A stretch of DNA of 64,000 nucleotides. Source: Acidobacteriota bacterium. Lineage in GTDB: Bacteria > Acidobacteriota > Blastocatellia > UBA7656. The stretch's first letter is position 1; every line of letters starts with the position of its first letter. The notes under the pieces were generated by a model. The model saw only the letters and a list, made by a program, of their open reading frames with translations. It searched no databases and had not been told where the DNA came from. A program made the translations under genes and the position numbers. The stretch is from the NCBI GenBank assembly GCA_040754075.1, contig JBFMDH010000038.1, positions 1 through 64,000 on the forward strand, in the 5' to 3' direction. Shown piece by piece: positions 1 to 64,000 of this stretch.

Positions 1-178
1 AGAAAAACAGATAAAAATAGATTGGCAATTTTCCATAGAGTCTGCAAGAAGCAAATTGAACAGGCATTATGAGAAGGTCAATGCAGACAATCAGAAATAT
101 AACAAAACTTAAAAAACGGTGTACTAACCTCAAAGTAGAAGATTGAACTTCATATATCTCTTAAAGCTTGATGCACGG
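1..178. other. window edge without recognised gene
   Basis: A+T-rich sequence downstream of the leftward M20 gene. I see no convincing coding frame, RNA gene or terminator hairpin here. It may be the edge of a feature continuing to the left of the window. Confidence 0.5.
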
Positions 179-1363
179 TTATTCAAGCTCAGACACTTCC
201 CCGAAAAAATATGCCTCAAGGGTTTCGGCATAGAGCAGCGAACCGAGCAGGAGTTCGTCAATGTTGACGAATTCATTGGGCACATGCGCGAGTTTTTCGT
301 CGCCCGGATAATGCACCACCGAGGTGATACCCGCGAAAAAGAGATTTTTTGCCACCGTGTTGCCACCGAAAGTTTCATAGCGCATTGGTAAATTCAACCG
401 TTTTGCCGCCGCATCGAAACTTTGAATAATCACCGAATTTTTATCCGACAGGTGCGGCTCGGTTTCATGCAATATTTTTAAACTCAACTCGGCATCGGGC
501 GAACGATGACGCACGAGCGCCGCTTTCTCCTCAAGTTTTGCCAGAACATCGGCTTTTGCGATGCCTGCGGGCAAACGAAAATCAAGGGTGGCGCGGGCAA
601 CCGGTGGAATGGTATTGGTCGAAACGCCGCCTTGAATGGTGCCGACATTCATCGTCCAGCCATCAAATGCTTTATCGAAATTCGCGCCTAAATCGAGCGT
701 CTTGATTTCGCCAATCCATTCGGCAAGCGGCACGATGGCATTGCGTCCGAGTTCAGGCGTCGAACCGTGCGCTTGAATGCCGCGACTCTCTAACTCGACC
801 CAGAGAATGCCTTTTTCGCCATAAATCGATAAATCCATGCGCCCGCCATCGGGAATAATCGCGACATCGAATTTCAAACCGCATTCTTCAACCAGATAAA
901 TAATGCCTAACTCTGACCCCATCTCTTCATCGGCGGCGGCAATCAGATAAATGGTGCCGTCGAAATCCGGGTGTTCGGCAAGAAACGCTTTGCAGGCTGA
1001 ATAAGCGCAGGCAAACGACCCCTTATCATCGAGCGTGCCGCGTCCGAATATTTTGTCTTCGATAATCGTCGGTTCAAAAGGCGGCGTCTGCCAAAGGTCT
1101 AGCTCGCCCGGTGGCACGACATCCATATGCGACACGAAGCCGATGGATTTTTTGCCGTTGCCAAGCTTGCCAACCACATTGGTGCGCCCCGGCGCTTTTT
1201 CATAATAAGAAATTTCCATGCCGAGTTTATTCAGACACTGGGTGACTATGGCTTTGCAGAGATATTCATTACCGGGCGGATTGGTGGTATCGACGCGCAC
1301 CAGTTCACAAACGATGCGGACGATTTCTTCGCGGCTCAGGTGTCGGGCAAATTTCGATTCCAT
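179..1363 (-). CDS. M20 family metallopeptidase (ArgE/DapE/CPG2-type deacylase)
   Basis: A dinuclear-zinc deacylase or dipeptidase of the M20 family, about 394 residues, the family's usual length. The metal-ligand motifs are in order: HMDVVPPGE (first ligands and catalytic Asp), GTLDDKG (bridging Asp), DEEMGS (general-base Glu plus ligand) and a late LAHVPNE histidine. An Ig-like dimerisation insert sits between, around GIQAHGSTP. There is no signal peptide, so it is probably cytoplasmic. The open frame extends to a TTG at 1396, but the ATG at 1363 has GGAG 7 nt upstream and is preferred. The substrate cannot be read from sequence; N-acyl amino acids or short peptides are typical. It is divergent from the mglBA operon. 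Confidence 0.85.
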   Translation of the reverse strand: MESKFARHLSREEIVRIVCELVRVDTTNPPGNEYLCKAIVTQCLNKLGMEISYYEKAPGRTNVVGKLGNGKKSIGFVSHMDVVPPGELDLWQTPPFEPTIIEDKIFGRGTLDDKGSFACAYSACKAFLAEHPDFDGTIYLIAAADEEMGSELGIIYLVEECGLKFDVAIIPDGGRMDLSIYGEKGILWVELESRGIQAHGSTPELGRNAIVPLAEWIGEIKTLDLGANFDKAFDGWTMNVGTIQGGVSTNTIPPVARATLDFRLPAGIAKADVLAKLEEKAALVRHRSPDAELSLKILHETEPHLSDKNSVIIQSFDAAAKRLNLPMRYETFGGNTVAKNLFFAGITSVVHYPGDEKLAHVPNEFVNIDELLLGSLLYAETLEAYFFGEVSELE

Positions 1364-1483
1364 AGTGACGCTCCAAGAATAATTTTCGAGTGTCAAGGAT
1401 GATACCTTCCGTCACCTTGACCATCAAGAAACCCTAATAAAAATCGGGCGATTTCGCACTTATAATTTACAAAACAAAAACTG

Positions 1484-1512
1484 TTGTCAGTGGTTTGACG
1501 CTGTGTTATAAC
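1484..1512 (+). promoter_or_regulatory. sigma70-type promoter of the mglB-mglA operon
   Basis: TTGTCA (1484-1489), a 17-nt spacer and TATAAC (1507-1512) match the housekeeping consensus at 5/6 in each box. Transcription would begin near 1519 and give a leader of about 160 nt before the 1680 start. That leader contains GCAACAG and CTGTTGC in inverted orientation (about 1567-1608), so it could fold. The rest of 1364-1679 holds no gene that I can support. Confidence 0.6.
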
Positions 1513-1679
1513 GAAGCTACCCTCATTGATGCCCCTTTCAGGTCACGCATACGGGTTCTGAAATCCGCAACAGTTCATCAAGCCGGCAGTGGGGAATAAG
1601 CTGTTGCAGAGTGAATGGTTCAAGGTGACTAGAATTCCGGCAACGTCCCATTACAAATTGAAATGATTGAGGAGAAGCG

Positions 1680-2171
1680 ATGACGACTCCTGTCGTAATG
1701 TACGAAGAAGAGTACGCACTGTTAAAAACGGTTATCTCTCGTCTGTGCGTAGATGCCAATGCAAAATTTGTCTTTCTGGTTGACAAGAACGGTCAACAAA
1801 TCGCCTCATATGGCGAGATGACCGACCTCGATACCACCAGCCTTGCCAGTTTAACTGCCGGTAATGTTGCAGCCACCGATGGTCTGGCAAATTTGATTGG
1901 TGAACGCGGATTCCCCGTGCTTTCGCACGAAGGCGAAAAAGAGAATATCCATATTTCCATCGTCGCCGGTCGGGTTATTCTGGTGGTGATATTCGATGAA
2001 CGGTCGAGCCTGGGACTGGTACGTCTCAGGGTCAAGCGCGCATCGGGCGAAATGAACCAGATTTTTGAAGCCATTGACGCAAAAGTTACCCGTGAACGCG
2101 ATATGGGATTTTCGTTCGATTCGCCTTTTGCGGAAATTACCGAAGACGATATTGACGCTCTGTTTAATTAA
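1680..2171 (+). CDS. Roadblock/LC7 domain protein, MglB-like
   Basis: A small protein of 163 residues with a Roadblock/LC7 fold, as in MglB, the GTPase-activating partner of MglA. The region FVFLVDKNGQQIASYGE followed by a hydrophobic helix and strands fits this fold, and the acidic tail (ITEDDIDALFN) is typical of MglB-like proteins. The ATG at 1680 has GAGGAG about 5 nt upstream. The mglA-type GTPase follows 82 nt later on the same strand, the classic pairing for front-rear polarity control in gliding bacteria such as Myxococcus. Function is inferred from family and neighbour; what polarity serves in this organism is not shown by the sequence. Confidence 0.85.
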   Translation: MTTPVVMYEEEYALLKTVISRLCVDANAKFVFLVDKNGQQIASYGEMTDLDTTSLASLTAGNVAATDGLANLIGERGFPVLSHEGEKENIHISIVAGRVILVVIFDERSSLGLVRLRVKRASGEMNQIFEAIDAKVTRERDMGFSFDSPFAEITEDDIDALFN

Positions 2172-2253
2172 ACCCGTAACCCTCAGCCCACAAAGGTTCG
2201 TTGCCCCTGTAGCAAAGAATACTGATAGTGAATAGAGAATAAGGAATACAGCC

Positions 2254-2847
2254 GTGACGTTCATCAATTACGCATCGCGAGAAATCAACTGCAAAATTGT
2301 CTACTATGGTCCCGGGTTAGGCGGCAAAACGACCAACCTGCAATACATTTATGATTCGACCGCCGCCCAATCCAAAGGCAAACTCATCAGCCTGGCTACT
2401 GAAACCGACCGCACATTATTTTTCGACTTCTTACCGCTCGACCTCGGCACCGTGCGCGGTTTTAAAACCCGTTTTCATTTATACACCGTTCCCGGACAAG
2501 TGTTTTATGACGCCAGCCGCAAGCTCATCCTCAAAGGGGTTGATGGCGTGGTCTTTGTTGCCGATTCGCAACGCGAACGCATGGATGCGAATATCGAATC
2601 GCTCTATAACCTCGATGAAAACCTCAAACAACACGGCTACGATTTAATGAAGGTTCCTTATGTGTTGCAATTCAACAAACGCGACCTCGCGAATGCAGTG
2701 ACTTATGATGAACTCAGAAAAGAATTGTTACGCAAAGACGAACCGATTTTTGAAGCGGTAGCCAATAAAGGCGTGGGGGTTTTTGACACCTTGAAGGCGG
2801 TTGCTAAACAGGTGTTGATGGAACTCAGAAAAGGTAGCGCCGGTTAA
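2254..2847 (+). CDS. mglA: MglA-type small Ras-like GTPase
   Basis: A Ras-like GTPase of 197 residues that cycles between GTP- and GDP-bound forms and, in Myxococcus, sets cell polarity for motility. The P-loop GPGLGGKTT is at residues 19-27. TVPGQVFY replaces the usual DxxG switch II, a hallmark of the MglA family, and FNKRD gives the NKxD base-recognition motif. It starts at a GTG. The MglB-like gene lies just upstream and probably shares its promoter. An intrinsic terminator follows at 2918, so this looks like a two-gene operon. Family assignment is firm; the role in motility versus other polar processes is open. Confidence 0.92.
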
Positions 2848-2917
2848 TCACTGCAACTTCATCAATGTGGATAAATCCGGCAGGCATTGGTAAGAGAATA
2901 TTTTTCAATTTGCTTAG

Positions 2918-2945
2918 AGGCGGTCTTGAGCCGCCTTTAATTTTT
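2918..2945 (+). terminator. intrinsic terminator after mglA
   Basis: AGGCGG (2918-2923) pairs with CCGCCT (2931-2936) across a 7-nt loop and is followed by TTAATTTTT. It sits between the convergent mglA and acyl carrier protein genes. Confidence 0.65.
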
Positions 2946-2963
2946 CGGCGAGTTGAATGTTGG

Positions 2964-3233
2964 TTAATTGCGCACTGACAAGTGATCGTTGACGCCTCTG
3001 ACGATGTCACCGACGGTCAGGAAATTGGGAATCGCTTCATCGGGAATTTTTATTTTAAAGGCGTCTTCCAGACGTAAGGCGATATTGAGCGCATCGAGTG
3101 AATCGGCACCCAAATCTTTCATAATATGAGTGGTCGGTTCCAGTTTGCTTCGATCAACACGCAATTCGGCAACGATAATTTCCTTCACAGTCTCCTCAAT
3201 CGCAGCAACGCTTTCTGTAGCCTCTCTGGTCAT
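2964..3233 (-). CDS. Acyl carrier protein
   Basis: An 89-residue acyl carrier protein. The phosphopantetheine attachment serine lies in GADSLDAL, with the acidic helix II typical of ACPs (IALRLEDAFKIKIPDE). It carries acyl intermediates as thioesters for the ketoacyl synthase encoded 46 nt upstream. The open frame runs on to 3389, but that extension overlaps the synthase gene, so the ATG at 3233 is chosen; AAGGA lies about 11 nt upstream. It is the last gene of the leftward ACP / KAS / oxoamine synthase group. The association suggests a specialised ACP, not the main acpP, but this cannot be settled without the rest of the genome. Confidence 0.9.
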   Translation of the reverse strand: MTREATESVAAIEETVKEIIVAELRVDRSKLEPTTHIMKDLGADSLDALNIALRLEDAFKIKIPDEAIPNFLTVGDIVRGVNDHLSVRN

Positions 3234-3279
3234 CTTTCGGTTTTTCCTTAATTGATTAAATTTGACAGCGATATATTGC

Positions 3280-4524
3280 CTATGAAGTGTACGCTCGCGC
3301 AACAAGAACTGCGTTATTGCCGCCAAAACCGAACGAGTTCGATATGGCGGTGCGCTTCCCTGCTCTCTGAAGCATCGGTCTTGCCCCATCCGTCACATAA
3401 TCCAAATCACATTGCGGGTCGCGTTCTTCAAAATTTATCGTTGGCGGCACCATTTGCTCTTTTACCGCGAGCGCCGTAGCGATGAATTCGACTGCCCCCG
3501 AGGCGCCCATCGAATGACCGAGCATGGATTTAATCGAACTGATGGGAATCTCATAAGCCCGGCTGCCAAATACGCGCTTGATGGCTTCGGTTTCCGAAGC
3601 ATCATTCAATTTTGTCGCCGTGCCATGGGCGTTGATGTAATCAATTTCGGCAGCACTGACCTGGGCATCCTGCAAGGCTTTCAATATCGCCTGGGCTTCG
3701 CCTTCCGGGTCAGGGAAAGTGATGTGCGCAGCATCTGCGGTTGAGCCGTAACCGAGCACTTCTGCGAAAATCGTCGCGCCGCGCTCAAGCGCATCGTCCA
3801 AACTTTCCAAAACCACGATGCCCGCGGCTTCGCCTAAAACGAATCCGTCACGCGTGGCGCTAAACGGGCGACAGGCGCGTTCAGGCGTTTCATTTTGCGT
3901 CGATAACACCCGCATATCTTTCCAGGCGTCCATCACCGACGGAATGACCGGCGCATCCGCTCCGCCGCAAATCATGCGCTCGGCCTGCCCATAACGAATC
4001 ATATGCGCGGCGATGCCGATGGCGTTAGCGCCCGACGAACAGGCAGTCGTCACCGTAATATTGGGACCGCGCATTTTGAAGCGCATCGAAATATTGGCTG
4101 CCGAAGCGTTATACATGGATTTCGGAATCGCGATGGCTGAACGTTTGCTGCGCTCATTCAATAAAAATGCCTGATAAAAATCTTCGATGGAGCTTTGCCC
4201 GCCAAACCCGGTTCCCAAAATCACCCCGGTAGCGTAATTGTTAATCTGTTCTTCAGTGAGCCTGGCTTCGCAAAGCGCCAGTTTGGTGGCGACGATAGAC
4301 ATCTGCGAAACCCGGTCGAGGCGCGACATTTCGCGTTCATCAAAAAAATCCGCAGGCTTGAAATCGCGACACACCGCCGCGATGCTGGTTTTAAGATTCG
4401 CGGTATCGAATGCTTCAATACGCGAAATCCCGCTACGCCCCATAGTGAGTGCCGACCAGAAATTTTCGCGACCGACACCAATCGGCGAAACGATTCCAAT
4501 GCCTGTTACAACAACTCTTTTCAT
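3280..4524 (-). CDS. fabF: beta-ketoacyl-ACP synthase, FabF type
   Basis: A thiolase-fold condensing enzyme of 414 residues that joins an acyl primer to malonyl-ACP. The catalytic triad is intact: Cys162 in TACSSG, His in NAHGTAT and His in GHSMGASG. Length and the FGFGG C-terminal motif match FabF (KASII). It is followed by an ACP gene and preceded, across an 88-nt gap that contains a repeat hairpin, by an alpha-oxoamine synthase, all read leftwards. A housekeeping fatty-acid role is possible, but the neighbours hint that it may elongate an acyl chain passed to the PLP enzyme. Confidence 0.9.
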   Translation of the reverse strand: MKRVVVTGIGIVSPIGVGRENFWSALTMGRSGISRIEAFDTANLKTSIAAVCRDFKPADFFDEREMSRLDRVSQMSIVATKLALCEARLTEEQINNYATGVILGTGFGGQSSIEDFYQAFLLNERSKRSAIAIPKSMYNASAANISMRFKMRGPNITVTTACSSGANAIGIAAHMIRYGQAERMICGGADAPVIPSVMDAWKDMRVLSTQNETPERACRPFSATRDGFVLGEAAGIVVLESLDDALERGATIFAEVLGYGSTADAAHITFPDPEGEAQAILKALQDAQVSAAEIDYINAHGTATKLNDASETEAIKRVFGSRAYEIPISSIKSMLGHSMGASGAVEFIATALAVKEQMVPPTINFEERDPQCDLDYVTDGARPMLQRAGKRTAISNSFGFGGNNAVLVARAYTS

Positions 4525-4528
4525 ATGT

Positions 4529-4610
4529 GTCTGGAGTCTGGAGCCTGGAGTCTGGAGTCAAAAGCCAGCTAACCGTTCTGACTCCAGACTCCAGGCTCCA
4601 GACACTCGAC
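4529..4610. repeat. heptad-repeat inverted pair (GGAGTCT family)
   Basis: Two arms built from imperfect 7-nt units. The left arm runs as TGTCTGG, AGTCTGG, AGCCTGG, AGTCTGG. The right arm is its reverse complement. A perfect 25-bp inverted repeat (4536-4560 with 4579-4603) encloses an 18-nt loop. It occupies the gap between the oxoamine synthase and ketoacyl synthase genes and could attenuate transcription. A single related arm occurs at 55361. Confidence 0.9.
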
Positions 4611-4612
4611 TC

Positions 4613-5830
4613 TTATTGAATGACTCCTAATTTCTTGCCTACCCGATGCATTGCCGCAAATAATTGTTCCGCCTGTTCATCTGTATGCGTCGCCATACAA
4701 CTGATTCTGATTAAGCCATGCGTCACGGCAGGAGGCAACACGGGATTGGTATAGATATTTTCTTCGTTCAGTAAATCGAGAAAGAAACGGCAAACCAGCG
4801 ATTCATCGCCCAGCACCACAGGAATAATCGGGGTATTGCCTTCTAACAGTTTAAAACCGAGGCGGGTAAATTCTCTGCGAATTTTATCGCCCATCGCCTT
4901 GACCCCCTCGCGGCGTTCGGGTTCGCGTCTAATGATTTCAATAGCTTTTAAAACTGCCGCGGCATTGGCAGGCGCAAGTGACGCCGAATAAACGAATGCC
5001 CGGCTGTGATGCTTAATAAATTCGATGACTTCGCGTTTGGCAGCCACGAAGCCGCCTATCGAGGCAAAGGATTTTGAAAAGGTTCCCATCACAATATCAA
5101 CCCGGTCTTCGACGCCGAAATGTTCGGCGGCTCCCCGACCATGTGCCCCCAACACCCCGATACCATGCGCTTCATCAACATAAACCCGCGCGCCATATTT
5201 CGTCGCCAGACTGACGATGTCGTGCAAATTGGCGATGTCACCTTCCATTGAAAAAACACCGTCCACAACAATTAAACGCCCTTCGTCGGGCGCGAGGCTT
5301 GCCAGGATATTTTCCAAATCCTCCATATCGTTGTGGCGGAATCTGAGAGTCCTGGCAAACGAGGCAAGGCATCCGTCAAGCAATGATGCGTGAATATTGC
5401 GGTCGGCAACAATCACATCGCCGCGCCCGGTAATGCTGGAAATCGCGCCCAGATTGGTTTGAAACCCGGTGCCAAAAACCAGCGCCGCTTCACGATTCAT
5501 AAATTGCGCGAGCTGTTCTTCGAGTTCGACGTGAAGATTCATCGTGCCATTGAGCATACGCGAACCCGAACAACCGGTGCCGTATTTTTCTATCGCTTCA
5601 CGGGCAGCAGCTTTCACTTCCGGGTGGGTGGTCAAGCCGAGATAGTTATTCGAGCCAAACATCATAATGCGGCGTTCGCCCATCATGACCTCGGCATTGC
5701 CCGAATCCGAACCGCTGGTAAATTCCGTGAAGTAAGGATACAACCCGACCTCCCGGAACTCATCTGGCTTGGTATAGCTTATGGCTTTTTCAAAAACATC
5801 TTTCACGCCTATGCGCGCCTGTCGCTGCAT
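4613..5830 (-). CDS. PLP-dependent alpha-oxoamine synthase, serine palmitoyltransferase-like
   Basis: A fold-type I PLP enzyme of 405 residues in the alpha-oxoamine synthase family, which condenses an amino acid with an acyl-CoA or acyl-ACP with loss of CO2 (serine palmitoyltransferase, KBL, BioF, HemA). The Schiff-base lysine is K253 in GTFSKSFASIGG, and DEAHGIGVLG (219-228) binds the cofactor. The TFSKS context resembles bacterial serine palmitoyltransferases more than BioF or KBL, whose motif is nearer GTLGKA. Start: ATG with GAGAGG about 8 nt upstream. The adjacent ACP and KAS genes recall bacterial sphingolipid loci where an ACP accompanies spt. Substrate is inferred, not proven. Confidence 0.8.
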   Translation of the reverse strand: MQRQARIGVKDVFEKAISYTKPDEFREVGLYPYFTEFTSGSDSGNAEVMMGERRIMMFGSNNYLGLTTHPEVKAAAREAIEKYGTGCSGSRMLNGTMNLHVELEEQLAQFMNREAALVFGTGFQTNLGAISSITGRGDVIVADRNIHASLLDGCLASFARTLRFRHNDMEDLENILASLAPDEGRLIVVDGVFSMEGDIANLHDIVSLATKYGARVYVDEAHGIGVLGAHGRGAAEHFGVEDRVDIVMGTFSKSFASIGGFVAAKREVIEFIKHHSRAFVYSASLAPANAAAVLKAIEIIRREPERREGVKAMGDKIRREFTRLGFKLLEGNTPIIPVVLGDESLVCRFFLDLLNEENIYTNPVLPPAVTHGLIRISCMATHTDEQAEQLFAAMHRVGKKLGVIQ

Positions 5831-5912
5831 AAAGCACGTCCTCTCTCGCTTAAAAGTTATTCTCTTCCATGTATGATCGAAGGGCTACACAAAGATTCTT
5901 TCGAGTCGCTGC

Positions 5913-5940
5913 ATTATAACGAAAAATCGCGACACGGCAA
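5913..5940 (-). promoter_or_regulatory. candidate promoter of the oxoamine synthase group
   Basis: On the minus strand, TTGCCG (5940-5935), a 16-nt spacer and a perfect TATAAT (5918-5913) lie about 83 nt before the 5830 start. The -10 is strong and the -35 weak (3/6). Confidence 0.4.
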
Positions 5941-6037
5941 AACAAATCGCAATAGCCAAAAGTTCAACCAAACGCCATGAAAGCGTCGCGCGCTGCGCAG
6001 AAAAACCCGCATCAACCTCTGCTCACTGGCGCAAACT

Positions 6038-7186
6038 CTACTGCGCCATCCTTTCCAACGCTTCAACCGCGAGTGAATTAAATTGCTGGCGCGCCTGCTT
6101 CATGCCTAAATCGCGCACTTGCGGATGTACGCGATTGGTGAGCAAGACAAAAACCCGCTTGCGCTCGCCATCAAGCCATACGCTGGTTCCGGTAAAACCG
6201 TTATGCCCGAAAGCTTCGGGCGGCAGCCGCTTTCCCGCCGAACAATCCGAAGTTGAAGCCAGCATCCAACCCAGTGAACGGTCATTGCTGCCGCCGGGTG
6301 AATAGTTGGTTGAAAAATACTTAAGGGATTCGCTTTTTAATAATTGGCTACCCGGAAGAAATTGATTGGCAATCACCCATACTTCACGCGCCGTTGAAAA
6401 CAGTCCGGCGTGTCCCGCAACGCCATCCATGAAATACGCATTGCCGTCATGCGCTTCGCCCCAGATGAGTTGTTTTCGCTTGAGCGGTTGCGGCGATTTT
6501 TCAATCAAGGTTTTATCCGGCAACCGACAGAGGAATTTCTCGGCTTTGACGGTGGCGCGCTCATGCATTTGTCCGAGTTCGGTTGCGGCAATTTGCGATT
6601 TGAGTTCAGGCGGCGGATGAAACCTGGTGCGCCGCAGATTGAGCGGCTCAAAAATTTCTCTGTGGGCAATGACGTCAAGTCTCGCGCCCGCGACACGCTC
6701 CAGGACAAATCCGAGCAGAATGAAGTTCAAATCGCTGTAAACGGCTACCGGAGCCGATTTCGTGTCACGCGCAGCATGCGAGATTGCCGCGACCACATCG
6801 TTTCGACTTCGCGCTTCCAGATACAGGGGTCGCCACTTCTCAAGTCCCGATGTATGGGTGAGCAATTCTTGAAGCGTCATCGCCTGTTTATCGGTGCCAA
6901 GCAATTCTTCAAGGTAGCGGCTCGCCTCGGCGTGTAAATCGAGCAAGCCGCGTTCTGAAAATTTGACCGTCAGTAAGGTGGTCACCAGCGGTTTGGTAAG
7001 CGATGCCAGATCGTAAATCGTCTCAGTGGTTGCGGCAATTCGTTCAGGCGTCAGTACGGCAAACCCCAGCGCCGCATCTTCGATTATCTTACCGCGTTCA
7101 CCAATGACAAATTGTGCGCCGGGAAAAGTGCCGCGCGCGATTTCGCTTTTTAGGAATGCGTGGATTTTTGCGAAAGACTGATTCAC
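6038..7186 (-). CDS. Serine hydrolase, class C beta-lactamase fold
   Basis: A 382-residue serine hydrolase of the beta-lactamase / penicillin-binding-protein-like esterase family. The nucleophile motif SLTK is at residues 62-65, a YSD motif near residue 150 takes the place of YxN, and HNGFTG near the C-terminus matches the third active-site element. No signal peptide is visible, so it is likely cytoplasmic and more probably an esterase or D-aminopeptidase than a periplasmic lactamase. It starts at a GTG that overlaps the stop codon of the upstream RNA methylase by 4 nt (GTGA), so the two are translationally coupled. The substrate is unknown. Confidence 0.82.
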   Translation of the reverse strand: MNQSFAKIHAFLKSEIARGTFPGAQFVIGERGKIIEDAALGFAVLTPERIAATTETIYDLASLTKPLVTTLLTVKFSERGLLDLHAEASRYLEELLGTDKQAMTLQELLTHTSGLEKWRPLYLEARSRNDVVAAISHAARDTKSAPVAVYSDLNFILLGFVLERVAGARLDVIAHREIFEPLNLRRTRFHPPPELKSQIAATELGQMHERATVKAEKFLCRLPDKTLIEKSPQPLKRKQLIWGEAHDGNAYFMDGVAGHAGLFSTAREVWVIANQFLPGSQLLKSESLKYFSTNYSPGGSNDRSLGWMLASTSDCSAGKRLPPEAFGHNGFTGTSVWLDGERKRVFVLLTNRVHPQVRDLGMKQARQQFNSLAVEALERMAQ

Positions 7187-8058
7187 GGTTTTTGGGAAAT
7201 TTCCTGATTTTTCGATTTAAAAGTGAACTGGCGCTGGCGCGCCGCTTCATAAAGCAGAACCGTGGCGGCAGCGGCAACATTAAGCGATTCGATGCCTTCC
7301 GCCATCGGGATGTGAGCGAAAACATCTGCCTCGGTGAACAGCTCTTCGGATACGCCGCTCGCTTCGCGACCTAAAACAAAAGCCGAAGGTGTAGTGAAAT
7401 CAACCTCCGTATAAATTAAAACCGGCTGTGCTTTCGTGACATCTTCGAGCAGGGGTTTAGATTTAGGTTGAGCGCGCGTCGCCACGATTTTCACGCCCCG
7501 CGCTTTACAGGTTGAAATAATCTCTTCGCGCGCAGCGCCGGTCACGATAGGCAACCGAAAAACCGAACCCATCGACGCGCGCAGGGCTTTCAGATTGAAC
7601 GGGTCAACGGTCTGACGTGTGGTGACAATGCCGCTTGCCCCTGCGGCTTCGGCGGTGCGAATCATGGTTCCCATATTGCCCGGGTCTTGCAAGCCATCAG
7701 CAATAATGATGAGCGAGTTGTCAGCAAACACATCATTCAATTCAAAGTACGGGCGAGAAACAATGGCGACAATGCCTTGCGGGGTTTCGGTGTCAGCCAT
7801 GTGTTCGAGAATCGGTTGTGGCACCAGCGCCGCGCGACAACGAACATTGAGTAATTCATCCTGCAAATCGCGCCCGCGTTCGCTGCTCTCAAGCGCCAGG
7901 GAATAGGCAACGCTTTCAAAATGCGCACCGGCGCGGATGGCGTCTTCGACTAAACGGATACCTTCGATGAAAAGTAAGTGGCGTTCATTGCCGGCGCGCA
8001 CCTGACGAAAGCGTTTCACCAGGGGATTTTGTTTGCTTGTAATTCTTTCGATTAACAT
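7183..8058 (-). CDS. TrmH/SpoU family RNA 2'-O-methyltransferase
   Basis: A SPOUT-class methyltransferase of 291 residues that uses S-adenosylmethionine to methylate ribose 2'-OH of rRNA or tRNA. The three SpoU motifs are present: QDPGNMGTMIRTAEAAGASG, VLGREASGVSEEL and IPMAEGIESLNVAAAATVLL. An N-terminal substrate-binding domain (residues 1-100) with KQNPLVKRF is typical of 23S rRNA methylases of the TsnR/RlmB type. The start ATG lacks a clear Shine-Dalgarno. It is the first gene of a two-gene leftward operon with the serine hydrolase. The target nucleotide is not predictable from this sequence. Confidence 0.9.
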   Translation of the reverse strand: MLIERITSKQNPLVKRFRQVRAGNERHLLFIEGIRLVEDAIRAGAHFESVAYSLALESSERGRDLQDELLNVRCRAALVPQPILEHMADTETPQGIVAIVSRPYFELNDVFADNSLIIIADGLQDPGNMGTMIRTAEAAGASGIVTTRQTVDPFNLKALRASMGSVFRLPIVTGAAREEIISTCKARGVKIVATRAQPKSKPLLEDVTKAQPVLIYTEVDFTTPSAFVLGREASGVSEELFTEADVFAHIPMAEGIESLNVAAAATVLLYEAARQRQFTFKSKNQEISQKP

Positions 8059-8324
8059 CTTGTCATCAGGTTATTGAGTTAACCAATTCGCACTATAGCA
8101 CAAGCACAACTAAAGCAAATGGTCAGCCACTGGGCTTGTCATATTTTTTTCTATGCGCCGTCATTTCCGCGCCTGTAAGGATGCGTTATCATCAAATCGA
8201 TGAAGATTTTTCATAGAAAAATCGCGGCAACATCGCTTGACAATAATTTTCAGCGGGGTATTGTTATCCACTTGATTAGATTCTTGCCAACGAATTCATT
8301 TAATTTCCCGAATGAATTCGCGTC

Positions 8325-10655
8325 ATGTCCCTGAAAGAAAAATGTGAGTCAAAGATGGAAATTCCACAAACGAACAAGCGTGTGAAGGTTGTCGTTGCAA
8401 CATCGGTCATGTTGTCGTTTATTTCGTTTTGGCGCGCCGCAGCGATTGTTTTAAACGATTTAGGTTCATCAGCCTTTTATGCCGGGGGGATTGCCGAAAA
8501 GTTTGTCGGCAAATCCGCGCCGTGGTTCATTCTCGGCGTGATGCTTTTCAGTTTCGCCGTGCGCCTGCTCTACATCGAATCGTCTTCGATGTTTACACGC
8601 GGCGGCGTCTATCGCGTCGTTAAAGAAGCCCTGGGAAGCACCATGGCTAAGTTGAGCGTCTCTGCCCTGATTTTCGATTTCATTCTGACGGGACCGATTT
8701 CAGGAGTTTCTGCCGGGCTTTATTTAGCCGGACTGACCGAAGAAGTGCTCACCTTGATGGGCTATACCTATCACCTCAACAAAAATTTTCTGGCGATGAC
8801 CTTTGCCATCATCGTTACCTTGTATTTCTGGTGGCGCAATATCAAAGGCATTCATGAATCATCCGATGATGCGTTGAAAATCATGTACATCACCACAGCG
8901 ATGGTGGTGATTATGATTTTGTGGAGCGTCATCACACTGATTGATCGCGGCGGCGTGTTGCCGCCATTGCCATTGCCGCAAAACCTCAACTTTTCGGCAG
9001 AGGCGCTCGGTTGGTTTAAACCCTTGAAATGGTTTGAAGCCAGCGGCGACAGTTACAAAATCGTTGATAATGCGCCCGGTTTTATTACGCTTTTCGGCGT
9101 CACCATCGCTTTCGGACATTCCATTCTGGCGATGAGCGGCGAAGAGACGCTGGCGCAGGTCAACCGCGAGCTTGAATATCCCAAACTGAAAAATTTATGG
9201 CGCGCAGCAATTGTCATATTTATCTTTTCGCTATTGTTCACCTCGCTGGTGTCATTTTTCGCTTCGGCAATCATTCCCGATAACCTGCGCGGCGGATATC
9301 TGGATAATCTGATTGCCGGGTTGGCGATGAATTTTTCCGGGCCACTATATTTGAAACTGCTCTTTCATGCGTTTGTCGTACTGGTCGGATTTTTAATGCT
9401 GTCAGGCGCGGTCAATACCGCTATTATCGGGTCGAACGGCGTTTTAAACCGTGTCTCGGAAGACGGTGTGCTTACCGACTGGTTTCGCGCCCCGCATAAA
9501 AAATTCGGCACCACCTATCGCATCATCAACCTCATTGCCATCTTGCAACTGGTTACCATTATCGCGTCCGGCGGCGACATCTTCTATTTAAGTGAAGCTT
9601 ATGCCTTCGGCGTCATCTGGAGTTTTTCATTCAACGCGGTGGCAACCCTGGTACTCAGATTTAAAAAGCCCGAAGGTCGCGAATGGCGCGTGCCATTGAA
9701 TTTGCGAATCGGCAAAGTTGAAATTCCGATAGGCGTGATGATTGTAACCGTCGCGCTTTGTTCGCTGGCTTTAACCAATCTCTTTACCAAAGAGATTGCC
9801 ACCAAATGGGGGGTCGCGTTCACGGTTGCATTTTTCATTGTGTTTACGGTGTCCGAACGCATCAATCGCCGCAAACAAGACCGCACGATTGCCACCCTCG
9901 ATCAATTTCAATTGCAACAAAGCGAAATCGTCGATCAGGAGGCGGTCGGCACGCGACCCGGAAATGTGCTGGTGGCGGTGCGCGATTTCAACACCCTTGA
10001 ACATCTGGTGAGGGCTTTGGAAAAAACCAATACCGAAGAGCAGGATATCGTAGTGATGACCACCAGACTCGTTGCAGGTCCCGACGGCGCTGACCGTGAC
10101 GTTTATGATGAAAATCTGTTCACCAGTTATGAACAAAAATTATTTACCCGGGTCGTCGGGCTTGCGGAAAAACATGGCAAGCCGGTGGATTTAGTCGTGG
10201 TTCCGGCAACCTCTGTATTCGATGCCGTCGCGCAAACCGCTTTGCAACTCGATTCGGCGGAAATCGTCGCCGGGGTTTCCAACAAAATGACTGCGCAGGA
10301 ACAGGCGCGCCAACTCGGTCGGTCGTGGGAATCTTTAGGCACTAAACCGCGCCGTCAGGTCTGTTTCCGCATCGTCGGCGCCGAAGGCGAAGACCATGTG
10401 GTATATCTTGGCGCGCACGCCCCCGATTTAACCGAAGAAGATTTGGCATTGATTCATAAACTCTGGTTGAAAGTCAGTAATATTCCGAGCCGCAAGCGTG
10501 TGCATCATCGCGATGTGGTGCGCGTTGCGCTCAATCGTTTAGAACGCGATTTGCGCGTGCCCACCGATGTGATGCTCGATTTTTACAAACTTGAACAAGG
10601 CAACGGCAACGGTAAATCCAAAGCCAAAGATGATGGTGAGGCTCAGGCGAAATAA
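8325..10655 (+). CDS. APC-type amino acid permease with C-terminal Usp-like domain
   Basis: An integral membrane transporter of 776 residues. The first 500 or so carry about 12 hydrophobic segments in the APC-superfamily pattern (first helix SVMLSFISFWRAAAIVLNDL). The last 250 residues are soluble; GNVLVAVRDFNTLEHLVRAL followed by an alternating alpha/beta pattern suggests a universal-stress-protein-like regulatory domain on the cytoplasmic side. The ATG at 8325 is used; an ATG at 8355 is possible, and neither has a strong Shine-Dalgarno. Upstream TTGACA (8237-8242) lacks a good -10. The substrate is probably an amino acid or amine, but this is not shown. Confidence 0.8.
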   Translation: MSLKEKCESKMEIPQTNKRVKVVVATSVMLSFISFWRAAAIVLNDLGSSAFYAGGIAEKFVGKSAPWFILGVMLFSFAVRLLYIESSSMFTRGGVYRVVKEALGSTMAKLSVSALIFDFILTGPISGVSAGLYLAGLTEEVLTLMGYTYHLNKNFLAMTFAIIVTLYFWWRNIKGIHESSDDALKIMYITTAMVVIMILWSVITLIDRGGVLPPLPLPQNLNFSAEALGWFKPLKWFEASGDSYKIVDNAPGFITLFGVTIAFGHSILAMSGEETLAQVNRELEYPKLKNLWRAAIVIFIFSLLFTSLVSFFASAIIPDNLRGGYLDNLIAGLAMNFSGPLYLKLLFHAFVVLVGFLMLSGAVNTAIIGSNGVLNRVSEDGVLTDWFRAPHKKFGTTYRIINLIAILQLVTIIASGGDIFYLSEAYAFGVIWSFSFNAVATLVLRFKKPEGREWRVPLNLRIGKVEIPIGVMIVTVALCSLALTNLFTKEIATKWGVAFTVAFFIVFTVSERINRRKQDRTIATLDQFQLQQSEIVDQEAVGTRPGNVLVAVRDFNTLEHLVRALEKTNTEEQDIVVMTTRLVAGPDGADRDVYDENLFTSYEQKLFTRVVGLAEKHGKPVDLVVVPATSVFDAVAQTALQLDSAEIVAGVSNKMTAQEQARQLGRSWESLGTKPRRQVCFRIVGAEGEDHVVYLGAHAPDLTEEDLALIHKLWLKVSNIPSRKRVHHRDVVRVALNRLERDLRVPTDVMLDFYKLEQGNGNGKSKAKDDGEAQAK

Positions 10656-10684
10656 CAGTTCACTGGTGATAAAATATCTCAGCC

Positions 10685-12013
10685 ATGAATAGAAACGGGA
10701 ATTCAAAAAAACCGAAAAAAAGACAAGCCGAAACGGGCATCACTAAAATCACCGTGTGTGGCTTCAAGTCTATTAACCGCGAACAGAGCATAGAGATTAG
10801 ACCCCTCACCATACTTGCAGGCGCGAACAGTTCAGGCAAATCCAGCATTATGCAACCGCTTCTGTTGTTGAAACAAACTCTCGAAGCGACTTACGATCCG
10901 GGACCTCTTCTATTAAACGGGCCTAACGTGAAATTTACATCTGTTGAGCAGTTTTTTTCTCGCTTTGGAAACAGTCAATTTAATGACTCCTTCAAAATAG
11001 GAATAAAAGTCGAACAAAATCACATTCTGAATTTGCAATTTGAAAAGCATAAAAAGGGCGGAGTAAGCGTTAAGAAAATGTTTTGTAAAGATAATGAGGA
11101 CAGTATTACATTACAACGCGGGATGAGTGAGAAGGATATTTTATCAATTCCCTTGGTGAAAAAGTTTGAAGAGCGCTTTTCAGAAGAGGAATTCAAATGG
11201 GAAGTAACTAATGATCGTTGCTTTTTGGAATTAAAATACAGTTCACAAGAAGATGCTATCCTGCCTCTCTACTTTTCTATATCAAAAATAGATTCCGAGG
11301 TACAAAAGACCATTCACTTGCCTGGGCTGAGAGGGAACCCGGAAAGAACTTACCTGGTGACGGGTGTCGGATTAGGCTTTTCGGGCACATTTGAAAACTA
11401 TACAGCAAGCATTATTGCGCGTTGGCAAATTGAAAAAAATCACGAAAAGCTTGCGAAGCTAAGCAAGGATTTAGAACGGCTGGGATTGACTTGGAAAGTT
11501 ACAGCAAAACAAATCAACGATGCGCAAGTTGAAATACAAGTTGGACGCCTGCCCCGTGCAGCCAAAAGTGGGGCAAAAGATTTGGTCAATATTGCCGATG
11601 TTGGTTTTGGTGTGTCCCAAACTTTACCAATGCTGGTTGCACTCCTAGTTGCAGAACCGGGTCAACTGGTTTATATCGAAGAGCCGGAAATCCATCTCCA
11701 TCCACGCGCACAAACGGCACTTGCGCAAATCATTGCTGATGCCGCTATTCGTGGGGTTCGCGTGGTCATCGAAACCCATAGTCAATTATTGCTTATGGGC
11801 ATTCAAACTCTGGTTGCTGAAGGCAAGCTGGCGAAAGATTTGGTCAAGCTTCACTGGTTCACCCGACGTGATGATGGTTCTACAGACATTAACAGCGCCG
11901 ATCTTGACGAATCAGGAGCTTTTGGTGATTGGCCCGAAGATTTTGCTGAAACTTCACTTGAAGCGCAAAGTCGTTATCTTGATGCAGCTGAACAGCATCT
12001 ATTGATAAATTAA
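10685..12013 (+). CDS. AAA family ATPase with DUF3696-like C-terminus
   Basis: A 442-residue ABC/SMC-like AAA ATPase. Walker A GANSSGKSS is at 46-54 and Walker B LVYIEEPEIHLHP at 328-340, and the ETHS histidine switch lies near 362. The C-terminal stretch with DESGAFGDWPEDF (about 408-420) resembles DUF3696, found on overcoming-lysogenisation-defect-like ATPases. The PIN-like gene starts 1 nt after the stop, so the two are translationally coupled. The pair is visibly more A+T-rich than the permease and yqeY genes around it, a sign of acquisition. ATPase-nuclease pairs of this shape are common in phage defence and toxin systems; that role is inferred here. Confidence 0.85.
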   Translation: MNRNGNSKKPKKRQAETGITKITVCGFKSINREQSIEIRPLTILAGANSSGKSSIMQPLLLLKQTLEATYDPGPLLLNGPNVKFTSVEQFFSRFGNSQFNDSFKIGIKVEQNHILNLQFEKHKKGGVSVKKMFCKDNEDSITLQRGMSEKDILSIPLVKKFEERFSEEEFKWEVTNDRCFLELKYSSQEDAILPLYFSISKIDSEVQKTIHLPGLRGNPERTYLVTGVGLGFSGTFENYTASIIARWQIEKNHEKLAKLSKDLERLGLTWKVTAKQINDAQVEIQVGRLPRAAKSGAKDLVNIADVGFGVSQTLPMLVALLVAEPGQLVYIEEPEIHLHPRAQTALAQIIADAAIRGVRVVIETHSQLLLMGIQTLVAEGKLAKDLVKLHWFTRRDDGSTDINSADLDESGAFGDWPEDFAETSLEAQSRYLDAAEQHLLIN

Positions 12014-12014
12014 T

Positions 12015-12563
12015 ATGCCGAAGAAAACTTCAAGGCAACTGGTTATCGATGCCTCTGTCGCACGTGCTGCTGGAGGCGAAGAGACGCAAAACCCAACTTC
12101 AAAAAATTGCCGGGGTATTCTCATTGCAGTTCTCAAGATATGCCACCAAATTGTCATGACCTTAGAGGTGTACGAAGAGTGGAGAAAACATCAATCAAAC
12201 TTCGCCAATGAATGGCGAGCTTCTATGGTTGCGAGAAAAAAGTTACACATTGTTAGAAACACTGAAAATACTGACTTGCGATATAGGATTGAGGAGACAG
12301 CCAAAAAAGCTCGCGATAGAAAAGCAATGTTGAAAGATATACACATGATTGAAGCCGCCTTAGCTTCAGATAGAATCGTTATATCGCTTGACGAGATAGT
12401 GCGTACTTTATTTAGTGAGGCAAGCCAAACGGTAAAGGAATTGAAAACTGTCGCGTGGTCGAATCCAGATAAAATTGATGATCATTGCCTTAACTGGTTA
12501 GAAGAAGGCGCTAAACTTGAAAAGAAAAGATTATTAGGATTTTCGATTCAAGATCAAGGTTAA
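12015..12563 (+). CDS. PIN-like domain protein, partner of the AAA ATPase
   Basis: A 182-residue protein with a PIN-like ribonuclease pattern. The conserved acidic residues can be placed: Asp12 in LVIDAS, Glu51 or Glu55 in LEVYEEW, Asp108 in KDIHMIEAAL and Asp126 in VISLDE. The spacing of the last two matches the usual D...A...D arrangement of PIN nucleases such as VapC. It begins 1 nt after the ATPase stop codon and ends 13 nt before yqeY. No antitoxin-sized gene is adjacent, so control presumably comes from the ATPase. Identification rests on motif reading only and would need a profile search. Confidence 0.6.
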   Translation: MPKKTSRQLVIDASVARAAGGEETQNPTSKNCRGILIAVLKICHQIVMTLEVYEEWRKHQSNFANEWRASMVARKKLHIVRNTENTDLRYRIEETAKKARDRKAMLKDIHMIEAALASDRIVISLDEIVRTLFSEASQTVKELKTVAWSNPDKIDDHCLNWLEEGAKLEKKRLLGFSIQDQG

Positions 12564-12576
12564 AATTGGAGTATTT

Positions 12577-13023
12577 ATGTCTATCGTAGAACAAATTGAT
12601 AAAGATATGATTGCCGCAATGAAGGCGAAAGACAGTGAGCGGTTGGGCGCTTTGCGAATGGTCAAGACGGCGCTCAAGTTGCGCAGCACTGAAATCATGA
12701 AGCCTGTGGATGACGCCGAAGCGGCAAAGGTTTTAACTACGCTTCTCAAACAGCGTCGTGATGCCGCCGAACAATTTCGCGCAGGAGGTCGCGCGGAACT
12801 CGCCGACAAGGAAGACCGCGAAGCGAAAATCATTCAGGAATATTTGCCCGCATCGGCAAGCGAAGAGGATTTAGCGAATGCGGTTGCCGCCGCAATCGCC
12901 GAGACCGGGGCTTCTTCGATGAAAGATATGGGCGCGGTGATGAAAGCCGCGCGCGCCAAACTCGAAGGCAAAACCGTTGACGGAAAACTACTCAGCGATC
13001 TGGTGAAAACCAAGCTTTCCTGA
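12577..13023 (+). CDS. yqeY: GatB/YqeY domain-containing protein
   Basis: A 148-residue protein of the YqeY family, homologous to the C-terminal tRNA-binding tail domain of GatB, the amidotransferase subunit that makes Gln-tRNA or Asn-tRNA. The family pattern is clear: MKAKDSERLGALRMVKTALK at the N-terminus, LLKQRRDAAEQFRAGGR in the middle, and EYLPASASEEDL opening the tail domain. The cellular role of stand-alone YqeY is not established. TTGGAG lies about 8 nt before the ATG. It follows the ATPase-PIN pair by 13 nt but matches the host composition, so it is likely the ancestral neighbour of the permease gene. Confidence 0.9.
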   Translation: MSIVEQIDKDMIAAMKAKDSERLGALRMVKTALKLRSTEIMKPVDDAEAAKVLTTLLKQRRDAAEQFRAGGRAELADKEDREAKIIQEYLPASASEEDLANAVAAAIAETGASSMKDMGAVMKAARAKLEGKTVDGKLLSDLVKTKLS

Positions 13024-13127
13024 TTTGGTCATTAGTCATTAGTCCCTGGTCATTGACAAAGGAATTTAAAGCTACCGGCAATCCATCACAGAAAGCCAAT
13101 GACCACTGACCAAAGTCGAATGACAAA
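13024..13127. repeat. heptad-repeat inverted pair (GTCATTA family)
   Basis: The left arm reads in exact 7-nt steps: GGTCATT, AGTCATT, AGTCCCT, GGTCATT. The right arm (13096-13127), reverse-complemented, reads TGTCATT, CGACTTT, GGTCAGT, GGTCATT. The arms pair imperfectly around a loop of about 33 nt and are followed by a T-rich run. The element sits between the convergent yqeY and larB genes, where it may end transcription from both sides. Confidence 0.85.
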
Positions 13128-13129
13128 TT

Positions 13130-13879
13130 TTATTTTTTTCGATTAATCAAACTCGCCACGAACCCTGCGCCAAATCCATTATCGATATTCACTACCGCGA
13201 CATTTGAAGCACAGGAATTGAGCATCCCCAGAAGCGCCGCTACGCCGCCAAACGATGCGCCATAGCCGATGCTCGTCGGCACGGCAATCACCGGAACCGA
13301 AACCAATCCGCCGACGACCGACGGCAGCGCGCCTTCCATCCCTGCGACTACGATAATCACCCGCGCGTCGGCAAATTCTTCGCGGGCGCGAAACAGGCGA
13401 TGAATGCCGGCGACGCCAACATCGTAAATACGCGCCGTGCGATTGCCCATCGCCGTTGCAGTAATTGCCGCTTCTTCGGCAACCGGAATATCGGAAGTGC
13501 CCGCAGAGATGACCGCAATCACCCCTGCGCCGCGTTCCGTCCTATCGCGCAACACGGAAATCATTCGCGCTTGGCGGGAAAATTCGGCTTCGGGCGCAAG
13601 CTTGAGAATTTGTGTAAAGACCGCTTCATCGGTTCTTGAAATCAACAGATTGTGACTGTTGGCAAGAATGCGCTCGGCGATTTGGCAAATCTGTTCTGCG
13701 GTTTTGCCCTGCCCAAGGATGACTTCGGGAAAGCCAATGCGCAATTCGCGGTGATGGTCTACGCGGGCAAAAGCTAAATCTTCATAAGGCAGGTTGGTTA
13801 ATTGATTGGTCGCTTCTTCGACGTTTACTTGTCCCCGGCGCACGCTTTCCAGAATCGCTTTGATTTGCTCTTTGTTCAC
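13130..13879 (-). CDS. larB: LarB, pyridinium-3,5-biscarboxylic acid mononucleotide synthase
   Basis: A 249-residue LarB homologue. LarB carboxylates and hydrolyses nicotinic acid adenine dinucleotide in the first step of nickel-pincer nucleotide synthesis, the cofactor of lactate racemase and related LarA enzymes. The C-terminal half has the PurE-like fold signature ([41 protein letters not shown]). Start is GTG at 13879 without a strong Shine-Dalgarno. No larA, larC or larE is visible in the window, so the rest of the pathway must be elsewhere if it is functional. Confidence 0.92.
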
Positions 13880-14133
13880 CGCTGTAGTTTAGCATATGCC
13901 AAACCATTCGAGGCGGCGTGAAATTGACAACCTCGACAATCAATGTTTAGATTTTGCCATCAGGTTCAAACGGGTTTCCGCACTTTTACAAACGCTCTTT
14001 TAATGCAACAGTGAAACGATAAACTGCAAACCGGTCGCGGTTTTTGCGACATTCCCTAATCTCCGGCAAAAGCTGCTCGACCTTGATTTCAATCTTTTTG
14101 CAAGCCCTGCGTTGTAGGGCGGGAGGTGCGAAC

Positions 14134-14577
14134 ATGAAAACGCTCGGCGCAATCGTCAAAGATTCCAAAAGAGATTTGTACACCGTAGCGGCGGATGCCT
14201 CTGTGCAGGAAGCCGTTGAGTATATGGTTTCGCGCAATGTCGGCGCGGTCACGATTGCTGAAGGCGACCGCATCGTCGGATTGTTTTCCGAACGCGATTT
14301 GATGAAACGGGTCATTGCCCGTGGACTCAACCCCAAAGAAGTACGGGTTCGCGAGGTGATGACCGTCGAACTGATTACCGGCAGCCCTGATGATTCGCAC
14401 GAAGAGGGCATCAGCAAAATGCGTCAAGCCAACAGTCGTCATTTGCCGGTGCTTGAAGGCAATCGCTTTTTAGGATTGGTTTCCCTGCGCGATTTGCTGC
14501 TCGTCGATGTTGATGAAAAAGCCGATGAACTGAGAATGCTCAATACCTACATTCACTATGTGCCGCCGGGAATGTAG
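14134..14577 (+). CDS. Tandem CBS domain protein
   Basis: A 147-residue protein made of two CBS domains, a Bateman module that usually binds adenine nucleotides. The first spans about residues 8-65 (AADASVQEAVEYMVSRNVGA, then IVGLFSERDLMKRV). The second spans about 75-130 (SHEEGISKMRQANSRHLPVL, then FLGLVSLRDLL). The frame is open from 14044, but the ATG at 14134 has GGGAGG 7 nt upstream and is chosen. It stands alone with no partner enzyme or channel next to it, so its output is unknown; stand-alone proteins of this layout are widespread and usually of unknown function. Confidence 0.88.
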   Translation: MKTLGAIVKDSKRDLYTVAADASVQEAVEYMVSRNVGAVTIAEGDRIVGLFSERDLMKRVIARGLNPKEVRVREVMTVELITGSPDDSHEEGISKMRQANSRHLPVLEGNRFLGLVSLRDLLLVDVDEKADELRMLNTYIHYVPPGM

Positions 14578-14580
14578 AAA

Positions 14581-14603
14581 TTGCGGATTGCGGATTGCGG
14601 ATT
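14581..14603. repeat. single-arm heptad repeat (GATTGCG family)
   Basis: Three copies of the 7-nt unit GATTGCG in direct tandem, between the convergent CBS and cupin genes. No opposing arm is seen. Confidence 0.8.
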
Positions 14604-14620
14604 TTAGAAAGCTTCGCGAT

Positions 14621-15007
14621 TTAAAAATTGTCAATCGCTACAGGTTTATCTTCCTTGATTTCATCTTCGTAAAAGAATGCCGGACCGCAGGCGACCAATA
14701 ATCTGATGGGTTCATCGCCGATATTTTTCAACCTGTGTCTTGCCCCGCGCGGAACATAAATCGCATCGCCCGCGCCGACTTCCCTTTCTTCATCGCCCAC
14801 CGTCATCAAGCCTTTGCCTTCGATGAGGTAATAAATTTCTTCGAGTTCGCGATGGTGATGCGCAGTGACGGCAGCGCCCGGCGGCAATAGCTCTTCGGCA
14901 AGACTGCACTGCGTAATCGTTGAAGTCGTGCGGTCAATGAGCGGGCGAAGCGCGCTGCCATGCGCGGTTTCAATGATGCGAGCCTGATTGCGATTGACGA
15001 TTATCAT
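14621..15007 (-). CDS. Cupin domain protein
   Basis: A single-domain cupin of about 128 residues. Motif 1 reads TAHHHRELEEIYYLIEGKG, with the metal-binding histidines and glutamate. Motif 2 is GDAIYVPRGARHRLKNIGD, with the last histidine ligand. Such small cupins are metal-dependent isomerases, dioxygenases or sugar-binding regulators; nothing here fixes which. The frame also allows an ATG at 15028; the ATG at 15007 gives the usual MIIVN-type start, but no Shine-Dalgarno decides between them. It may be transcribed with the rhodanese gene, which ends 54 nt upstream on the same strand. Confidence 0.8.
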   Translation of the reverse strand: MIIVNRNQARIIETAHGSALRPLIDRTTSTITQCSLAEELLPPGAAVTAHHHRELEEIYYLIEGKGLMTVGDEEREVGAGDAIYVPRGARHRLKNIGDEPIRLLVACGPAFFYEDEIKEDKPVAIDNF

Positions 15008-15061
15008 CTTTGGTGAAAGGTATGGCATCGTTCAACGAAGAAGCAACGATGCGATTTTGGT

Positions 15062-15514
15062 TTACTGTTTTTGTTCGGTAGCGCCGGCGGCTTGTAACCA
15101 CGCCGCCCAACCGCCTTTTAAGGCTTTGACATTTTTATAACCGAGTTGAAGGAGTTTAATCGCCGCACCGGCGCTGGTGTGTTCGCTCGGTCAGGCGCAA
15201 TAGAGAATGACCTGTTTGTTGCGCGGAATCTCCTTCAAGTGGGCTTCGACCTGGTCATAAGGAATTTGCAAGGCGCCGCGAATTTTATCGCTGTAGGTAT
15301 CAAGCGCCCGCACATCGATAACCACAAACGCGCCTTTCTTTTTCGCCATCAATAAAATCAATTCATCAACCGAAATGCGCGGCACCGCTTCGGGGGCAAT
15401 TTCTTTGGTGGCTTGGGCTGTCGCAGAAGTTAAGGCTTTCGTTGCTTTGGAATGGGCAAAACCGGCGCTGCTGATCAATAACAGCAGCGACAAAAGCCAG
15501 ACAAATTTTTTCAT
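15062..15514 (-). CDS. Exported rhodanese with in-frame TGA at the loop cysteine (candidate selenoprotein)
   Basis: Read with TGA as an amino acid, this is a 150-residue rhodanese. It has a signal peptide (MKKFVWLLSLLLLISSAGFA), the domain core (VVIDVRALDTYSDKIRGA), the strand ILYCA, then TGA at codon 108 (15193-15191). The frame then continues perfectly: PSEHTSAGAA, a conserved helix, GGWAAW, and a TAA at 15062-15064. In cysteine homologues I know, the motif is YCxCPNExTSA, so TGA stands where the active-site loop cysteine should be, giving CysAlaSec. About 40 downstream codons are intact with no frameshift, which argues against simple decay. A SECIS-like hairpin lies at the expected distance. 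The alternative is a recent nonsense mutation. GGAG lies 13 nt before the start. Confidence 0.72.
15161..15173 (-). promoter_or_regulatory. possible bacterial SECIS hairpin
   Basis: Downstream of the TGA on the minus strand, CGCC (nt 18-21 after TGA) pairs with GGCG (nt 27-30), leaving the loop GGTGC (nt 22-26). Bacterial SECIS elements lie in the coding sequence with the apical loop about 16-37 nt after UGA and a G among the first two loop bases; this fits. The stem is only 4 bp, and a competing CACC/GGTG pairing exists (nt 12-15 with 22-25), so support is modest. Confidence 0.4.
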
Positions 15515-15843
15515 TTTAATTTATGCGCTCCTTAAATTGTCTTCGGGAAATGAGCATTTTGCCATACACAAAGATGAGATAGCCAGTTACCGCGTTCACC
15601 GGAGCAGCAAAAAATCGGGAAGTTTCTACAAAAATGCCAATGAGCCAGGTATCAATGAACATTCCCGGCGGATATTGCCGATTAAGCGGATTTGCGCAAA
15701 TAGCTCCTGGTCAAACCAGTTCACAAATTTCATATCAGCAAACGATGTTGGCAGTTGAACATCCGCCTTCATCCGCCGGGAAATCAACATTGAAACTTTG
15801 AGCAATGATTGTCCCTTGAATCATTTTGCATTGACGCCCATCG

Positions 15844-15872
15844 TTGACACTGCTGATAAATTCAAGTATCTA
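15844..15872 (+). promoter_or_regulatory. candidate promoter of the M20 amidohydrolase
   Basis: A perfect TTGACA (15844-15849), a 17-nt spacer and TATCTA (15867-15872), about 40 nt before the ATG at 15913. The -10 is weak (3/6). The rest of the 15515-15912 gap shows no coding frame or RNA that I recognise. Confidence 0.4.
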
Positions 15873-15912
15873 TCTCGCGCCAACTTTTTCATCAATTAAT
15901 CGGAGAACTCTC

Positions 15913-17211
15913 ATGAAACAAAGCATCGTTCTTGCTCTGGTCTTTTTACTTACGTTTAGCTCTTTTGCCGCCAATCAACCCTTAAAGAAAACTTCTGCTG
16001 AAACACGCGAACAGCAAATCGCCCAAGCCGTTGAAGCCTCGAAAGCCAAACTCATCGAAACGCGCCGCGATTTTCACATGCACCCGGAACTCTCAAATCG
16101 CGAAACCCGCACCGCACAGGTCATTGCCGAACGCCTGCGCGCCCTCGGCTTTGATGAAGTGAAAACCGGTGTGGCGCATCACGGCATCGTCGCTTTACTG
16201 AAAGGCAAAAAGCCCGGACCCGTGGTTGCCGTGCGCACAGACATGGATGCGTTGCCGATTCAGGAAACCCTCGATGTACCGTACAAATCGAAAAACCCCG
16301 GCGTCAAACATGCCTGCGGTCACGATGTTCATATGACTGTCGAACTCGGCGTTGCCGAAGTCTTGTCGAAGATGCGCGAGCAAATTTCCGGCACTATTAA
16401 ATTCATCTTTCAACCCTCTGAAGAAGGCGCGCCGACCGGCGAAGAAGGGGGCGCGAATTTAATGATTAAAGAAGGCGCTCTGGAAAATCCGCGCCCGCAA
16501 GCCATCTTCGGATTGCATACCATGCCGAGCATCGAAGCCGGGCAAATCGCTTATCATTCGGGCGCGGCAATGGCGTCATCCGACCGCGTTTTGATTACCA
16601 TTCGCGGCAAAAAATCGCACGGCGCGCAACCCCACCTCGGCGTCGATGCCATCGTCGTTGCTGCCGAATGTGTCACCGCTTTGCAAACCATTCGCAGCCG
16701 TCGCACAGACCCGCTCGACCCGCTGGTTTTAACCATTGGCACGATTCATGGCGGCGACCGCTACAACATCATCGGCGACGAAGTGAAGATGACCGGCACC
16801 ATGCGCGCGCTCAGCGAAGAAACCCGCAAACGCGCTCAGACTTTGATTCGCGAAACCCTCGCGGGCGTCACCTCATCCTATGGCGCAACTTTCGATTTGC
16901 AATTCGATAACCCCAACCCCGTAACCTATAACGACCCGGCGCTCGTCGAAACAACTTTGCCGACGATTCGCCGCATTGTTGGCGCGACCAATACGATTGC
17001 GCCAAAACCGTTTATGCCTGCCGAAGATTTTTCTTATTATCAGCAAGTCGTCCCCGGCTTCTTTTATTTTTTAGGCGTCGGCAATAAGGCGCGTGGGATT
17101 ACTGCGGCGTGGCATACGGCGGAATTCGATGTTGATGAACAATCATTGGTCGTTGGCGTGAAAGTGATGGCAAATGTCTTGCTCGATTATTTAGACCGCC
17201 ATGCGAAATGA
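15913..17211 (+). CDS. Secreted M20 family amidohydrolase (hippurate/IAA-amino acid hydrolase type)
   Basis: A zinc amidohydrolase of 432 residues that hydrolyses N-acyl amino acids. The signal peptide (MKQSIVLALVFLLTFSSFAA) marks it as exported. Active-site motifs are in place: RTDMDALP, HACGHDVHM with the ligand cysteine and histidines, QPSEEGA with the catalytic glutamates, and MPAEDFSYY near the C-terminus. The ATG at 15913 has GGAGAA 5 nt upstream; the longer frame from 15844 overlaps the likely promoter and would bury the signal peptide. It is convergent with the next gene and separated from it by a hairpin. Physiological substrate unknown. Confidence 0.9.
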   Translation: MKQSIVLALVFLLTFSSFAANQPLKKTSAETREQQIAQAVEASKAKLIETRRDFHMHPELSNRETRTAQVIAERLRALGFDEVKTGVAHHGIVALLKGKKPGPVVAVRTDMDALPIQETLDVPYKSKNPGVKHACGHDVHMTVELGVAEVLSKMREQISGTIKFIFQPSEEGAPTGEEGGANLMIKEGALENPRPQAIFGLHTMPSIEAGQIAYHSGAAMASSDRVLITIRGKKSHGAQPHLGVDAIVVAAECVTALQTIRSRRTDPLDPLVLTIGTIHGGDRYNIIGDEVKMTGTMRALSEETRKRAQTLIRETLAGVTSSYGATFDLQFDNPNPVTYNDPALVETTLPTIRRIVGATNTIAPKPFMPAEDFSYYQQVVPGFFYFLGVGNKARGITAAWHTAEFDVDEQSLVVGVKVMANVLLDYLDRHAK

Positions 17212-17217
17212 AAAGCA

Positions 17218-17249
17218 GGTTGAGTGCTCACTGAGGTGGACACTCAACC
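17218..17249. terminator. hairpin between convergent genes
   Basis: GGTTGAGTG (17218-17226) and CACTCAACC (17241-17249) form a perfect 9-bp stem with a 14-nt loop between convergent stops. The T-run after it is weak (ACTTTATTTT), so termination is plausible but not certain. Confidence 0.5.
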
Positions 17250-17259
17250 AATCATAACT

Positions 17260-17967
17260 TTATTTTCGCTCAAGAATGGGGGTGGGAAAATCTTTGAGCA
17301 TCTTCCAGATAATCGTTAAGCTGCCGTCGGCATCCTGACGAATCACGCGGAAAGCAACCAGTACATCCGATTGATGATAATCAATGGAACGCAATACATA
17401 AGTGCGATTGACTCTTGCTCCCACATAACGGCTGTAATTAAAACCTTGAACGGCAATCCCGGTTCCGCTGATGTGCTGTTGTTCGCGCGCCTGTGGTTCA
17501 GCGGTTGGCGCATTGAAATTCGCTAAGAATTCGACTGCCGGATGCGTGAGGGTTATTTCATCAAGCGGCACATCGCCAATCATGGTAATGAAACCGAAAC
17601 CCGCACCTAAAAATCCTGCCTGAAGTCTTCCTTGTTCCAGACTGATGTCCGACCCATTACCGTATTCATGAACCAACCTCGTAAACGAATAGTATGCGCC
17701 GCCTTCACGAATCAATAGTTTGTCTCGATATTTTTCTCTCGGCATCAAGCGAAACATGCCTCTGTCGGATTGAGCAAGAAACTCAGCGAAAGCCGCTTTA
17801 TCTTCTTTTGCAGGTTCGAGAAATTCTCTCTCTTTTTCTCTGATTTGTTGTTTCAAAGCCTCGATTTCTTGTTCGAGTTTGGCGCGGTCTTGCGCAATTG
17901 CCGCAGTTGATAACCCGAAAGCCAAAACCAGAATGGGTAAAATTGGAAGGTGACGAAAACGCATCAT
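17260..17967 (-). CDS. Secreted protein of unknown function with N-terminal coiled coil
   Basis: I do not recognise a family. The 235-residue protein has a signal peptide (LPILPILVLAFGLSTAAIAQ), then a short predicted coiled coil (KLEQEIEALKQQIREKEREFL). A longer beta-rich region with many aromatic residues follows, ending in a pattern of alternating strands (YVLRSIDYHQSDVLVAFRVI, then LTIIWKML). A perfect AGGAGG precedes the tandem ATGATG start, so translation should be strong. It is likely periplasmic. It is a single-gene unit convergent with the M20 gene; the context gives no functional clue. Confidence 0.75.
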   Translation of the reverse strand: MMRFRHLPILPILVLAFGLSTAAIAQDRAKLEQEIEALKQQIREKEREFLEPAKEDKAAFAEFLAQSDRGMFRLMPREKYRDKLLIREGGAYYSFTRLVHEYGNGSDISLEQGRLQAGFLGAGFGFITMIGDVPLDEITLTHPAVEFLANFNAPTAEPQAREQQHISGTGIAVQGFNYSRYVGARVNRTYVLRSIDYHQSDVLVAFRVIRQDADGSLTIIWKMLKDFPTPILERK

Positions 17968-18154
17968 AAGACCTCCTGAACATTGTAAGGTTGGAAACTT
18001 TGAACCGCTTCGGCATTGCGCCGAATAAATCGCGGCAAAATGCTAACGCGGATATATCCATAAATCAATTCATTGCAGGCAATCTCACGTTGATTTTAGG
18101 TGCGCCGGTTTGTAGAGTAATCGCGCAGTGAAATTCAACGACCAGGAGCGCGTT

Positions 18155-18949
18155 ATGTTCCGTTATAAAAATCTCCTTTTCACTTTAGCTTTCTTAACGG
18201 TCTCGGCAACGGCGATACACGCGAAAAGCGAAACCGGTTTTTTAAATCGCACCGCAAAAATCGGCGCGAATGAATATCGCTATCAAGTCTATTTGCCGCT
18301 CAACTGGAATGCGAAAAAGAAATTGCCCGTTGTGCTTTTCCTGCACGGCGCAGGTGAACGCGGAAGCGACGGCATCATTCAAACCGAAGTCGGCATCGGC
18401 ACCGCTGTGCGTCGTTACACAGACCGCGCCCAATGCCTCATCGTCTTTCCGCAATGCCCGAAAAATCGCTGGTGGAGTGAACCCGAAATGCAAACGATGG
18501 CGCTTAAAACCCTTGAACTCGCCAGCAAAGAATTTAACGGCGACGCGACGCATACTTACTTAACCGGGCTTTCGATGGGCGGCTACGGTTCGTGGGCGAT
18601 TGCCTCGGCAAATCCCAATAAATTCGCGGCGATTGCGGTGATTTGCGGCGGCGTTCGACTTCCGCAAAGAATCGCCGATCAACTGAAAATTCCGGCAACC
18701 GACGGCGAAGACCCGTACACCCCGGTTGCGCAAAAAATCGGCAAAACCCCGGTGTGGATTTTTCACGGCGCGGTTGATGCCGTCGTTCCGGTGACCGAAT
18801 CGCGCAAGATGAACGAAGCTTTGAAAACCACCGGCGGCAACGTCAAATACACCGAATACGAAGGCGTCAATCACAATTCGTGGGAAAAAGCTTACGCTGA
18901 ACCGGAATTCTTCAACTGGCTGCTCGCGCAAAAACTGGAAAAGAAATAG
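18155..18949 (+). CDS. Secreted alpha/beta-hydrolase (phospholipase/carboxylesterase type)
   Basis: A 264-residue alpha/beta-hydrolase with a signal peptide (LLFTLAFLTVSATAIHA). The oxyanion-hole region is LFLHGAGERGSDG. The nucleophile serine sits in GLSMGGYGSW. The acid is probably the Asp in HGAVDAVVPV, and the histidine is in GVNHNSW. This is the layout of the esterase group often annotated as phospholipase/carboxylesterase or prolyl-oligopeptidase-like, acting on ester bonds of plant polymers or lipids. The frame opens at a GTG (18128), but the ATG at 18155 has CAGGAG 6 nt upstream. A heptad-repeat hairpin follows immediately after the stop. Confidence 0.85.
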   Translation: MFRYKNLLFTLAFLTVSATAIHAKSETGFLNRTAKIGANEYRYQVYLPLNWNAKKKLPVVLFLHGAGERGSDGIIQTEVGIGTAVRRYTDRAQCLIVFPQCPKNRWWSEPEMQTMALKTLELASKEFNGDATHTYLTGLSMGGYGSWAIASANPNKFAAIAVICGGVRLPQRIADQLKIPATDGEDPYTPVAQKIGKTPVWIFHGAVDAVVPVTESRKMNEALKTTGGNVKYTEYEGVNHNSWEKAYAEPEFFNWLLAQKLEKK

Positions 18950-19070
18950 GAAAGGCAAAAGTAAAAAAAACAAAAGCAAAAAGTAAGAAGGCAAAAATGA
19001 CATTTGTAATTAACGCTTTATAAATTCCGAACTTTTTACTTTTGCCTTTTTACTTTTGCCTTTTGCCTTA
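18950..19070. repeat. heptad-repeat inverted pair (CTTTTGC family)
   Basis: The right arm (19031-19070) reads ACTTTTT, ACTTTTG, CCTTTTT, ACTTTTG, CCTTTTG, CCTTATT in strict 7-nt steps. The left arm (18950-18999) is the degenerate reverse complement, rich in AAAGGCAAAAGT-like units. The arms flank about 30 nt and fill the entire gap between the esterase and methyltransferase genes. The right arm runs to within 7 nt of the next start codon. Confidence 0.9.
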
Positions 19071-19076
19071 TTCATT

Positions 19077-19697
19077 ATGGGCATTTACGCAAAATATATT
19101 TTTCCGCGTCTGCTTGACCTGACGCTCAATAATCCGCAACTCGGCAAATACCGGCGGCGCGCGCTCGCGGAGGCAAAAGGCAAGGTGCTTGAAATCGGTT
19201 TCGGCACCGGCTTGAATTTGCCTTACTATCCCGAAGCGGTCACGCAAATCACTGCGATTGACCCCGAAAGTATGCTCGCCAGGCGCGTCGCCGAACGCAT
19301 CGAAAAATCCAATGTGCCGGTCGAATTTTTTCAACTTAATGCTTCGGGACATTTGCCTTTCGATGATGCAACATTCGATTCCGTGGTGACGACCTTTACG
19401 CTCTGCTCGATTGAACACGTAGATGCGGCGCTTGCCGAAATGCGTAGGGTACTGAAACCCGAAGGGCAGTATATTTTTTTCGAGCACGGGCGCAGCGACG
19501 ACGCAAAAACCGCCCGGCGGCAAGACCGGTATAACCCTCTGCAAAAAATCGTCGGCGTCGGTTGCAATATGAATCGCAAGATTGATGCGCTTATCGAAGC
19601 GAACGGTTTTACCATCACCAACCTTGAACGTTTCCTGATGCCAAAATCCCCGCGCATCCTGGCGGAAATGTACAAAGGCACCGCGCAACGTTCGTAA
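19077..19697 (+). CDS. Class I SAM-dependent methyltransferase (METTL7/UbiE-like)
   Basis: A 206-residue methyltransferase. The SAM-binding motif I is VLEIGFGTGLNL, motif II is around ITAIDPES, and motif post-I/III is the FDSVVTTFTLCSIEHVDAAL stretch. A short N-terminal helix (YAKYIFPRLLDLTL) and the C-terminal part with MNRKIDALIEANGF resemble the METTL7-like group, whose characterised members methylate thiols or lipids. The frame is open further upstream, but that part translates the heptad repeat, so the ATG at 19077 is used. There is no clear Shine-Dalgarno because the repeat occupies that position. Substrate unknown. Confidence 0.85.
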   Translation: MGIYAKYIFPRLLDLTLNNPQLGKYRRRALAEAKGKVLEIGFGTGLNLPYYPEAVTQITAIDPESMLARRVAERIEKSNVPVEFFQLNASGHLPFDDATFDSVVTTFTLCSIEHVDAALAEMRRVLKPEGQYIFFEHGRSDDAKTARRQDRYNPLQKIVGVGCNMNRKIDALIEANGFTITNLERFLMPKSPRILAEMYKGTAQRS

Positions 19698-19740
19698 AAA
19701 TTTATACCTTTTGTTGAATTCCTCCCTTCAAAAACGATTT

Positions 19741-19812
19741 GCCACAAAAGAGCACAAAGGTACACCAAGTGCCTTCGTGAAACTTCGTGCCTTGGTGTCT
19801 TTGTGGTTTTTA
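19741..19812. repeat. octad-repeat hairpin (CTTTGTGG family)
   Basis: The left arm contains CCACAAAAGAGCACAAAGG and ACACCAAG. The right arm contains 8-nt units such as CCTTCGTG, CCTTGGTG and TCTTTGTG followed by GTTTTTA. The arms pair as CCACAAAGACACCAAGG-like strands. It lies downstream of the methyltransferase gene; the remaining gap to 19966 shows no gene. A related element overlaps the start region of the TPR gene near 40.6 kb. Confidence 0.8.
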
Positions 19813-19966
19813 TCCGATTGCGGTTAAAAGTTGCATGACCAACGTAAAATCAAAATTCGCGTGGCAGAGTTTGCGGTCTTTGCCATAAACTCAATTCATA
19901 TCCGGTGAAGTAAAACGGTTCCCCAGTGGTAAAAAATTTCAAAACGTTTCGAGCAAGGAGAGTAAA

Positions 19967-21244
19967 ATGTTCGCCTCATTGATTCGCAAATCCAAATCCC
20001 CGGTTGCCTTCAGCATTTTAGTATTGGTTATTGCCGTACTGGCTTGCGCTCAGGGAACGCAAAAAAGTTCACAACCTGCGCCCGCTCAAGACAGCGCCCA
20101 GCTCAACCACTACAACATTACCTTGAAAGATTTGCCGCCGCCCGAAGTGCAACGCGGTCCGGTTAATTTTTCCAAAATCATTCCGCGACCCGAAGGCGCA
20201 GACCTCATCGCGCCCAAAGGTTTCATCGTCAGCGAATATGCCGTTGATTTAATCAAGCCGCGCTGGATGCAGCTTGCGCCAAACGGTGATGTGTTTGTTG
20301 CCGAATCCGAAAAAGGGCAGATTTCTATCCTGCGCGACAGCAATAATGACGGCAAAGCCGACGAGCGGTTCATTTTTGCTACGGGACTTTCGCGACCTTT
20401 CGGCATGGCTTTTCAGAATGGTTTTTTGTATATCGGCAACACCGATGCCGTGGTGCGATTCAAATACAAATCCGGGCAGACTAAAGCCGAAGGCGAAGCC
20501 GAAAAAATCGCCAGTTTGCCAATGAACGGCTACCGCGAACACTGGACGCGCAATCTGATTTTCAGCGCGGATGGCAAAAAGCTCTATGTTACGGTCGGCT
20601 CGAAATCCAATGTCAATGCGGGCGAAGAGCCGATGCGCGCGGCGATTTCCGAAATGAATCCCGATGGCACGAACTCGCGCATCTATGCCAGCGGGCTGAG
20701 AAATCCTCTGGGACTGGCGTGGAATCCGACGACCAAACAACTCTGGGTTGCGGTGCAGGAGCGCGATTTGATTGGCAATGACCTGGTTCCCGATTATGTA
20801 ACGTCCGTCAAAGAAGGCGGCTTTTATGGCTGGCCCTATTCCTACATCGGGCAGAACGAAGACCCGCGCCGCAAAGGTGAACGACCTGACCTTGTGCAAA
20901 CAGCCACCGTGCCCGATGTCTTGATTCAGGCGCATTCGGCAATTCTCGGTCTGGTTTTTTACGAAGGCAAAATGTTTCCCAAAGAATATCAGGGCGATGC
21001 TTTTGCCGCTTTGCATGGCTCGTGGAATCGCGACAAGCGCACCGGCTACAATGTCATTCGCATTAAATTTAAAAACGGCAAACCCGTAGGCGGCTATGAT
21101 GAATTCGTCAAAGGCTGGATGCTCGGCGAAGACCAAGACAAAGTCTGGGGCAGACCCGTCGGGCTGCTGGTTTTAAAAGACGGTTCGATGCTCATCACAG
21201 ATGATGGCGCAGGTAAAATCTGGCGCGTCAGTTATAAAAAATAG
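19967..21244 (+). CDS. PQQ-dependent sugar dehydrogenase-like lipoprotein (sorbosone dehydrogenase type)
   Basis: A 425-residue beta-propeller protein of the glucose/L-sorbosone dehydrogenase family, which oxidises sugar aldehydes with pyrroloquinoline quinone in the periplasm. The N-terminus has a lipoprotein signal ending in VLAC, so it is probably anchored in a membrane facing the periplasm. Family blocks include NGDVFVAESEKGQISILRD, ATGLSRPFGMAF, YASGLRNPLGLAWNP, HGSWNRDKRTGYNVIR and a calcium-site-like DGSMLITDDGAGKIWRV. AAGGAG lies about 8 nt before the ATG. Whether PQQ or another cofactor is used cannot be read here. Confidence 0.9.
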   Translation: MFASLIRKSKSPVAFSILVLVIAVLACAQGTQKSSQPAPAQDSAQLNHYNITLKDLPPPEVQRGPVNFSKIIPRPEGADLIAPKGFIVSEYAVDLIKPRWMQLAPNGDVFVAESEKGQISILRDSNNDGKADERFIFATGLSRPFGMAFQNGFLYIGNTDAVVRFKYKSGQTKAEGEAEKIASLPMNGYREHWTRNLIFSADGKKLYVTVGSKSNVNAGEEPMRAAISEMNPDGTNSRIYASGLRNPLGLAWNPTTKQLWVAVQERDLIGNDLVPDYVTSVKEGGFYGWPYSYIGQNEDPRRKGERPDLVQTATVPDVLIQAHSAILGLVFYEGKMFPKEYQGDAFAALHGSWNRDKRTGYNVIRIKFKNGKPVGGYDEFVKGWMLGEDQDKVWGRPVGLLVLKDGSMLITDDGAGKIWRVSYKK

Positions 21245-21427
21245 GATGACTGATTCAAAACGCCTGTGATGCGGAATGCGCCGAAGGAGCATTGCCAAAC
21301 CGCTCACTTGAGTTAAACGAATTAGCGGTTTGATATTTCACCGAACGGCTGATGGATTTTGCTCGTAAGCCCATCAGGTAATTCCTGAAAACCGAATTAA
21401 ATGAACACAAGGAAAAATTAAAAAGTG

Positions 21428-21988
21428 ATGACCCATTTAAACCTGGAAGATTTGCAGGCGGGGCTTGCAACCATTCAACTGTCGCCCAGAGATGAAGGTC
21501 GATTGGAATTAATCGTCCGACGACCGCAAATCGGTGAACGCGAAATTTTACCGGAAGGCGAACTCTGTACGATTGAAGGACTCCTTGGCGACAACTGGCA
21601 AACGCGCAGTAGTTCGCGCACACCGGATAATTCTCCGCATCCCGATATGCAAATCAACATTATGAATGCGCGGGCGATTGCCCTCATTGCACAGGACAAA
21701 TCGCGCTGGCAACTGGCGGGCGATCAGCTTTTCGTTGACCTCGATTTAAGCAAAAGCAATTTGCCGCCGGGAACACGGCTGGCGATTGGTTCGGCAATCG
21801 TCGAAGTCACTGCCGAGCCGCACACCGGCTGTAAAAAATTTGTCGAACGTTTCGGCGTCGATGCTCAGAAATTTGTCAATTCGCCTCTGGGTAGAGAACT
21901 CAACCTGCGCGGCATTAACGCCAAGGTCATTTGCGGAGGCACGATTCGCGTCGGCGATATGGCAAAAAAAATCACCAACGCGGATTAG
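21428..21988 (+). CDS. MOSC domain-containing protein
   Basis: A 186-residue stand-alone MOSC protein, related to the C-terminal domain of molybdenum cofactor sulfurase and to YiiM/mARC proteins. These handle sulfur bound to a conserved cysteine or bind the molybdenum cofactor. The key cysteine is likely that in AEPHTGCKKFVERFG, and the strand pattern before it (LPPGTRLAIGSAIVEVT) is typical. The frame opens with GTG at 21425 directly followed by ATG at 21428; I use the ATG. An AAGGA lies rather far upstream. The integron cassette begins about 110 nt after its stop. Confidence 0.85.
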   Translation: MTHLNLEDLQAGLATIQLSPRDEGRLELIVRRPQIGEREILPEGELCTIEGLLGDNWQTRSSSRTPDNSPHPDMQINIMNARAIALIAQDKSRWQLAGDQLFVDLDLSKSNLPPGTRLAIGSAIVEVTAEPHTGCKKFVERFGVDAQKFVNSPLGRELNLRGINAKVICGGTIRVGDMAKKITNAD

Positions 21989-22095
21989 TTTGCAATTTGA
22001 CTCGAGGCGTCTGTTGATCAACAAAATAAAAAGCTGAACGCCGGTTCGCTTGTTTCGTTAGCGACCTATCAGGCATTCCATCCAGCCAATAATAG

Positions 22096-22798
22096 TTGGG
22101 CGTCCTGACCGTCGTTCAATCAGTTCAATGTCTGACACAGCAAGAAGGAGGATGAATGGCTATAGATAGAGATAATCAAGGCTCAGTTGCTGAGGTAATT
22201 CAAAGCCTGTTCCCAGACGATGCAGCCCAACGTTGCTCTTTAAATTTTCTAGCTGATTCAATCGCTATTGCAGATGCCCTCTCACCAGACCGCTGGGGAT
22301 TGACTCTGAGTAAGGACTTTTTGCGGCTCAATGTCGGAAAGATCGAAGTGCTTGCTTTTTTCTCAAATTTCATCCACTGCTTACTTGATCTTGATACACT
22401 ACCGGAAGAACTGAGGGAAGATGACAGAGTTGGCTTAAAGGAGAACGAAAACGATCCCCGTTTAGGAGTTTATAAGAGTGTCCCCTGTTCAATGGTATGC
22501 GACATATTTGACGAGGAGCCTGAAGAAATACTGGACATCATCAAAGGCTCGCACCGAATTCTGATAGAAAATGCAGCACGAACAGGAAGAAACCCGATGA
22601 CAAAGAGGGGACATTCTCCCACAGCGATTGACTATATAGCATCATATTTGGGGCGTGATTTACCGCAACCAGACTATTGCGGTGGAGAAAGATACTAAAC
22701 CCATCAAAGGCTGCCCAATAACCCGTTGCAGTAGAGTTCGCGAAGTAAGTTTTTCATCATTTCCTCAGTGCCGCTCGCGGCCCCGCTGAACGGGAGCG
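22096..22798 (+). mobile_element. solitary integron gene cassette
   Basis: The 703-bp segment starts after the G of GTTGGGC (22095-22101), a perfect GTTRRRY core, and ends at the G of GTTAGTA (22798-22804). Its 3' end is an attC whose outer box GCCCAAT complements the TTGGGC at the 5' end of the cassette, the signature of a former circular cassette. It carries one gene, with an AAGGAGG, in the same orientation. No integrase, attI or second attC is seen, and the left flank does not look like attC. Removal would restore AATAATAG-TTAGTATT, so this looks like insertion at a secondary chromosomal site. Confidence 0.82.
22156..22698 (+). CDS. Hypothetical protein carried by the integron cassette
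   Basis: I do not recognise a family for this 180-residue protein. It is soluble and acidic, with no signal peptide or membrane segment. Notable stretches are LSPDRWGLTLSKDFLRLNVG, a Glu/Asp-rich middle (DEEPEEILDIIKG) and a C-terminal SPTAIDYIASYLGRDLP. Several cysteines are scattered (CSL, CLL, CSMVC, DYCGG). An AAGGAGG lies about 5 nt before the ATG, better than for most neighbours, as expected for a cassette gene. Composition is somewhat more A+T-rich than the flanking MOSC and sigma genes. Cassette genes often encode unknown accessory functions; none is assigned. Confidence 0.8.
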   Translation: MAIDRDNQGSVAEVIQSLFPDDAAQRCSLNFLADSIAIADALSPDRWGLTLSKDFLRLNVGKIEVLAFFSNFIHCLLDLDTLPEELREDDRVGLKENENDPRLGVYKSVPCSMVCDIFDEEPEEILDIIKGSHRILIENAARTGRNPMTKRGHSPTAIDYIASYLGRDLPQPDYCGGERY

Positions 22799-22804
22799 TT
22801 AGTA
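22713..22804 (+). other. attC recombination site
   Basis: A 92-bp site. The outer boxes are GCCCAAT (22713-22719) and GTTAGTA (22798-22804). The inner stem pairs CCCGTT (22722-22727) with AACGGG (22789-22794), and CAG (22729-22731) with CTG (22786-22788). G22728 is left unpaired as the extrahelical base that directs strand choice by the integron integrase. A variable terminal region lies between. Length and layout fit known attC sites. Confidence 0.85.
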
Positions 22805-22840
22805 TTTGAGCAAAATAAATTTTTGAGGTGAAGGGTACGA

Positions 22841-23410
22841 ATGCAATCACAAGCGGAAATTTCGCGCGACATATTATGGAATGAATTGACTGTTGATTTA
22901 AAAAAATTCATTGTGCGTCGCGTTCCTAACGCTGCCGATGCCGAAGACCTGTTGCAGGATGCGCTTTTTAAAATCCATCGCAACATTGAACGCCTCGCCC
23001 CAAACAGCAATCTCTACGCCTGGGTCTATCAGGTCACGCGCCATACGATTATCGATTATTATCGCAACCATCAACCGAATGTCAGTCTCGATACGGCAAA
23101 CGATTTGCCCGAAGATTTCGCCGAAACCGTTTCAACAAGAAATGTCATCAGCGAAATTGCTGCTTGTCTGCAACCGATGCTCAAGCGTTTGCCGGAAAAA
23201 TATCGCGAAGCCTTGACGCTGGCTGACCTTGAAGGCATCACCCAGACAGAACTTGCCGGGCGTCTCGGAATTTCGCTTTCGGGCGCGAAATCGCGTGTGC
23301 AACGCGCTCGCGAACAACTGCGCGCCGTGATTGCCGAGTGCTGCCATTTTGAGTTCGACTGTCGCGGACAGGTCAAGGATTACCAGTGTAAAAAGCCTTA
23401 CACCTGTTGA
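22841..23410 (+). CDS. ECF-type RNA polymerase sigma factor, SigZ-like
   Basis: A 189-residue sigma70-family factor with region 2 (AEDLLQDALFKIHRNIERL, then YAWVYQVTRHTIIDYYR) and region 4 (LPEKYREALTLADLEGITQTELAGRLGISLSGAKSRVQRAREQLR). It has a cysteine-rich tail (CCHFEFDC and two later Cys) characteristic of SigZ-type factors and possibly metal or redox responsive. It directs RNA polymerase to alternative promoters. No anti-sigma gene is adjacent. GAAGGG lies about 6 nt before the ATG. The cassette insertion point is only about 40 nt upstream, so the cassette may have separated this gene from its promoter. Confidence 0.9.
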   Translation: MQSQAEISRDILWNELTVDLKKFIVRRVPNAADAEDLLQDALFKIHRNIERLAPNSNLYAWVYQVTRHTIIDYYRNHQPNVSLDTANDLPEDFAETVSTRNVISEIAACLQPMLKRLPEKYREALTLADLEGITQTELAGRLGISLSGAKSRVQRAREQLRAVIAECCHFEFDCRGQVKDYQCKKPYTC

Positions 23411-23528
23411 GGCTCAAATTTTTTTTTCAACCAGCCACTTTTTTTGCGTCCTTTTCAATAAGCTGCCGTTTGTAAGGCTAGAGGTCAATCTTGCGGTTGC
23501 CTCTGAGATTAAATAAGGAAAGAACGAT

Positions 23529-24299
23529 ATGAAAATTTTGACCCTGATAACTCTTCTTTGCTTTGTGATGGTCACCGCCTTTGCGCAAGACCCGTTGAAA
23601 GCGTTGCCGGAAAATTACAAACTGCAATTTGAAAATGACTATGTCAAAGTCACCCGCGTTCATTACCCGGCGAATGCAAAACTCGCGGCGCACGCGCATA
23701 CAGCTACAGCCTCGGCTTATGTTTATTTGAATGACAGTGACCCGGTCATTTTCAAACACATCGGCGCACAGTATGGCGCGATTAAGCGACCGGCGACCAA
23801 AGCCGGAAGTTTTCGATTGTACAAAGCGGTTCAGGAAATCCACGAAGTCGAAAATCCATCGAACACGCCGAGCGATTTTCTGCGAGTCGAATTTAAAACC
23901 GAACCGGTGAATGACAAGAGCCTGTATGGTCGCTATTTTCGCGAAGCCTATCCCGAAGGCGAAAATTTTCAGAAAGTCCAATTTGAAAACGAACAGGTGC
24001 GCATCACGCGATTGGTTTGCGCAGCGGGCAAAACTCTGGACGTCAACACCCGTGCTAATGAACCGGGCTTGCTGATTGCTTTAACTCCCGCAATGTTCAA
24101 GGCAAGCAAGGTGAAAGGCAAATCATCATCCCTGAAATTAGAAATGGGACAATCGACCTGGGTTGCGGCAAATCAGGCGCAACAATTGATGAATGCCGGT
24201 CAGTCACCGATTGAGTTGTTGCGTTTCGACTTTAAAACCGCGCCGCTTTCAAAAGCCGAACTGGAAAAGAAAAAGCCCCACGACCATTCTAAAAATTAA
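23529..24299 (+). CDS. Secreted protein with two cupin-like repeats
   Basis: A 256-residue exported protein with signal peptide MKILTLITLLCFVMVTAFAQ. Two related halves are visible: YKLQFENDYVKVTRVHYPANAKLAAHAH and FQKVQFENEQVRITRLVCAAGKTLDV, each opening a cupin-like beta-barrel. The first half keeps histidines (AAHAHT) that could bind a metal; the second lacks them and is probably structural. The tail is Lys/His-rich. AAGGAAAG lies before the ATG. It sits between the SigZ-like gene and a TonB receptor on the same strand, so a shared regulon is possible. Function unknown. Confidence 0.75.
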   Translation: MKILTLITLLCFVMVTAFAQDPLKALPENYKLQFENDYVKVTRVHYPANAKLAAHAHTATASAYVYLNDSDPVIFKHIGAQYGAIKRPATKAGSFRLYKAVQEIHEVENPSNTPSDFLRVEFKTEPVNDKSLYGRYFREAYPEGENFQKVQFENEQVRITRLVCAAGKTLDVNTRANEPGLLIALTPAMFKASKVKGKSSSLKLEMGQSTWVAANQAQQLMNAGQSPIELLRFDFKTAPLSKAELEKKKPHDHSKN

Positions 24300-24385
24300 T
24301 TTCGTAACTTCCGCTGACCTTTCCACGTCAAAGCTGCACGCTTCCATATTTCAAGGTGAAGCGTGCTTTGACTTTTCGGAACGAA

Positions 24386-26743
24386 ATGCGTCAAATAATG
24401 CCTATGATTGATCGACAACCGCTCAAAACCAATTCAAAAAGAAGAGAAATCCGCATTGCATTTTTTAGTGCCTTGATGATTTTCATCTTCACCGTTCAAG
24501 CCGCCGCCTGGCAAATTACCAAATTTAAAATCGAAGGTCGCGTTCTTGACCAGACCGGCGCGGCGATTGTCGGCGCGAAGGTGAGTTGCCGAACCACAGA
24601 ACGCGGTTCCCAACTTGACGCGACAACGACCAATCAGGACGGCTATTTTTCATTCAAGGAAAGTGTCGCAGGAAAATATGTGCTGGTGATTTCTGCAAGC
24701 GGTTTCAAAGCGGTTTCACGCGAAATCAATCTGCAACAAAACCTCAACCTCGACATCACGCTTACCCCCGAATCAGTCACCGAACAAGTTACGATTACCG
24801 CTGAACGCACGCTGACGCGAGTGAGTGAAACCGCAACCAGCGTCGCCGTTTTATCAACGGAAGATTTGACAACGACATCGGCGCTCATGCTCGATGACGC
24901 ATTAAGACAAGTGCCGGGCTTTTCCTTGTTCCGCCGTTCCGGTAGTCGCACCGCGAACCCGACGACGCAGGGCGTATCGTTTCGCGGAGTCGGCGCAAGC
25001 GGTGCAAGCCGCGCAGTGATTTTAACCGATGGCATTCCGCTCAATGACCCGTTCGGCGGGTGGATTTACTGGGGACGTGTGCCACGCGAAGAGGTAAGCC
25101 GCATCGAAGTGGTGCGCGGTGGCGCGTCCAATCTTTACGGGTCGGATGCGCTCGGCGGCGTCATCAATTTTATTCCGCGCGAAAATCACGACGCGGCATT
25201 TTCGTTAGAGACCGCTTACGGCAATCAGCAAACGCCGAGCGGTTCATTTTTTGCGGGCGGGCGGTTCGGCAAATTCGGCGCGCAAATTTCCGGTCAGGCT
25301 CTGCATACCGATGGTTACATCCTGGTTGACGAAAATGAACGCGGCAGCGTCGATACCAGAGCGGGCGCGGAATTTTCAACTCTCGATGCAACGCTTGAAC
25401 GCTCCATTGCGGATAAAGGACGGGTCTTCATTCGCGGTTCGGTATTCGGCGAATCGCGTGAAAACGGCACCCCGTTGCAGACCAATCGCACCCACATCAG
25501 GCAATTCGCAAGCGGTTTCGATTGGAGGTCGGTAACCGTCGGCGCACTGCTCATTCGCGCTTATGGCAGCACACAGGTTTACAATCAGAGCTTTTCGGCA
25601 ATTGCTGCAAATCGCAACAGCGAAAACTTAACCCGCGACCAGCGCACGCCTGCACAACAAATCGGCTTTACGTCGGGTTGGTCGCGCGCGGCGGGCAACC
25701 GGCAAACCTTAGTTGCGGGATTCGATTTTCGCGAAGTGCGCGGCGCAAGCGATGAACTGGTTTTCGCAGGCGGGCGCATCACCTCGGCGGTCGGCGCAGG
25801 CGGGCGTCAACGAATCTTTGGCATTTACGGGCAGAACATCATTCGCCTCACCGATAAATTTTTTGCGACGATTGGCGGTCGCGTTGACCGCTGGCGCAAT
25901 TATGACGGGCTTTCGACCAGTCGTGTGTTTGCAACCGCAGTCGTCACTCCAACATTTTTTAAAGACCGCGCGGAAACCGCCTTCAGCCCGCGATTGTCTT
26001 TGCTTTATAAAGCGCATGAAAATGTTTCGCTCTTTGTGTCGGGCTATCGCGCCTTTCGCGCGCCGACCTTGAATGAATTGTACCGCTCGTTTCGCGTCGG
26101 CAATGTTCTCACGCAAGCCAACAGTAATTTGCAGGCTGAAAGACTCACAGGCGGTGAAGCGGGCGCAAACCTCAATGCCTTCAAACAGCGAATGAATTTA
26201 CGCGGCACATTTTTCTGGACGGAAATCATCAGACCGGTAGCCAATGTGACGCGCTCGGTGACCCCCGATTTGATTACCAGACAGCGGCAAAATCTCGGAC
26301 GCACACGTTCACGCGGCGTTGAGTTTGAAGCCGAAGCGCGACTGACGAATTCCATTGCCATTACCGGCGGCTATCTCTTCGCCGATGCCACAGTACGACG
26401 CTTTCCGACGAATCGCTCACTTGAAGGTTTATGGATTCCACAGGTGCCGCGCCATCAAATGACTTTTCAATTTCGTTACGCTAATCCGTCGATTATTACG
26501 GTAGGCGTTCAAGGACGCGCCATCGGTACGCAATTCGATGATGACCAGAATTTATTTGAACTGGACAAATTCTTCACCCTTGATTTATTCGCGTCGCGCC
26601 GCCTGACACAAGGCGTAGAAGTTTTTGCGGCATTTGAAAATCTCTTTGACCAGAAATATGACATCGGGCGAACCCCGGTCAGAACATTGGGACCGCCCAT
26701 CTTAGCTCGCGTGGGACTCAGATTGAATTTCGGCGCGCGATGA
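24386..26743 (+). CDS. TonB-dependent outer membrane receptor with N-terminal carboxypeptidase-regulatory domain
   Basis: A receptor of about 785 residues. After a signal-like segment (IAFFSALMIFIFTVQAAA) comes an Ig-like carboxypeptidase-regulatory domain (IEGRVLDQTGAAIVGAKV), then the plug (LDDALRQVPGFSLFRRSG, VILTDGIPLNDPFGGWIYW, IEVVRGGASNLYGSDALGG). The beta-barrel ends in an aromatic/Arg-containing strand (VGLRLNFGAR). It imports a scarce ligand, powered by TonB; BtuB-like plug wording suggests iron chelates or cobalamin, which is inference. The frame opens at a GTG (24356); the ATG at 24386 has GGAACG close upstream and is chosen tentatively. Confidence 0.88.
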   Translation: MRQIMPMIDRQPLKTNSKRREIRIAFFSALMIFIFTVQAAAWQITKFKIEGRVLDQTGAAIVGAKVSCRTTERGSQLDATTTNQDGYFSFKESVAGKYVLVISASGFKAVSREINLQQNLNLDITLTPESVTEQVTITAERTLTRVSETATSVAVLSTEDLTTTSALMLDDALRQVPGFSLFRRSGSRTANPTTQGVSFRGVGASGASRAVILTDGIPLNDPFGGWIYWGRVPREEVSRIEVVRGGASNLYGSDALGGVINFIPRENHDAAFSLETAYGNQQTPSGSFFAGGRFGKFGAQISGQALHTDGYILVDENERGSVDTRAGAEFSTLDATLERSIADKGRVFIRGSVFGESRENGTPLQTNRTHIRQFASGFDWRSVTVGALLIRAYGSTQVYNQSFSAIAANRNSENLTRDQRTPAQQIGFTSGWSRAAGNRQTLVAGFDFREVRGASDELVFAGGRITSAVGAGGRQRIFGIYGQNIIRLTDKFFATIGGRVDRWRNYDGLSTSRVFATAVVTPTFFKDRAETAFSPRLSLLYKAHENVSLFVSGYRAFRAPTLNELYRSFRVGNVLTQANSNLQAERLTGGEAGANLNAFKQRMNLRGTFFWTEIIRPVANVTRSVTPDLITRQRQNLGRTRSRGVEFEAEARLTNSIAITGGYLFADATVRRFPTNRSLEGLWIPQVPRHQMTFQFRYANPSIITVGVQGRAIGTQFDDDQNLFELDKFFTLDLFASRRLTQGVEVFAAFENLFDQKYDIGRTPVRTLGPPILARVGLRLNFGAR

Positions 26744-26797
26744 ATTGAGCCTGTGTTATGCTAATCGCGTTTTATCTTTCAACGTTCAAGCATTCGT

Positions 26798-28615
26798 ATG
26801 AACAAAAAGTTTTATCAAAGTCCGGTGCTCATCGCACTCTTCGTAATTTTCCTGTGTTCGTCATTTCCACGTTTACAAGCTGATACACACAAGCCATCAA
26901 GCCCGCAAACCATTGCACCACTAAATAACGGCTCGTTGAATTGTGGCTTTGACGGGTATGGCGCGGAAAATGCCCTGAATGTTCATCGTGAAAATCAATG
27001 GCGCGGTAAAACCCATCTCAATGCAATGACCTTGCCAAGCGTGGCGCGTGTGGAAACGCGCGGCGATGTTGCGCTCATTGAAGACGATGGCTCAATCATC
27101 ATGCAGCCCAATGGTTTTGATTTAAAAAACAAATCGCTGGTTTTCACACCCGACGGCAATGGCTATCGTTTAACCATCGGCGGCACGCAGTTCGATGATA
27201 ATTTCGGCAGTCGCATTAACGATTACTCAGGCATTGATGATTTGCCGATGGAGGGCGCAAACAACGGCTACAAAGAAATCTCTATCGCCTCTGCGCCATT
27301 CAATTTTTTCAACACCGCTTACGACAAAATTTTCATCGGCACCAATGGTTTCGTGACTTTCAATCGCGGCGACACCACCGCAAGAACCTCGGCAGCCGTG
27401 CTCGCCAAAGAGTTGCCGCGCCTCGCGCCGCTCTGGGCTGACCTGGATTTTACCAATCGCGGCAGCATCTTTTACAACCGCTTGAGCGACCACCACCTCG
27501 TCACCTGGAACAAAGCGCCACAGGCGCAGTATGCCGAAATCAGCACCTTTCAACTCGCGCTCTTTGATGACGGGCGCATCGTTTTCGCATACAAAAAAGT
27601 GAAAGCCCGCAACGCCTTGATAGGACTCTCAGCCGGTAATTCCGCTTCAGACGCCGCGCCCATTGATTTTTCAGCAGCGCAAAATCAACACCTCGACGCG
27701 CCGGTGTTTGAATCATTCTCGGTTCAAAAACGCCTGGATATTCCGGCGCTCACACGCGCTTTTTACAGCGCCTTCCCGGATGAATTCGACACGGTTTATC
27801 TGTGGACGGATTTCGCTTTCGACAACGGGCCCGGGTACGCAACTTCATTTGTAGTTCGCAACGACATTCAAGGCATCGGCATACGACAATTCGACAAAGG
27901 CAACCCTTATGGCAGCGCCTCGCGGCTTTCGTCAATCGTGGTGATGGGCGATGTGGTTCGCAGTTGGATTGATGACCCCAATGCCAATATGGTCGGGCTG
28001 TTTTCGGCGGTCGCCATCACCTGTCACGAACAGGCGCATCGCTGGACATCTTACATTCGCTTCAATACCAATCGCGGCGTGAAAGATGATTTGCTGGGGC
28101 GCGATTTGAATCACTGGAGTTTTTTCATGGATACGCGCACCAATGACAGCGGCAGTTTTTCATCCTTGATGGAAGGCAACGCCTGGAGCGACGGAACCGC
28201 GGGAACTTTCAGAACCCTTGAAACCTCCGCCAATTATTTCAGCGAACTCGACCAGTATTTGATGGGACTTCGCTCGGCAGACGAAGTGCGCGACCTCGCT
28301 TATATCGAAGTCAGCGATGCGCAATTAAAAGAAGCTCTCAGAATCGTTTCACCCGCCGCTAATTTTTCCATAACCGGTGAGCGTAAAACGGTGTCGCTTA
28401 ATCAGGTCATCGCTTACGAAGGCGAGCGAGTTCCCGACGCCGCAATTGCGCCGAAAGAATTTCGTATCGCGTTTATTTTGCTCAGTGAACGCGGCAATCC
28501 GCCAACCAATGCCACGATAGATAAAACCGACCGTTATCGTTCGGCGCTGGTGCGTTATTTTTCTCAAGCGACAGATAGACGTGGGGCGTTGAACAGTTCG
28601 CTCAGCGCAGAATAA
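26798..28615 (+). CDS. Secreted protein with HEXXH motif, putative metalloprotease
   Basis: A 605-residue exported protein (signal peptide LIALFVIFLCSSFPRLQA). A middle region (IGTNGFVTFNRGDTT, LAPLWADLDF, LVTWNKAPQ, IVFAYKKVKA) looks like a NIDO-type beta-sandwich. Beyond it, HEQAH at residues 410-414 (CHEQAHRWTSY) gives an HEXXH zinc-binding pattern. The later SELDQYLMGL glutamate could be the third ligand of a gluzincin. I know similar unnamed proteins with a LDLYLMGL block in soil bacteria, but no characterised member. No strong Shine-Dalgarno precedes the ATG. Protease activity is inferred from motif only. The 278-nt gap after it holds no gene I can see. Confidence 0.65.
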   Translation: MNKKFYQSPVLIALFVIFLCSSFPRLQADTHKPSSPQTIAPLNNGSLNCGFDGYGAENALNVHRENQWRGKTHLNAMTLPSVARVETRGDVALIEDDGSIIMQPNGFDLKNKSLVFTPDGNGYRLTIGGTQFDDNFGSRINDYSGIDDLPMEGANNGYKEISIASAPFNFFNTAYDKIFIGTNGFVTFNRGDTTARTSAAVLAKELPRLAPLWADLDFTNRGSIFYNRLSDHHLVTWNKAPQAQYAEISTFQLALFDDGRIVFAYKKVKARNALIGLSAGNSASDAAPIDFSAAQNQHLDAPVFESFSVQKRLDIPALTRAFYSAFPDEFDTVYLWTDFAFDNGPGYATSFVVRNDIQGIGIRQFDKGNPYGSASRLSSIVVMGDVVRSWIDDPNANMVGLFSAVAITCHEQAHRWTSYIRFNTNRGVKDDLLGRDLNHWSFFMDTRTNDSGSFSSLMEGNAWSDGTAGTFRTLETSANYFSELDQYLMGLRSADEVRDLAYIEVSDAQLKEALRIVSPAANFSITGERKTVSLNQVIAYEGERVPDAAIAPKEFRIAFILLSERGNPPTNATIDKTDRYRSALVRYFSQATDRRGALNSSLSAE

Positions 28616-28893
28616 TTGTTTATGTTTTGCGTAATCAGTAGGAATTCGCATCCGAAAAATTATTACGGAAAACTGCGGCTCTATTTTTCAAGGTGACTTT
28701 CCCAGGGCAGTTCAACCGGCAAATGCAAGCTAATGGTCTGGCGATAGAACAGTAAAAATAATCGGCAATCAAATCACTATTCGTCTCTATCATTCGCTCT
28801 CTAACTTGAAATTCAAAGAAAAACTGCTAACCTCTCATTGCATTTTTCAAGCGTAACAACCCATCACTATTGAAAAACCATTGCGGAGGATTT

Positions 28894-29610
28894 ATGGAAA
28901 CCAACGTGAAAATCAAACTGTTTTTATTGAGTTTCGCTTTACTGATTATCAATATCAACATATTCGCTCAAGGCGCAGTAATCGGCGATAAGAAACCCGG
29001 CAACGCGGCACCTGCCACGTCAACTTCACAACCCGTGCCAACCACGCAACCAGGCGCACAACCCGCGCCAACCACACCAACCGCGCCAGACCGCGAGAAA
29101 GACCACGAAGAGTTGCGCGCGTTGTTGAGAAATGCCAGAGAAACGGTGAACGCCCAAAATTTCGACGCGCTCAAACCGTTGTTTGCCGAAAAATTTTCCA
29201 TTACTACGGTTGACCAGAAACTCTTCACCAATTTCGATGATTTCAAAAAAGAATTTGCCGCGTTGTTTACCGGTAATCAGGCACCTTTAAAAAGCATCAA
29301 CTTCAACCCCGAAGCCGACGCGCTAACGGAATTCGTTGGCGATAATGTTGGTCTCAGTCACGGCACCTCAACCGACACCTATAATTTCAGCGACGGTGAC
29401 ACGCGCATCATGAAAAGCCGCTGGACGGCGACCGTCATTAAAGAAAATGGCAAATGGAAAATTTTAAACCTGCACATTGGTGCCAATATTTTAGATAATC
29501 CGGTCACTGATGCGGCAAAAAGTTATGTCTCGAAAGTCGGCATCGGGGCGGGTCTCGGCGGCTTGCTCATCGGTTTCCTTGTCGCCTGGTTCTTACGCGG
29601 TAAAAAGTAG
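28894..29610 (+). CDS. Exported NTF2/SnoaL-like protein with C-terminal membrane anchor
   Basis: A 238-residue protein with a signal peptide (LFLLSFALLIININIFAQ), a Pro/Thr/Gln-rich linker (about 35-65), and a SnoaL/DUF4440-like domain (about 68-205). The domain has LRNARETVNAQNFDALKPLF and the closing strand pair RIMKSRWTATVIKENGKWKILNLH. It ends in a single membrane helix with positive stop (GLGGLLIGFLVAWFLRGKK). The active domain probably faces the periplasm. GGAGG 5 nt before the ATG at 28894 decides the start against the longer frame from 28870. Such domains are enzymes or binding scaffolds; no catalytic role can be assigned. Confidence 0.75.
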   Translation: METNVKIKLFLLSFALLIININIFAQGAVIGDKKPGNAAPATSTSQPVPTTQPGAQPAPTTPTAPDREKDHEELRALLRNARETVNAQNFDALKPLFAEKFSITTVDQKLFTNFDDFKKEFAALFTGNQAPLKSINFNPEADALTEFVGDNVGLSHGTSTDTYNFSDGDTRIMKSRWTATVIKENGKWKILNLHIGANILDNPVTDAAKSYVSKVGIGAGLGGLLIGFLVAWFLRGKK

Positions 29611-29678
29611 CGCCTCATAATTAATCCGAAGAAATTCACGAGTGATATAATCCAGGAAAACAACCGCGTGGAGTTTTT

Positions 29679-30095
29679 ATGCCAGCAAAAGATATTTATC
29701 ATGAGAAAGTAAAACGCGCGTTGATGAAAGATGGCTGGACAATTACTCATGACCCTTTAAAACTCAAATGGGGTCTCAAAGATATGTATGTTGATCTCGG
29801 CGCGGAGCAATTTTTTGGCGCGGAAAAAGACAGTACCCGAATTGCTGTTGAAGTCAAAAGTTTTCTAAGCGCATCAAGCATGAATGATCTTGAAAATGCT
29901 ATCGGTCAATATATCGTTTACCACGAAGTCTTGTGTAGAATCGAACCGGAACGCGCGCTATATTTGGCAGTGCGTGAAGAGACTTGGCAAGATGTGTTTG
30001 AAGAGCCAATTGGTAAATTACTTTTGGATACCCAACATCTTCGTCTTTTGATTTTCGATGAACACGAGGAGGTAGTTTTGAAATGGATAATTTGA
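29679..30095 (+). CDS. xisH: XisH family protein
   Basis: A 138-residue XisH homologue, first named as one of the controlling factors for excision of the fdxN element in Anabaena. It has a restriction-endonuclease-like layout: KDMYVDLGAE then IAVEVKSF (EVK at 58-60), the PD-(D/E)XK pattern, so it is probably a nuclease-fold protein. The C-terminus (LLIFDEHEEVVLKWI) is typical. It overlaps xisI by 13 nt. No fdxN-like element or recombinase is seen nearby; such pairs are scattered through cyanobacteria, Chloroflexi and others as accessory genes. Confidence 0.88.
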   Translation: MPAKDIYHEKVKRALMKDGWTITHDPLKLKWGLKDMYVDLGAEQFFGAEKDSTRIAVEVKSFLSASSMNDLENAIGQYIVYHEVLCRIEPERALYLAVREETWQDVFEEPIGKLLLDTQHLRLLIFDEHEEVVLKWII

Positions 30096-30415
30096 TTGAA
30101 TATCGCCGGATTATTGAACAGGTACTCACTGAATATGCGCGCATCCCTTACGCTTACGGAGAAATTCAAACGCAAACAATTTTTGATAGGGAAGGCGATC
30201 ATTATCTGCTTGTCAATGTCGGCTGGGATAAAAGGAGAGTGCATGGCTGTCTCATTCACATAGACATCATCAATGACAAGTTGTGGATTCAACGCGACGG
30301 CACTGAACAGGGTATTGCCAGGGAGTTGGAAGCGGCAGGCATTCCCAAAGATCGCATCGTTTTAGCCTTTCATTCACCCGAAGCGCGGCAACACACAGAA
30401 TACGCTGTGGCTTAA
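30083..30415 (+). CDS. xisI: XisI family protein
   Basis: A 110-residue XisI homologue and the invariable partner of XisH. Family features are YRRIIEQVLTEYARIPYAYG, the central GDHYLLVNVGWDKRRVHGCLIHIDI and the ending ELEAAGIPKDRIVLAFHSPEARQHTEYAVA, which matches the conserved C-terminus. It starts inside the end of xisH, with GAGGAGGTAG upstream, so the two are co-translated. The pair's function is not established; a toxin-antitoxin or nuclease-inhibitor relation is one hypothesis. The 6-nt gap to the amidohydrolase gene downstream suggests co-transcription, perhaps by chance. Confidence 0.9.
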   Translation: MDNLIEYRRIIEQVLTEYARIPYAYGEIQTQTIFDREGDHYLLVNVGWDKRRVHGCLIHIDIINDKLWIQRDGTEQGIARELEAAGIPKDRIVLAFHSPEARQHTEYAVA

Positions 30416-30421
30416 TCTCCC

Positions 30422-32563
30422 ATGCTCGACCTTATCATTAAAAACGCGCTGCTCTTTGATGGTCTGGGTTCGCCGCCCGTGCAAAGCGATGTCGGGATCG
30501 TTCAGGGCAAAGTTGCAATCATTAAAAAAAATATCGCTGAATCGGCGCGAGAAATCATTGAGGCAACCGGGCGTTGGCTGACCCCGGGTTTTATTGACAT
30601 CCACACCCATTATGACCTCGAATTGGAAATTGCTCCGTCCTTGATTGAATCGGTTCGTCACGGGGTCACTTCGGTAGTCATCGGCAATTGCAGCCTCTCG
30701 ATTGCGCTCGGCAAACCGCAAACCCTTGCGGATATTTTTCAACGTGTCGAAACCCTTTCGCCCGTCTTAATTCAAAAATGGCTCGGCGCTTCGATGAACT
30801 GGCAAACGCCCGTGGAATACCTCGCGCATCTCAAACAACTGCCGCTCGGAGTCAATGTCGCTGCCCTGTTAGGGCATAGCGCGCTTCGCGCCGAGGTGAT
30901 GGGACTGGAACGCAGTTTGAAAGATACAGCCCCCGACGCCGAACTTGCGGAAATGCGCCGCATCGCCAAACTGGCTCTGGGAGCCGGTTTCACGGGCATC
31001 TCGATTGACATGGTGCCGTGGCATATGATGAGCGGAGAATTCCGCGGCAGAACCATCCCTTCGCAACACGCGGACTTCCGTGAGTACGCCTGCCTTGCCG
31101 ATGTCTGTCGCCAACACGACGCGGTTTTTCAAGTTACGCCCAATCCGCAAAATCACCGCTCGCTTCTGGATATTTTGCGCCTGAGTTTAAAGCGCCCACA
31201 GTTGCGAATCACCATCTTAGCGGCGCTCGATTCCGTAGCCAATCGCAGGCTCTGGCGGGTGTTTCGACCGATGCTCTTTTTCTTGAATAAAATTCTCGGC
31301 TGCAATATCCGTTTTCAAACCTTGACCGAACCGTTCACGGTTTATTCGGATGGCGCGGTTACACCGCTTTTTGAAGAGTTCGCCTGCGGGGTGCGCTTGA
31401 ACGATTGCGACACCCGCGACGCGCGAAAAATGCTCTGGCAATCACCGGGCTTTCGTGAAGCGTTCAAACATCAATGGTCAAATGGCTTCCGCAACACTTT
31501 TCATCGAAACCTCGCGTTAATGACCATTGTGCGCGCTCCCGATGCGACGCTTGCAGGCAAAACGTTTGCCGAGGCAGCGCGTGAAAAAAATGTTGATGCG
31601 GTTGATTTCTTTATTGAACTGCTGGAAACCTATGACACGGATTTGCGCTGGGTAACGACCGGCGCAAATGACCGCTTAACAGAACGCTTGAACTTGATGG
31701 CGCAGGAATTCGTCTTGCCGGGTTTCACCGATGCCGGCGCGCACGTGCAAAATCTGGGATATTACGACGGCGCGATTTCGCTTTTAAAACAGGCGGTGCA
31801 GACTCGCTTTATGTCGCCCGAAAAAGCGGTGTCGCGGGTGACCGGAGAGCCAGCCCGGTGGTTTCGCCTGGACACGGGCGTTTTACGCGAAGGCGCAAAA
31901 GCCGATTTTCTATTAATCAATCCTGAATTTTTAAAAGCGCCCATCACCGAACAGGTCGCTATCGAAGACCCTGTCCTGGACGGCGCAATGCGTATGGTGA
32001 AACGCGGCAATGAACGCCTCGTTGAAGCGGTTTTTATAAACGGCGCGCGCGTTTTTAAAGATGGCGAAGCGAGAGAAATTTCAGGCAGGGAACCTCTGGG
32101 CGACGTGCTCACGCAAACTTTGCCTTCCGTAAATTTGGAAAAGCAGAAACGGCGCAATCGCATCAGTCGGGAGATTCCTGAACACCCCTTCACCGATTAC
32201 TGGGATATTTTCGTGTTGAAGCATCAGCATCCGGCAAACATTTTTTTGCATGCTGTGGGTGTGGTGATTTTTTATGGTTTAGTGGTTTTAGCCTTTGCCT
32301 TAAAAAATTACTGGTTGCTGTTATTACTGCCTTCATCGCAACTGGTGGGGCTTATCGGGCATTTGCTTTTCGAGCGCAGTTATATCGATATGCAGGACGC
32401 GGTGTTTTCGATTCGCGCATCGCGGTGTCTGAATATAATGTTTTGGAAAATCCTCCGAGGTCGATACCGTAAAGAGATTCGCGAAAAACAAGCGCGGCTT
32501 AAAGCTTTTCAACTCGCCCAACTCCCTGAACGCATTACCCAACCCGAACACCAAGTCGCCTGA
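30422..32563 (+). CDS. D-aminoacylase-like amidohydrolase fused to an Mpo1-like membrane domain
   Basis: An unusual two-part protein of 713 residues. Residues 1 to about 570 are an amidohydrolase of the N-acyl-D-amino-acid deacylase group: metal motif FIDIHTHYDLELEI, a late TDAGAHVQNLGYYDG, and the closing GVLREGAKADFLLINPE. The last 120 or so residues (EHPFTDYWDIFVLKHQHPANIFLHAVGV, two or more hydrophobic helices, LFERS) resemble the DUF962/Mpo1 family, iron dioxygenases of 2-hydroxy fatty acid breakdown in yeast. The PAP2 gene overlaps its stop (TGATG). The fusion suggests linked hydrolysis and lipid chemistry; function is inferred only. Confidence 0.8.
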   Translation: MLDLIIKNALLFDGLGSPPVQSDVGIVQGKVAIIKKNIAESAREIIEATGRWLTPGFIDIHTHYDLELEIAPSLIESVRHGVTSVVIGNCSLSIALGKPQTLADIFQRVETLSPVLIQKWLGASMNWQTPVEYLAHLKQLPLGVNVAALLGHSALRAEVMGLERSLKDTAPDAELAEMRRIAKLALGAGFTGISIDMVPWHMMSGEFRGRTIPSQHADFREYACLADVCRQHDAVFQVTPNPQNHRSLLDILRLSLKRPQLRITILAALDSVANRRLWRVFRPMLFFLNKILGCNIRFQTLTEPFTVYSDGAVTPLFEEFACGVRLNDCDTRDARKMLWQSPGFREAFKHQWSNGFRNTFHRNLALMTIVRAPDATLAGKTFAEAAREKNVDAVDFFIELLETYDTDLRWVTTGANDRLTERLNLMAQEFVLPGFTDAGAHVQNLGYYDGAISLLKQAVQTRFMSPEKAVSRVTGEPARWFRLDTGVLREGAKADFLLINPEFLKAPITEQVAIEDPVLDGAMRMVKRGNERLVEAVFINGARVFKDGEAREISGREPLGDVLTQTLPSVNLEKQKRRNRISREIPEHPFTDYWDIFVLKHQHPANIFLHAVGVVIFYGLVVLAFALKNYWLLLLLPSSQLVGLIGHLLFERSYIDMQDAVFSIRASRCLNIMFWKILRGRYRKEIREKQARLKAFQLAQLPERITQPEHQVA

Positions 32564-33165
32564 TGAAGTTACCGGTAATCGAAATCAAATATAAGTGGTG
32601 GGTGGCGGCGATCAGTTATGTGAGTTTTGTTTTGCTTTACACATTGACGGGTAATGTGCATTTGCAAACGCCGGTCGTGCTCTCGCCTTCAACTATTGAC
32701 CGGAGGATTCCCTTCATAGATTGGACAGTGTGGATTTACCATTCGCAATTCCTGTTGCTGGCATTGAATATTGCGCTGTTAAAAAGCCGGGAAAATTTAA
32801 GTCGCGTCTTTTATGCCTTGAATTTTGCAAGCCTGCTTTCGTTTTTCATTTTTTTCATCTACCCGACAACCATTCCGCGTTTGCCATTAAACGATGTGGG
32901 GCTAACCCGCGAAGCCCTCGCTATGCTCTACGCAATTGATGCGCCGACCAACTGTTTTCCGTCCTTGCACATTTCGCTCGCCTGGCTTTCAGCGGCGGGC
33001 GTCTGGCGAGAGAATCATCAATTTGGCGCAGCAATTATTTTGTGGACGCTTTTTATTAGTCTTTCAACACTGACCACCAAACAGCATTTTTTCATTGATG
33101 TCGCGGGCGGTCTGGTCATCGCTTTGGCTTGTCATTTCCTAATTGGCAAAATCAAATTTGTTTAA
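32563..33165 (+). CDS. PAP2 superfamily membrane phosphatase
   Basis: A 200-residue membrane protein with about six hydrophobic segments. PAP2 motif 2 is FPSLHISLAW and motif 3 is STLTTKQHFFIDVAGG, giving the two catalytic histidines; motif 1 is not clear. The pattern is nearer the Aur1/inositol-phosphoceramide-synthase-like PAP2 group than to UppP/BacA. It acts on phospholipid head groups or isoprenoid diphosphates, probably at the outer face of the inner membrane. It begins inside the stop codon of the amidohydrolase-Mpo1 gene, which supports a shared lipid-related job. A 119-nt gap separates it from the next gene. Confidence 0.85.
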   Translation: MKLPVIEIKYKWWVAAISYVSFVLLYTLTGNVHLQTPVVLSPSTIDRRIPFIDWTVWIYHSQFLLLALNIALLKSRENLSRVFYALNFASLLSFFIFFIYPTTIPRLPLNDVGLTREALAMLYAIDAPTNCFPSLHISLAWLSAAGVWRENHQFGAAIILWTLFISLSTLTTKQHFFIDVAGGLVIALACHFLIGKIKFV

Positions 33166-33284
33166 TCAACAACTATTCATTCGGCAATTTTCTTCTGGCG
33201 TGCGCTGCGGCAATCCGTTGCAGCAAAAAAATGGCTCGGTTATGATGCTTGCACCCGACAAGTCAAACTTTGGAAATCATTTTC

Positions 33285-34430
33285 ATGAGTCGTAAAAAGA
33301 TTCTGCAAATTTGTGTCGCGCTCGGCTTGCTTATTTCAGGAGTCACGCTGCAATCCTTTTCTGCGCGCCAGCCTCAGCAAATGACGGTTCCGGGATGGCT
33401 GCCGAATCAAGCCACCGAAGCAAAATATGTCGGCACCCAAGTTTGCGCCGAATGTCACAGTGCCAAAGCCAAAACCCAACCGCATACACATATGGGCAAA
33501 GCGCTCACCTTTGCCGAAAACAATGAAGTCTTTCGCATCAATAAAAACCTGACTTTTCGCAATGGCAAATACAGTTATCAAATCGCCCGCGAAGGCAATC
33601 AAATCAACTACAGCGTAAGCGATGGAACGAACACCGTATCGGTGCCGGTGCGTTACTGTTTTGGCAATGGCGAAGCCGGGCAAACTTACGTGTTGCAATA
33701 CAAAAATCGTTTTTATGAAAGCCGCTTGAGTTTTTATAACGACATTCGCGGATTGGATTTTACGATGGGGCATTTGCCGACGCCGCCCGCAACCCTGGAT
33801 GAAGCCGTCGGGCGTGAAATGAGTTCCGAAGAGACGCGCAACTGTTTCGGCTGTCATACGACCGGCGCGGTAAACGGCGCAAAATTTCAACTCGACAATT
33901 TTATCGAAGGCGTGGCTTGCGAATCCTGTCACGGGCCTGGCGAAAAACATGTTGCAGCGGTCAGTTCAGGCGCAGAAGGTCAGAAACTCATCTTCAATCC
34001 CGACCGGCTCGATACCGAAGGCATGTCGAATTTTTGCGGCGCGTGTCATCGTTCGTGGGAACAGGTTGTCTTGATGGGGCTGAGAGGCGTGTTGAATGTA
34101 CGCTTTCAACCCTATCGCCTGACCAACAGCAAATGTTATGACACCGAAGACAAACGCATCAGTTGTACGGCGTGTCACGACCCGCACGAAGGGCGCAAAC
34201 ATGACATCGCCTATTACGACGCCAGATGCACAGCCTGTCACAACCCGAAAAACAAGTCTGTGAAAGCGGGCTTCGCGCAAGAAACGAAGCGCCTTGCGGT
34301 GGCTTGTCCGGTCGGCAAAAACAAATGCTCAAGTTGCCATATGCCGAAAATCGAATTGCCTGGTTCGCATTTCAAATTCACTGACCATCAGATTCGCGTC
34401 GTTAAAGAAGGCGAACCTTATCCGAATTGA
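33285..34430 (+). CDS. Multiheme c-type cytochrome (seven CXXCH)
   Basis: A 381-residue exported electron carrier. A signal segment (ILQICVALGLLISGVTLQ) precedes seven heme motifs in order: CAECH, CFGCH, CESCH, CGACH, CTACH, CTACH and CSSCH. The first motif is separated from the others by a beta-rich region of about 120 residues (GKYSYQIAREGNQINYSV) typical of the cytochrome c554/doxx group found in soil bacteria. The ATG at 33285 is chosen so that the signal peptide is N-terminal. It lies 57 nt before a GMC oxidoreductase gene and might accept its electrons; this link is by position only. Confidence 0.9.
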   Translation: MSRKKILQICVALGLLISGVTLQSFSARQPQQMTVPGWLPNQATEAKYVGTQVCAECHSAKAKTQPHTHMGKALTFAENNEVFRINKNLTFRNGKYSYQIAREGNQINYSVSDGTNTVSVPVRYCFGNGEAGQTYVLQYKNRFYESRLSFYNDIRGLDFTMGHLPTPPATLDEAVGREMSSEETRNCFGCHTTGAVNGAKFQLDNFIEGVACESCHGPGEKHVAAVSSGAEGQKLIFNPDRLDTEGMSNFCGACHRSWEQVVLMGLRGVLNVRFQPYRLTNSKCYDTEDKRISCTACHDPHEGRKHDIAYYDARCTACHNPKNKSVKAGFAQETKRLAVACPVGKNKCSSCHMPKIELPGSHFKFTDHQIRVVKEGEPYPN

Positions 34431-34487
34431 TTGGTCAACTGCTGACGCATTTCTGAAAAACACCTGCGGCAATATTTGGAGGAAATT

Positions 34488-36197
34488 TTGATTATTACGC
34501 AGAAGCAAAAAATCTATGATGCGATTATCATCGGTTCGGGCGCATCGGGCGGCATGGCGGCAAAAGAACTCACCGAACGCGGCTTCACCGTTCTGGTTTT
34601 GGAAGCCGGGCCGCCGATTAATCCGGCGCGCGATTTTTCTCAGCACACCTGGCCCTACGAGGATATGTATCGCGGAATGGGTCCGCCGAACTGGCGCGCC
34701 AAAGAACAATGGATGCAGGACACCGCTTCGCATTTCAGCCGCCATTTTTATATTAAAGACACGGAGCACCCTTACACCACAGAACCCGGCAAACCTTTTT
34801 TGTGGGTGCGCGCGCGTGTGGTCGGCGGTAAAACTTTGCACTGGGGAAGATTTTCCTGGCGGCTGTCGGATTTGGATTTCAAAGCCGCCTCGCACGACGG
34901 ATTTGATGTCGATTGGCCTATCGAATACAAAGATATTGCGCCTTATTACGACAAAGCCGAAGATTGGATTGGCGTGAGTGGCAATCGCGACGGCTTGCCG
35001 CATCTGCCTGACGGAAATTTTTTGCCGCCGATGAAACTGACCTGCGGCGAAAATTTAATCAAGAAAGGCGCTGCCAAACTCGGACGCCCGGCAATCACTG
35101 CGCGTGTGGCAATGCTCACGGCAACGCGCGCCCATCACAAAAAATTCAAACGAGCGGCATGCCATTTCTGCGGCAACTGCGGTGATGGTTGCGATGTCGG
35201 CGCGATGTTCAATTCCGTCAATTCAACCTTGCCCGCTGCTGCCGCAACCGGACGCCTGACCTTGAGACCCAATTCGGTCGTTCGCCATCTCATCACCGAC
35301 ACCAACACCGGCAAAGCCAAAGGCGTAGCGGTGGTTGACCGCGTCACTTTTCAGGAGTTGGAATTTTTCGGCAAAGTGATTGTGGTTGCGGCTTCGACGC
35401 TCGAATCGACGCGCCTTCTGCTCAATTCAAAATCGCGTCAACATCCGAACGGTCTCGGCAATTCATCTGGGGTGTTGGGACATTACCTGGTTGACCATTT
35501 CGGCGGCGTCGGTATCTCCGCAACTTTCCCAAGCCTTGCGGGTCGCGAACCGGTCAACGAAGATGGCAAGTCAACCGGACTGTTCATTCCACGATTTCGC
35601 AATTTGAATAAAGAGACCCGGCATCCGAAATTTATTCGCGGTTACGGGTTTGAATGCTGGACGGCGATTGGCATGGGAACCGGCGCGAAAGGGGTTCCGG
35701 GGTTTGGTTCAGATTTGAAAAAGAAAGCGCGTTATTGGTGGACTGCGCCCGCCTATTTTTCGGTGCGCGCGGCGATGCTCTCGCGTTTTGAAAATTATGC
35801 GGAGATTGACCCCGATGGTGTAGTCGATGCCTGGGGCATCCCGGTATTGAAATTCCACATTCAGCATTCCGACAACGAACGCGAGATGGCAAAAGACGCG
35901 CTCGAAAGCGGCGCGGAAATTCTGCACGCGGCAGGCGCGACCAATATCAATGCCGGCGGCGAAATCTCTGCGCCCGGTCGCATCATTCACGAACTCGGCA
36001 CGGCGCGCATGGGCAACGACCCGCGAACCTCTGTGCTCAATAAATTCAATCAACTGCACGATGTGAAAAATGTGTTCGTCACGGATGGCGCGGCATTCGT
36101 CGGTTCGGCAAATCAAAATCCGACGCTGACGATTTTGGCGCTCACGATTCGCGCCTGTGAATATCTCGCCGAAGAATATAAACGCGGTAATTTGTAA
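34488..36197 (+). CDS. GMC family FAD-dependent oxidoreductase
   Basis: A 569-residue flavoprotein oxidising alcohols or sugars. The Rossmann dinucleotide motif is near the start (YDAIIIGSGASGGMAAKEL). WGRFSWRLSD and HFCGNCGDGCDVGA lie in the middle, and the C-terminal GMC signature (HELGTARMGND, then NVFVTDGAAFVGSANQNPTLTILAL) contains the active-site Asn. It resembles gluconate/fructose dehydrogenase catalytic subunits. The start is a TTG at 34488 with GGAGG 5 nt upstream; the frame open from 34476 would begin before this site. No Tat signal is visible, so location depends on the partner. Confidence 0.88.
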   Translation: MIITQKQKIYDAIIIGSGASGGMAAKELTERGFTVLVLEAGPPINPARDFSQHTWPYEDMYRGMGPPNWRAKEQWMQDTASHFSRHFYIKDTEHPYTTEPGKPFLWVRARVVGGKTLHWGRFSWRLSDLDFKAASHDGFDVDWPIEYKDIAPYYDKAEDWIGVSGNRDGLPHLPDGNFLPPMKLTCGENLIKKGAAKLGRPAITARVAMLTATRAHHKKFKRAACHFCGNCGDGCDVGAMFNSVNSTLPAAAATGRLTLRPNSVVRHLITDTNTGKAKGVAVVDRVTFQELEFFGKVIVVAASTLESTRLLLNSKSRQHPNGLGNSSGVLGHYLVDHFGGVGISATFPSLAGREPVNEDGKSTGLFIPRFRNLNKETRHPKFIRGYGFECWTAIGMGTGAKGVPGFGSDLKKKARYWWTAPAYFSVRAAMLSRFENYAEIDPDGVVDAWGIPVLKFHIQHSDNEREMAKDALESGAEILHAAGATNINAGGEISAPGRIIHELGTARMGNDPRTSVLNKFNQLHDVKNVFVTDGAAFVGSANQNPTLTILALTIRACEYLAEEYKRGNL

Positions 36198-36214
36198 ACA
36201 GCGGAGCAAATAAA

Positions 36215-36808
36215 ATGTCGAACAGTTTCATCAGTCAACAATCTTTGCGCGATGCGCCGGGACCGAAACCTGCGAAAAAACTCTATTCGATGGCGGCGCT
36301 GATGCGCGGCAAAAACTTTGCCGGTAATTTTGAAACCGCTGCCGGAAAATATGAATTCGTGTTTGTGCCAACAAGCGCCAGCCTGAATAAAGGCAGGCTC
36401 GAACTCACAGGCAGTTTGGGCATCGCTTCATCGCGCGGCAAAAAACGCCAAGTCACAGGCGTGCGCGCCAGTCTGCTTTCAATTCAAAGCGGACTTGGCA
36501 ATGTGCCCGATGTCATCAAAACGCGAGCACGAGCGGCGGGCGCAAAATCTGCGCTTCCGGTGACTGAAGCCAGCCAGGCGAGCGGTTATGTCGGGGTGAT
36601 GTATATGCGTTTTGCGCCGATTGACGGGAAAGCCCTGGGGCTTGCGATTGATTTGAGCAGTGTGCAACTCAATGCGCGACTTTTTGCCGACAGTCAAATC
36701 GAACGCCAATTGCGCGTGTTGTATTCGGATTTAATCTCACTGAAAGAAGATGCCGAGCAGACTGCTAAAAATTTAGCATCGCTTAATCAGATTTTCGGTC
36801 TCGGATAA
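36215..36808 (+). CDS. Conserved hypothetical protein downstream of GMC oxidoreductase
   Basis: I do not recognise a family. The 197-residue protein follows the GMC gene by 17 nt with GGAG about 8 nt before its ATG, so co-expression is likely. It has no signal peptide or transmembrane segment. Beta-rich central strands (YEFVFVPTSASLNKGRLELT, SGYVGVMYMRFAPIDGKALG) are followed by a C-terminal helical region (LRVLYSDLISLKEDAEQTAK). It does not look like the gluconate 2-dehydrogenase subunit 3 (a Tat-exported helical protein) that usually accompanies GMC enzymes. It may replace that subunit here, but this is untested. Confidence 0.65.
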   Translation: MSNSFISQQSLRDAPGPKPAKKLYSMAALMRGKNFAGNFETAAGKYEFVFVPTSASLNKGRLELTGSLGIASSRGKKRQVTGVRASLLSIQSGLGNVPDVIKTRARAAGAKSALPVTEASQASGYVGVMYMRFAPIDGKALGLAIDLSSVQLNARLFADSQIERQLRVLYSDLISLKEDAEQTAKNLASLNQIFGLG

Positions 36809-36847
36809 CCTTGCACGGGCAAGCAAGTAAAATCAACCGCAAACTAA

Positions 36848-36968
36848 TTTTGGAGTGTGGTGACAAGTCACCGCTTTTGTTTTGCAACCGCAGCCGTAGA
36901 ATACTTACAACCAATCCGAGGTTATCCTGATTTAATCAAAAGCTGCGACCGGTCGCAGCACTCCAAAG
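36848..36968. repeat. palindromic intergenic element with TTTGGAGTG / CACTCCAAA ends
   Basis: The ends are inverted copies (TTTTGGAGTG at 36848 and CACTCCAAAG at 36959). Inside each end is its own palindrome: GGTGACAAGTCACC on the left and GCTGCGACCGGTCGCAGC on the right. The element fills the gap between convergent genes. It resembles REP/BIME or MITE-like units. Confidence 0.75.
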
Positions 36969-36998
36969 CAAGCTCACTCTTTATTTTCGTCACCAACT

Positions 36999-38723
36999 CT
37001 AATTGGTGACGATGCCTTTGCCTTCGACGATGGTGATGTATTTATCGACCGGCACGTTGGTGAAGCGTTCGACTTTGCCGCTCGGTTGTGCCCATTTGAT
37101 TTCAATCCAGTCGAGTTTCGTCGCTTTGCCGATTCCCAGAACTTCGCGCATATCGTGTGACGCAAGATAGCTGCCGCCGCTGGTTTTCATTCTTGATTTT
37201 TTCACGCCGCCCGCCGACCAGGTAATCGTTGAACCAATCGCATCACGATTGCATTTTGCGCCCCGCAAATTTAAGCCTACCCAGTGATTTTCTTTGCCGG
37301 AATTGTTGCGCAACAGCAGCGGCGGTTTGCCGTTATTGGCGACCATCACATCCAATCGTCCGTCATTGTTGTAATCGCCTACCGTAAGCCCGCGCGCCGG
37401 AAAATCTTTTTTAAACACGGGACCGGCTTTGTCGCTGAGGTTTCTCAGTTGCCCGCCCTCGTTATGAAATAACAATAACGGTTCGGCATATTTCACATTC
37501 GCTGCATAGTGTTCAATCATATCGTCGGGGTGTCCGTTGGCTAAAAATAAATCGATGTTGCTGTCATTGTCATAATCGAAAAATTTCAAGCCCCAACCGC
37601 TCAGTAGCCTCGTGGCTTCGGCTACCCCGTTTGGTCTTGCAACATCAGTGAAGGTTTCGTCTTTGTTGTTTCTGTAGAGCGAAAACATCTCCTGGTCAAC
37701 ATTGGCGACAAACAAATCCTGCCAGCCATCATTATCGAAATCGGCAGCGTCTACGCCCATTCCCGAACGCGGCGCACCGTTGGCGCTGAATCCAACTTCC
37801 GAAGCCAGTCCCGCCTCTTCCCATTTGCCTTTGCCGCGATTGATGAACAAGAAGTTTTGCACGGTGTCATTGGCGACAAACAAATCCATCAAGCCATCAT
37901 TGTTGATGTCGGTTGCGACCACACCAAGAGCTTTCCCCAGAGCTTTTTCAATGTCCGTGCCTTTGCCGGTTTCCGTAAACGTGCCGTCGCCGTTGTTGCG
38001 GAAAAGCAGACTCGAAGACGGATTGAAGACACGCGGAATACAGTAATAACGACGACCCAGTTTGTTATCGCCGCAAAAAATATGTTTATTCAACCCGAAC
38101 TGCACAAAGCTACAGAGGAACAAATCGAGCAATCCGTCATTGTCGTAATCTAACCACGCGCCGCTGGTCGTCCAACCCGCTGCTGCAACACCGGCTTTGT
38201 CCGTGACATCAGTAAACGTGCCGTTGCCATTGTTTTTATAGAGAATGCATTTGCCGTAAGCGGTGACCAGTAAATCTTCCCAACCATCATTGTTGTAATC
38301 GCCGACGGTTGCGCCCATTCCGAAAGTGCCGCCCGCGACTCCGGCTTTTTCGGTGACATCGCTAAATGTGCCGTCACGATTATTTTTATAGAGCGCATTG
38401 CGAACCGGTTTTGTCGGTTTGAAAAAATCGCACGCGCCGTAATTGACGAGGTACAAATCCATCCACCCGTCATTGTCATAATCCAAAAAAGCGCAACCCG
38501 GACCCAGGGTTTCCGGCAGGTAACGTTCAGGCGACATGGCGTTATCGTGTACCCAGTTGATGCCGCTTGCCTGCGCCGTAATCTCTTCAAAGATTGGCTC
38601 GCTTGCCGCGCCATTTTGCCAGGCAAAAGCGAGTTGGGTTCCGGCAAAACTGAACAACATCAGTAGCGCAATGGATTTGAAAAAGCGCGTTGGTGAACTG
38701 TTAAGAGAACGAGGTTGGGTCAT
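36999..38723 (-). CDS. Secreted FG-GAP repeat protein with ASPIC/UnbV C-terminal domain (CRTAC1-like)
   Basis: A 574-residue exported protein. After the signal peptide ([17 protein letters not shown]) a seven-bladed integrin-alpha-like beta-propeller is built from FG-GAP repeats. These have calcium-binding loops: [54 protein letters not shown] and DYNNDGRLD. The C-terminal ASPIC/UnbV domain ([31 protein letters not shown]) is typical of CRTAC1-type proteins, very common in Acidobacteriota. Presumed to bind carbohydrate or protein outside the cell; no enzyme motif is visible. GGGAGAAG lies about 10 nt before the ATG. Confidence 0.92.
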
Positions 38724-38860
38724 GAAAAAACAACTTCTCCCAAGTTTGATGAATGTGTCGGAACCGTTGATGATGAATTAAGATTGACCGTGTCGGCAGC
38801 CTGCGCTTTAAAGCGCGCGATATTTCGCGCCTTTTTATAACCAGGCGACCAACTGAAAAT

Positions 38861-39262
38861 TTAACTGAGCGGCAAGCCTACTTGTCTGGCTTGCGAAGCC
38901 GAATCGCGTGCGCCCCAGCGCCTGTGAATGCGTCCATCTTTCAAGATGAACCATTCCATCGCGACGATTTCATAAGCTTTTCCGGTTGGCTGGTTGCCAC
39001 GAAACGCCTGATTGAAGGTGCCGCGTTCCGTATAACGCGCCGCAACCGTATCACCTTCGCCAATTATTGCATCAACCTGCAATTGAATATTGAATGCCGC
39101 GTGCAACTCTTGCCAAATCGGTACGACAACGTCCATGCCGCCCCAACCGAGCACGCCCTGCACTTCGGCGTCTTCCGAAAACAACTCGCGAAGCCGGTTC
39201 ATATCGCCGCGATTGAACGCTTCGACATAATCGAGAACAATTTTTTTATTGGCTTCGGACAT
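38861..39262 (-). CDS. NTF2-like/SnoaL-like protein
   Basis: A 133-residue cytoplasmic protein of the ketosteroid-isomerase-like fold. The pattern is clear: an N-terminal helix (VLDYVEAFNRGDMNRLRELFSEDA), GVLGWGGMDVVVPIWQELHAAF, then strands (IIGEGDTVAARYTERGTF) and IVAMEWFILKDGRIHRRW at the end. This family includes polyketide cyclases, dehydratases and non-enzymatic partners, and most soil members are uncharacterised. It is a separate small unit between the CRTAC1-like and TPR genes on the same strand. No Shine-Dalgarno is obvious. The specific reaction cannot be assigned. Confidence 0.82.
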   Translation of the reverse strand: MSEANKKIVLDYVEAFNRGDMNRLRELFSEDAEVQGVLGWGGMDVVVPIWQELHAAFNIQLQVDAIIGEGDTVAARYTERGTFNQAFRGNQPTGKAYEIVAMEWFILKDGRIHRRWGARDSASQARQVGLPLS

Positions 39263-39309
39263 CGGTTTTAATCAAAGCCGTGAAACTGATTTACAAAATT
39301 CAAAAATCA

Positions 39310-40584
39310 TTAAGGCTTGGGTTTTTCTTTGGGTTTCTTTTCCGAGTCGGCGCTGATACCGCCGACAGCTTGTGCGCCTTCGCGCCGGGTGCGTTTTTCT
39401 TTATCGAGTTTAACGAACATGGCGCGCTCGCGCGCGGCATCATCTTTGCGACCGGCGCGGGCGTAAGCGCGGGCGAGCGCAAAGCGCATTTCGGGGCTTT
39501 CCGGCGCAAGTTTTACACCGCTTTCCAATTCTTTAATGGCTTCGTCAATCTGCCCCAGATCAGTCAGTACACGACCGAGCGCATTGCGCGTCGCAAACAA
39601 ATTGGGCGCGATTTTTACAGATTGCTCGGCATATGGTTTTGCCGCTTCGGCGTCGTTACGTTTCAAATATTCAAAAGCGATTTGCAATAACGCGGGAATA
39701 TGTGCCGGTGAGATTTTCAATTCCCGCTTAAATTCTTCAAGCGCCTGGTCGGGGCTTTCAATCAACAGGTGCGCCCCATAAGCGTAATGCACGTTGGGCG
39801 CGTCTGGGTAACGCGCTAAGAGTTCCTGAAACGCGCCTTGCGCTTCACCGACGCGGCGCGCTGCCATAAAAAATGCGGCGCGTCCGGCAAGCAAAATGAT
39901 TTCGCGTTTATCGGCAGGCGCTTCCGCAGGTAAAAACGGCATACGCAAAAGATTGATGCCCATCGCTTCAATCACGCTCATGCTCTCATTGCCTTCACGG
40001 GCAAAATCGCGCAATGCTTCATAAGCCAACTCGAATTGTTCTGCGCGAGTCAGCAAAAGCGCAGCGTGAAAACGAACCACATTGGTCAGTTCCTTATTCT
40101 GTCCCAAACCGAGTTGGCGGGCATATTGAATATCGGCGAGCGCCTCGTCGTAATTTTTCAGTTTAAATTCACAAAGCCCGATCATCGCCCAGCCGGGACC
40201 ATTGGTTTTCTGTAAAACCAGTAAATTTCTGAAGGCATCGCGCCCTTCGCCGTAGCGGTCAAGGGTATAAAAAATCGAACCGAGATACCACCAGCCTTCC
40301 ACCCAGTTGGAACTCGCGCGCAACGCCTGATTGTAAAGCACAATGGCATCTTCAAGTCGCCCTTCCTGCCGCGCAGCATCCGCTTGCCTGGAAAATTGTT
40401 CAAATTGCGGATTGGCTTTCGGAGCCGTTTTCGCAGGCGCTTTCCGCTTTGCCCCTTTCGATTGCGCGAAGGTTACAGGCGAAAGGCAAATAACCAATGC
40501 CATAACCAAAAGGACAATGCCCGGTTGTTTGAAATTCGCTCTGACTCTGCCAATATCGCGATTCAAGGCTTTTGTTTTTTTCAC
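39310..40584 (-). CDS. Exported TPR repeat protein
   Basis: A tetratricopeptide-repeat protein with a signal peptide (GIVLLVMALVICLSPVTFAQ) and about eight TPR-like helix pairs. Examples are EDAIVLYNQALRASSNWVEGWWYLGSIF, NAEAAKPYAEQSVKI-type blocks, and DEAIKELESGVKLAPESPEMRFALARAYARAGR. It is a periplasmic scaffold for protein-protein contact. The frame stays open to 40722, but the extra N-terminus translates an 8-nt-unit repeat hairpin, so the GTG at 40584 (VKKTKALN) is proposed; this start is uncertain. It ends in a Lys/Pro-rich tail (KKPKEKPKP). A second TPR gene lies just upstream, and the two look like an operon. Confidence 0.75.
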   Translation of the reverse strand: MKKTKALNRDIGRVRANFKQPGIVLLVMALVICLSPVTFAQSKGAKRKAPAKTAPKANPQFEQFSRQADAARQEGRLEDAIVLYNQALRASSNWVEGWWYLGSIFYTLDRYGEGRDAFRNLLVLQKTNGPGWAMIGLCEFKLKNYDEALADIQYARQLGLGQNKELTNVVRFHAALLLTRAEQFELAYEALRDFAREGNESMSVIEAMGINLLRMPFLPAEAPADKREIILLAGRAAFFMAARRVGEAQGAFQELLARYPDAPNVHYAYGAHLLIESPDQALEEFKRELKISPAHIPALLQIAFEYLKRNDAEAAKPYAEQSVKIAPNLFATRNALGRVLTDLGQIDEAIKELESGVKLAPESPEMRFALARAYARAGRKDDAARERAMFVKLDKEKRTRREGAQAVGGISADSEKKPKEKPKP

Positions 40585-40670
40585 CACAGAGACACAGAAC
40601 CACAGAGGATTGCTAAACATCTCTTTTGCGAATAATTTTTCCGGCTCTGTGCCTTTGTGGCTCTGTGGTT
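40581..40670. repeat. octad-repeat inverted pair (CTCTGTGG family)
   Basis: The left arm reads CCACAGAG, ACACAGAA, CCACAGAG in 8-nt steps. The right arm reads GCTCTGTG, CCTTTGTG, GCTCTGTG. They flank about 34 nt and can form a hairpin. The element lies between the two TPR genes and reaches the proposed start codon of the downstream one. Confidence 0.85.
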
Positions 40671-40718
40671 TTTCCATGTTCATATCTGCTTGTTGATTTC
40701 TTTGCGAAAGACTGCACA

Positions 40719-41930
40719 TCAAAATGGCTTTTTCTCTTCGGGTTTATCGGGCTTCCTGGTTTCCGGCAAAGTTTCGCCGCGATACGCCGGGCCTAAGCCT
40801 TCTTTCGCGCCCGGCGCTTTCGATTGCCGTTCGGCATTGAGCTTTTGAATGATAGCGCGTTCGCGGTCGCCGTCCACTTTGCGTTTCAAACGATAATAAA
40901 CTGTGGCAAGCAAGACGTGCGCTTCAACAAAATCAGGAGCCTGTTTGATGATGTCTTCAAGCATCCGTTGCGCTTCGACGGTTTTGCCAAGCGACATATT
41001 CACATTGGCGATGAAATAAATCACGTTCAGTTCACGCGAGCGCACGCTCAACGCTTTCTGCAAAAATTTCAAAGCTTCTTCGTATTTCTGGTCTTCTTTG
41101 AGCAACATTCCTGAATAGAGATTAGCCTCGAAATCATTGGGATTAATTGCGAGTTCGGCGGTAAAGGCTTTCATCGCGCTTTCGCGTTCGCCTGCGCCAA
41201 GCAAGGCTTGCCCGTGCATCGAATTTGCCGTCGGCAATTGCGGATTGAGCGCGATGGCGCGGGCAAATTCTTTGGCGGCTCCCGGATAATCGCGAATCAT
41301 CAAATAAGCCGACCCCATCAACAAACGCGCTTCGGCGGATTCGCCTTTGCGAAGAATGTAATCAATGAGCACCTGTCCTTTATCGGGTTGATGGTCGCGT
41401 ATGTAAGCCGTGCCGAGCAGATAAGCGATGGTGAGATTTTCCGAAGCCGACGATTCATAAGGCGAAAGCAAAGCGATGACTTTTTTATATTCGCCAAGTC
41501 TCAGGCGACAATCCGCCAACAACAACAAAGGGTTTTGAACCACCGCATCAGCCGACACCAGTTTTTCCAGTTCGCTTGCCGCTTCCGTATACTGCGCCGA
41601 TTTGTAATAAGCCACGGCGAGATTAAAGCGCACACCGGCATTCTGTTTATCGATGGTTAATGCTTTTTTGTATTCTTCGATGGCTTCATTAAAACGACCG
41701 AGCCGCGCATACACCGCGCCAAGGTTGGAACGCGCTTCGATGACCTTGGGATAGAGGGTCAGAAATTTTTTGTACTCTTCGGCGGCGGCTTCCAGATTGC
41801 CCGCCTGGTGCAATTCCATAGCTCGCGTAAAAATTTGTTGCGCTTCTTTGGCTTGTGCAAATGCAAATGGAGCAGCACACAAAGCAGCCGCAACCCACAT
41901 CAGCACAAATTTAATTTTCAGATTGCTCAT
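40719..41930 (-). CDS. Exported TPR repeat protein (second of pair)
   Basis: A 403-residue protein with a signal peptide (FVLMWVAAALCAAPFAFA) followed by about nine tandem TPR units, such as NLEAAAEEYKKFLTLYPKVIEARSNLGAVYARLG and FNEAIEEYKKALTIDKQNAGVRFNLAVAYY. It ends in a charged, Pro-rich tail. This is a periplasmic helical scaffold, similar in plan to the neighbouring downstream TPR protein; the two may be duplicates that diverged. The start ATG has GTAGG about 10 nt upstream. Such pairs accompany secreted VWA or CRTAC1-like proteins in Acidobacteriota, both of which are nearby. Partners are unknown. Confidence 0.88.
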   Translation of the reverse strand: MSNLKIKFVLMWVAAALCAAPFAFAQAKEAQQIFTRAMELHQAGNLEAAAEEYKKFLTLYPKVIEARSNLGAVYARLGRFNEAIEEYKKALTIDKQNAGVRFNLAVAYYKSAQYTEAASELEKLVSADAVVQNPLLLLADCRLRLGEYKKVIALLSPYESSASENLTIAYLLGTAYIRDHQPDKGQVLIDYILRKGESAEARLLMGSAYLMIRDYPGAAKEFARAIALNPQLPTANSMHGQALLGAGERESAMKAFTAELAINPNDFEANLYSGMLLKEDQKYEEALKFLQKALSVRSRELNVIYFIANVNMSLGKTVEAQRMLEDIIKQAPDFVEAHVLLATVYYRLKRKVDGDRERAIIQKLNAERQSKAPGAKEGLGPAYRGETLPETRKPDKPEEKKPF

Positions 41931-42204
41931 CTTAAAGACCTACATACTTGTTTGCGAATAGAAAAACTATACGTTGCCAATGCAGTCGCATCAAGCGGAA
42001 AGTCATTGATAAAAATCGGTAATTTTTTACAAAAGAGCTTAGACACGCAACGCTTGATAAGCTTTCAGTTCCCTGTCTTGATGCCCAAATCCGCATAGCG
42101 TCCACAGGGTTTCTCAATTAGAATAACCGCATCGCTAAAATTTCCCTTAGCGCGTACAGATACGGTTCCACCTTGATTGATTCATCTGCTGAAAGGATTT
42201 CCCT

Positions 42205-44409
42205 ATGAAATCTCGCATGATTTATTTATTGCTTTTTACGCTTTTTATTTCAACCAACGCTTTATTTATTCAAGCACAGAGTCCGCAAAAAAGTGATGAC
42301 CAGATTATCCTGAGCGCCAGCGAAGTTGTCCTTGACGTTGTGGTACGCGATAAAAAAGGGCGCATCGTTAAGGATTTAAAGCCAACGGATTTTGAAATTC
42401 TTGAAGACGAAGTTAAGCAGGAGGTCACTTCATTTCGTCTGGTTTCGCGCGATGTGACTGGAGTTACGGAAACCAAAAAAGACGCGCCGACAACCACGAC
42501 GACGACGACGCCTGTTACCTCGCGCGAACCGTTTTCAAACATCAGCGTCATTGCCCTGGTATTTGATCGCCTGTCACCCAACGCGCGCGGCTTGGCGCAC
42601 AAAGCGGCAATGAGTTTTGTCAATGAAAGCCTCAAACCCGACGACATGGCAACCGTCTGCGCCATCGACCTTTCATTGAAAATTCTGCAACCCTATACCA
42701 ATGACCCACAGTTGTTACGACAAGGAATCGATAAAGCCGCGTCGCTTGGCACCTCTACGTTCACCGCCGGCGCGGGTCAAGATCGCGGCGATATTCAAGA
42801 CCGCGTAACCAGTCTGCAAAATCAAGCCTCAGTCGCCCAGGGCGGCGCAACCGCCAGCGGACCGGGCGGCGCGGCGGGAGCGAACGCTTCGGGCAATGCG
42901 ATTGGCGCAGCCGTCGTCGAACAGAAACTCGCAGAGATGAATCTTCGCGCCCTTGAAGTATTCGATATGCTCGAACGCGACCAGCAAGGTTACGCTACGA
43001 CCAACGGATTGATGGCGATGGTCAATTCGCTTCGCACCGTGCCGGGGCGCAAATCGATTATCTTCTTTTCCGAAGGCATCGCCATTCCCCCCGCTGTGCA
43101 AGCCCATTTTCGCGCCGTCATCAATGCTGCCAATCGCGCCAACGTCAGCATCTATGCGGTTGACGCGGCAGGTTTGCGCGTACAAAGCACCGATGCCGAA
43201 TCCGCCAAAGAAATTCGCGCCCTCGGTAATCGTCGCGCCAGTCAAACCGCGTCAGGACGCGAAGACACCTCGGGTCGCCCGCTCAGTATGCAGTTGGAGC
43301 GCAACGAAGATTTGCTCAAACTCAACCCGCATAGCGGGCTTACCGACCTTGCCAGTGAAACCGGCGGCATGCTGATTAGCGAAACCAATGATTTAGGTTT
43401 AGGGTTGCGCCGCGTCGATGAAGATATGCGCTCGCATTATGTGCTCTCTTATGTTCCGAAAAATCAGGATTACGATGGCAAGTTCCGCAAAATCGCCGTG
43501 AAGCTGAAACGCTCCGACCTCGAAGTCCAAACCCGCAAAGGTTATTATGCGGTGCGCTCGACAGGCGCTTCGCCGGTGCTTGATTTTGAAGCTCCGGCGC
43601 TTGCGGCAATGAATAGACCCTCGAATGCTTTTCCGCTGCGCGTGATGGGATTCAATTTTCCCGAACCGAAACGCGCCGGACTGGTGCCGGTGTTGATTGA
43701 AGCGCCATCCATTGCTTTCACCTACACACCCAATAAAGATAAGAACACCTACAGCAGCGATTTTTCGATTATTGCGCTGATTAAAGACGCCGACCAACAG
43801 GTGGTCAGCAAATTGAGTCAACATTATTTGCTTGGCGGACCGCTTGATAAAATCGAAGCGGCAAAACTTGGCGAAGTGCTTTTTTATAAAGAGACGCAAC
43901 TCGCGCCCGGTCGTTATACCATCGAAGCCGTCGCTTATGACGCAACCAGTAAAAAAGCCAGCACGCAAACTGCCGAGTTTGAAGTTGCAGGAAGCGATGA
44001 AAATCGCTTGCGTCTGAGCAGCGTGGTGATTTTAAAACGCGCCGAACAAATGCGCGCCGAAGAGAAGAAAATTGCCAATCCGTTTCATTACGGCGAATTG
44101 ATTATTTATCCGAACCTCGGCGAACCCTTAAAAAAAGCGACCACCAAACAGTTGCCGATTTTCTTTAATGTCTATTTGCCGCAAGGCGCAAAAGCGACGC
44201 CCAGGTTGATGATTGAAGTCCTACAGGGCGGCAAAAAACTCGCAGGCGTTGCCGCCCAATTGCCCGCGCCCGATGCCAGCGGACGCATTCAATTCGCCAG
44301 CGCCATCCCGCTCGATAGTTTTCAACCGGGAACTTATCAATTGAAGATTACCGTAAGCGATGAACAAACCAATGTCTCGCGCGCGACCGCTTTCACGGTA
44401 GATAATTAA
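42205..44409 (+). CDS. Exported VWFA-related domain protein, acidobacterial type
   Basis: A 734-residue secreted protein. Signal peptide, then the acidobacterial VWFA-related module: SEVVLDVVVRDKKGRIVKDL, PTDFEILEDEVKQEVTSF, and the von Willebrand A strand VIALVFDRLSPNARG, in which the metal-adhesion site is degenerate (D-R-L-S). A Gly/Ala-rich insert lies at about 205-235 (ATASGPGGAAGANASGNAIG). A later part continues the A-domain (VPGRKSIIFFSEGIA, then HYVLSYVPKNQDYDGKFRKI). The remaining C-terminal half has Ig-like repeats. AAAGGA lies about 9 nt before the ATG. It probably mediates adhesion or assembly at the surface; no enzyme motif is seen. Preceding 274 nt show no gene. Confidence 0.9.
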   Translation: MKSRMIYLLLFTLFISTNALFIQAQSPQKSDDQIILSASEVVLDVVVRDKKGRIVKDLKPTDFEILEDEVKQEVTSFRLVSRDVTGVTETKKDAPTTTTTTTPVTSREPFSNISVIALVFDRLSPNARGLAHKAAMSFVNESLKPDDMATVCAIDLSLKILQPYTNDPQLLRQGIDKAASLGTSTFTAGAGQDRGDIQDRVTSLQNQASVAQGGATASGPGGAAGANASGNAIGAAVVEQKLAEMNLRALEVFDMLERDQQGYATTNGLMAMVNSLRTVPGRKSIIFFSEGIAIPPAVQAHFRAVINAANRANVSIYAVDAAGLRVQSTDAESAKEIRALGNRRASQTASGREDTSGRPLSMQLERNEDLLKLNPHSGLTDLASETGGMLISETNDLGLGLRRVDEDMRSHYVLSYVPKNQDYDGKFRKIAVKLKRSDLEVQTRKGYYAVRSTGASPVLDFEAPALAAMNRPSNAFPLRVMGFNFPEPKRAGLVPVLIEAPSIAFTYTPNKDKNTYSSDFSIIALIKDADQQVVSKLSQHYLLGGPLDKIEAAKLGEVLFYKETQLAPGRYTIEAVAYDATSKKASTQTAEFEVAGSDENRLRLSSVVILKRAEQMRAEEKKIANPFHYGELIIYPNLGEPLKKATTKQLPIFFNVYLPQGAKATPRLMIEVLQGGKKLAGVAAQLPAPDASGRIQFASAIPLDSFQPGTYQLKITVSDEQTNVSRATAFTVDN

Positions 44410-44429
44410 CCGGCAAATCCTAAACCGAC

Positions 44430-44783
44430 TCAGGCGGAAAGCGTTTCATCGGTGGTCGAGACGCTTTCGTTTTTACAGATTTGTTGTATCGGGTCATAGC
44501 CGTTGACGAGATACCAGCGCCCGATGAATTTCAAGACCGCTGACACATGTTTGCATTCATATCGCGGGTCGTCTTTGCCGCGATAGATGAAATCGGCGCA
44601 GGTGCAAACCAATCGTTTGGTGTAAGGGTCTGCGTACAGCACATACGACTCTTTTTTGGATTCCGATTCGGCAATCCATCCGTAAGGTTCGGCTTCTGAA
44701 ACCTGAATTCTCTCGGCTTTGGCAGCGCGCTGTTCAGCAGGCGAAAACCCTTGCGCTTCGCTTGAATGTCTTTTTGAACGCAT
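44430..44783 (-). CDS. SWIM zinc finger protein
   Basis: A 117-residue protein whose core is a SWIM zinc finger: CTCADFIYRGKDDPRYECKHVSAVL, matching CxC...CxH. SWIM domains bind DNA or proteins. The frame stays open to 44867, but the ATG at 44783 gives the basic N-terminus MRSKRHSSEAQG and avoids an unlikely hydrophobic lead; no Shine-Dalgarno decides this. The finger is preceded by a short beta region (YVLYADPYTKRLV). It lies downstream of the deoxysugar operon on the same strand but is probably an independent gene. Function unknown beyond the domain. Confidence 0.78.
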   Translation of the reverse strand: MRSKRHSSEAQGFSPAEQRAAKAERIQVSEAEPYGWIAESESKKESYVLYADPYTKRLVCTCADFIYRGKDDPRYECKHVSAVLKFIGRWYLVNGYDPIQQICKNESVSTTDETLSA

Positions 44784-44902
44784 AACAACTTTCAGAGAAA
44801 TGTAGTTTAGCGGGTGGGGTTTTGCTTCGAGTGCAATAAGTTTAGGTGAAGGCAGCGCCAAAGACAAGCAGAGAAATTTTCAAATTCAATTCATCGCGCG
44901 CA

Positions 44903-45241
44903 TCATTTTTCGAGTTTGAAGATTCTTTCCATCAACAGCCATTTTTCGCCCGCTTTGGCTTCTTTCAAAGGTTTTTGAAACTGCCACATCAACGCTTCCC
45001 ATTCGCGAACATTTGGATTTTCATTATCGGCAGTGGCTTTCGCCTCGAATGAAAAATCATCACGGGTTTCCATAATCATAAACATGCGCGTACCGAGCAG
45101 ATAGATTTCCATATCTTCAATGCCTGCGGATTGGATGCTTGCGGTAATCGCCTCGGGAATCTTTTCGTGATGCTGCCGGTATGTGGCAATCAGTTGCGGG
45201 TCGTCCTGCAAATCCAGAGTTAAACAAAATCGCTTACTCAT
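44903..45241 (-). CDS. L-rhamnose mutarotase family protein (DUF718)
   Basis: A 112-residue mutarotase of the RhaM/DUF718 family, which interconverts the anomers of 6-deoxyhexoses. Characteristic features are RFCLTLDLQDDPQLIATYRQHH, EDMEIYLLGTRMFMIMET with the substrate-contacting tyrosine and methionines, and the ending QKPLKEAKAGEKWLLMERIF. It is the last gene of the leftward group of an altronate-dehydratase-like enzyme, an SDR dehydrogenase and an amidohydrolase, which together form an oxidative 6-deoxyhexose pathway. In such pathways this protein prepares the pyranose for the dehydrogenase; L-fucose or L-rhamnose cannot be told apart here. Confidence 0.85.
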   Translation of the reverse strand: MSKRFCLTLDLQDDPQLIATYRQHHEKIPEAITASIQSAGIEDMEIYLLGTRMFMIMETRDDFSFEAKATADNENPNVREWEALMWQFQKPLKEAKAGEKWLLMERIFKLEK

Positions 45242-45286
45242 AATCGTTTGAATCGGAATCGCCTGGTTACAAACTTAGGTTGTCAT

Positions 45287-46120
45287 TCACACTTGCAAAT
45301 CGTAAAAGCGCGCGGCATTTAATCCCATAATGTTTGCCCGTTGCGATTCGGAAAATTCTTCGAGGTAGTCGGTGATTAAATTTTTCACCTGCTCGTAACT
45401 TGCTGCCACCAGACACACGGGCCAATCCGAGCCGAACATCACGCGCTCGCTGCCGAACGCTTCAAAAATGACATCCAGATAGGGTTTGAAATCTTCGGCT
45501 TGCCAGGTTTGCCAGTCGGCTTCTGTCACCATCCCGGAAACCTTGCAATAGACATTTTCGTGGCGCGCGAGTTCCTGCATCTGTTCGCGCCACGGCGACA
45601 CCATCCGGTCTTTGATAAACGGTTTGGCAAGGTGGTCAACGACGAATTTATGGTCGGGTTTTTGTTCAACAAATTTGATCGCCGCCGAAAGTTGTTTCGG
45701 GTAAATCAAAATGTCGTAGGTGAAGTCAAAATCCTGCAAATAACCCACGCCGCGCAAAAAATCTTCACGGAGTAAAAAATCATCATCGGGTTCCGATTGC
45801 ACAATGTGACGAAACCCGCAGAGCTTTTTAAACTGCGCGAAGTAAGCAAGTTTCAACGGCAAATTCGCGTCACGTAAATCAACCCAACCGACGACGCCTT
45901 TGATGAAATCGTTTTGCTCTGCCAGTTCGAGTAAAAATCGGGTCTCGCGTTCCGACTGGTCTGCCTGCACGGCAATCGAACCGTCAACGCCACTCGCCTG
46001 ATATTCACTCAGTAAATCCGCAGGCAGAAAGTCACGACGCAATACCTCCATCTCATCGGTTATCCAATCGTAACGACGGCGGTCATAACGCCAGAAATGT
46101 TGATGCGAATCTATGATCAT
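45287..46120 (-). CDS. Amidohydrolase family lactonase (L-fuconolactonase-like)
   Basis: A 277-residue TIM-barrel amidohydrolase of the COG3618 group, whose known members open aldonolactones such as L-fuconolactone and L-rhamnonolactone. It starts with the metal motif MIIDSHQHFW. FRHIVQSEP, DHLAKPFIK and VMFGSDWPVC supply the remaining barrel-end metal or catalytic residues. The longer frame to 46225 translates a repeat-like stretch, so the ATG at 46120 is chosen. It lies between the SDR gene upstream and the mutarotase gene downstream, matching the pathway order dehydrogenase, lactonase, dehydratase. Substrate is inferred from the neighbours. Confidence 0.88.
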   Translation of the reverse strand: MIIDSHQHFWRYDRRRYDWITDEMEVLRRDFLPADLLSEYQASGVDGSIAVQADQSERETRFLLELAEQNDFIKGVVGWVDLRDANLPLKLAYFAQFKKLCGFRHIVQSEPDDDFLLREDFLRGVGYLQDFDFTYDILIYPKQLSAAIKFVEQKPDHKFVVDHLAKPFIKDRMVSPWREQMQELARHENVYCKVSGMVTEADWQTWQAEDFKPYLDVIFEAFGSERVMFGSDWPVCLVAASYEQVKNLITDYLEEFSESQRANIMGLNAARFYDLQV

Positions 46121-46150
46121 GGTTATAGCAAATTTGCGTTTGGCTGAAGC

Positions 46151-46188
46151 GCTGTGCTCTCTGGGCTGCCGCTGCGTTCTCTGCGGTG
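46151..46188. repeat. degenerate octad-repeat arm
   Basis: The stretch with GCTGTGCTCTCTGGGC and GCGTTCTCTGCGGTG resembles one arm of the CTCTGTGG family near 40.6 kb. No clear second arm is visible. It lies within the gap between the SDR and lactonase genes. Confidence 0.45.
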
Positions 46189-46247
46189 AAAGAGCATTAA
46201 TATAGTGAACATTCAGGCTTACCAAATCAACCAGCCAACGAGCGAAC

Positions 46248-47027
46248 TCAGCTATTCAATCTGATAAAGCCGCCATCAATCGGATAGTCGGTTCCGGTAA
46301 TGAACGCCGCTTCGTCGGAACATAAAAACAGCGCAAGGTTAGCGACCTCCTGCGGGCGTGCCATGCGACCGATGGGTTGCGTCTGCGATAGCTTGTCGAA
46401 TATCTCCTGCTCTCTGCCCGGATAATTATTTTTCAAATAACCATCAACAAACGGCGTATGCACACGCGCCGGCGATATTGAATTGCAGCGAATGTTGTCT
46501 TTCACATAATCTTTGGCAACCGATAAGGTCATCGCCGCCACTGCGCCTTTGCTCATCGAATAAGCCAGGCGGTCAGCGATGCCTACCCAGGCGGCAACCG
46601 AACTCATATTTAAAATCACCCCGCCGCCAGTTGCCTTCATCTGCGCAATAGAGGCGTGCATACAGTTATAAACGCCTTTGACGTTGACGCGGAAAATGCG
46701 GTCAAAATCGGCTTCGCCGGTGTTTTCAACATTGCCGATGTGAGCGATGCCCGCGTTGTTGACTAAAATATTGATGGGATGTTCGGCAAGGATGGCGTTG
46801 AAAACTTCGTGAACATTCGGTTGATTGGCGACATCACAGAGATGTGCGCGGGCTTGACCACCTTGTGCACGAATTTCATTAACTGCCGTTTCGGCTTGAT
46901 TCAAGTCGAGTTCAAGAATGTGGACGAACGCGCCGTTTGCTGCAAACGTATCGCTAATCGCTCGCCCGATGCCGCTTGCGCCGCCGGTGATGACCGCGAC
47001 TTTATTATCTAATCTGAAATTGCTCAT
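46248..47027 (-). CDS. Short-chain dehydrogenase/reductase
   Basis: A 259-residue classical SDR. The NAD-binding motif is ITGGASGIGRAI, followed by the NNAG block. The catalytic residues are Ser in LNMSSVAAWVG and YxxxK in AYSMSKGAV. The C-terminal TGTDYPIDGGF is usual for the family. Asp in HILELDLNQ at the end of the second strand favours NAD over NADP. With the deoxysugar lactonase and dehydratase genes around it, it is probably an L-fucose dehydrogenase or a 2-keto-3-deoxy-L-fuconate dehydrogenase; the two cannot be separated by sequence reading alone. It begins 11 nt after the upstream dehydratase. Confidence 0.88.
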   Translation of the reverse strand: MSNFRLDNKVAVITGGASGIGRAISDTFAANGAFVHILELDLNQAETAVNEIRAQGGQARAHLCDVANQPNVHEVFNAILAEHPINILVNNAGIAHIGNVENTGEADFDRIFRVNVKGVYNCMHASIAQMKATGGGVILNMSSVAAWVGIADRLAYSMSKGAVAAMTLSVAKDYVKDNIRCNSISPARVHTPFVDGYLKNNYPGREQEIFDKLSQTQPIGRMARPQEVANLALFLCSDEAAFITGTDYPIDGGFIRLNS

Positions 47028-47038
47028 GATTTCTTTGA

Positions 47039-48700
47039 CTACAAAGACACGCCGCGTTTCCAGGGGATGAAATCATTCTGTCCGAGTAGCTGCGCTTTGG
47101 TTTTGATTTCGCCGCTTGCAACCTTGATGACAAATTCCAAAATCTCTTCGCCCATCTGCTCAATGGTTTTTTCACCGGAAATAATCGCGCCGCAATCAAT
47201 ATCGATGATGTCGGACATCCGCTCGGCGAGATTAGAATTGGTTGAAAGCTTGACGACCGGCGCAACCGGATTGCCCATCGGGGTTCCGAGTCCCGTGGTG
47301 AATAACACCAGATTGGCTCCTGCAGCCACTTCTGCGGTAGTTGATTCAACATCGCTTCCCGGCGTACAGAGCAGATTGAGTCCCGCTTCGGTGGCGTATT
47401 CGGGATAATCCAACACCGCAGCGACTGGCGAGGTGCCGCCTTTTTTCGCTGCGCCTGCGGATTTCATTGCATCGGTGATGAGTCCATCGCGGATATTTCC
47501 GGGCGATGGATTCATATCGAAACCCGAACCGACAGCGCGCGCCCGGGCATCGTAATCGCGCATCAGTTGAATGAAACGGTTGGCAACTTCTGCGCGTGTG
47601 CAGCGATTGATTAACGCCTGTTCAACGCCGCAGAGTTCGGGAAATTCCGACAGAATGGTTTTGCCGCCAAGCGCCGCAACCATATCAGAGGTGTGCCCGA
47701 TTGCCGGATTTGCCGAAAGCCCGGAAAAGCCATCCGAGCCGCCGCACTCCAAACCGAGCGTCAGATGCGAAAGCGGCGCAGGCTCGCGAGGTAATTGATT
47801 GGCTGCAATTAAACCGAGAAACGTCTCTTTGATAGCAGCCGACACCATCGCGAATTCCGATTGGCTCTGTTGTTGTTCAAAAACCAGCAAAGGTTTCGCG
47901 AAATGCGGATTGCGTTTGTGCAGCTCTTCGCGAAGCATGGCGACCTGCGCGTGTTGACATCCGAGACTCAGTATCGTTGCCCCTGCGACATTCGGATGAT
48001 GGATATATCCAGCAAATAATCCGCACAGGTTGCGCGCATCTTCGCGAGTGCCGCCGCAACCGCCTTCGTGGATAAGAAATTTCACGCCATCAATATTTTC
48101 AAAGACGCGCTTTTGCTGTGGCGCATAAGCGAACGGTTTAACCGGGAAGTTTTGAATCTCTTCGATGCGGTTGGTTTGATAAAGCCTGACGAGTTCGGCG
48201 ACCTGGCTCTGGTAAATTTCCGGTTGGGCAAATCCGAGTTCTTTTTCAAATGCCTGACGAATGACGCTGACATTGCGGTTTTCGCAAAAGACCATCGGAA
48301 TGACCAACCAGTAATTGCCGGTGCCGACTTGTCCATCCGAGCGGTGATAGCCGAGAAAGGTTCGGTCGCGCCATTTCGTTACATCGGGCGGCGACCACTG
48401 AAAATCAAAAGTCTTTTCGTGAAACTCAGCCGCCTGATGACGGGTGTTTTCGGTAGTGATGGCTTCGCCTTGGCGAATCGGTTTTATCGCTTTACCGACC
48501 AGCACGCCATACATGGTAATCGGTTCGCCGATGTTTAAATCCGCAGTTGCGAATTTATGTTTGGCGGAAATGCTGGTGATTAAATTGACCTGTGTGCCGT
48601 TTAAAGAAACTCCGTAGCCTGCGGGCAAATCGGTCAAGGCGACCAGCACATTATCTTGCGGGTGAATTTTTAAAACAGTTTGTCTGATTGGCACATCCAT
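47039..48700 (-). CDS. UxaA family (altronate/galactarate dehydratase-like) hydro-lyase
   Basis: A 553-residue fusion of the small SAF-type N-terminal domain (IHPQDNVLVALTDLPAG, then ISAKHKFATADLNIGEPI) and the large metal-dependent dehydratase domain (HEGGCGGTREDARN, LGLECGGSDGFSGLSANP). It dehydrates sugar acids to 2-keto-3-deoxy acids. In altronate and galactarate dehydratases these Cys and His residues bind iron. As the first gene of the operon it probably acts on the aldonate made by the dehydrogenase and lactonase, here likely L-fuconate or L-rhamnonate. The ATG at 48700 is preferred to the one at 48727; neither has a clear Shine-Dalgarno. Confidence 0.87.
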   Translation of the reverse strand: MDVPIRQTVLKIHPQDNVLVALTDLPAGYGVSLNGTQVNLITSISAKHKFATADLNIGEPITMYGVLVGKAIKPIRQGEAITTENTRHQAAEFHEKTFDFQWSPPDVTKWRDRTFLGYHRSDGQVGTGNYWLVIPMVFCENRNVSVIRQAFEKELGFAQPEIYQSQVAELVRLYQTNRIEEIQNFPVKPFAYAPQQKRVFENIDGVKFLIHEGGCGGTREDARNLCGLFAGYIHHPNVAGATILSLGCQHAQVAMLREELHKRNPHFAKPLLVFEQQQSQSEFAMVSAAIKETFLGLIAANQLPREPAPLSHLTLGLECGGSDGFSGLSANPAIGHTSDMVAALGGKTILSEFPELCGVEQALINRCTRAEVANRFIQLMRDYDARARAVGSGFDMNPSPGNIRDGLITDAMKSAGAAKKGGTSPVAAVLDYPEYATEAGLNLLCTPGSDVESTTAEVAAGANLVLFTTGLGTPMGNPVAPVVKLSTNSNLAERMSDIIDIDCGAIISGEKTIEQMGEEILEFVIKVASGEIKTKAQLLGQNDFIPWKRGVSL

Positions 48701-48933
48701 GCAGAAATGCAAAATAGCACTTTGCAACAGTCACCACAAATGAAAGTTTTATTCGATAAATAAACCTGATAATTTTGCGGCGAGTGACTATCTGTGCAGT
48801 TTGCGATTGCCATTGCACAGGACTGGTTGAAGAAACCCTCTTTGACCGCGTTTATGAAATACTCTCACAACTAAAATGAAGTGATGAGGCGAAACCTGAA
48901 AAATCTCAAGAGAGTGAGCTATACTCCTTGACC

Positions 48934-50007
48934 ATGAAAATCTCAGACATCCCCAAACAACGACTTCATAACCAACACCTCGCCATCACAAAATTTAAAA
49001 AGCCGGGTGACGTGGTTGCCTGGCTTGGCGCGGTGCAGGCGCAGGATTTTCCCGGCTCATTATGGGCAATCGGTCTGCGTACACAAAATGCCCTTGAAGC
49101 CGATATTCACAAAGCGATTGCTGAGCGAAGTATCGTGCGCACCTGGCCGATGCGCGGCACCTTGCATTTTGTCGCGGCAACCGATGCCCACTGGATGCTC
49201 AAACTTTTAGCTTCGCGGGTGATTGCCGGTATCAAAAGGCGAAGCCAACAGATGGAACTCACAGAAGCTGACATTATCCGCAGTGAAAAAATACTGGTTC
49301 GCGCGCTTGAAGGCGGCAACCAACTGACACGCGGCGCGATGTATAAGCTTTTAGAAAACGCCGGGATTTCAACGACCAACAGTCGCGGGTTGCATATTCT
49401 TGGAAGACTTGCGCATGAACGACTCATCTGTTTCGGCGCACGCGAAGGCAAGCAACCGACCTTTGTTTTGCTCGATGAATGGGTTCCCGCGCCAAAGCAT
49501 TTAGAACGCGATGAAGCGTTAGCAGAACTCGCGCGGCGTTATTTCACCAGTCACGCGCCCGCAACCTTGCAGGATTTTGTCTGGTGGTCTGGACTAACGA
49601 TGACCGATGCGCGAACGGCGATTGATTTGGCGAAAGCTTTTCTGGTGCAGGAAAACCTTGCTGACGTGACCTATTGGATGCCTTCGTCTATGCCTTCCGC
49701 AAAGCTTGAAAAATCCATAGCCTTTTTGTTGCCGCCGTTTGATGAATACACGGTTGCTTATAAAGACCGCAGCGCCGTGCTCGACCCGATGTATGCAAAT
49801 TTCTTACATAACGGCAACGGCATCTTCAGCCCCATCATTGTGATTAACGGGCAAGTGGTCGGTATTTGGAAGCGCACAGTGAAAAAAGAGAAACTGATTA
49901 TTCAATCCACGCCGTTCACAAAATTCAGCAAAGCGCAAACTCGCAGCATTCGCGATGCCGCAAATCGTTATGGCGAATTTATAAAAATGCCGGTTGTTGT
50001 AGATTGA
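48934..50007 (+). CDS. Winged-helix DNA-binding protein (HTH_42, YcaQ/AlkX-like)
   Basis: A 357-residue protein of the HTH_42 family. The N-terminal hallmark is LHNQHLAITKFKKPGDVVAWLGAVQAQDFPGSLWAIGLR, then RSIVRTWPMRGTLHFVA. The family includes AlkX/YcaQ, DNA glycosylases that unhook interstrand crosslinks, and many uncharacterised members. The C-terminal part (LLPPFDEYTVAYKDRSAVL) matches the family. The ATG at 48934 is chosen over a TTG two codons earlier; no good Shine-Dalgarno. It stands alone, convergent with the Oar-like gene. A repair function is possible but catalytic residues were not verified. Confidence 0.82.
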   Translation: MKISDIPKQRLHNQHLAITKFKKPGDVVAWLGAVQAQDFPGSLWAIGLRTQNALEADIHKAIAERSIVRTWPMRGTLHFVAATDAHWMLKLLASRVIAGIKRRSQQMELTEADIIRSEKILVRALEGGNQLTRGAMYKLLENAGISTTNSRGLHILGRLAHERLICFGAREGKQPTFVLLDEWVPAPKHLERDEALAELARRYFTSHAPATLQDFVWWSGLTMTDARTAIDLAKAFLVQENLADVTYWMPSSMPSAKLEKSIAFLLPPFDEYTVAYKDRSAVLDPMYANFLHNGNGIFSPIIVINGQVVGIWKRTVKKEKLIIQSTPFTKFSKAQTRSIRDAANRYGEFIKMPVVVD

Positions 50008-50054
50008 TTGTAGGGCTTATCCCTGCATTGACCTGAATCGCCTTTTGCCAAAAT

Positions 50055-50089
50055 AAAAATCGGGTGAGATTTGTCCCACCCGATTTTTT
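50055..50089. terminator. bidirectional intrinsic terminator
   Basis: AAAAATCGGGTG (50055-50066) and CACCCGATTTTT (50077-50088) form a perfect 12-bp stem with a 10-nt loop and a T-run on each strand. It ends both the winged-helix gene and the Oar-like gene. Confidence 0.9.
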
Positions 50090-50112
50090 AATTCACCGAT
50101 GCTGATGCAACC

Positions 50113-53100
50113 TTAAAACAACAACTTCAAGCCGAACTGAATGCGGCGCGGCGCTTGCGCCGAAAGAATTTTGCCAAACGTCGGTGAGCCTAAGAAATTA
50201 TCCGGCAAATCGAAATTCGCATGATTGAACAGATTGAAAAACTCGGCGCGAAATTGCAGATTCACATCCTCTTTCAATCGGGTGTTTTTAATGAGCGAAA
50301 CATTGAAATTCTGATAGCCGGGACCTTCCAGAATATTTCTGCCCGCATCACCGAACGAACCGAATGCCGGGAAAGCAAACGCCGAGGTGTTGAACCATTG
50401 GTCAGGGGTTTGATTGCCAACACTCGGATTGCCGACAACATTCGGACGGTCGTTTGCGCCAAACCCTAAACCTGAACGCCCGGTGTTGCTGTTATCAATG
50501 TCCGAAAGAATTGCGACCGTAAACGGTCTGCCGGTTTGCAGTGTGACAATGCCAAGCGTTTGCCAACCTGAAACCAGATGCGTCAGCCATCCGTTATCGC
50601 CCAACACGCTATGCCCATTGCCAAACGGCAAATCATACGAATAGCTGAGCGAGAAACGATGCGCGACATCAAAGCTCGAACGCGCCCGTTCCAGACTCAC
50701 ATTGTTGCTGTCTTGCGGAAAATTCGGGTCGCCGGCGCTCGTAAAAAATCCCGAGGCGTCATCAATCGAACGCGACCAGGTATAAGCGGTAAGCACCGAT
50801 AATCCCGCGCTCAGGCGTTGTTGAAAGCGCGTCTGCAAAGCGTTGTAATTGGAATTCGCACGCGATTCCAGAATGTTAATATCAGCAAATTGCGGCAGCG
50901 GTCGGAAGTTGAACGGCGAAGGACTTGCCGCCGGTTGATTGATGTCCCGCGCAGTAATGAGTTTCGTGCCCTTTGACCCGACATAAGCAATTTCGAGAAC
51001 GCGGCTCTTGCCGAGTTGCTGTTGCACATTCAAATTCCATTGTTGCGTGTAAGGGGTTCGCAAATCGCGTTGATAAGTGAATGCCGATTGCGGCGAAGGA
51101 ATCGGGAAGTTTGCCGGGAACGGGTCGTTCAATGTCAGCAATACATTCGGCAAAAAGGTGAAATAGGTATTGAGTTGATAATAGGGCGAGTTGAAATAAA
51201 TCAATTCACCGGGCGCAAGCGACGATTGGTCGTAATAAAATCCGTAACCGCCACGAACCACCGTGCTCTCTTTAACCGTCCAGGCAAACCCCAGGCGCGG
51301 CGCGAAATTGTTTTTATCAGCTTCGTAACCGCTTCGCGGAATGCCGTTGGTTCCGACAGCAACGAATGAGCGCGTCGCCGGATCGTAAATCGAAGCGCGG
51401 TCGTCGGCATCAACCGAAGGCGAATTGTATTCGTAACGCAGCCCTGCGGTGAGCGAGAAATTAGGCGAGACGCGCCAGTTATCATTCACATAAAAATTGT
51501 AGCTGTGATTTCTCAGGCGCTGCGGATTATCGACGCGCGCAATCGTCGTGAATGCCGGAAGCCCCAACAGCAAATCGGCAAGCGCGTTACCCGTGAACGC
51601 CTGATCAATGAAGCCGATGAGTCCGCGTGAGAGCACATCGCGAAAAGCGTTTTGCTGTGTAGCGCGATAATCGAAGCCGAATTTAAACAGGTGAGCGCCT
51701 TTGGTATACGAAGCATTATCGGCAAATTGATAAACCGTTGTGGTGCTGTCTTGCGGGTTGTTGAATTCATGACCGAGCGGCGAAAATCCTGCGATGCGAA
51801 TCGCCGTTAAACCGAAATCGCGCGGATTGGTTGAAATATCCGGCAAGCCGACCAATTTGTTCACGCTGGTTCCGGCGTTTTCCTGAAAGACCGTTGAAGC
51901 GATGCGGCTTACAGCAAATCGCGCTTCATTGATGAATTTATTGGTGAAGATATGGGTTTCACTAAGCAGCAAATTTTGCCCGCGTCTGGTGACATCGTTG
52001 CCGTAACCGGGAATCGTTGAAAAGCCCGTGCCCGCGAAGGGTTCAAAGAAATCGCGGTCGGCAAAGCTATAACGAAAAGCCAGCGTTGACGCATCGTTGA
52101 ACCGATGGTCGGCGCGAACATCGAATTGATGGTTTTTATCGCGCGCAATCGGCGACGAAACGAAGTTGGCAAGCGGCGTGTTGCGGTTCGGTAACGGATA
52201 GAGCTTGGCTATCGCCTGCCCGATAGGATTAATAAAAAATCCGGGAATCTGGTTTCCGGGAAACGGTTGCTGGGTGAACGGGTCGCGCGGTTTATTAAAC
52301 AGCGACTGCGAAAAATCGCCGTTGCGTTCAGCAAGTGTCGGCACATTGGTGACGCGGGTTAGCCCTTCGCGAATGCGCGTGCCTTCGTAATCCGCGAAGA
52401 AAAATGTTCGGTCTTTGCGAACGGGACCACCGAATGAACCGCCGAATTGATTGCGGCTGTATTTCGGAGCCGCTTCATTGCGCGGCGCAAAAAAATTGCG
52501 GGCATCGAGCGCCCCGTTGCGGAAAAATTCATAGACCGTGCCGTGAAAACTATTCGAGCCGGATTGGGTGACGACATTGATTTGTCCGCCGACATTGCGA
52601 CCAAACGAAGCGTCATAGCTGTTGGTCAAGACTTCAAATTCGCGAATCGCGTCAACCGCGGGTTTTACGGCAAAGGTGTTAAGTTTGGGGTCAACGTTGA
52701 ATGCGCCGTCGAGCAGGAAATAATTGGAATCTTCGCGTGAGCCGTTAATCGAGAAGGCGAAATCGCCGCGCACCGACCCGGCGGAACCGGGAGCCGCGGG
52801 AGCCGCGCCGGGAACCAGTAAGGTAAGTTCCAGAAAGTTGCGCCCATCAAGCGGCAAGTTGGTAACTTGTCGATTTTCAATCACTGTACCGAGCGAAGCG
52901 GATTCTTTTTTCAACTGCGAGGAACCCTCACGAGAAACATTTTGTTCCACCTGTGCAGCGCCGACTTTCAGATTCAGGTTTAAGCGAAGCTCTTGATTGA
53001 CATTCAATAGAACTTCTTCTTGATACTTGGTGAATCCACTCGATTGTGCAGAAATTTCATAAACTCCCGGCAAGAGTTGCGAAATCGCATATTCACCTTC

Positions 53101-53289
53101 ATCGTTGGCGGTTGTCGTTCTGACTTCGCCAGTCGCTTTATTGGTCAATTTAATTTCCGCTTTTGCAATTCGCGCGCCTTGTGGGTCAGTCACGGTTCCG
53201 CGAATCGTCGCTTTTGCAGTTTGCGCATAGAGTGGGACATTCAAAAACAGCATGGAAAGCATGAGCGCAAAAATAATTTTAGATTTCAC
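50113..53289 (-). CDS. Oar-like TonB-dependent receptor with carboxypeptidase-regulatory domain
   Basis: An outer-membrane protein of about 1058 residues. After a signal peptide ([19 protein letters not shown]) there is a carboxypeptidase-regulatory Ig-like domain ([20 protein letters not shown]), then a plug-like part ([53 protein letters not shown]). A long beta-barrel ends in [14 protein letters not shown] with the terminal aromatic. This is the Oar type abundant in Acidobacteriota, associated with adhesion or polymer uptake. The open frame reaches 53454, but the GTG at 53289 puts the signal peptide at the start and has GAGGAG 12 nt upstream. Confidence 0.9.
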
Positions 53290-53389
53290 TGTAATATTTT
53301 TCTCCTCAGAAAATTTGCCTGAAAGTATTACGGCTGGTGAATAAAGGTTGTTCATTAACCTATCAGAAGGCTGAAAGAATTTGCAACAA

Positions 53390-53488
53390 GTAGGGGTACC
53401 TGCCCGAATCGGCTGCTGATGAATCGTCATTTTGCTTTCGCAAAATCCGGGCAAGGCAAGTAAGGGTACTCACTCGCCTTGCCCCTAC
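53390..53488. repeat. multi-hairpin intergenic element with GTAGGGG / CCCCTAC ends
   Basis: The outer ends GTAGGGG (53390) and CCCCTAC (53482) are inverted copies. Inside lie two hairpins: ATTTTGC/GCAAAAT (53429-53446) and GGGCAAGGC/GCCTTGCCC (53449-53484). It sits between the Oar-like gene's start region and the end of the Fur/PerR gene. Confidence 0.7.
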
Positions 53489-53499
53489 AATATTTTCAA

Positions 53500-53937
53500 T
53501 TACTTCGCCCGCTTCGCTTGCTTGCTCTGGCAATGTTGACACAGTCCGCGAATGATGACTTCGTAAGATTCAACTTCGTGCGGCGTTTGCATCGTCAGTT
53601 TGCCGCGCACTTCATCGCTCGGAACATCGAAGATTTTATAACACTGACGACAAACGAAATGGTGGTGCGGCGTGAGGTTGGCATCGTAGCGGGTGATGCC
53701 GTCATCCAGACACATCACATCAATCATTCCTGCTTCCGCTAGTGCCGTCACCGCGTTATAGACGGTTGCCCGCGAAGCGCGTGGAAATTGATGGTTGATG
53801 GCTTTGAAAATTTCATCCGCCGTCGGATGGTCGTGACTCGCTGCCAGAAACTCTAACACGGCGAAACGTTGCGGCGTGACTTTCAGCCCGCCTTCGCGCA
53901 TTCGCCCTTCGATGTGTGCCCTGTGTATTGCCGCCAT
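53500..53937 (-). CDS. Fur family regulator, PerR-like
   Basis: A 145-residue Fur-superfamily repressor. The winged helix lies at about 15-85 (KVTPQRFAVLEFLAASHDHPTADEIF, ASRATVYNAVTALAEAGMI). The dimer domain holds HHHFVCRQCYKIFDV and a second CxxC in GLCQHCQ, forming a structural zinc site. The closely facing cytochrome c peroxidase gene suggests a peroxide-sensing PerR role, not iron uptake control. Its start region faces a perfect palindrome (53982) that may serve for autoregulation. No strong Shine-Dalgarno is evident. Assignment to Fur is firm; PerR versus Fur is inference. Confidence 0.88.
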   Translation of the reverse strand: MAAIHRAHIEGRMREGGLKVTPQRFAVLEFLAASHDHPTADEIFKAINHQFPRASRATVYNAVTALAEAGMIDVMCLDDGITRYDANLTPHHHFVCRQCYKIFDVPSDEVRGKLTMQTPHEVESYEVIIRGLCQHCQSKQAKRAK

Positions 53938-53981
53938 AATTTTTCACTCTAAAAAATCAACCGCAATAGTAGCAAGATTTT

Positions 53982-53994
53982 TTTTATCATAAAA
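53982..53994. promoter_or_regulatory. candidate Fur/PerR operator near the regulator gene
   Basis: TTTTATCATAAAA is a perfect 13-nt odd palindrome, 44 bp before the regulator's start codon. Its half sites resemble the AT-rich PerR/Fur box halves (ATAAT-type). Autoregulation is typical for the family. Confidence 0.35.
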
Positions 53995-54017
53995 GCCCTG
54001 TACAACCCATCTCAAAC

Positions 54018-54048
54018 TTGACGAAGTATTAGTTTAGACATATTCTAA
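54018..54048 (+). promoter_or_regulatory. promoter with overlapping PerR-box-like operator for the peroxidase operon
   Basis: TTGACG (54018-54023), a 17-nt spacer and TATTCT (54041-54046) form a sigma70-type promoter about 120 nt before the peroxidase ATG. TTAGACATATTCTAA (54034-54048) is a 15-bp imperfect palindrome with perfect 5-bp ends, close to the PerR box (TTATAATnATTATAA), and overlaps the -10 box. Bound repressor would block transcription. Confidence 0.55.
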
Positions 54049-54171
54049 CCCACGCAACTGCCAGCGCAACCTGACCGGCGGTTGTCTTGAAAAATTTTTT
54101 TATCTCAATTCACTCTGTTGTCAAACTTACTAGCGCGGTCTGAGACGCTTCAGACCGGAAAGGTATCGCTT

Positions 54172-55353
54172 ATGAGAAGCCAGGCAAAAATCAAAATCTT
54201 TGCAGCAAGCATTTTTCTTTCTGCCGCCTTTTTGTTCGCCCTCGATTCAAACGAAGGGCGTGTGGCGGCGGCTGAGGCTCCCAAGTTTGAAGTGAAAGTT
54301 CCCAAAGGATTGCCCGCCGACCTGTTCGAGCAATTGATTCCCAAAGACAATCCCATCACCGCTGAGAAAGTCGCGCTCGGCGAAAAACTCTTTTTCGATA
54401 AACGGTTGTCGGTTGATAAAACCGTCAGTTGCGCGACCTGTCACGATCCGGCGACCGCCTTTGCTGAAAGCAATATGGTTGGCATCGGTATCGAAATGAA
54501 AAAAGGCGCGCGCAATTCGCCGACGATTTTAAACGCCATGTTTAATGAAGCGCAATTCTGGGATGGTCGCGCGCCGTCGCTTGAAGAACAATCCAAACTG
54601 CCGATTATCAATCCCATTGAAATGGGCATGAAAGACCATACCATCGTCGTGCAACGCGTGCGTGAAGCCAAAGAGTATGCGCCGCTGTTTGCCGCCGCAT
54701 TTCCCAACCAACCGATTACCATCGATACCATCGCCAAAGCGATTGCGTCGTTTGAACGGACTTTGTTATCGGGTGACGCGCCTTTTGACCGCTTTATCGC
54801 GGGCGACCAAAACGCCATTTCTCAATCGGCAAAACGCGGCTGGGAATTATTCAACGGCAAAGCGCGTTGCATATCCTGTCATGCGTTCAATCCCTCTTCG
54901 CCGTTTTTCTCGGACTTTAAATTTCACAACATCGGGGTTGCGGCAAAGAATGTGAACTTCAATCAACTGGCGCGGCGGGCGCGACAAATCGCCAACGACC
55001 CGAAAGCCATTGACGAACTCGCTTTGCAGGAAGGCTTTTCGGAACTTGGCAGGTATCTGGTCACCAAACAACTGAAAGACATCGGCGCGTTCAAGACTTC
55101 GATGTTGAGAGATATTGAACTCACGGCTCCTTACATGCACAACGGGTCGGAAAAGACTTTGCTGGATGTCATCAAATTTTATGACAAAGGCGGCGAAGCC
55201 AACCCCAACCTGGATGGCGGTATGCGCCCGTTGAAACTCACAGACCCGGAAATGGAAGACCTCGTGGAATTTTTGAAAACGCTGACGAGCGACAGCATTC
55301 GCGAACGCGCAAAAAATACCAAAGCGCAAACCCGCGCACCGTTTCCAGGATAG
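54172..55353 (+). CDS. Di-heme cytochrome c peroxidase (MauG/CcpA family)
   Basis: A 393-residue exported diheme peroxidase that reduces hydrogen peroxide in the periplasm using electrons from small cytochromes. The heme motifs are CATCH (87-91) and CISCH (233-237). NSPTILNAMFNEAQFWDGRAPSLE, INPIEMGMKDH and the C-terminal TAPYMHNGSEKTLLDVIKFYDKGG are family hallmarks. The frame opens at 54118; the ATG at 54172 puts the signal helix at the N-terminus and has AAAGG about 9 nt upstream. It heads a rightward group with a phosphoesterase and a cytochrome c, opposite the PerR-like gene. Confidence 0.93.
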   Translation: MRSQAKIKIFAASIFLSAAFLFALDSNEGRVAAAEAPKFEVKVPKGLPADLFEQLIPKDNPITAEKVALGEKLFFDKRLSVDKTVSCATCHDPATAFAESNMVGIGIEMKKGARNSPTILNAMFNEAQFWDGRAPSLEEQSKLPIINPIEMGMKDHTIVVQRVREAKEYAPLFAAAFPNQPITIDTIAKAIASFERTLLSGDAPFDRFIAGDQNAISQSAKRGWELFNGKARCISCHAFNPSSPFFSDFKFHNIGVAAKNVNFNQLARRARQIANDPKAIDELALQEGFSELGRYLVTKQLKDIGAFKTSMLRDIELTAPYMHNGSEKTLLDVIKFYDKGGEANPNLDGGMRPLKLTDPEMEDLVEFLKTLTSDSIRERAKNTKAQTRAPFPG

Positions 55354-55360
55354 CTCAGAA

Positions 55361-55388
55361 AGTCTGGAGTCGGGAGTCCAAAGTTAGG
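55361..55388. repeat. single-arm heptad repeat (GGAGTCT family)
   Basis: AGTCTGG, AGTCGGG, AGTCCAA and AGTTAGG follow in 7-nt steps after the peroxidase stop. It is the same family as the inverted pair at 4529; no second arm is visible here. Confidence 0.7.
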
Positions 55389-55441
55389 TTAGGCAAGGTT
55401 AAACGCAGAGGATGATCTCTTGCAAACTAAGGAGAAAAATT

Positions 55442-56590
55442 ATGATTACTTTGAAATGGACGAAACGTCGAAAAGAATACCTGCGCGAGCGTGACCGGTG
55501 GTTTAAGGAACTGATGAGCGCGGGGCAGGTCGAACCGGGTCGGCGAAAATTTATGAAGATGGCAGCAAGCGCCGCAGGAGCGGCTGTAGGAGCCAGTTTC
55601 GTGCCACACTCATTTCAGATGGTCGATGTGGTGAATGCGGCAACCGGCGCGCAAAGCGGCGCGATTAAGCCGTTCAGTTTCGCTTATATTTCCGATTCGC
55701 ACCTCTATGAAAAAAAACTGAATGAACGATTCGTGCGTCAGCTTGAACGCGCTGTCACGGATGTCAACGCGCTCGACCCGCAACCCGATTTCGTTTTGTA
55801 CGGCGGCGACCTCGCGCAACTCGGACAGGCGAGCGAATTAAAACTCGGCGCGGAAATTCTCAAACAGCTCAAAGCGCCGATGAAGATAATGGTTGGCGAA
55901 CACGACTGGTTTTTGGATATGGGCGATTTGTGGAAAGAGCTTTTCGGCGAGCCTTATTATTCATTCGAGCACAAAGGCGTTCACTTTATTACCTTGATGA
56001 GCGTCAATGAAAAAGATTTCTGGACGGCGAAAGGGTTGACGCCGATGCAGCGCATGCAGATTGTCGCGGGACTCGATGATGGTCGCCAGAGCCGTTTTGA
56101 AGTCGGTGAAGCGGGGCGCGAATGGCTCAAACGCGACCTGGCGAAAGTTCCCAAAACCACGCCGCTTGTCGTCTTTTCGCATTCGCCGCTTTACAAATAT
56201 TATCGCGACTGGAATTTCTGGACAGACGACGCCGAGCAGGTGCAGGCGATTCTCCGTCCCTACAAATCGGTCACGGTGATTCACGGGCATACGCATCAGG
56301 TTTTATCCAATCGCATCGGCAACATTCATTTTCATGGAATGCTGGCGACCGCCTGGCCCTGGCCCTATGCGCCGACAGGCTTGCCGAAACTCACCGTGCA
56401 GATGAATCGTCCAGACCCGTTCAATCAAACCGAGGGGATGGGCGACGGGCAAGTCACGGTCAATCCGAGCGGCTACGTGGATATGCGTTACGATTTGTGG
56501 AATCGCAATCCGATGATGGTTTCCGAAAAATATCTGGCTTCAAACGGCACGCTGGATAAACCGGCAAAGACGACGCTGGAGTCCTATTAG
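55442..56590 (+). CDS. Tat-exported metallophosphoesterase
   Basis: A 382-residue calcineurin-like phosphoesterase. The N-terminal twin-arginine signal (RRKFMKMAASAAGAAVGASF) targets it folded to the periplasm. Metal motifs are ISDSHLY, YGGDLAQ, GEHDWF, SHSPL and HGHTHQ, spaced as usual for a dinuclear enzyme acting on phosphomono- or diesters. The first motif has Ser between Asp and His, as in many family members. GGAGAA precedes the ATG at 55442. It lies between the peroxidase and the monoheme cytochrome, so it could be part of a peroxide-responsive operon; the substrate is unknown. Confidence 0.88.
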   Translation: MITLKWTKRRKEYLRERDRWFKELMSAGQVEPGRRKFMKMAASAAGAAVGASFVPHSFQMVDVVNAATGAQSGAIKPFSFAYISDSHLYEKKLNERFVRQLERAVTDVNALDPQPDFVLYGGDLAQLGQASELKLGAEILKQLKAPMKIMVGEHDWFLDMGDLWKELFGEPYYSFEHKGVHFITLMSVNEKDFWTAKGLTPMQRMQIVAGLDDGRQSRFEVGEAGREWLKRDLAKVPKTTPLVVFSHSPLYKYYRDWNFWTDDAEQVQAILRPYKSVTVIHGHTHQVLSNRIGNIHFHGMLATAWPWPYAPTGLPKLTVQMNRPDPFNQTEGMGDGQVTVNPSGYVDMRYDLWNRNPMMVSEKYLASNGTLDKPAKTTLESY

Positions 56591-56606
56591 AAAGGAGCGA
56601 TGAACG

Positions 56607-57323
56607 ATGAAAAGAAAATGGTTGAAGATGCTGATGCTGGTTGGCTTCATCGGCGCAGGCGTTATGTGCTACCAAGTCGCGCGAGCGCAGGAACCGAAAC
56701 ATCCGCCGGTGCCAGGCGATGGCAAAAATCTGGTCGTGCAACTTTGCGATGGCAAAACCTATATCAAGGTTCCGGGCGTTGCTGCTGACGGGCGCATGAA
56801 CGCGGAGCAGGCGCAAGCCGTATCCAATCAATTGATGTCGATGTGGATGACCACGGTTGACAAAGCGACGGCTGAAGCCTGGGCGCGCGAAATTGCTGAG
56901 GCACAGGCTGCCGAAGCTAAAGGTAAAAAAGCAACTGCGAAAAAAAATGCGGAGGTTGCACAATCACCCAAAGAGCAGCCGGTTGATTTCAGCAATCGCG
57001 ATAAGTTGATTTGGGAAAAAGAATTGACGCGGGAGATCGAATACGGCAATCAGATTTTTCATAGCGACCAGTTGATTGGCAGCGCCAACGGGGTTGCCTG
57101 TGCGATGTGTCATCCGAACGCATCGAATACCCATCCCGAAACCTATCCCAAATTTCAAATTCAGTTGAAAAAAGTAGCGTTGCTGCGCGATATGATTAAC
57201 TGGTGTATTGAAAACCCGGCGCGCGGTCCGCGCCTGGCGGCTGATGACCCGAAGATGCGCGCCCTGGAAGCCTATATTATGGCGCAGCGCAAAGGGGTAG
57301 CGATGACTCCGGGCAAACACTGA
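56607..57323 (+). CDS. Exported monoheme cytochrome c-like protein
   Basis: A 238-residue protein with a signal peptide (MLMLVGFIGAGVMCYQVARA), an Ala/Lys-rich linker (about 88-120) and one heme motif CAMCH near residue 165. LIWEKELTREIEYGNQIFHSD before it and RDMINWCIENP after it recall the SoxA/TsdA-like cytochromes, whose second histidine or cysteine acts as distal ligand. It may shuttle electrons to the peroxidase encoded two genes upstream. AAAGGAG lies before the tandem ATGs; the second (56607) is used. Family position within cytochrome c is uncertain. Confidence 0.78.
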   Translation: MKRKWLKMLMLVGFIGAGVMCYQVARAQEPKHPPVPGDGKNLVVQLCDGKTYIKVPGVAADGRMNAEQAQAVSNQLMSMWMTTVDKATAEAWAREIAEAQAAEAKGKKATAKKNAEVAQSPKEQPVDFSNRDKLIWEKELTREIEYGNQIFHSDQLIGSANGVACAMCHPNASNTHPETYPKFQIQLKKVALLRDMINWCIENPARGPRLAADDPKMRALEAYIMAQRKGVAMTPGKH

Positions 57324-57455
57324 TTGATTTTAGCTCTCAGGAAATTGGAACCGCCAAGCCGTCAACAACACCAAATTATTTTGAGAACTTTTGGCGTTCT
57401 TGGCGGTTTGCGCTTGCTCTTTAAAATTAAAAAATCCAGGTTGACAGTGGCTCAT

Positions 57456-57792
57456 TGCCCCTTTGGGGCAAAAGAAATTAGCCTGGGATGCAGCCACAGG
57501 TCAATGAGCCAGTTAAATCTCGCGCGCCCTGAAGGGGCGCAGGACGCTTGAGTTTCCTGCGCCCCTTCAGGGGCAATGGCATGAAGTTAGGCGGCGTGGA
57601 TGTAATGCAGGTTGTCTAACCTGCGGCGGTCTTGGTCGAAGACCCCTTGAAATTTCGAGGACGGACTTTTCTAAATCGGCGCAGACTCGACCGTCTGCGC
57701 TACCGTTTTCCTTACCTTCATGCCATCGCCCTTCAGGGCGCGTGGGCGAGGCGTTCCTCACATCCCAGCGGCTGCACCGCTGGCTAATTTCC
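57456..57792. repeat. complex palindromic intergenic element
   Basis: A 337-bp region with AAATTAGCC at 57475 and its inverse GGCTAATTT at 57782. It also contains a near-perfect TGCCCCTTTGGGGCA palindrome (57456-57470). A perfect 18-bp inverted repeat (57527-57544 with 57555-57572) encloses 10 nt. It spans most of the 497-nt gap between the cytochrome gene and rdgB; no coding frame is convincing. Confidence 0.75.
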
Positions 57793-57820
57793 GCAGGGTT
57801 CAATGAACTGGCAACTTGGG

Positions 57821-58405
57821 TTAAAAAGTCGCTTTGAGCCACTCGGTCAGTTGTTGAAAGGCTTTGCCGCGATGACTGACCGCAGTCTTTTCTTCGTGTG
57901 TGAGTTGGGCAAACGTTTTTCCGAAAGGTTCATAGAAAAACAGCGGGTCGTAACCGAATCCGCCTGTGCCTCGCGGTTCTCTCGTGAGTCGTCCGCGCGC
58001 TGTGCCTGTAAAAATTTTTTCGCCGCCTTCCCAGACAAATGCCGCGACGCAAACGAATTCGGCTCCACGTTTTTCATCGGGCACATCTTTCATCTCTTCG
58101 AGCAATTTCAGATTGCGGTCAGGGTCGGTTGCGCCAACGCCGGCAAAGCGCGCCGAATAGACGCCGGGTGCGCCATTCAAGGCATCGACCGCAAGACCCG
58201 AATCATCGGCGATTGTTGGCATACCGGACAGGCGATGATAATAACGGGCTTTCAGTAATGCGTTTTCGGCAAAAGTTGAACCGGTTTCAAGGTCATCCTG
58301 AGTTTCTAAATCGTCTAAGCCAATGACTTCAAACCCTTCGTCACCGAGAATTTTTCTAAGTTCCCGAATCTTTCCTTCATTGGTTGTTGCCAGTAGTAGT
58401 CGCAT
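57821..58405 (-). CDS. rdgB: XTP/dITP diphosphatase (RdgB/HAM1)
   Basis: A 194-residue house-cleaning pyrophosphatase that removes non-canonical purine triphosphates (dITP, XTP) to protect DNA. The family blocks are intact: LLLATTNEGKIRELRKIL, TFAENALLKARYYH, IADDSGLAVDALNGAPGVYSARFAG, the GRGRLTREPRGTGGFGYDPLF-like region and SHRGKAFQQL. Start ATG at 58405; no strong Shine-Dalgarno. It is followed by a repeat-rich gap and preceded divergently by the structured RNA region, so it is probably transcribed alone. Confidence 0.95.
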   Translation of the reverse strand: MRLLLATTNEGKIRELRKILGDEGFEVIGLDDLETQDDLETGSTFAENALLKARYYHRLSGMPTIADDSGLAVDALNGAPGVYSARFAGVGATDPDRNLKLLEEMKDVPDEKRGAEFVCVAAFVWEGGEKIFTGTARGRLTREPRGTGGFGYDPLFFYEPFGKTFAQLTHEEKTAVSHRGKAFQQLTEWLKATF

Positions 58406-58540
58406 CGAACCAAGTATAATCGGTCAAATTGAATAAGAAAAATTTTCCACAAACATATGTATTTTTTACACGCAATTTCTATCTATCCAAGTGTAGCGAA
58501 TTGTGAACATGGAGTAACTTTGCCGAAAAATAAGGGATTC

Positions 58541-58717
58541 TACCCGAAACCGGTGCTGCCTTTTTTCTGGCACTGAGATTGCTCAGGATTAGATGGGGCA
58601 AGAGATACGGGTGATTCTCAAATCACTTCCTGTTCTCGATTCTTGGTTGCCGGGGTGAGGACGGCAACCGGAACCAAGGCGATGCAGTCATCCCACGCTG
58701 CATCGCCCATTTTTTTT
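58541..58717 (+). ncRNA. putative structured small RNA ending at an intrinsic terminator
   Basis: The 498-nt gap between rdgB and the M3 peptidase gene has no good coding frame but holds consecutive hairpins on the plus strand: GTGATT/AATCAC (58611-58626), GGTTGCCG/CGGCAACC (58645-58669) and the terminator stem at 58678. Because no plus-strand gene lies just upstream, the terminator implies an RNA transcribed from this gap. The 5' end is not determined, and I do not match it to 6S, SRP, tmRNA or a known riboswitch. The 180 nt after it show no feature. Confidence 0.4.
58678..58717 (+). terminator. strong intrinsic terminator
   Basis: GGCGATGCAG (58678-58687) pairs perfectly with CTGCATCGCC (58698-58707) across a 10-nt loop and is followed by eight T residues (58710-58717). 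No protein gene on this strand ends nearby. Confidence 0.85.
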
Positions 58718-58903
58718 GTCCGCATACTCTTTCGCTCACCTGAGCTTGAACTCATCCCAAGGTTATTTCGTCCAATCTGTACGAAAACAGTTTCCTTAAC
58801 CAAGTTGTGCCGCTTGAATCAATTAATAGAATCGCCTTTATTTGAACAGATTTTTCGCTTACCTTGACACTCTGAACCTTGCGCCGATATTGTCTGACTC
58901 AGG

Positions 58904-60391
58904 ATGCTGGAAGAATACAGGAGAGAATACACAGACTTTAATAATCAATTCATGCGCGAGTATTACCTGTTCCTCTCAGGTCAAAAGAGCGAACTGGAAT
59001 TGACGCGGATTTACGAACGCTACAGCGATTTATTTACTGCCGATGCGATTAGTCGCCTGAAACAACTGCTCGATACGAGTTCGCCGGATTTTGAAACCCT
59101 ACGCGCTTCGATTAATCACCTGTTGCAGTTTGCCACCGACCATTACCTCGAAAATGCCGCGAAAACCTTAACCGAAGAGGTCAGCCGATTTGAATCGCGT
59201 TCCAGCATCCAATGGCAGGGACGCGAGATTACTTTCCAGGGCGCAATGGTGGCAATCAAAACCGAAGGTGACCGCGATTTGCGGCGCGACCTTTATAAAA
59301 AACGCGCAGAATTAATCGCAGCCTCGAATGATTTGCGGGTCGAAAGAATTGCCAAACTACAGGGCGCAGCCCAAACCCTGGGGTTTACCAGTTACGCCAA
59401 TCTTTATGAAACGCTTCGCAAAAAAGATTATTCGCAACTTGCCGGTGAAGTGCAGAACTTGCTCGATAAAACCGAAATCGTTTATGTTCAACGCCTCGAC
59501 GAAGCCTTGCGCCAAACCCTCAACATTCGCATTGAAGACGCTGAACGGGTTGATGCGTTGTACTTTTTAAATTTGAGCGGATTTGACAGGCGGTTTCCTG
59601 CCGGTGAATTGTTGCGGGTTTATCAAGACACGATGGCAGGTTTAGGCATTCATATCGAGAGCCAGAAAAATGTTTTCATTGATGATGCGGAACGTCCGCG
59701 TAAAAGTCCGCGCGCGTTTTGCGCGCCGATTCGCGTGCCCGAAGAGATTAAACTGGTCATCCGTCCGGTTGGCGGGCAATCCGATTATCAGGCGATGCTA
59801 CACGAAGGCGGGCATGCTCAACATTACGCCTGGGCATCTGCCGAGTTGAGTCCCGAATTTAAATACACCGGCGATTACGGACTCACGGAAACCTTTGCAT
59901 TTCTCTTTGACCATCTGCCGCAGGAAAGCGCCTGGCTGGCGCAAACCCTCAATTTCCGCGACAGCAAAAACTACATTCATTCGTCGAAACTTTCGCGACT
60001 GTTGATGACCCGACGCTATGCCGGAAAATTAATTTATGAATACGAACTGCATTCATCGGGCGATTTCAATAAGGGGGCGAAGCTGTATGCCGAGCAACAA
60101 ACTAACTCGACGAAATTCAACACGCCTGAAGTCGATTTTCTCACTGATATGGATGACAGTTTTTATTCGGCGAATTATCTGCGCGCCTGGGCGTTTGAAG
60201 TCATGTTGCGCGATTATCTAAAGACCAAATTTGATAATAAGTGGTGGACGTCGCGCCGCGCCGGAAATTTCCTGAAAGACATCTGGGACACCGGCGACCG
60301 TTTCGATGCCGATGAAATCGCTTCGCAAATCGGACTGGGGGCAATCAGTTTCGATATGTTGATTGACGAATTCAACCGCGAATTGCGCTAG
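58904..60391 (+). CDS. M3-like oligoendopeptidase family metallopeptidase
   Basis: A 495-residue, mainly helical protein resembling M3 oligoendopeptidases. The zinc motif HEGGHAQHY fits HEXXH and is preceded by PVGGQSDYQAML. GLTETFAFLFDHL about 25 residues later supplies the third-ligand glutamate. LRAWAFEVMLRDYLKTKF and a late YSANY tyrosine-rich block match substrate-binding regions of the family. No signal peptide, so it likely digests peptides in the cytoplasm. It is shorter than classical PepF (about 600 residues). The ATG at 58904 is used without a visible Shine-Dalgarno. Confidence 0.82.
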   Translation: MLEEYRREYTDFNNQFMREYYLFLSGQKSELELTRIYERYSDLFTADAISRLKQLLDTSSPDFETLRASINHLLQFATDHYLENAAKTLTEEVSRFESRSSIQWQGREITFQGAMVAIKTEGDRDLRRDLYKKRAELIAASNDLRVERIAKLQGAAQTLGFTSYANLYETLRKKDYSQLAGEVQNLLDKTEIVYVQRLDEALRQTLNIRIEDAERVDALYFLNLSGFDRRFPAGELLRVYQDTMAGLGIHIESQKNVFIDDAERPRKSPRAFCAPIRVPEEIKLVIRPVGGQSDYQAMLHEGGHAQHYAWASAELSPEFKYTGDYGLTETFAFLFDHLPQESAWLAQTLNFRDSKNYIHSSKLSRLLMTRRYAGKLIYEYELHSSGDFNKGAKLYAEQQTNSTKFNTPEVDFLTDMDDSFYSANYLRAWAFEVMLRDYLKTKFDNKWWTSRRAGNFLKDIWDTGDRFDADEIASQIGLGAISFDMLIDEFNRELR

Positions 60392-60472
60392 CGATTTTTA
60401 ATCGACCACGCTCTTGAGCGTTGGTAGTTTTCCAAACACGTAAACTTAAAGCTTGATTTCATCCCTTTACCA

Positions 60473-61567
60473 ATGGCCAGAATAATCAAAGTCAGACTTG
60501 CAGAGCGCAGCTACGAAATAAATATCGCTGTCGGTTTATTGGATAAACTTGGCGACTTAACCCGCGCGGCAATCGGAGACAAAGAACGCAACCTCATCAT
60601 CGTCAGTAATCCGACGGTGTACGCGCTGTATGGCAAACGAGTGGAGCGCGCGTTTAAACAGGCCGGTTTTCATACGCAAAAATTTTTAATGCCCGACGGC
60701 GAGCGTTTTAAAAGTCTGAAAACTGCCGAATCGCTTTATAAATTTTTAATTGAGCAGAGAGTCGAACGTTCGGACGTTATCGTCGCGCTGGGTGGCGGTG
60801 TGGTTGGCGACCTCGCGGGATTTGTCGCGGCAACCTATTTGCGCGGCATCAAATTCATTCAAATTCCGACCACCTTGATTGCCCAGATTGATAGTTCAAT
60901 CGGCGGCAAAACCGGGGTCAATCACCAACTGGGTAAAAATCTCATCGGCGCTTTTCATCAACCCTCGCTCGTGGTTATCGATAGCCTGACCTTACGGACA
61001 CTGCCACCGCGTGAAATTCAGGCGGGTTTACAGGAAGCCATCAAATACGGGGTCATCAAAGACCGCAAACTGTTTCACTTCATCGCAAAAAATATGCTGA
61101 CATTCAAAAGCGGCGATGATGCGGCATTTGAACATTTGATTGCGCGTTCCTGTGAAATCAAAGCGCGGGTGGTTGAACGCGATGAACACGAAGGCAATTT
61201 GCGGCGCATTCTTAATTTCGGTCACACTGTGGGGCATGCGCTGGAAGCCGTTACCCATTATCGTCGCTTTCTGCATGGTGAAGCCGTTGGTCTGGGAATG
61301 CGCGCCGCCGCCCGCATTGCCGAACGCGCCGGTCTGCTTTCGCGAAAAGACGCTCAGGCAATCAATGATGCGGTTTTAAGTGTTGGTCAACTTCCTTCGA
61401 CAAATACTCTTGCCCTTGATGCTATAATGGAGGCGATGCAACGCGATAAAAAAGCCGAAAGCGGACGCCTTGCTTTTGTGCTGCCGATTGCAATCGGTCG
61501 CGTGGTTATCAAATCCGATTTGCCCCTGCCATTAATTAAATCTGCAATCAAAGAGACACTTTTGTAG
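60473..61567 (+). CDS. aroB: 3-dehydroquinate synthase
   Basis: The second enzyme of the shikimate pathway, 364 residues, converting DAHP to 3-dehydroquinate with NAD and a divalent metal. The NAD-binding and core motif is DVIVALGGGVVGDLAGFVAATYLRGI, followed by IPTTLIAQIDSSIGGKTGVN. The zinc ligands are Glu in GLQEAIKYG, His in LNFGHTVGHALEA and His in FLHGEAVGLGMRAA. Length is as expected. ATG at 60473 with no strong Shine-Dalgarno. No other aro genes lie next to it, and the following DUF4845-like gene is unrelated. Confidence 0.96.
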   Translation: MARIIKVRLAERSYEINIAVGLLDKLGDLTRAAIGDKERNLIIVSNPTVYALYGKRVERAFKQAGFHTQKFLMPDGERFKSLKTAESLYKFLIEQRVERSDVIVALGGGVVGDLAGFVAATYLRGIKFIQIPTTLIAQIDSSIGGKTGVNHQLGKNLIGAFHQPSLVVIDSLTLRTLPPREIQAGLQEAIKYGVIKDRKLFHFIAKNMLTFKSGDDAAFEHLIARSCEIKARVVERDEHEGNLRRILNFGHTVGHALEAVTHYRRFLHGEAVGLGMRAAARIAERAGLLSRKDAQAINDAVLSVGQLPSTNTLALDAIMEAMQRDKKAESGRLAFVLPIAIGRVVIKSDLPLPLIKSAIKETLL

Positions 61568-61641
61568 CCAGACCATTTTATTCAACCTCCATTTGTGTCG
61601 GGCGAGCTAACATATTGAGATTTGTGTTTGAGGAAACGATT

Positions 61642-62019
61642 ATGAGCAATTTATCAAATGCCCGCGTCAATGAACGCGGCGCCGTCAGTATAAAAACCAT
61701 TCTGGTGATGATGCTTTCAGCTCTCACGATTTTTTCGGTGCTTAAAATTACGCCGGTTTATATGGAACAGCGCCAGGTGGTATATGAAGTTGATGAGTTA
61801 GCCAACAAAGCTGCGGTGAGAAATTTGAAAGCTGATGAGGTTAAAAAAGCTGCTGAAAGCTTGCGCGCCAAATATGAGTTACCGGAAGGCAGCATCAACG
61901 TGATGAATGTCAGTGAAAATAAAACCCAGATCAATGTTTCGTATAACCGCGTCATTGATTTGTTGCTCACGAAATACAATTGGAAAGTCGATTATCTGGC
62001 AAACGGCAAATCGTTCTAG
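61642..62019 (+). CDS. DUF4845-like single-pass membrane protein
   Basis: A 125-residue small protein. An N-terminal transmembrane helix (IKTILVMMLSALTIFSVLKI) is followed by a periplasmic part with helical and beta segments (VVYEVDELANKAAVRNLKAD, then KTQINVSYNRVIDLLLTKYNWKVDY). This layout matches DUF4845, whose function is not known. GAGGAAA lies before the ATG at 61642, favouring it over the upstream frame from 61615. It lies between aroB and the M16-like gene on the same strand. Confidence 0.72.
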   Translation: MSNLSNARVNERGAVSIKTILVMMLSALTIFSVLKITPVYMEQRQVVYEVDELANKAAVRNLKADEVKKAAESLRAKYELPEGSINVMNVSENKTQINVSYNRVIDLLLTKYNWKVDYLANGKSF

Positions 62020-62173
62020 GTCACTCTGGTTTGCCATTCACCAGGCTTTGCTTACCGGACGCGACCGCGCAAAAGTGGTGACGGGCAAATCAGGACGGCG
62101 CAGACCGTGCATTGACTCTTTAATGAATGCGCTTCTATGATTTTAGAAAGTGTTTTCATTAAGGAGTAGCATC

Positions 62174-64000
62174 GTGCATCGTTTAATCTGCAAATCTTTC
62201 ATCCTTTTATTCCTGTTTATTTCTTTCCTCTGTTCACAAACGCTGGCGCAAAGCGGCAGAGGTCGTCCGGTCAACCCGGCGCGCAATCCCGGCAATCCTG
62301 CTGCTACACCTGCGCAACCGGTCACCGTCCCGGAAGCCACTTCGGTTATTAAACAGGAACAACTTGCCAATACCGCACGATTCGTCTTGAAAAATGGCAT
62401 CACGGTAATCATTCGTGAAGCCCACGCCTATCCGCTGGTGGCTGTTGAAGCGCGTTTCAAAACCGGCTTATTCAATGAACCCGAATCTGCCAAAGGCTTC
62501 TCCGCTCTGGTTGCGCGAATGATGTTTCGCGGCACGCAATTCAGAAAAGCCGAACAAATCCTGAGTGACACACGCGCCATTGGCATATTGATGAATGATG
62601 CTTCGGCTTATGAACACACGTCGATTAATCTGATTTCGCCGCAGAACAAAATTAAAGAAGCCCTGGCGATTCAAGCCGATTTGTTGCAAAACCCGTTATT
62701 TGCCGCCGAAGATTTAAGCCGCGAACTCGCTTTGAATGAAGATGTTTTCACAACCAGCTTGATTACCGCGCGTGAAAAGGCAGGCGCGTTTTTTGATGCC
62801 GCGACCAATGCACAATTGAAAAGTTTTAATCCTGAAAATTATTCAGTGTCGCGCTTGCTCAACTTGTCGCAAAATATTTCAAGCGGCAATTTTCAACTCA
62901 ATCCGCAGATTACCCGCGAACAATTGCTTGAGTTTTATCAAAGCCATTTTCGCCCGGACAATTTAATCATCACAGTGGTCGGCGATGTCGTGACCTTCAA
63001 TGTGCTGGTTGAAATTCAAAGGCTTTACGGCACCTTCAAAATTCAACCTGTAACTGCTGTTCAACCAACGCCGGCTACAACCACAACGACAAAAGGCAAG
63101 CCTGCGGCAACACAGGCGGCTTCTACCAAATCACAAGCACCGAAGCCCAGCACCGCAACCAATCCGTCCGCGAAACCAGGCGAAGCGGCAAATCAACCGA
63201 GCGCGCCAAGCCCTGCTAAACTTGATGCCAGCGGTTCGCAAACCTCAGCTCCGACAACCGCGCCAGCGCCGCCAACAGAAGCCTTGCGCTACGGCAATGA
63301 ACGCGGCGACATCGGTCAATCAATTGTGAATGTCGGTTTTCAAGTAGCGGGTTTTAATACAAAAGAATGGGTGGCGATTGAATTGCTTAACGCGATCATG
63401 GCACAGGGCAGAGGTTCACGGCTGCACAGAAGTTTGGTTCAAGAACAAGCTCTGGCAAGCCATATTGAATCGAATTATTTGCCTTTCGCTGAAAAAGGAT
63501 TTTTGTTTGTTCGGATGCTTGTGCCACCGAGTGGCATTGATAAAGCTGAAGCAACGTTGTTCAGAGAGTTGAATCTTTTGCGTCGCGAAATCCCTGCTGC
63601 AAGCGAAATGGCACGCGCCAAAATGCTTCTTGAAAAACGTTTCTTTGAAACGACAAACGACTATGCCACCCAAGCCGCATTGCTTGCCCACGCAGAAGCC
63701 GCGCAAGGCGGGATTCGCGCCCACCTCGATTATCTGAAAACGCTGCGCGCCGTCACCGCAGAAGATGTTCAGCGCATCGCTGCAAAATATCTGGCGCTGA
63801 TAAACACGTCAGCCTATGAGTACGAATCGGGTTTTGCGCCGCCACGCAGTTTCGATGCAGCCAAGTTCAGTGAAACGGTTCTCGCCTGGGCACCGAGTTT
63901 TGCAGAACCGGTTGATGCCAAACAGGTGCGCTCAACAGCGGAATCCGCGAAAGCCACGGTGAACGCAACAGGAGTTGAGAAATCCGCAGACCAGTTGGGA
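62174..64000 (+). CDS. M16 family zinc-peptidase-like protein, non-catalytic, cut by the window end
   Basis: A 5'-complete, 3'-truncated gene of at least 609 codons. It starts at GTG 62174 with AAGGAG 7 nt upstream and has a signal peptide (SFILLFLFISFLCSQTLA). Two M16 halves are visible (FVLKNGITVIIREAHAYPLV, and from about residue 385 RGDIGQSIVNVGFQ). A Pro/Thr/Ser-rich linker sits at about 295-370. Where active M16 proteases read HFLEHMLFKGT, this reads ALVARMMFRGT, so all three HXXEH positions are changed. It is probably the inactive partner of a heterodimer, as in many bacterial M16 pairs; the active gene may follow beyond 64000. Confidence 0.85.
   Translation, partial: MHRLICKSFILLFLFISFLCSQTLAQSGRGRPVNPARNPGNPAATPAQPVTVPEATSVIKQEQLANTARFVLKNGITVIIREAHAYPLVAVEARFKTGLFNEPESAKGFSALVARMMFRGTQFRKAEQILSDTRAIGILMNDASAYEHTSINLISPQNKIKEALAIQADLLQNPLFAAEDLSRELALNEDVFTTSLITAREKAGAFFDAATNAQLKSFNPENYSVSRLLNLSQNISSGNFQLNPQITREQLLEFYQSHFRPDNLIITVVGDVVTFNVLVEIQRLYGTFKIQPVTAVQPTPATTTTTKGKPAATQAASTKSQAPKPSTATNPSAKPGEAANQPSAPSPAKLDASGSQTSAPTTAPAPPTEALRYGNERGDIGQSIVNVGFQVAGFNTKEWVAIELLNAIMAQGRGSRLHRSLVQEQALASHIESNYLPFAEKGFLFVRMLVPPSGIDKAEATLFRELNLLRREIPAASEMARAKMLLEKRFFETTNDYATQAALLAHAEAAQGGIRAHLDYLKTLRAVTAEDVQRIAAKYLALINTSAYEYESGFAPPRSFDAAKFSETVLAWAPSFAEPVDAKQVRSTAESAKATVNATGVEKSADQLG

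Follow-up and report, generated by a model that had tools for sequence, protein, structure and literature searches.

Results

An exported rhodanese gene is interrupted by a single in-frame TGA

The window, by which we mean the whole 64-kb stretch of DNA that was analyzed, carries on its minus strand a reading frame that runs from 15514 to 15062 and comprises 150 codons followed by TAA (MKKFVWLL...ILYCA-TGA-PSEHTSAGAA...GGWAAW...KQ-TAA). A preliminary description of this DNA had stated that the frame is interrupted only by a TGA at codon 108, and reading 15514 to 15062 on the minus strand bore this out: the TGA at 15193 to 15191 is the single internal stop, with no second one. The same description placed a signal peptide and a rhodanese core before the TGA and a rhodanese C terminus after it. 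Indeed, the match to the Rhodanese family PF00581 spans the TGA, covering residues 50 to 141 with an E-value of 2.4e-14 and a score of 54 bits (gathering cut-off 22.2). The N-terminal signal, judged by eye from the sequence, consists of KK and then a hydrophobic stretch, and the signal peptide (MKKFVWLLSLLLLISSAGFA, then HS) corresponds approximately to positions 15455 to 15514 of the minus strand. The N termini of relatives look like similar signal peptides, often of the lipoprotein type. Among the six rhodanese domains found in the genome, only the window copy contains an internal stop. From the frame and the alignment of homologs, we assign 15062 to 15514 (minus strand) to a predicted selenoprotein gene, encoding an exported rhodanese of 150 residues in which the TGA at codon 108 (15191 to 15193) specifies selenocysteine (Sec).

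Directly downstream on the same strand, after a gap of 33 nt, lies a gene for a small cupin protein (14621 to 15028, minus strand). Its position after the rhodanese gene is kept in both closest relatives, in which the cupin is 61 to 69% identical. The short gap, the shared strand and the conserved order suggest that the rhodanese and cupin genes form an operon. In the window, as in locus L033, the cupin gene is followed by a convergent CBS-domain gene.

The host genome encodes the selenocysteine machinery

The preliminary description had proposed a search of the genome for selA, selB, selC and selD, and all four were found. In the host genome (7.58 Mb, completeness 100%) we identified SelB (657 aa, 383.5 bits against a cut-off of 242), SelA (566 bits), SelD (353 bits) and a tRNA-Sec that scores 65.5 bits and is called SeC by ARAGORN, with anticodon tca (UCA). 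The SelD gene of this genome (L026, G000:C29:72690-73613) contains an in-frame TGA of its own, within the active-site motif CAGUAAK, and is a second sign, read from sequence, that UGA is decoded as Sec in this host. When the hairpin downstream of the SelD TGA was compared with that of the rhodanese, the register was not shared. TGA terminates 9 of the 30 ORFs of at least 250 aa in the 64-kb window; it thus serves there as an ordinary stop, and the code is not simply reassigned, and we rejected that reading.

Codon 108 is either TGA or a cysteine codon in homologs

The class set comprised 162 genomes, 133 of which had a rhodanese match at E ≤ 1e-10, and from these 118 loci were extracted and the codon aligned. 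Most of the class matches listed at this threshold carry exactly one TGA. The preliminary description had proposed asking whether homologs have Cys or TGA at this site. The codon aligned with position 108 is TGA in 95 of the 118 homologs, TGC in 13 and TGT in 10, that is, Cys in 23, with nothing else. The two nearest relatives, from the same family and 62% and 59% identical, both keep the TGA. Its statement that Cys homologs read YCxCPxExTSA also held, as the same or nearly the same motif was seen in the aligned Cys copies. The list of homologs was ordered by resemblance to the TGA form and its members are related to one another, so that the counts are not independent events and the proportion of TGA is inflated; this ordering is, however, no explanation for the absence of any third residue at position 108.

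On the tree, the copy from the window groups with those of genomes G002 and G007 in a supported clade in which all members have TGA. The tree contains 11 Sec/Cys changes, at least 9 of which are forced by well-supported branches, and includes close Sec/Cys pairs, for example a Cys copy (G100) adjoining a Sec copy (G096). Elsewhere in the phylum, too, there are families with TGA copies, which often lie inside larger frames. No close copy of the rhodanese gene was found on plasmids, and a search of genome contigs for related loci returned only one match, a distant one in Maribacter.

Several genomes of the class contain 2 to 5 rhodanese matches, and TGA-containing rhodanese genes occur in tandem or near tandem (G059:C259 at 20970 and 21505; G032:C66 at 3025 and 3725; G136:C625; G075:C5). 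Two TGA-containing rhodanese domains, both with YCxU or FCxU, are fused to membrane proteins: one to a VTT (DedA-type) domain, PF09335 (L037, G004:C275), and the other to a sodium/hydrogen exchanger, PF00999 (L159, G121:C33).

Only TGA copies conserve a SECIS-like hairpin

Bacterial SECIS elements feature a hairpin just downstream of the UGA whose small apical loop contains G (PMC1088965). The preliminary description reported a hairpin with a GGTGC loop starting 22 nt past the TGA. A hairpin with this loop at +22 is present, as in bacterial SECIS elements, but its stem starts at +18 and not at +22. The SECIS-like hairpin, CGCC-GGUGC-GGCG, thus occupies +18 to +30 after the TGA (15161 to 15173, minus strand), with a 4-bp stem formed by pairing of +18 to +21 with +27 to +30 and the GGUGC loop from +22. 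The next pair outward, +17/+31, is a G-A mismatch in the window copy, and in a 64-nt fold of this copy the hairpin is enclosed by a larger closing stem.

Conservation at third codon positions supports the proposed downstream SECIS. In TGA copies +21 is C in 100%, +24 is U in 97% and +27 is G in 100%; the same letters are found in 22%, 35% and 52% of Cys copies, respectively. The pair +21/+27 is formed in 100% of TGA copies versus 42% expected from synonymous shuffles and the pair +18/+30 in 91% versus 40%, and the latter varies on both sides, being C-G in 67 TGA copies and U-A in 18. Cys copies display little or no pairing excess over the expectation from synonymous shuffles; the NGU loop and the stem are conserved in TGA copies only. 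The complete hairpin pattern is present in 84 of 95 TGA copies and 1 of 23 Cys copies. By chance, it follows 3 of the 2,527 TGA triplets found on both strands and in any frame of the window (0.1%), and among those three only codon 108 has an open frame of at least 80 codons before it and at least 40 after it. As a criterion for SECIS elements, folding energy alone performed poorly, and the per-pair test at synonymous positions was far clearer: the folding energy of the window copy showed no excess over synonymous shuffles (z of +0.25), with mean z values of −0.98 for the TGA set and −0.15 for the Cys set.

Genomes without a detected tRNA-Sec provide a natural control

A tRNA-Sec was detected in 146 of the 162 class genomes. 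Seven genomes at least 90% complete have no detected tRNA-Sec (G050, G051, G079, G095, G097, G098 and G100), and none of the seven contains a TGA copy; in the homologs from G095, G098 and G100 the site is occupied by Cys. Six genomes have a TGA copy yet no tRNA-Sec was found in them. All six are incomplete (62 to 85%), and missing sequence most simply accounts for these cases. G100 and G098 also have weak rhodanese matches that contain a TAG in frame (L166, G100:C52, and L165, G098:C1:504283); these could be copies in decay or the ends of frames.

The predicted structure places Cys106 at the catalytic position

An AlphaFold model of the protein (mean pLDDT of 88) matches solved rhodanese domains, the closest being BH2092, and also GlpE. 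Cys106, encoded at 15197 to 15199 (minus strand), corresponds in the alignment to the rhodanese catalytic Cys (YC...), and the predicted Sec lies two residues on. An alignment of 32 relatives shows no variation at Cys106 and, at position 108, only Cys or Sec. The active-site loop is two residues longer than the classical one (YCaCpsehtSa versus YCR--TGGRSA in the alignment with 3tp9).

Discussion

The evidence argues that UGA108 of this exported rhodanese is, with high probability, a selenocysteine codon. The selenoprotein interpretation put forward in the preliminary description was borne out by the machinery in the genome, by an alignment with only TGA or Cys at the site, by the hairpin and by the tRNA-Sec control, giving Sec insertion as much support as can be had from sequence data. 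The TGA stands exactly where Cys homologs have TGC or TGT, one base away, as would be expected if a recent nonsense mutation (a pseudogene) or a sequencing error had converted a TGY Cys codon to TGA. However, the TGA is kept in the two nearest relatives (62% and 59% identical) and is found in 95 of the 118 homologs, whose frames are otherwise open, the third codon positions downstream of it are under selection, and the Sec machinery is complete in the genome. Because a neutral stop would not stay this conserved and the alternative at the site is always Cys, a nonsense mutation is ruled out; with the conserved TGA, the selection on the hairpin and the Sec machinery, we rejected both a fresh mutation and a sequencing error, the least probable of the readings considered here.

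An open frame is by itself silent on which residue goes in, and UGA108 could instead be read through, or a near-cognate or suppressor tRNA could insert another residue such as Trp or Cys. This is very unlikely, given that Cys is the sole alternative at the site, with no instance of Trp or another residue, that the SECIS-like hairpin is conserved, that TGA copies follow tRNA-Sec in near-complete genomes and that other frames of the window end at TGA in the ordinary way. The UGA might also act as a regulated switch with a 107-residue truncated form as the main product. Recoding of Escherichia coli fdhF is only 30 to 40% efficient (PMC4513850), and a truncated rhodanese product is therefore to be expected. 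Such a form would nevertheless stop midway through the active-site loop and miss the C-terminal part of the fold, and the coding sequence after the TGA, including GGW and the C-terminal helices, is conserved. We consider truncation as the main outcome more improbable still than insertion of another residue.

Under the selenocysteine reading, SelB and tRNA-Sec would decode UGA108 as Sec, guided by the hairpin 18 to 30 nt downstream within the coding sequence, and the resulting active-site loop would be C106-A-U108-P. Without selenium or recoding, translation would end at residue 107, and the 107-residue fragment is probably inactive. Sec coding, the export signal, the rhodanese fold and the placement of Cys106 at the catalytic position, with Sec two residues on, are shown by comparison. 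As to chemistry, Cys106 may take up sulfane sulfur as a persulfide, which the selenolate of Sec108 might then resolve or reduce through a selenenylsulfide. The rhodanese would then act in the periplasm as a redox enzyme for sulfane sulfur or thiols, possibly together with the adjoining cupin. We regard this scheme of a Cys106 persulfide, a Sec108 partner and a periplasmic redox enzyme as plausible but at somewhat less than even odds. More tentative is the broader proposal that CxU rhodaneses could be periplasmic Sec-dependent sulfane-sulfur or thiol redox enzymes and not plain sulfurtransferases, distributed class-wide and in multiple copies, fused to membrane proteins in some species and partnered by a cupin here, with repeated Sec-to-Cys exchange that partly accompanied loss of the Sec machinery.

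Standard annotation would end the rhodanese gene at residue 107, and the NCBI model for this type of protein, discussed below, misses it by 15 bits, so this selenoprotein family, common in the class, may be largely unannotated. That a single site is occupied by Sec in 95 homologs and by Cys in 23, with several closely related pairs, amounts to a clean natural experiment, which should help to work out the benefit that Sec brings to a rhodanese and the reasons for its retention or loss. Judging by sequence and by the genes present, the class is probably Blastocatellia (Acidobacteriota); a limited literature search found no paper naming Blastocatellia together with selenocysteine.

Rhodanese domains with Sec have been listed among selenoproteins previously. 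A CxU form of COG0607 is among predicted selenoproteins (PMC9312934, 2022), and a 2026 review lists the "Rhodanese-like domain-containing protein form 3" (NF041203, motif CxU, example TKB26178.1) as a prokaryotic selenoprotein (PMC13188914). Like NF041203 ("rhodanese_LYCAU," "rhodanese-related (seleno)protein"), the protein described here has a single rhodanese domain with CxU in the active-site loop and contains the LYC-A-U motif, as ILYCAU; NF041203 is also its best NCBIfam match, over residues 31 to 149. Unlike NF041203 members, it scores 100.2 bits, under the curated cut-off of 115, and we therefore treat it as close kin of that family and do not file it as a member. Ten class relatives scored singly gave 75 to 113 bits, also under 115, and a class member from G133 gave 118.5. 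Rhodanese-like selenoprotein forms 1, 2 and 4 (UxxS, UxxG) and TsoB (NF045694, UxxxxU) likewise have a rhodanese domain with Sec (PMC13188914), but in these U comes first in the motif, in contrast to CxU here, and TsoB is a long rhodanese/DsbD-like fusion against which our protein scores only 26.8 bits. With the single-domain thiosulfate sulfurtransferases GlpE and PspE it shares the fold and the position of the catalytic Cys, whereas its loop is longer and has a second redox residue. The closest solved fold, the structural-genomics rhodanese BH2092 from Bacillus halodurans (3nhv/3o3w, 29% identity), has a loop of equal length (YCWGPACNGAT) but a Gly at the +2 position, where our protein has the predicted Sec and some relatives have Cys. 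Judged by these sequence features, the protein belongs to the known CxU rhodanese selenoprotein kind and lies outside the curated NF041203 model as it stands; the apparent novelty lies in the spread of the CxU rhodanese across the class, with repeated Sec/Cys exchange.

Follow-up and report, generated by a model that had tools for sequence, protein, structure and literature searches.

We analysed a window of 64,000 nucleotides (positions 1 to 64,000 of contig JBFMDH010000038.1, hereafter C38) from an Acidobacteriota genome (GCA_040754075.1), in which a gene cassette of the integron type lies between the genes of a MOSC-domain protein and of an ECF-type sigma factor, all on the same strand (Table 1). 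A GTTGGGC core starts at 22095 and a right-hand GTT starts at 22798, which sets the limits of the unit at 22096-22798. The analysis confirmed that this mobile unit is real and that its limits are exact to the base. An integron cassette usually consists of one promoterless open reading frame that occupies most of the unit. The present one has a single frame of 180 amino acids (22156-22698) that fills most of its 703 bp, and a search of 21950-22900 returned no sigma70-like promoter. Its GC content differs little from that of the window (0.47 vs 0.50).

Table 1. Positions of the cassette, its recombination sites and its neighbours in the window
Feature	Position	Strand	Remark
MOSC-domain protein, upstream neighbour	21425-21988	+	Pfam PF03473
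Chromosomal flank to the left of the insertion	22065-22095	+	ends in CCAATAATAG
Left core GTTGGGC	22095-22101	+	pairs with R'' of the same cassette (22713-22719)
Integron gene cassette	22096-22798	+	703 bp between two G^TT crossover points
AAGGAGG, Shine-Dalgarno-like, ahead of the cassette ATG	22143-22151 (approximate)	+	read from the sequence
Cassette gene, 180 aa	22156-22698	+	stand-alone form of a domain fused elsewhere
attC	22713-22803	+	R2 covariance model, 58.3 bits
Right chromosomal flank	22799-22830	+	begins with TTAGTATTTGAGC
ECF-type sigma factor, downstream neighbour	22841-23410	+	Pfam Sigma70_r2 and r4_2

The attC at the right end has all the expected boxes: R'' is GCCCAAT (22713-22719), L'' is CCCGTT-G-CAG with an extrahelical G, L' is CTG-AACGGG, separated from L'' by a variable loop, and R' is GTTAG from 22798, the outer bases of which are now supplied by the chromosome. 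R'' matches the cassette start GTTGGGC by six Watson-Crick pairs and one T.G, a better pairing than for any other GTT over 2.6 kb of upstream sequence (score of 6.5 vs 4.5). The complementarity between R'' and R' is weak when taken alone, with a chance of an exact match of about 4% in 620 bp by our own estimate. An earlier sequence-only reading of this DNA had described a GTTGGGC core at the left edge, a textbook attC with one extrahelical G at the right, and an attC outer box complementary to the first bases of the cassette. All three elements were recovered here.

The bare attC hairpin has an ordinary stability (DNA-fold z-score of -0.74 relative to shuffled sequences), so that the evidence for the site comes from a profile of sequence plus structure, not from stability. 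Since a scan of 20000-25000 with Rfam gave no match, we built two attC models, one (R1) from integrons of a sister genus and the other (R2) from this genome. R1 is a covariance model of 18 attCs from intI-linked arrays in two genomes of the same family (G003 and G004). In its alignment, 91.5% of the cells are paired and 15 of the 21 pairs show changes on both sides, which is strong covariation, in counts that lean towards structure because the alignment was arranged by pairing. R1 is less specific than R2; it ranks 22713-22803 first in the window, weakly (15.2 bits, E of 0.08), and finds many strong attCs in the window's own genome. For R2 we took 26 attCs of this genome and left out the window site, to which the model gives 58.3 bits (E of 1.2e-14 in the 64-kb window and of 1.5e-12 genome-wide). 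Its second-best match in the window reaches only 13.4 bits, and the same model scores attCs of the intI-linked arrays in G003 and G004 at up to 87.5 bits. When the 2348 GTTs of the window are scored with an attC half-site profile, the 3' half of the attC also comes first (25.1 vs 14.0 bits), and the site has AACCCGTTGCAG and CCCGCTGAACGGGAGCGTTA in common with one attC on contig C1. A simple pairing descriptor missed the window attC, because the outer bases of R' are now chromosomal. The sequence-only reading had proposed a covariance-model search and would have given up the attC had such models found nothing; the site was ranked first, weakly, by R1 and was clearly found by R2.

The left junction scores -26.5 bits in the half-site profile (rank 2124 of 2348), like random GTTs, and bears no attI-like sequence when compared with the one present in this genome (TTCGCCGAATTCATGTT). 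It is thus neither an attI nor an attC, and the insertion point would be of the attG type. Once the cassette is removed, the flanks rejoin as CCAATAATAG followed by TTAGTATTTGAGC, or in short form as AATAATAG followed by TTAGTATT. R2 found no second attC on C38, and these results agree with the earlier description of a simple GTT target with neither attI nor another attC. A decayed attC had been suspected upstream, at about 21990-22061, and this was unsupported: no degraded site was found in 21900-22120, where the best score is 3.8 bits. A weak CGTTAGC at 22057 ranks only 62 of 2348 in the half-site profile.

The neighbourhood of the cassette is variable. The MOSC gene is absent from six genomes of the same family, and its best matches are scattered over several phyla. 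Its adjacency to the sigma gene was not seen among 80 MOSC loci, and the search with the sigma gene retrieved a sole relative, in G003 (38-40%), with other genes upstream. Neither the MOSC nor the sigma gene led to a locus with both flanks, that is to an empty site, among the genomes examined.

The cassette shares its genome with putative machinery for moving such elements. The only integrase above cut-off is encoded on contig C59 (TIGR02249, 473 bits for a cut-off of 265), which fits the earlier statement that the window has no intI. Its frame is open over 320 amino acids and aligns end to end, undisrupted, with three IntIs of the same family; the conserved R, K, HxxR, H and Y catalytic positions are present by inspection. 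The gene thus looks intact, as judged from its sequence. Beside it, near the contig end, is the attI-like site TTCGCCGAATTCATGTT (C59:12879-12896), copies of which head two attC arrays lacking intI (C1:270042-270059 and C5:109517-109534, both on the reverse strand). The attI-like sites of C59 and C1 are both preceded by CATCYATTAGYAGATGG repeats, and the ends of C59 showed no overlap with the other contigs compared.

The search for further attCs in the genome, which had been recommended together with that for intI, gave a total of about 45 with R2. When grouped at 5 kb, they occupy 20 places, of which 13 are solitary attCs and seven are clusters. Three of the solitary ones, on C29, C13 and C46, are no more than about 1.3 kb from the end of their contig, and the match on C31 is partial, leaving about nine that are well placed. 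Single cassettes outside integrons had been described as rarely recorded; in this genome they are no rarity. Arrays without intI are found on C49, C1, C5, C52 and C2. The array of C49 has 16 attCs spread over about 0.8-22 kb, and no intI was found on that contig.

Solitary attCs are also present in related genomes. Matches to attC occur in each of the seven genomes of the family (7-46 each, and 7-44 in the six other than the window's genome), and among the matches listed at least 11 are solitary in G003 and at least five in G004. In G004 the intI (C28:3404-4342) is upstream of, and co-directional with, its cassettes (attCs from 5087 on), unlike the usual divergent layout of intI and cassettes seen in G003. 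A second solitary attC of the window's genome, at C9:50614, ends a cassette (C9:49675-50705) whose gene encodes the domain of the 180-aa cassette product and an HNH nuclease. This cassette sits at the shared end of the convergent rfaE and hydrolase genes. In the same-family genome G005 these genes are convergent neighbours with a gap of 230 bp and no attC. Rejoining the flanks of the C9 site in the window's genome would yield CAATACAGGTTAAGCAG, a sequence that would supply both genes with a stop codon. The comparison with G005 supports the insertion of the C9 cassette at the level of gene order, not at that of an empty site read base by base.

The 180-aa protein has no match in Pfam, NCBIfam or PADLOC, and the gene had been said to belong to no known family. 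Yet, it has recognisable relatives. The C9 protein is similar in its N-terminal part (about 33% identity), carries the HNH domain (Pfam) at its C-terminus and also matches mREase_IV of PADLOC (34 bits). Two other homologues occur in a genome of the same order (G007), and the one that was scanned carries EVE and AAA_5 (McrB-like AAA+) domains. A further genome of the phylum encodes a stand-alone form of about 180 amino acids, near which no attC was found. The HNH or EVE and AAA_5 domains are present only in the homologues, the cassette protein itself having no nuclease or NTPase domain. An AlphaFold2 single-sequence model was uninformative (mean pLDDT of 39.8). The position of the domain at the N-terminus of HNH and EVE-McrB-like proteins points to a link with restriction: it would belong to modification-dependent restriction proteins, perhaps as their recognition part, and the product of the cassette may recognise modified DNA or modulate restriction.

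Our results suggest that the cassette was very probably inserted by an integron integrase at a non-integron chromosomal site of the attG type. With a single attC on C38 and no intI nearby, the locus qualifies as a SALIN. The earlier proposal, that a solitary cassette occupies a secondary site of the chromosome, is in this way supported by an attC of the type found throughout this genome, by a left junction that is not an att site, and by the lack of other attCs on the contig. A circular cassette would have been inserted once, between the MOSC and sigma genes, at a simple G^TT target. This step would most likely have been carried out by the integron integrase that the host itself encodes on C59. 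In the mechanism known for these enzymes, the bottom strand of the folded attC would be cleaved at the G^TT point of the core and then joined to the chromosomal site, leaving the start of R' on the left and the attC on the right. The gene has a putative ribosome-binding sequence of its own and is probably transcribed by read-through from upstream in the same direction. The acting integrase, the single insertion event, the expression of the gene and the function of its protein are what we infer from these data.

Other histories might produce a lone cassette. It could be the last survivor of a longer array or integron that lost its attI and the rest of its cassettes by excision or deletion. Such decay is plausible in principle in a genome where arrays lacking intI are found on five contigs, one of them with 16 attCs, but the left junction has neither an attC half-site nor an attI-like sequence, no degraded attC was found in the stretch upstream, and the weak CGTTAGC there ranks only 62 of 2348. 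We thus regard this history as unlikely. Given the contig breaks and the unlinked location of intI, the region may nevertheless once have belonged to a larger array. The cassette might also have come embedded in a larger horizontally acquired segment, such as a plasmid, a phage or an island, without being inserted here by itself. The variable neighbourhood, with a MOSC gene missing from relatives and with best matches spread over several phyla, fits such an arrival. Yet, the cassette protein has no match in plasmids, phages or viral contigs, and the composition of the cassette is close to that of the window, which makes this origin very unlikely.

It could finally be argued that an inverted repeat arose by chance or convergence next to an ordinary gene, because the hairpin is no stabler than shuffled sequences and because the sister-genus model alone is equivocal. 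But the model trained on attCs of the same genome, with this one left out, recognises the site with a high score, another attC of the genome shares long identical stretches with it, and its 3' half surpasses every other GTT site of the window. On these scores, the idea of a chance hairpin has almost no probability left and is rejected.

Insertion by an integrase at an attG-type site, the reading that we favour, has precedents. Single attCs without an integrase have been named SALINs (single attC lacking integron-integrase; PMC12690207), and single-attC elements can be true positives according to IntegronFinder 2.0 (PMC9024848). The window locus, with one cassette, one attC and no adjoining intI or attI, does not differ from them in kind; its host is an Acidobacteriota that has many solitary attCs and encodes an intI at another location. 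For CALINs, one proposed origin is off-target insertion by an IntI whose gene lies elsewhere in the genome (PMC8618304). The attG sites were already described (Loot et al. 2024 Nat Microbiol, as reported in PMC11023631, PMC12444791 and PMC12901181), and, as far as these accounts go, they share with the window locus the integration of a cassette at a genomic site that is neither attI nor attC. That work, as outlined in PMC12444791, used cassette libraries in E. coli, whereas we describe a natural insertion whose mobility is predicted from sequence. In the secondary-site insertions of aadB (Recchia & Hall 1995; Segal & Elisha 1997, as cited in PMC10127599), a single cassette likewise lies precisely at a non-integron site; from what the citing article reports, these were resistance cassettes in plasmids, whereas the present one is chromosomal and carries a non-resistance gene. 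The CALINs of Xanthomonas (PMC12444791) are also dispersed to chromosomal places far from intI, but, unlike the single attC of the window, each of them groups two or more attCs, and their positions are relatively conserved. As for the view that few such cassettes are recorded from this phylum, attCs of Acidobacteria had already been used for a taxon model (PMC8352920).

The window cassette is therefore genuine but of a known kind, and it is the wide dispersal of such cassettes in the family and the restriction-linked cargo that are worth following. Natural insertions of cassettes outside integrons show that integrases are able to deliver genes to chromosomes in general. This genome, which combines an intI with attI-like sites, arrays and about a dozen solitary cassettes, is a good natural system to study how often attG insertions become fixed and which genes are left, and the presence of attCs in all seven genomes strengthens the family as such a system. 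The cargo also connects cassettes with modification-dependent restriction proteins. A broader view, which we put forward tentatively and as something short of an expectation, is that the dispersal of single cassettes to non-integron sites is normal and long-standing in this family of Acidobacteriota. Its genomes might then be distributed stores of cassettes, with several attI-like sites and an intI acting in trans, and might spread a single restriction-linked domain both on its own and fused to a nuclease.
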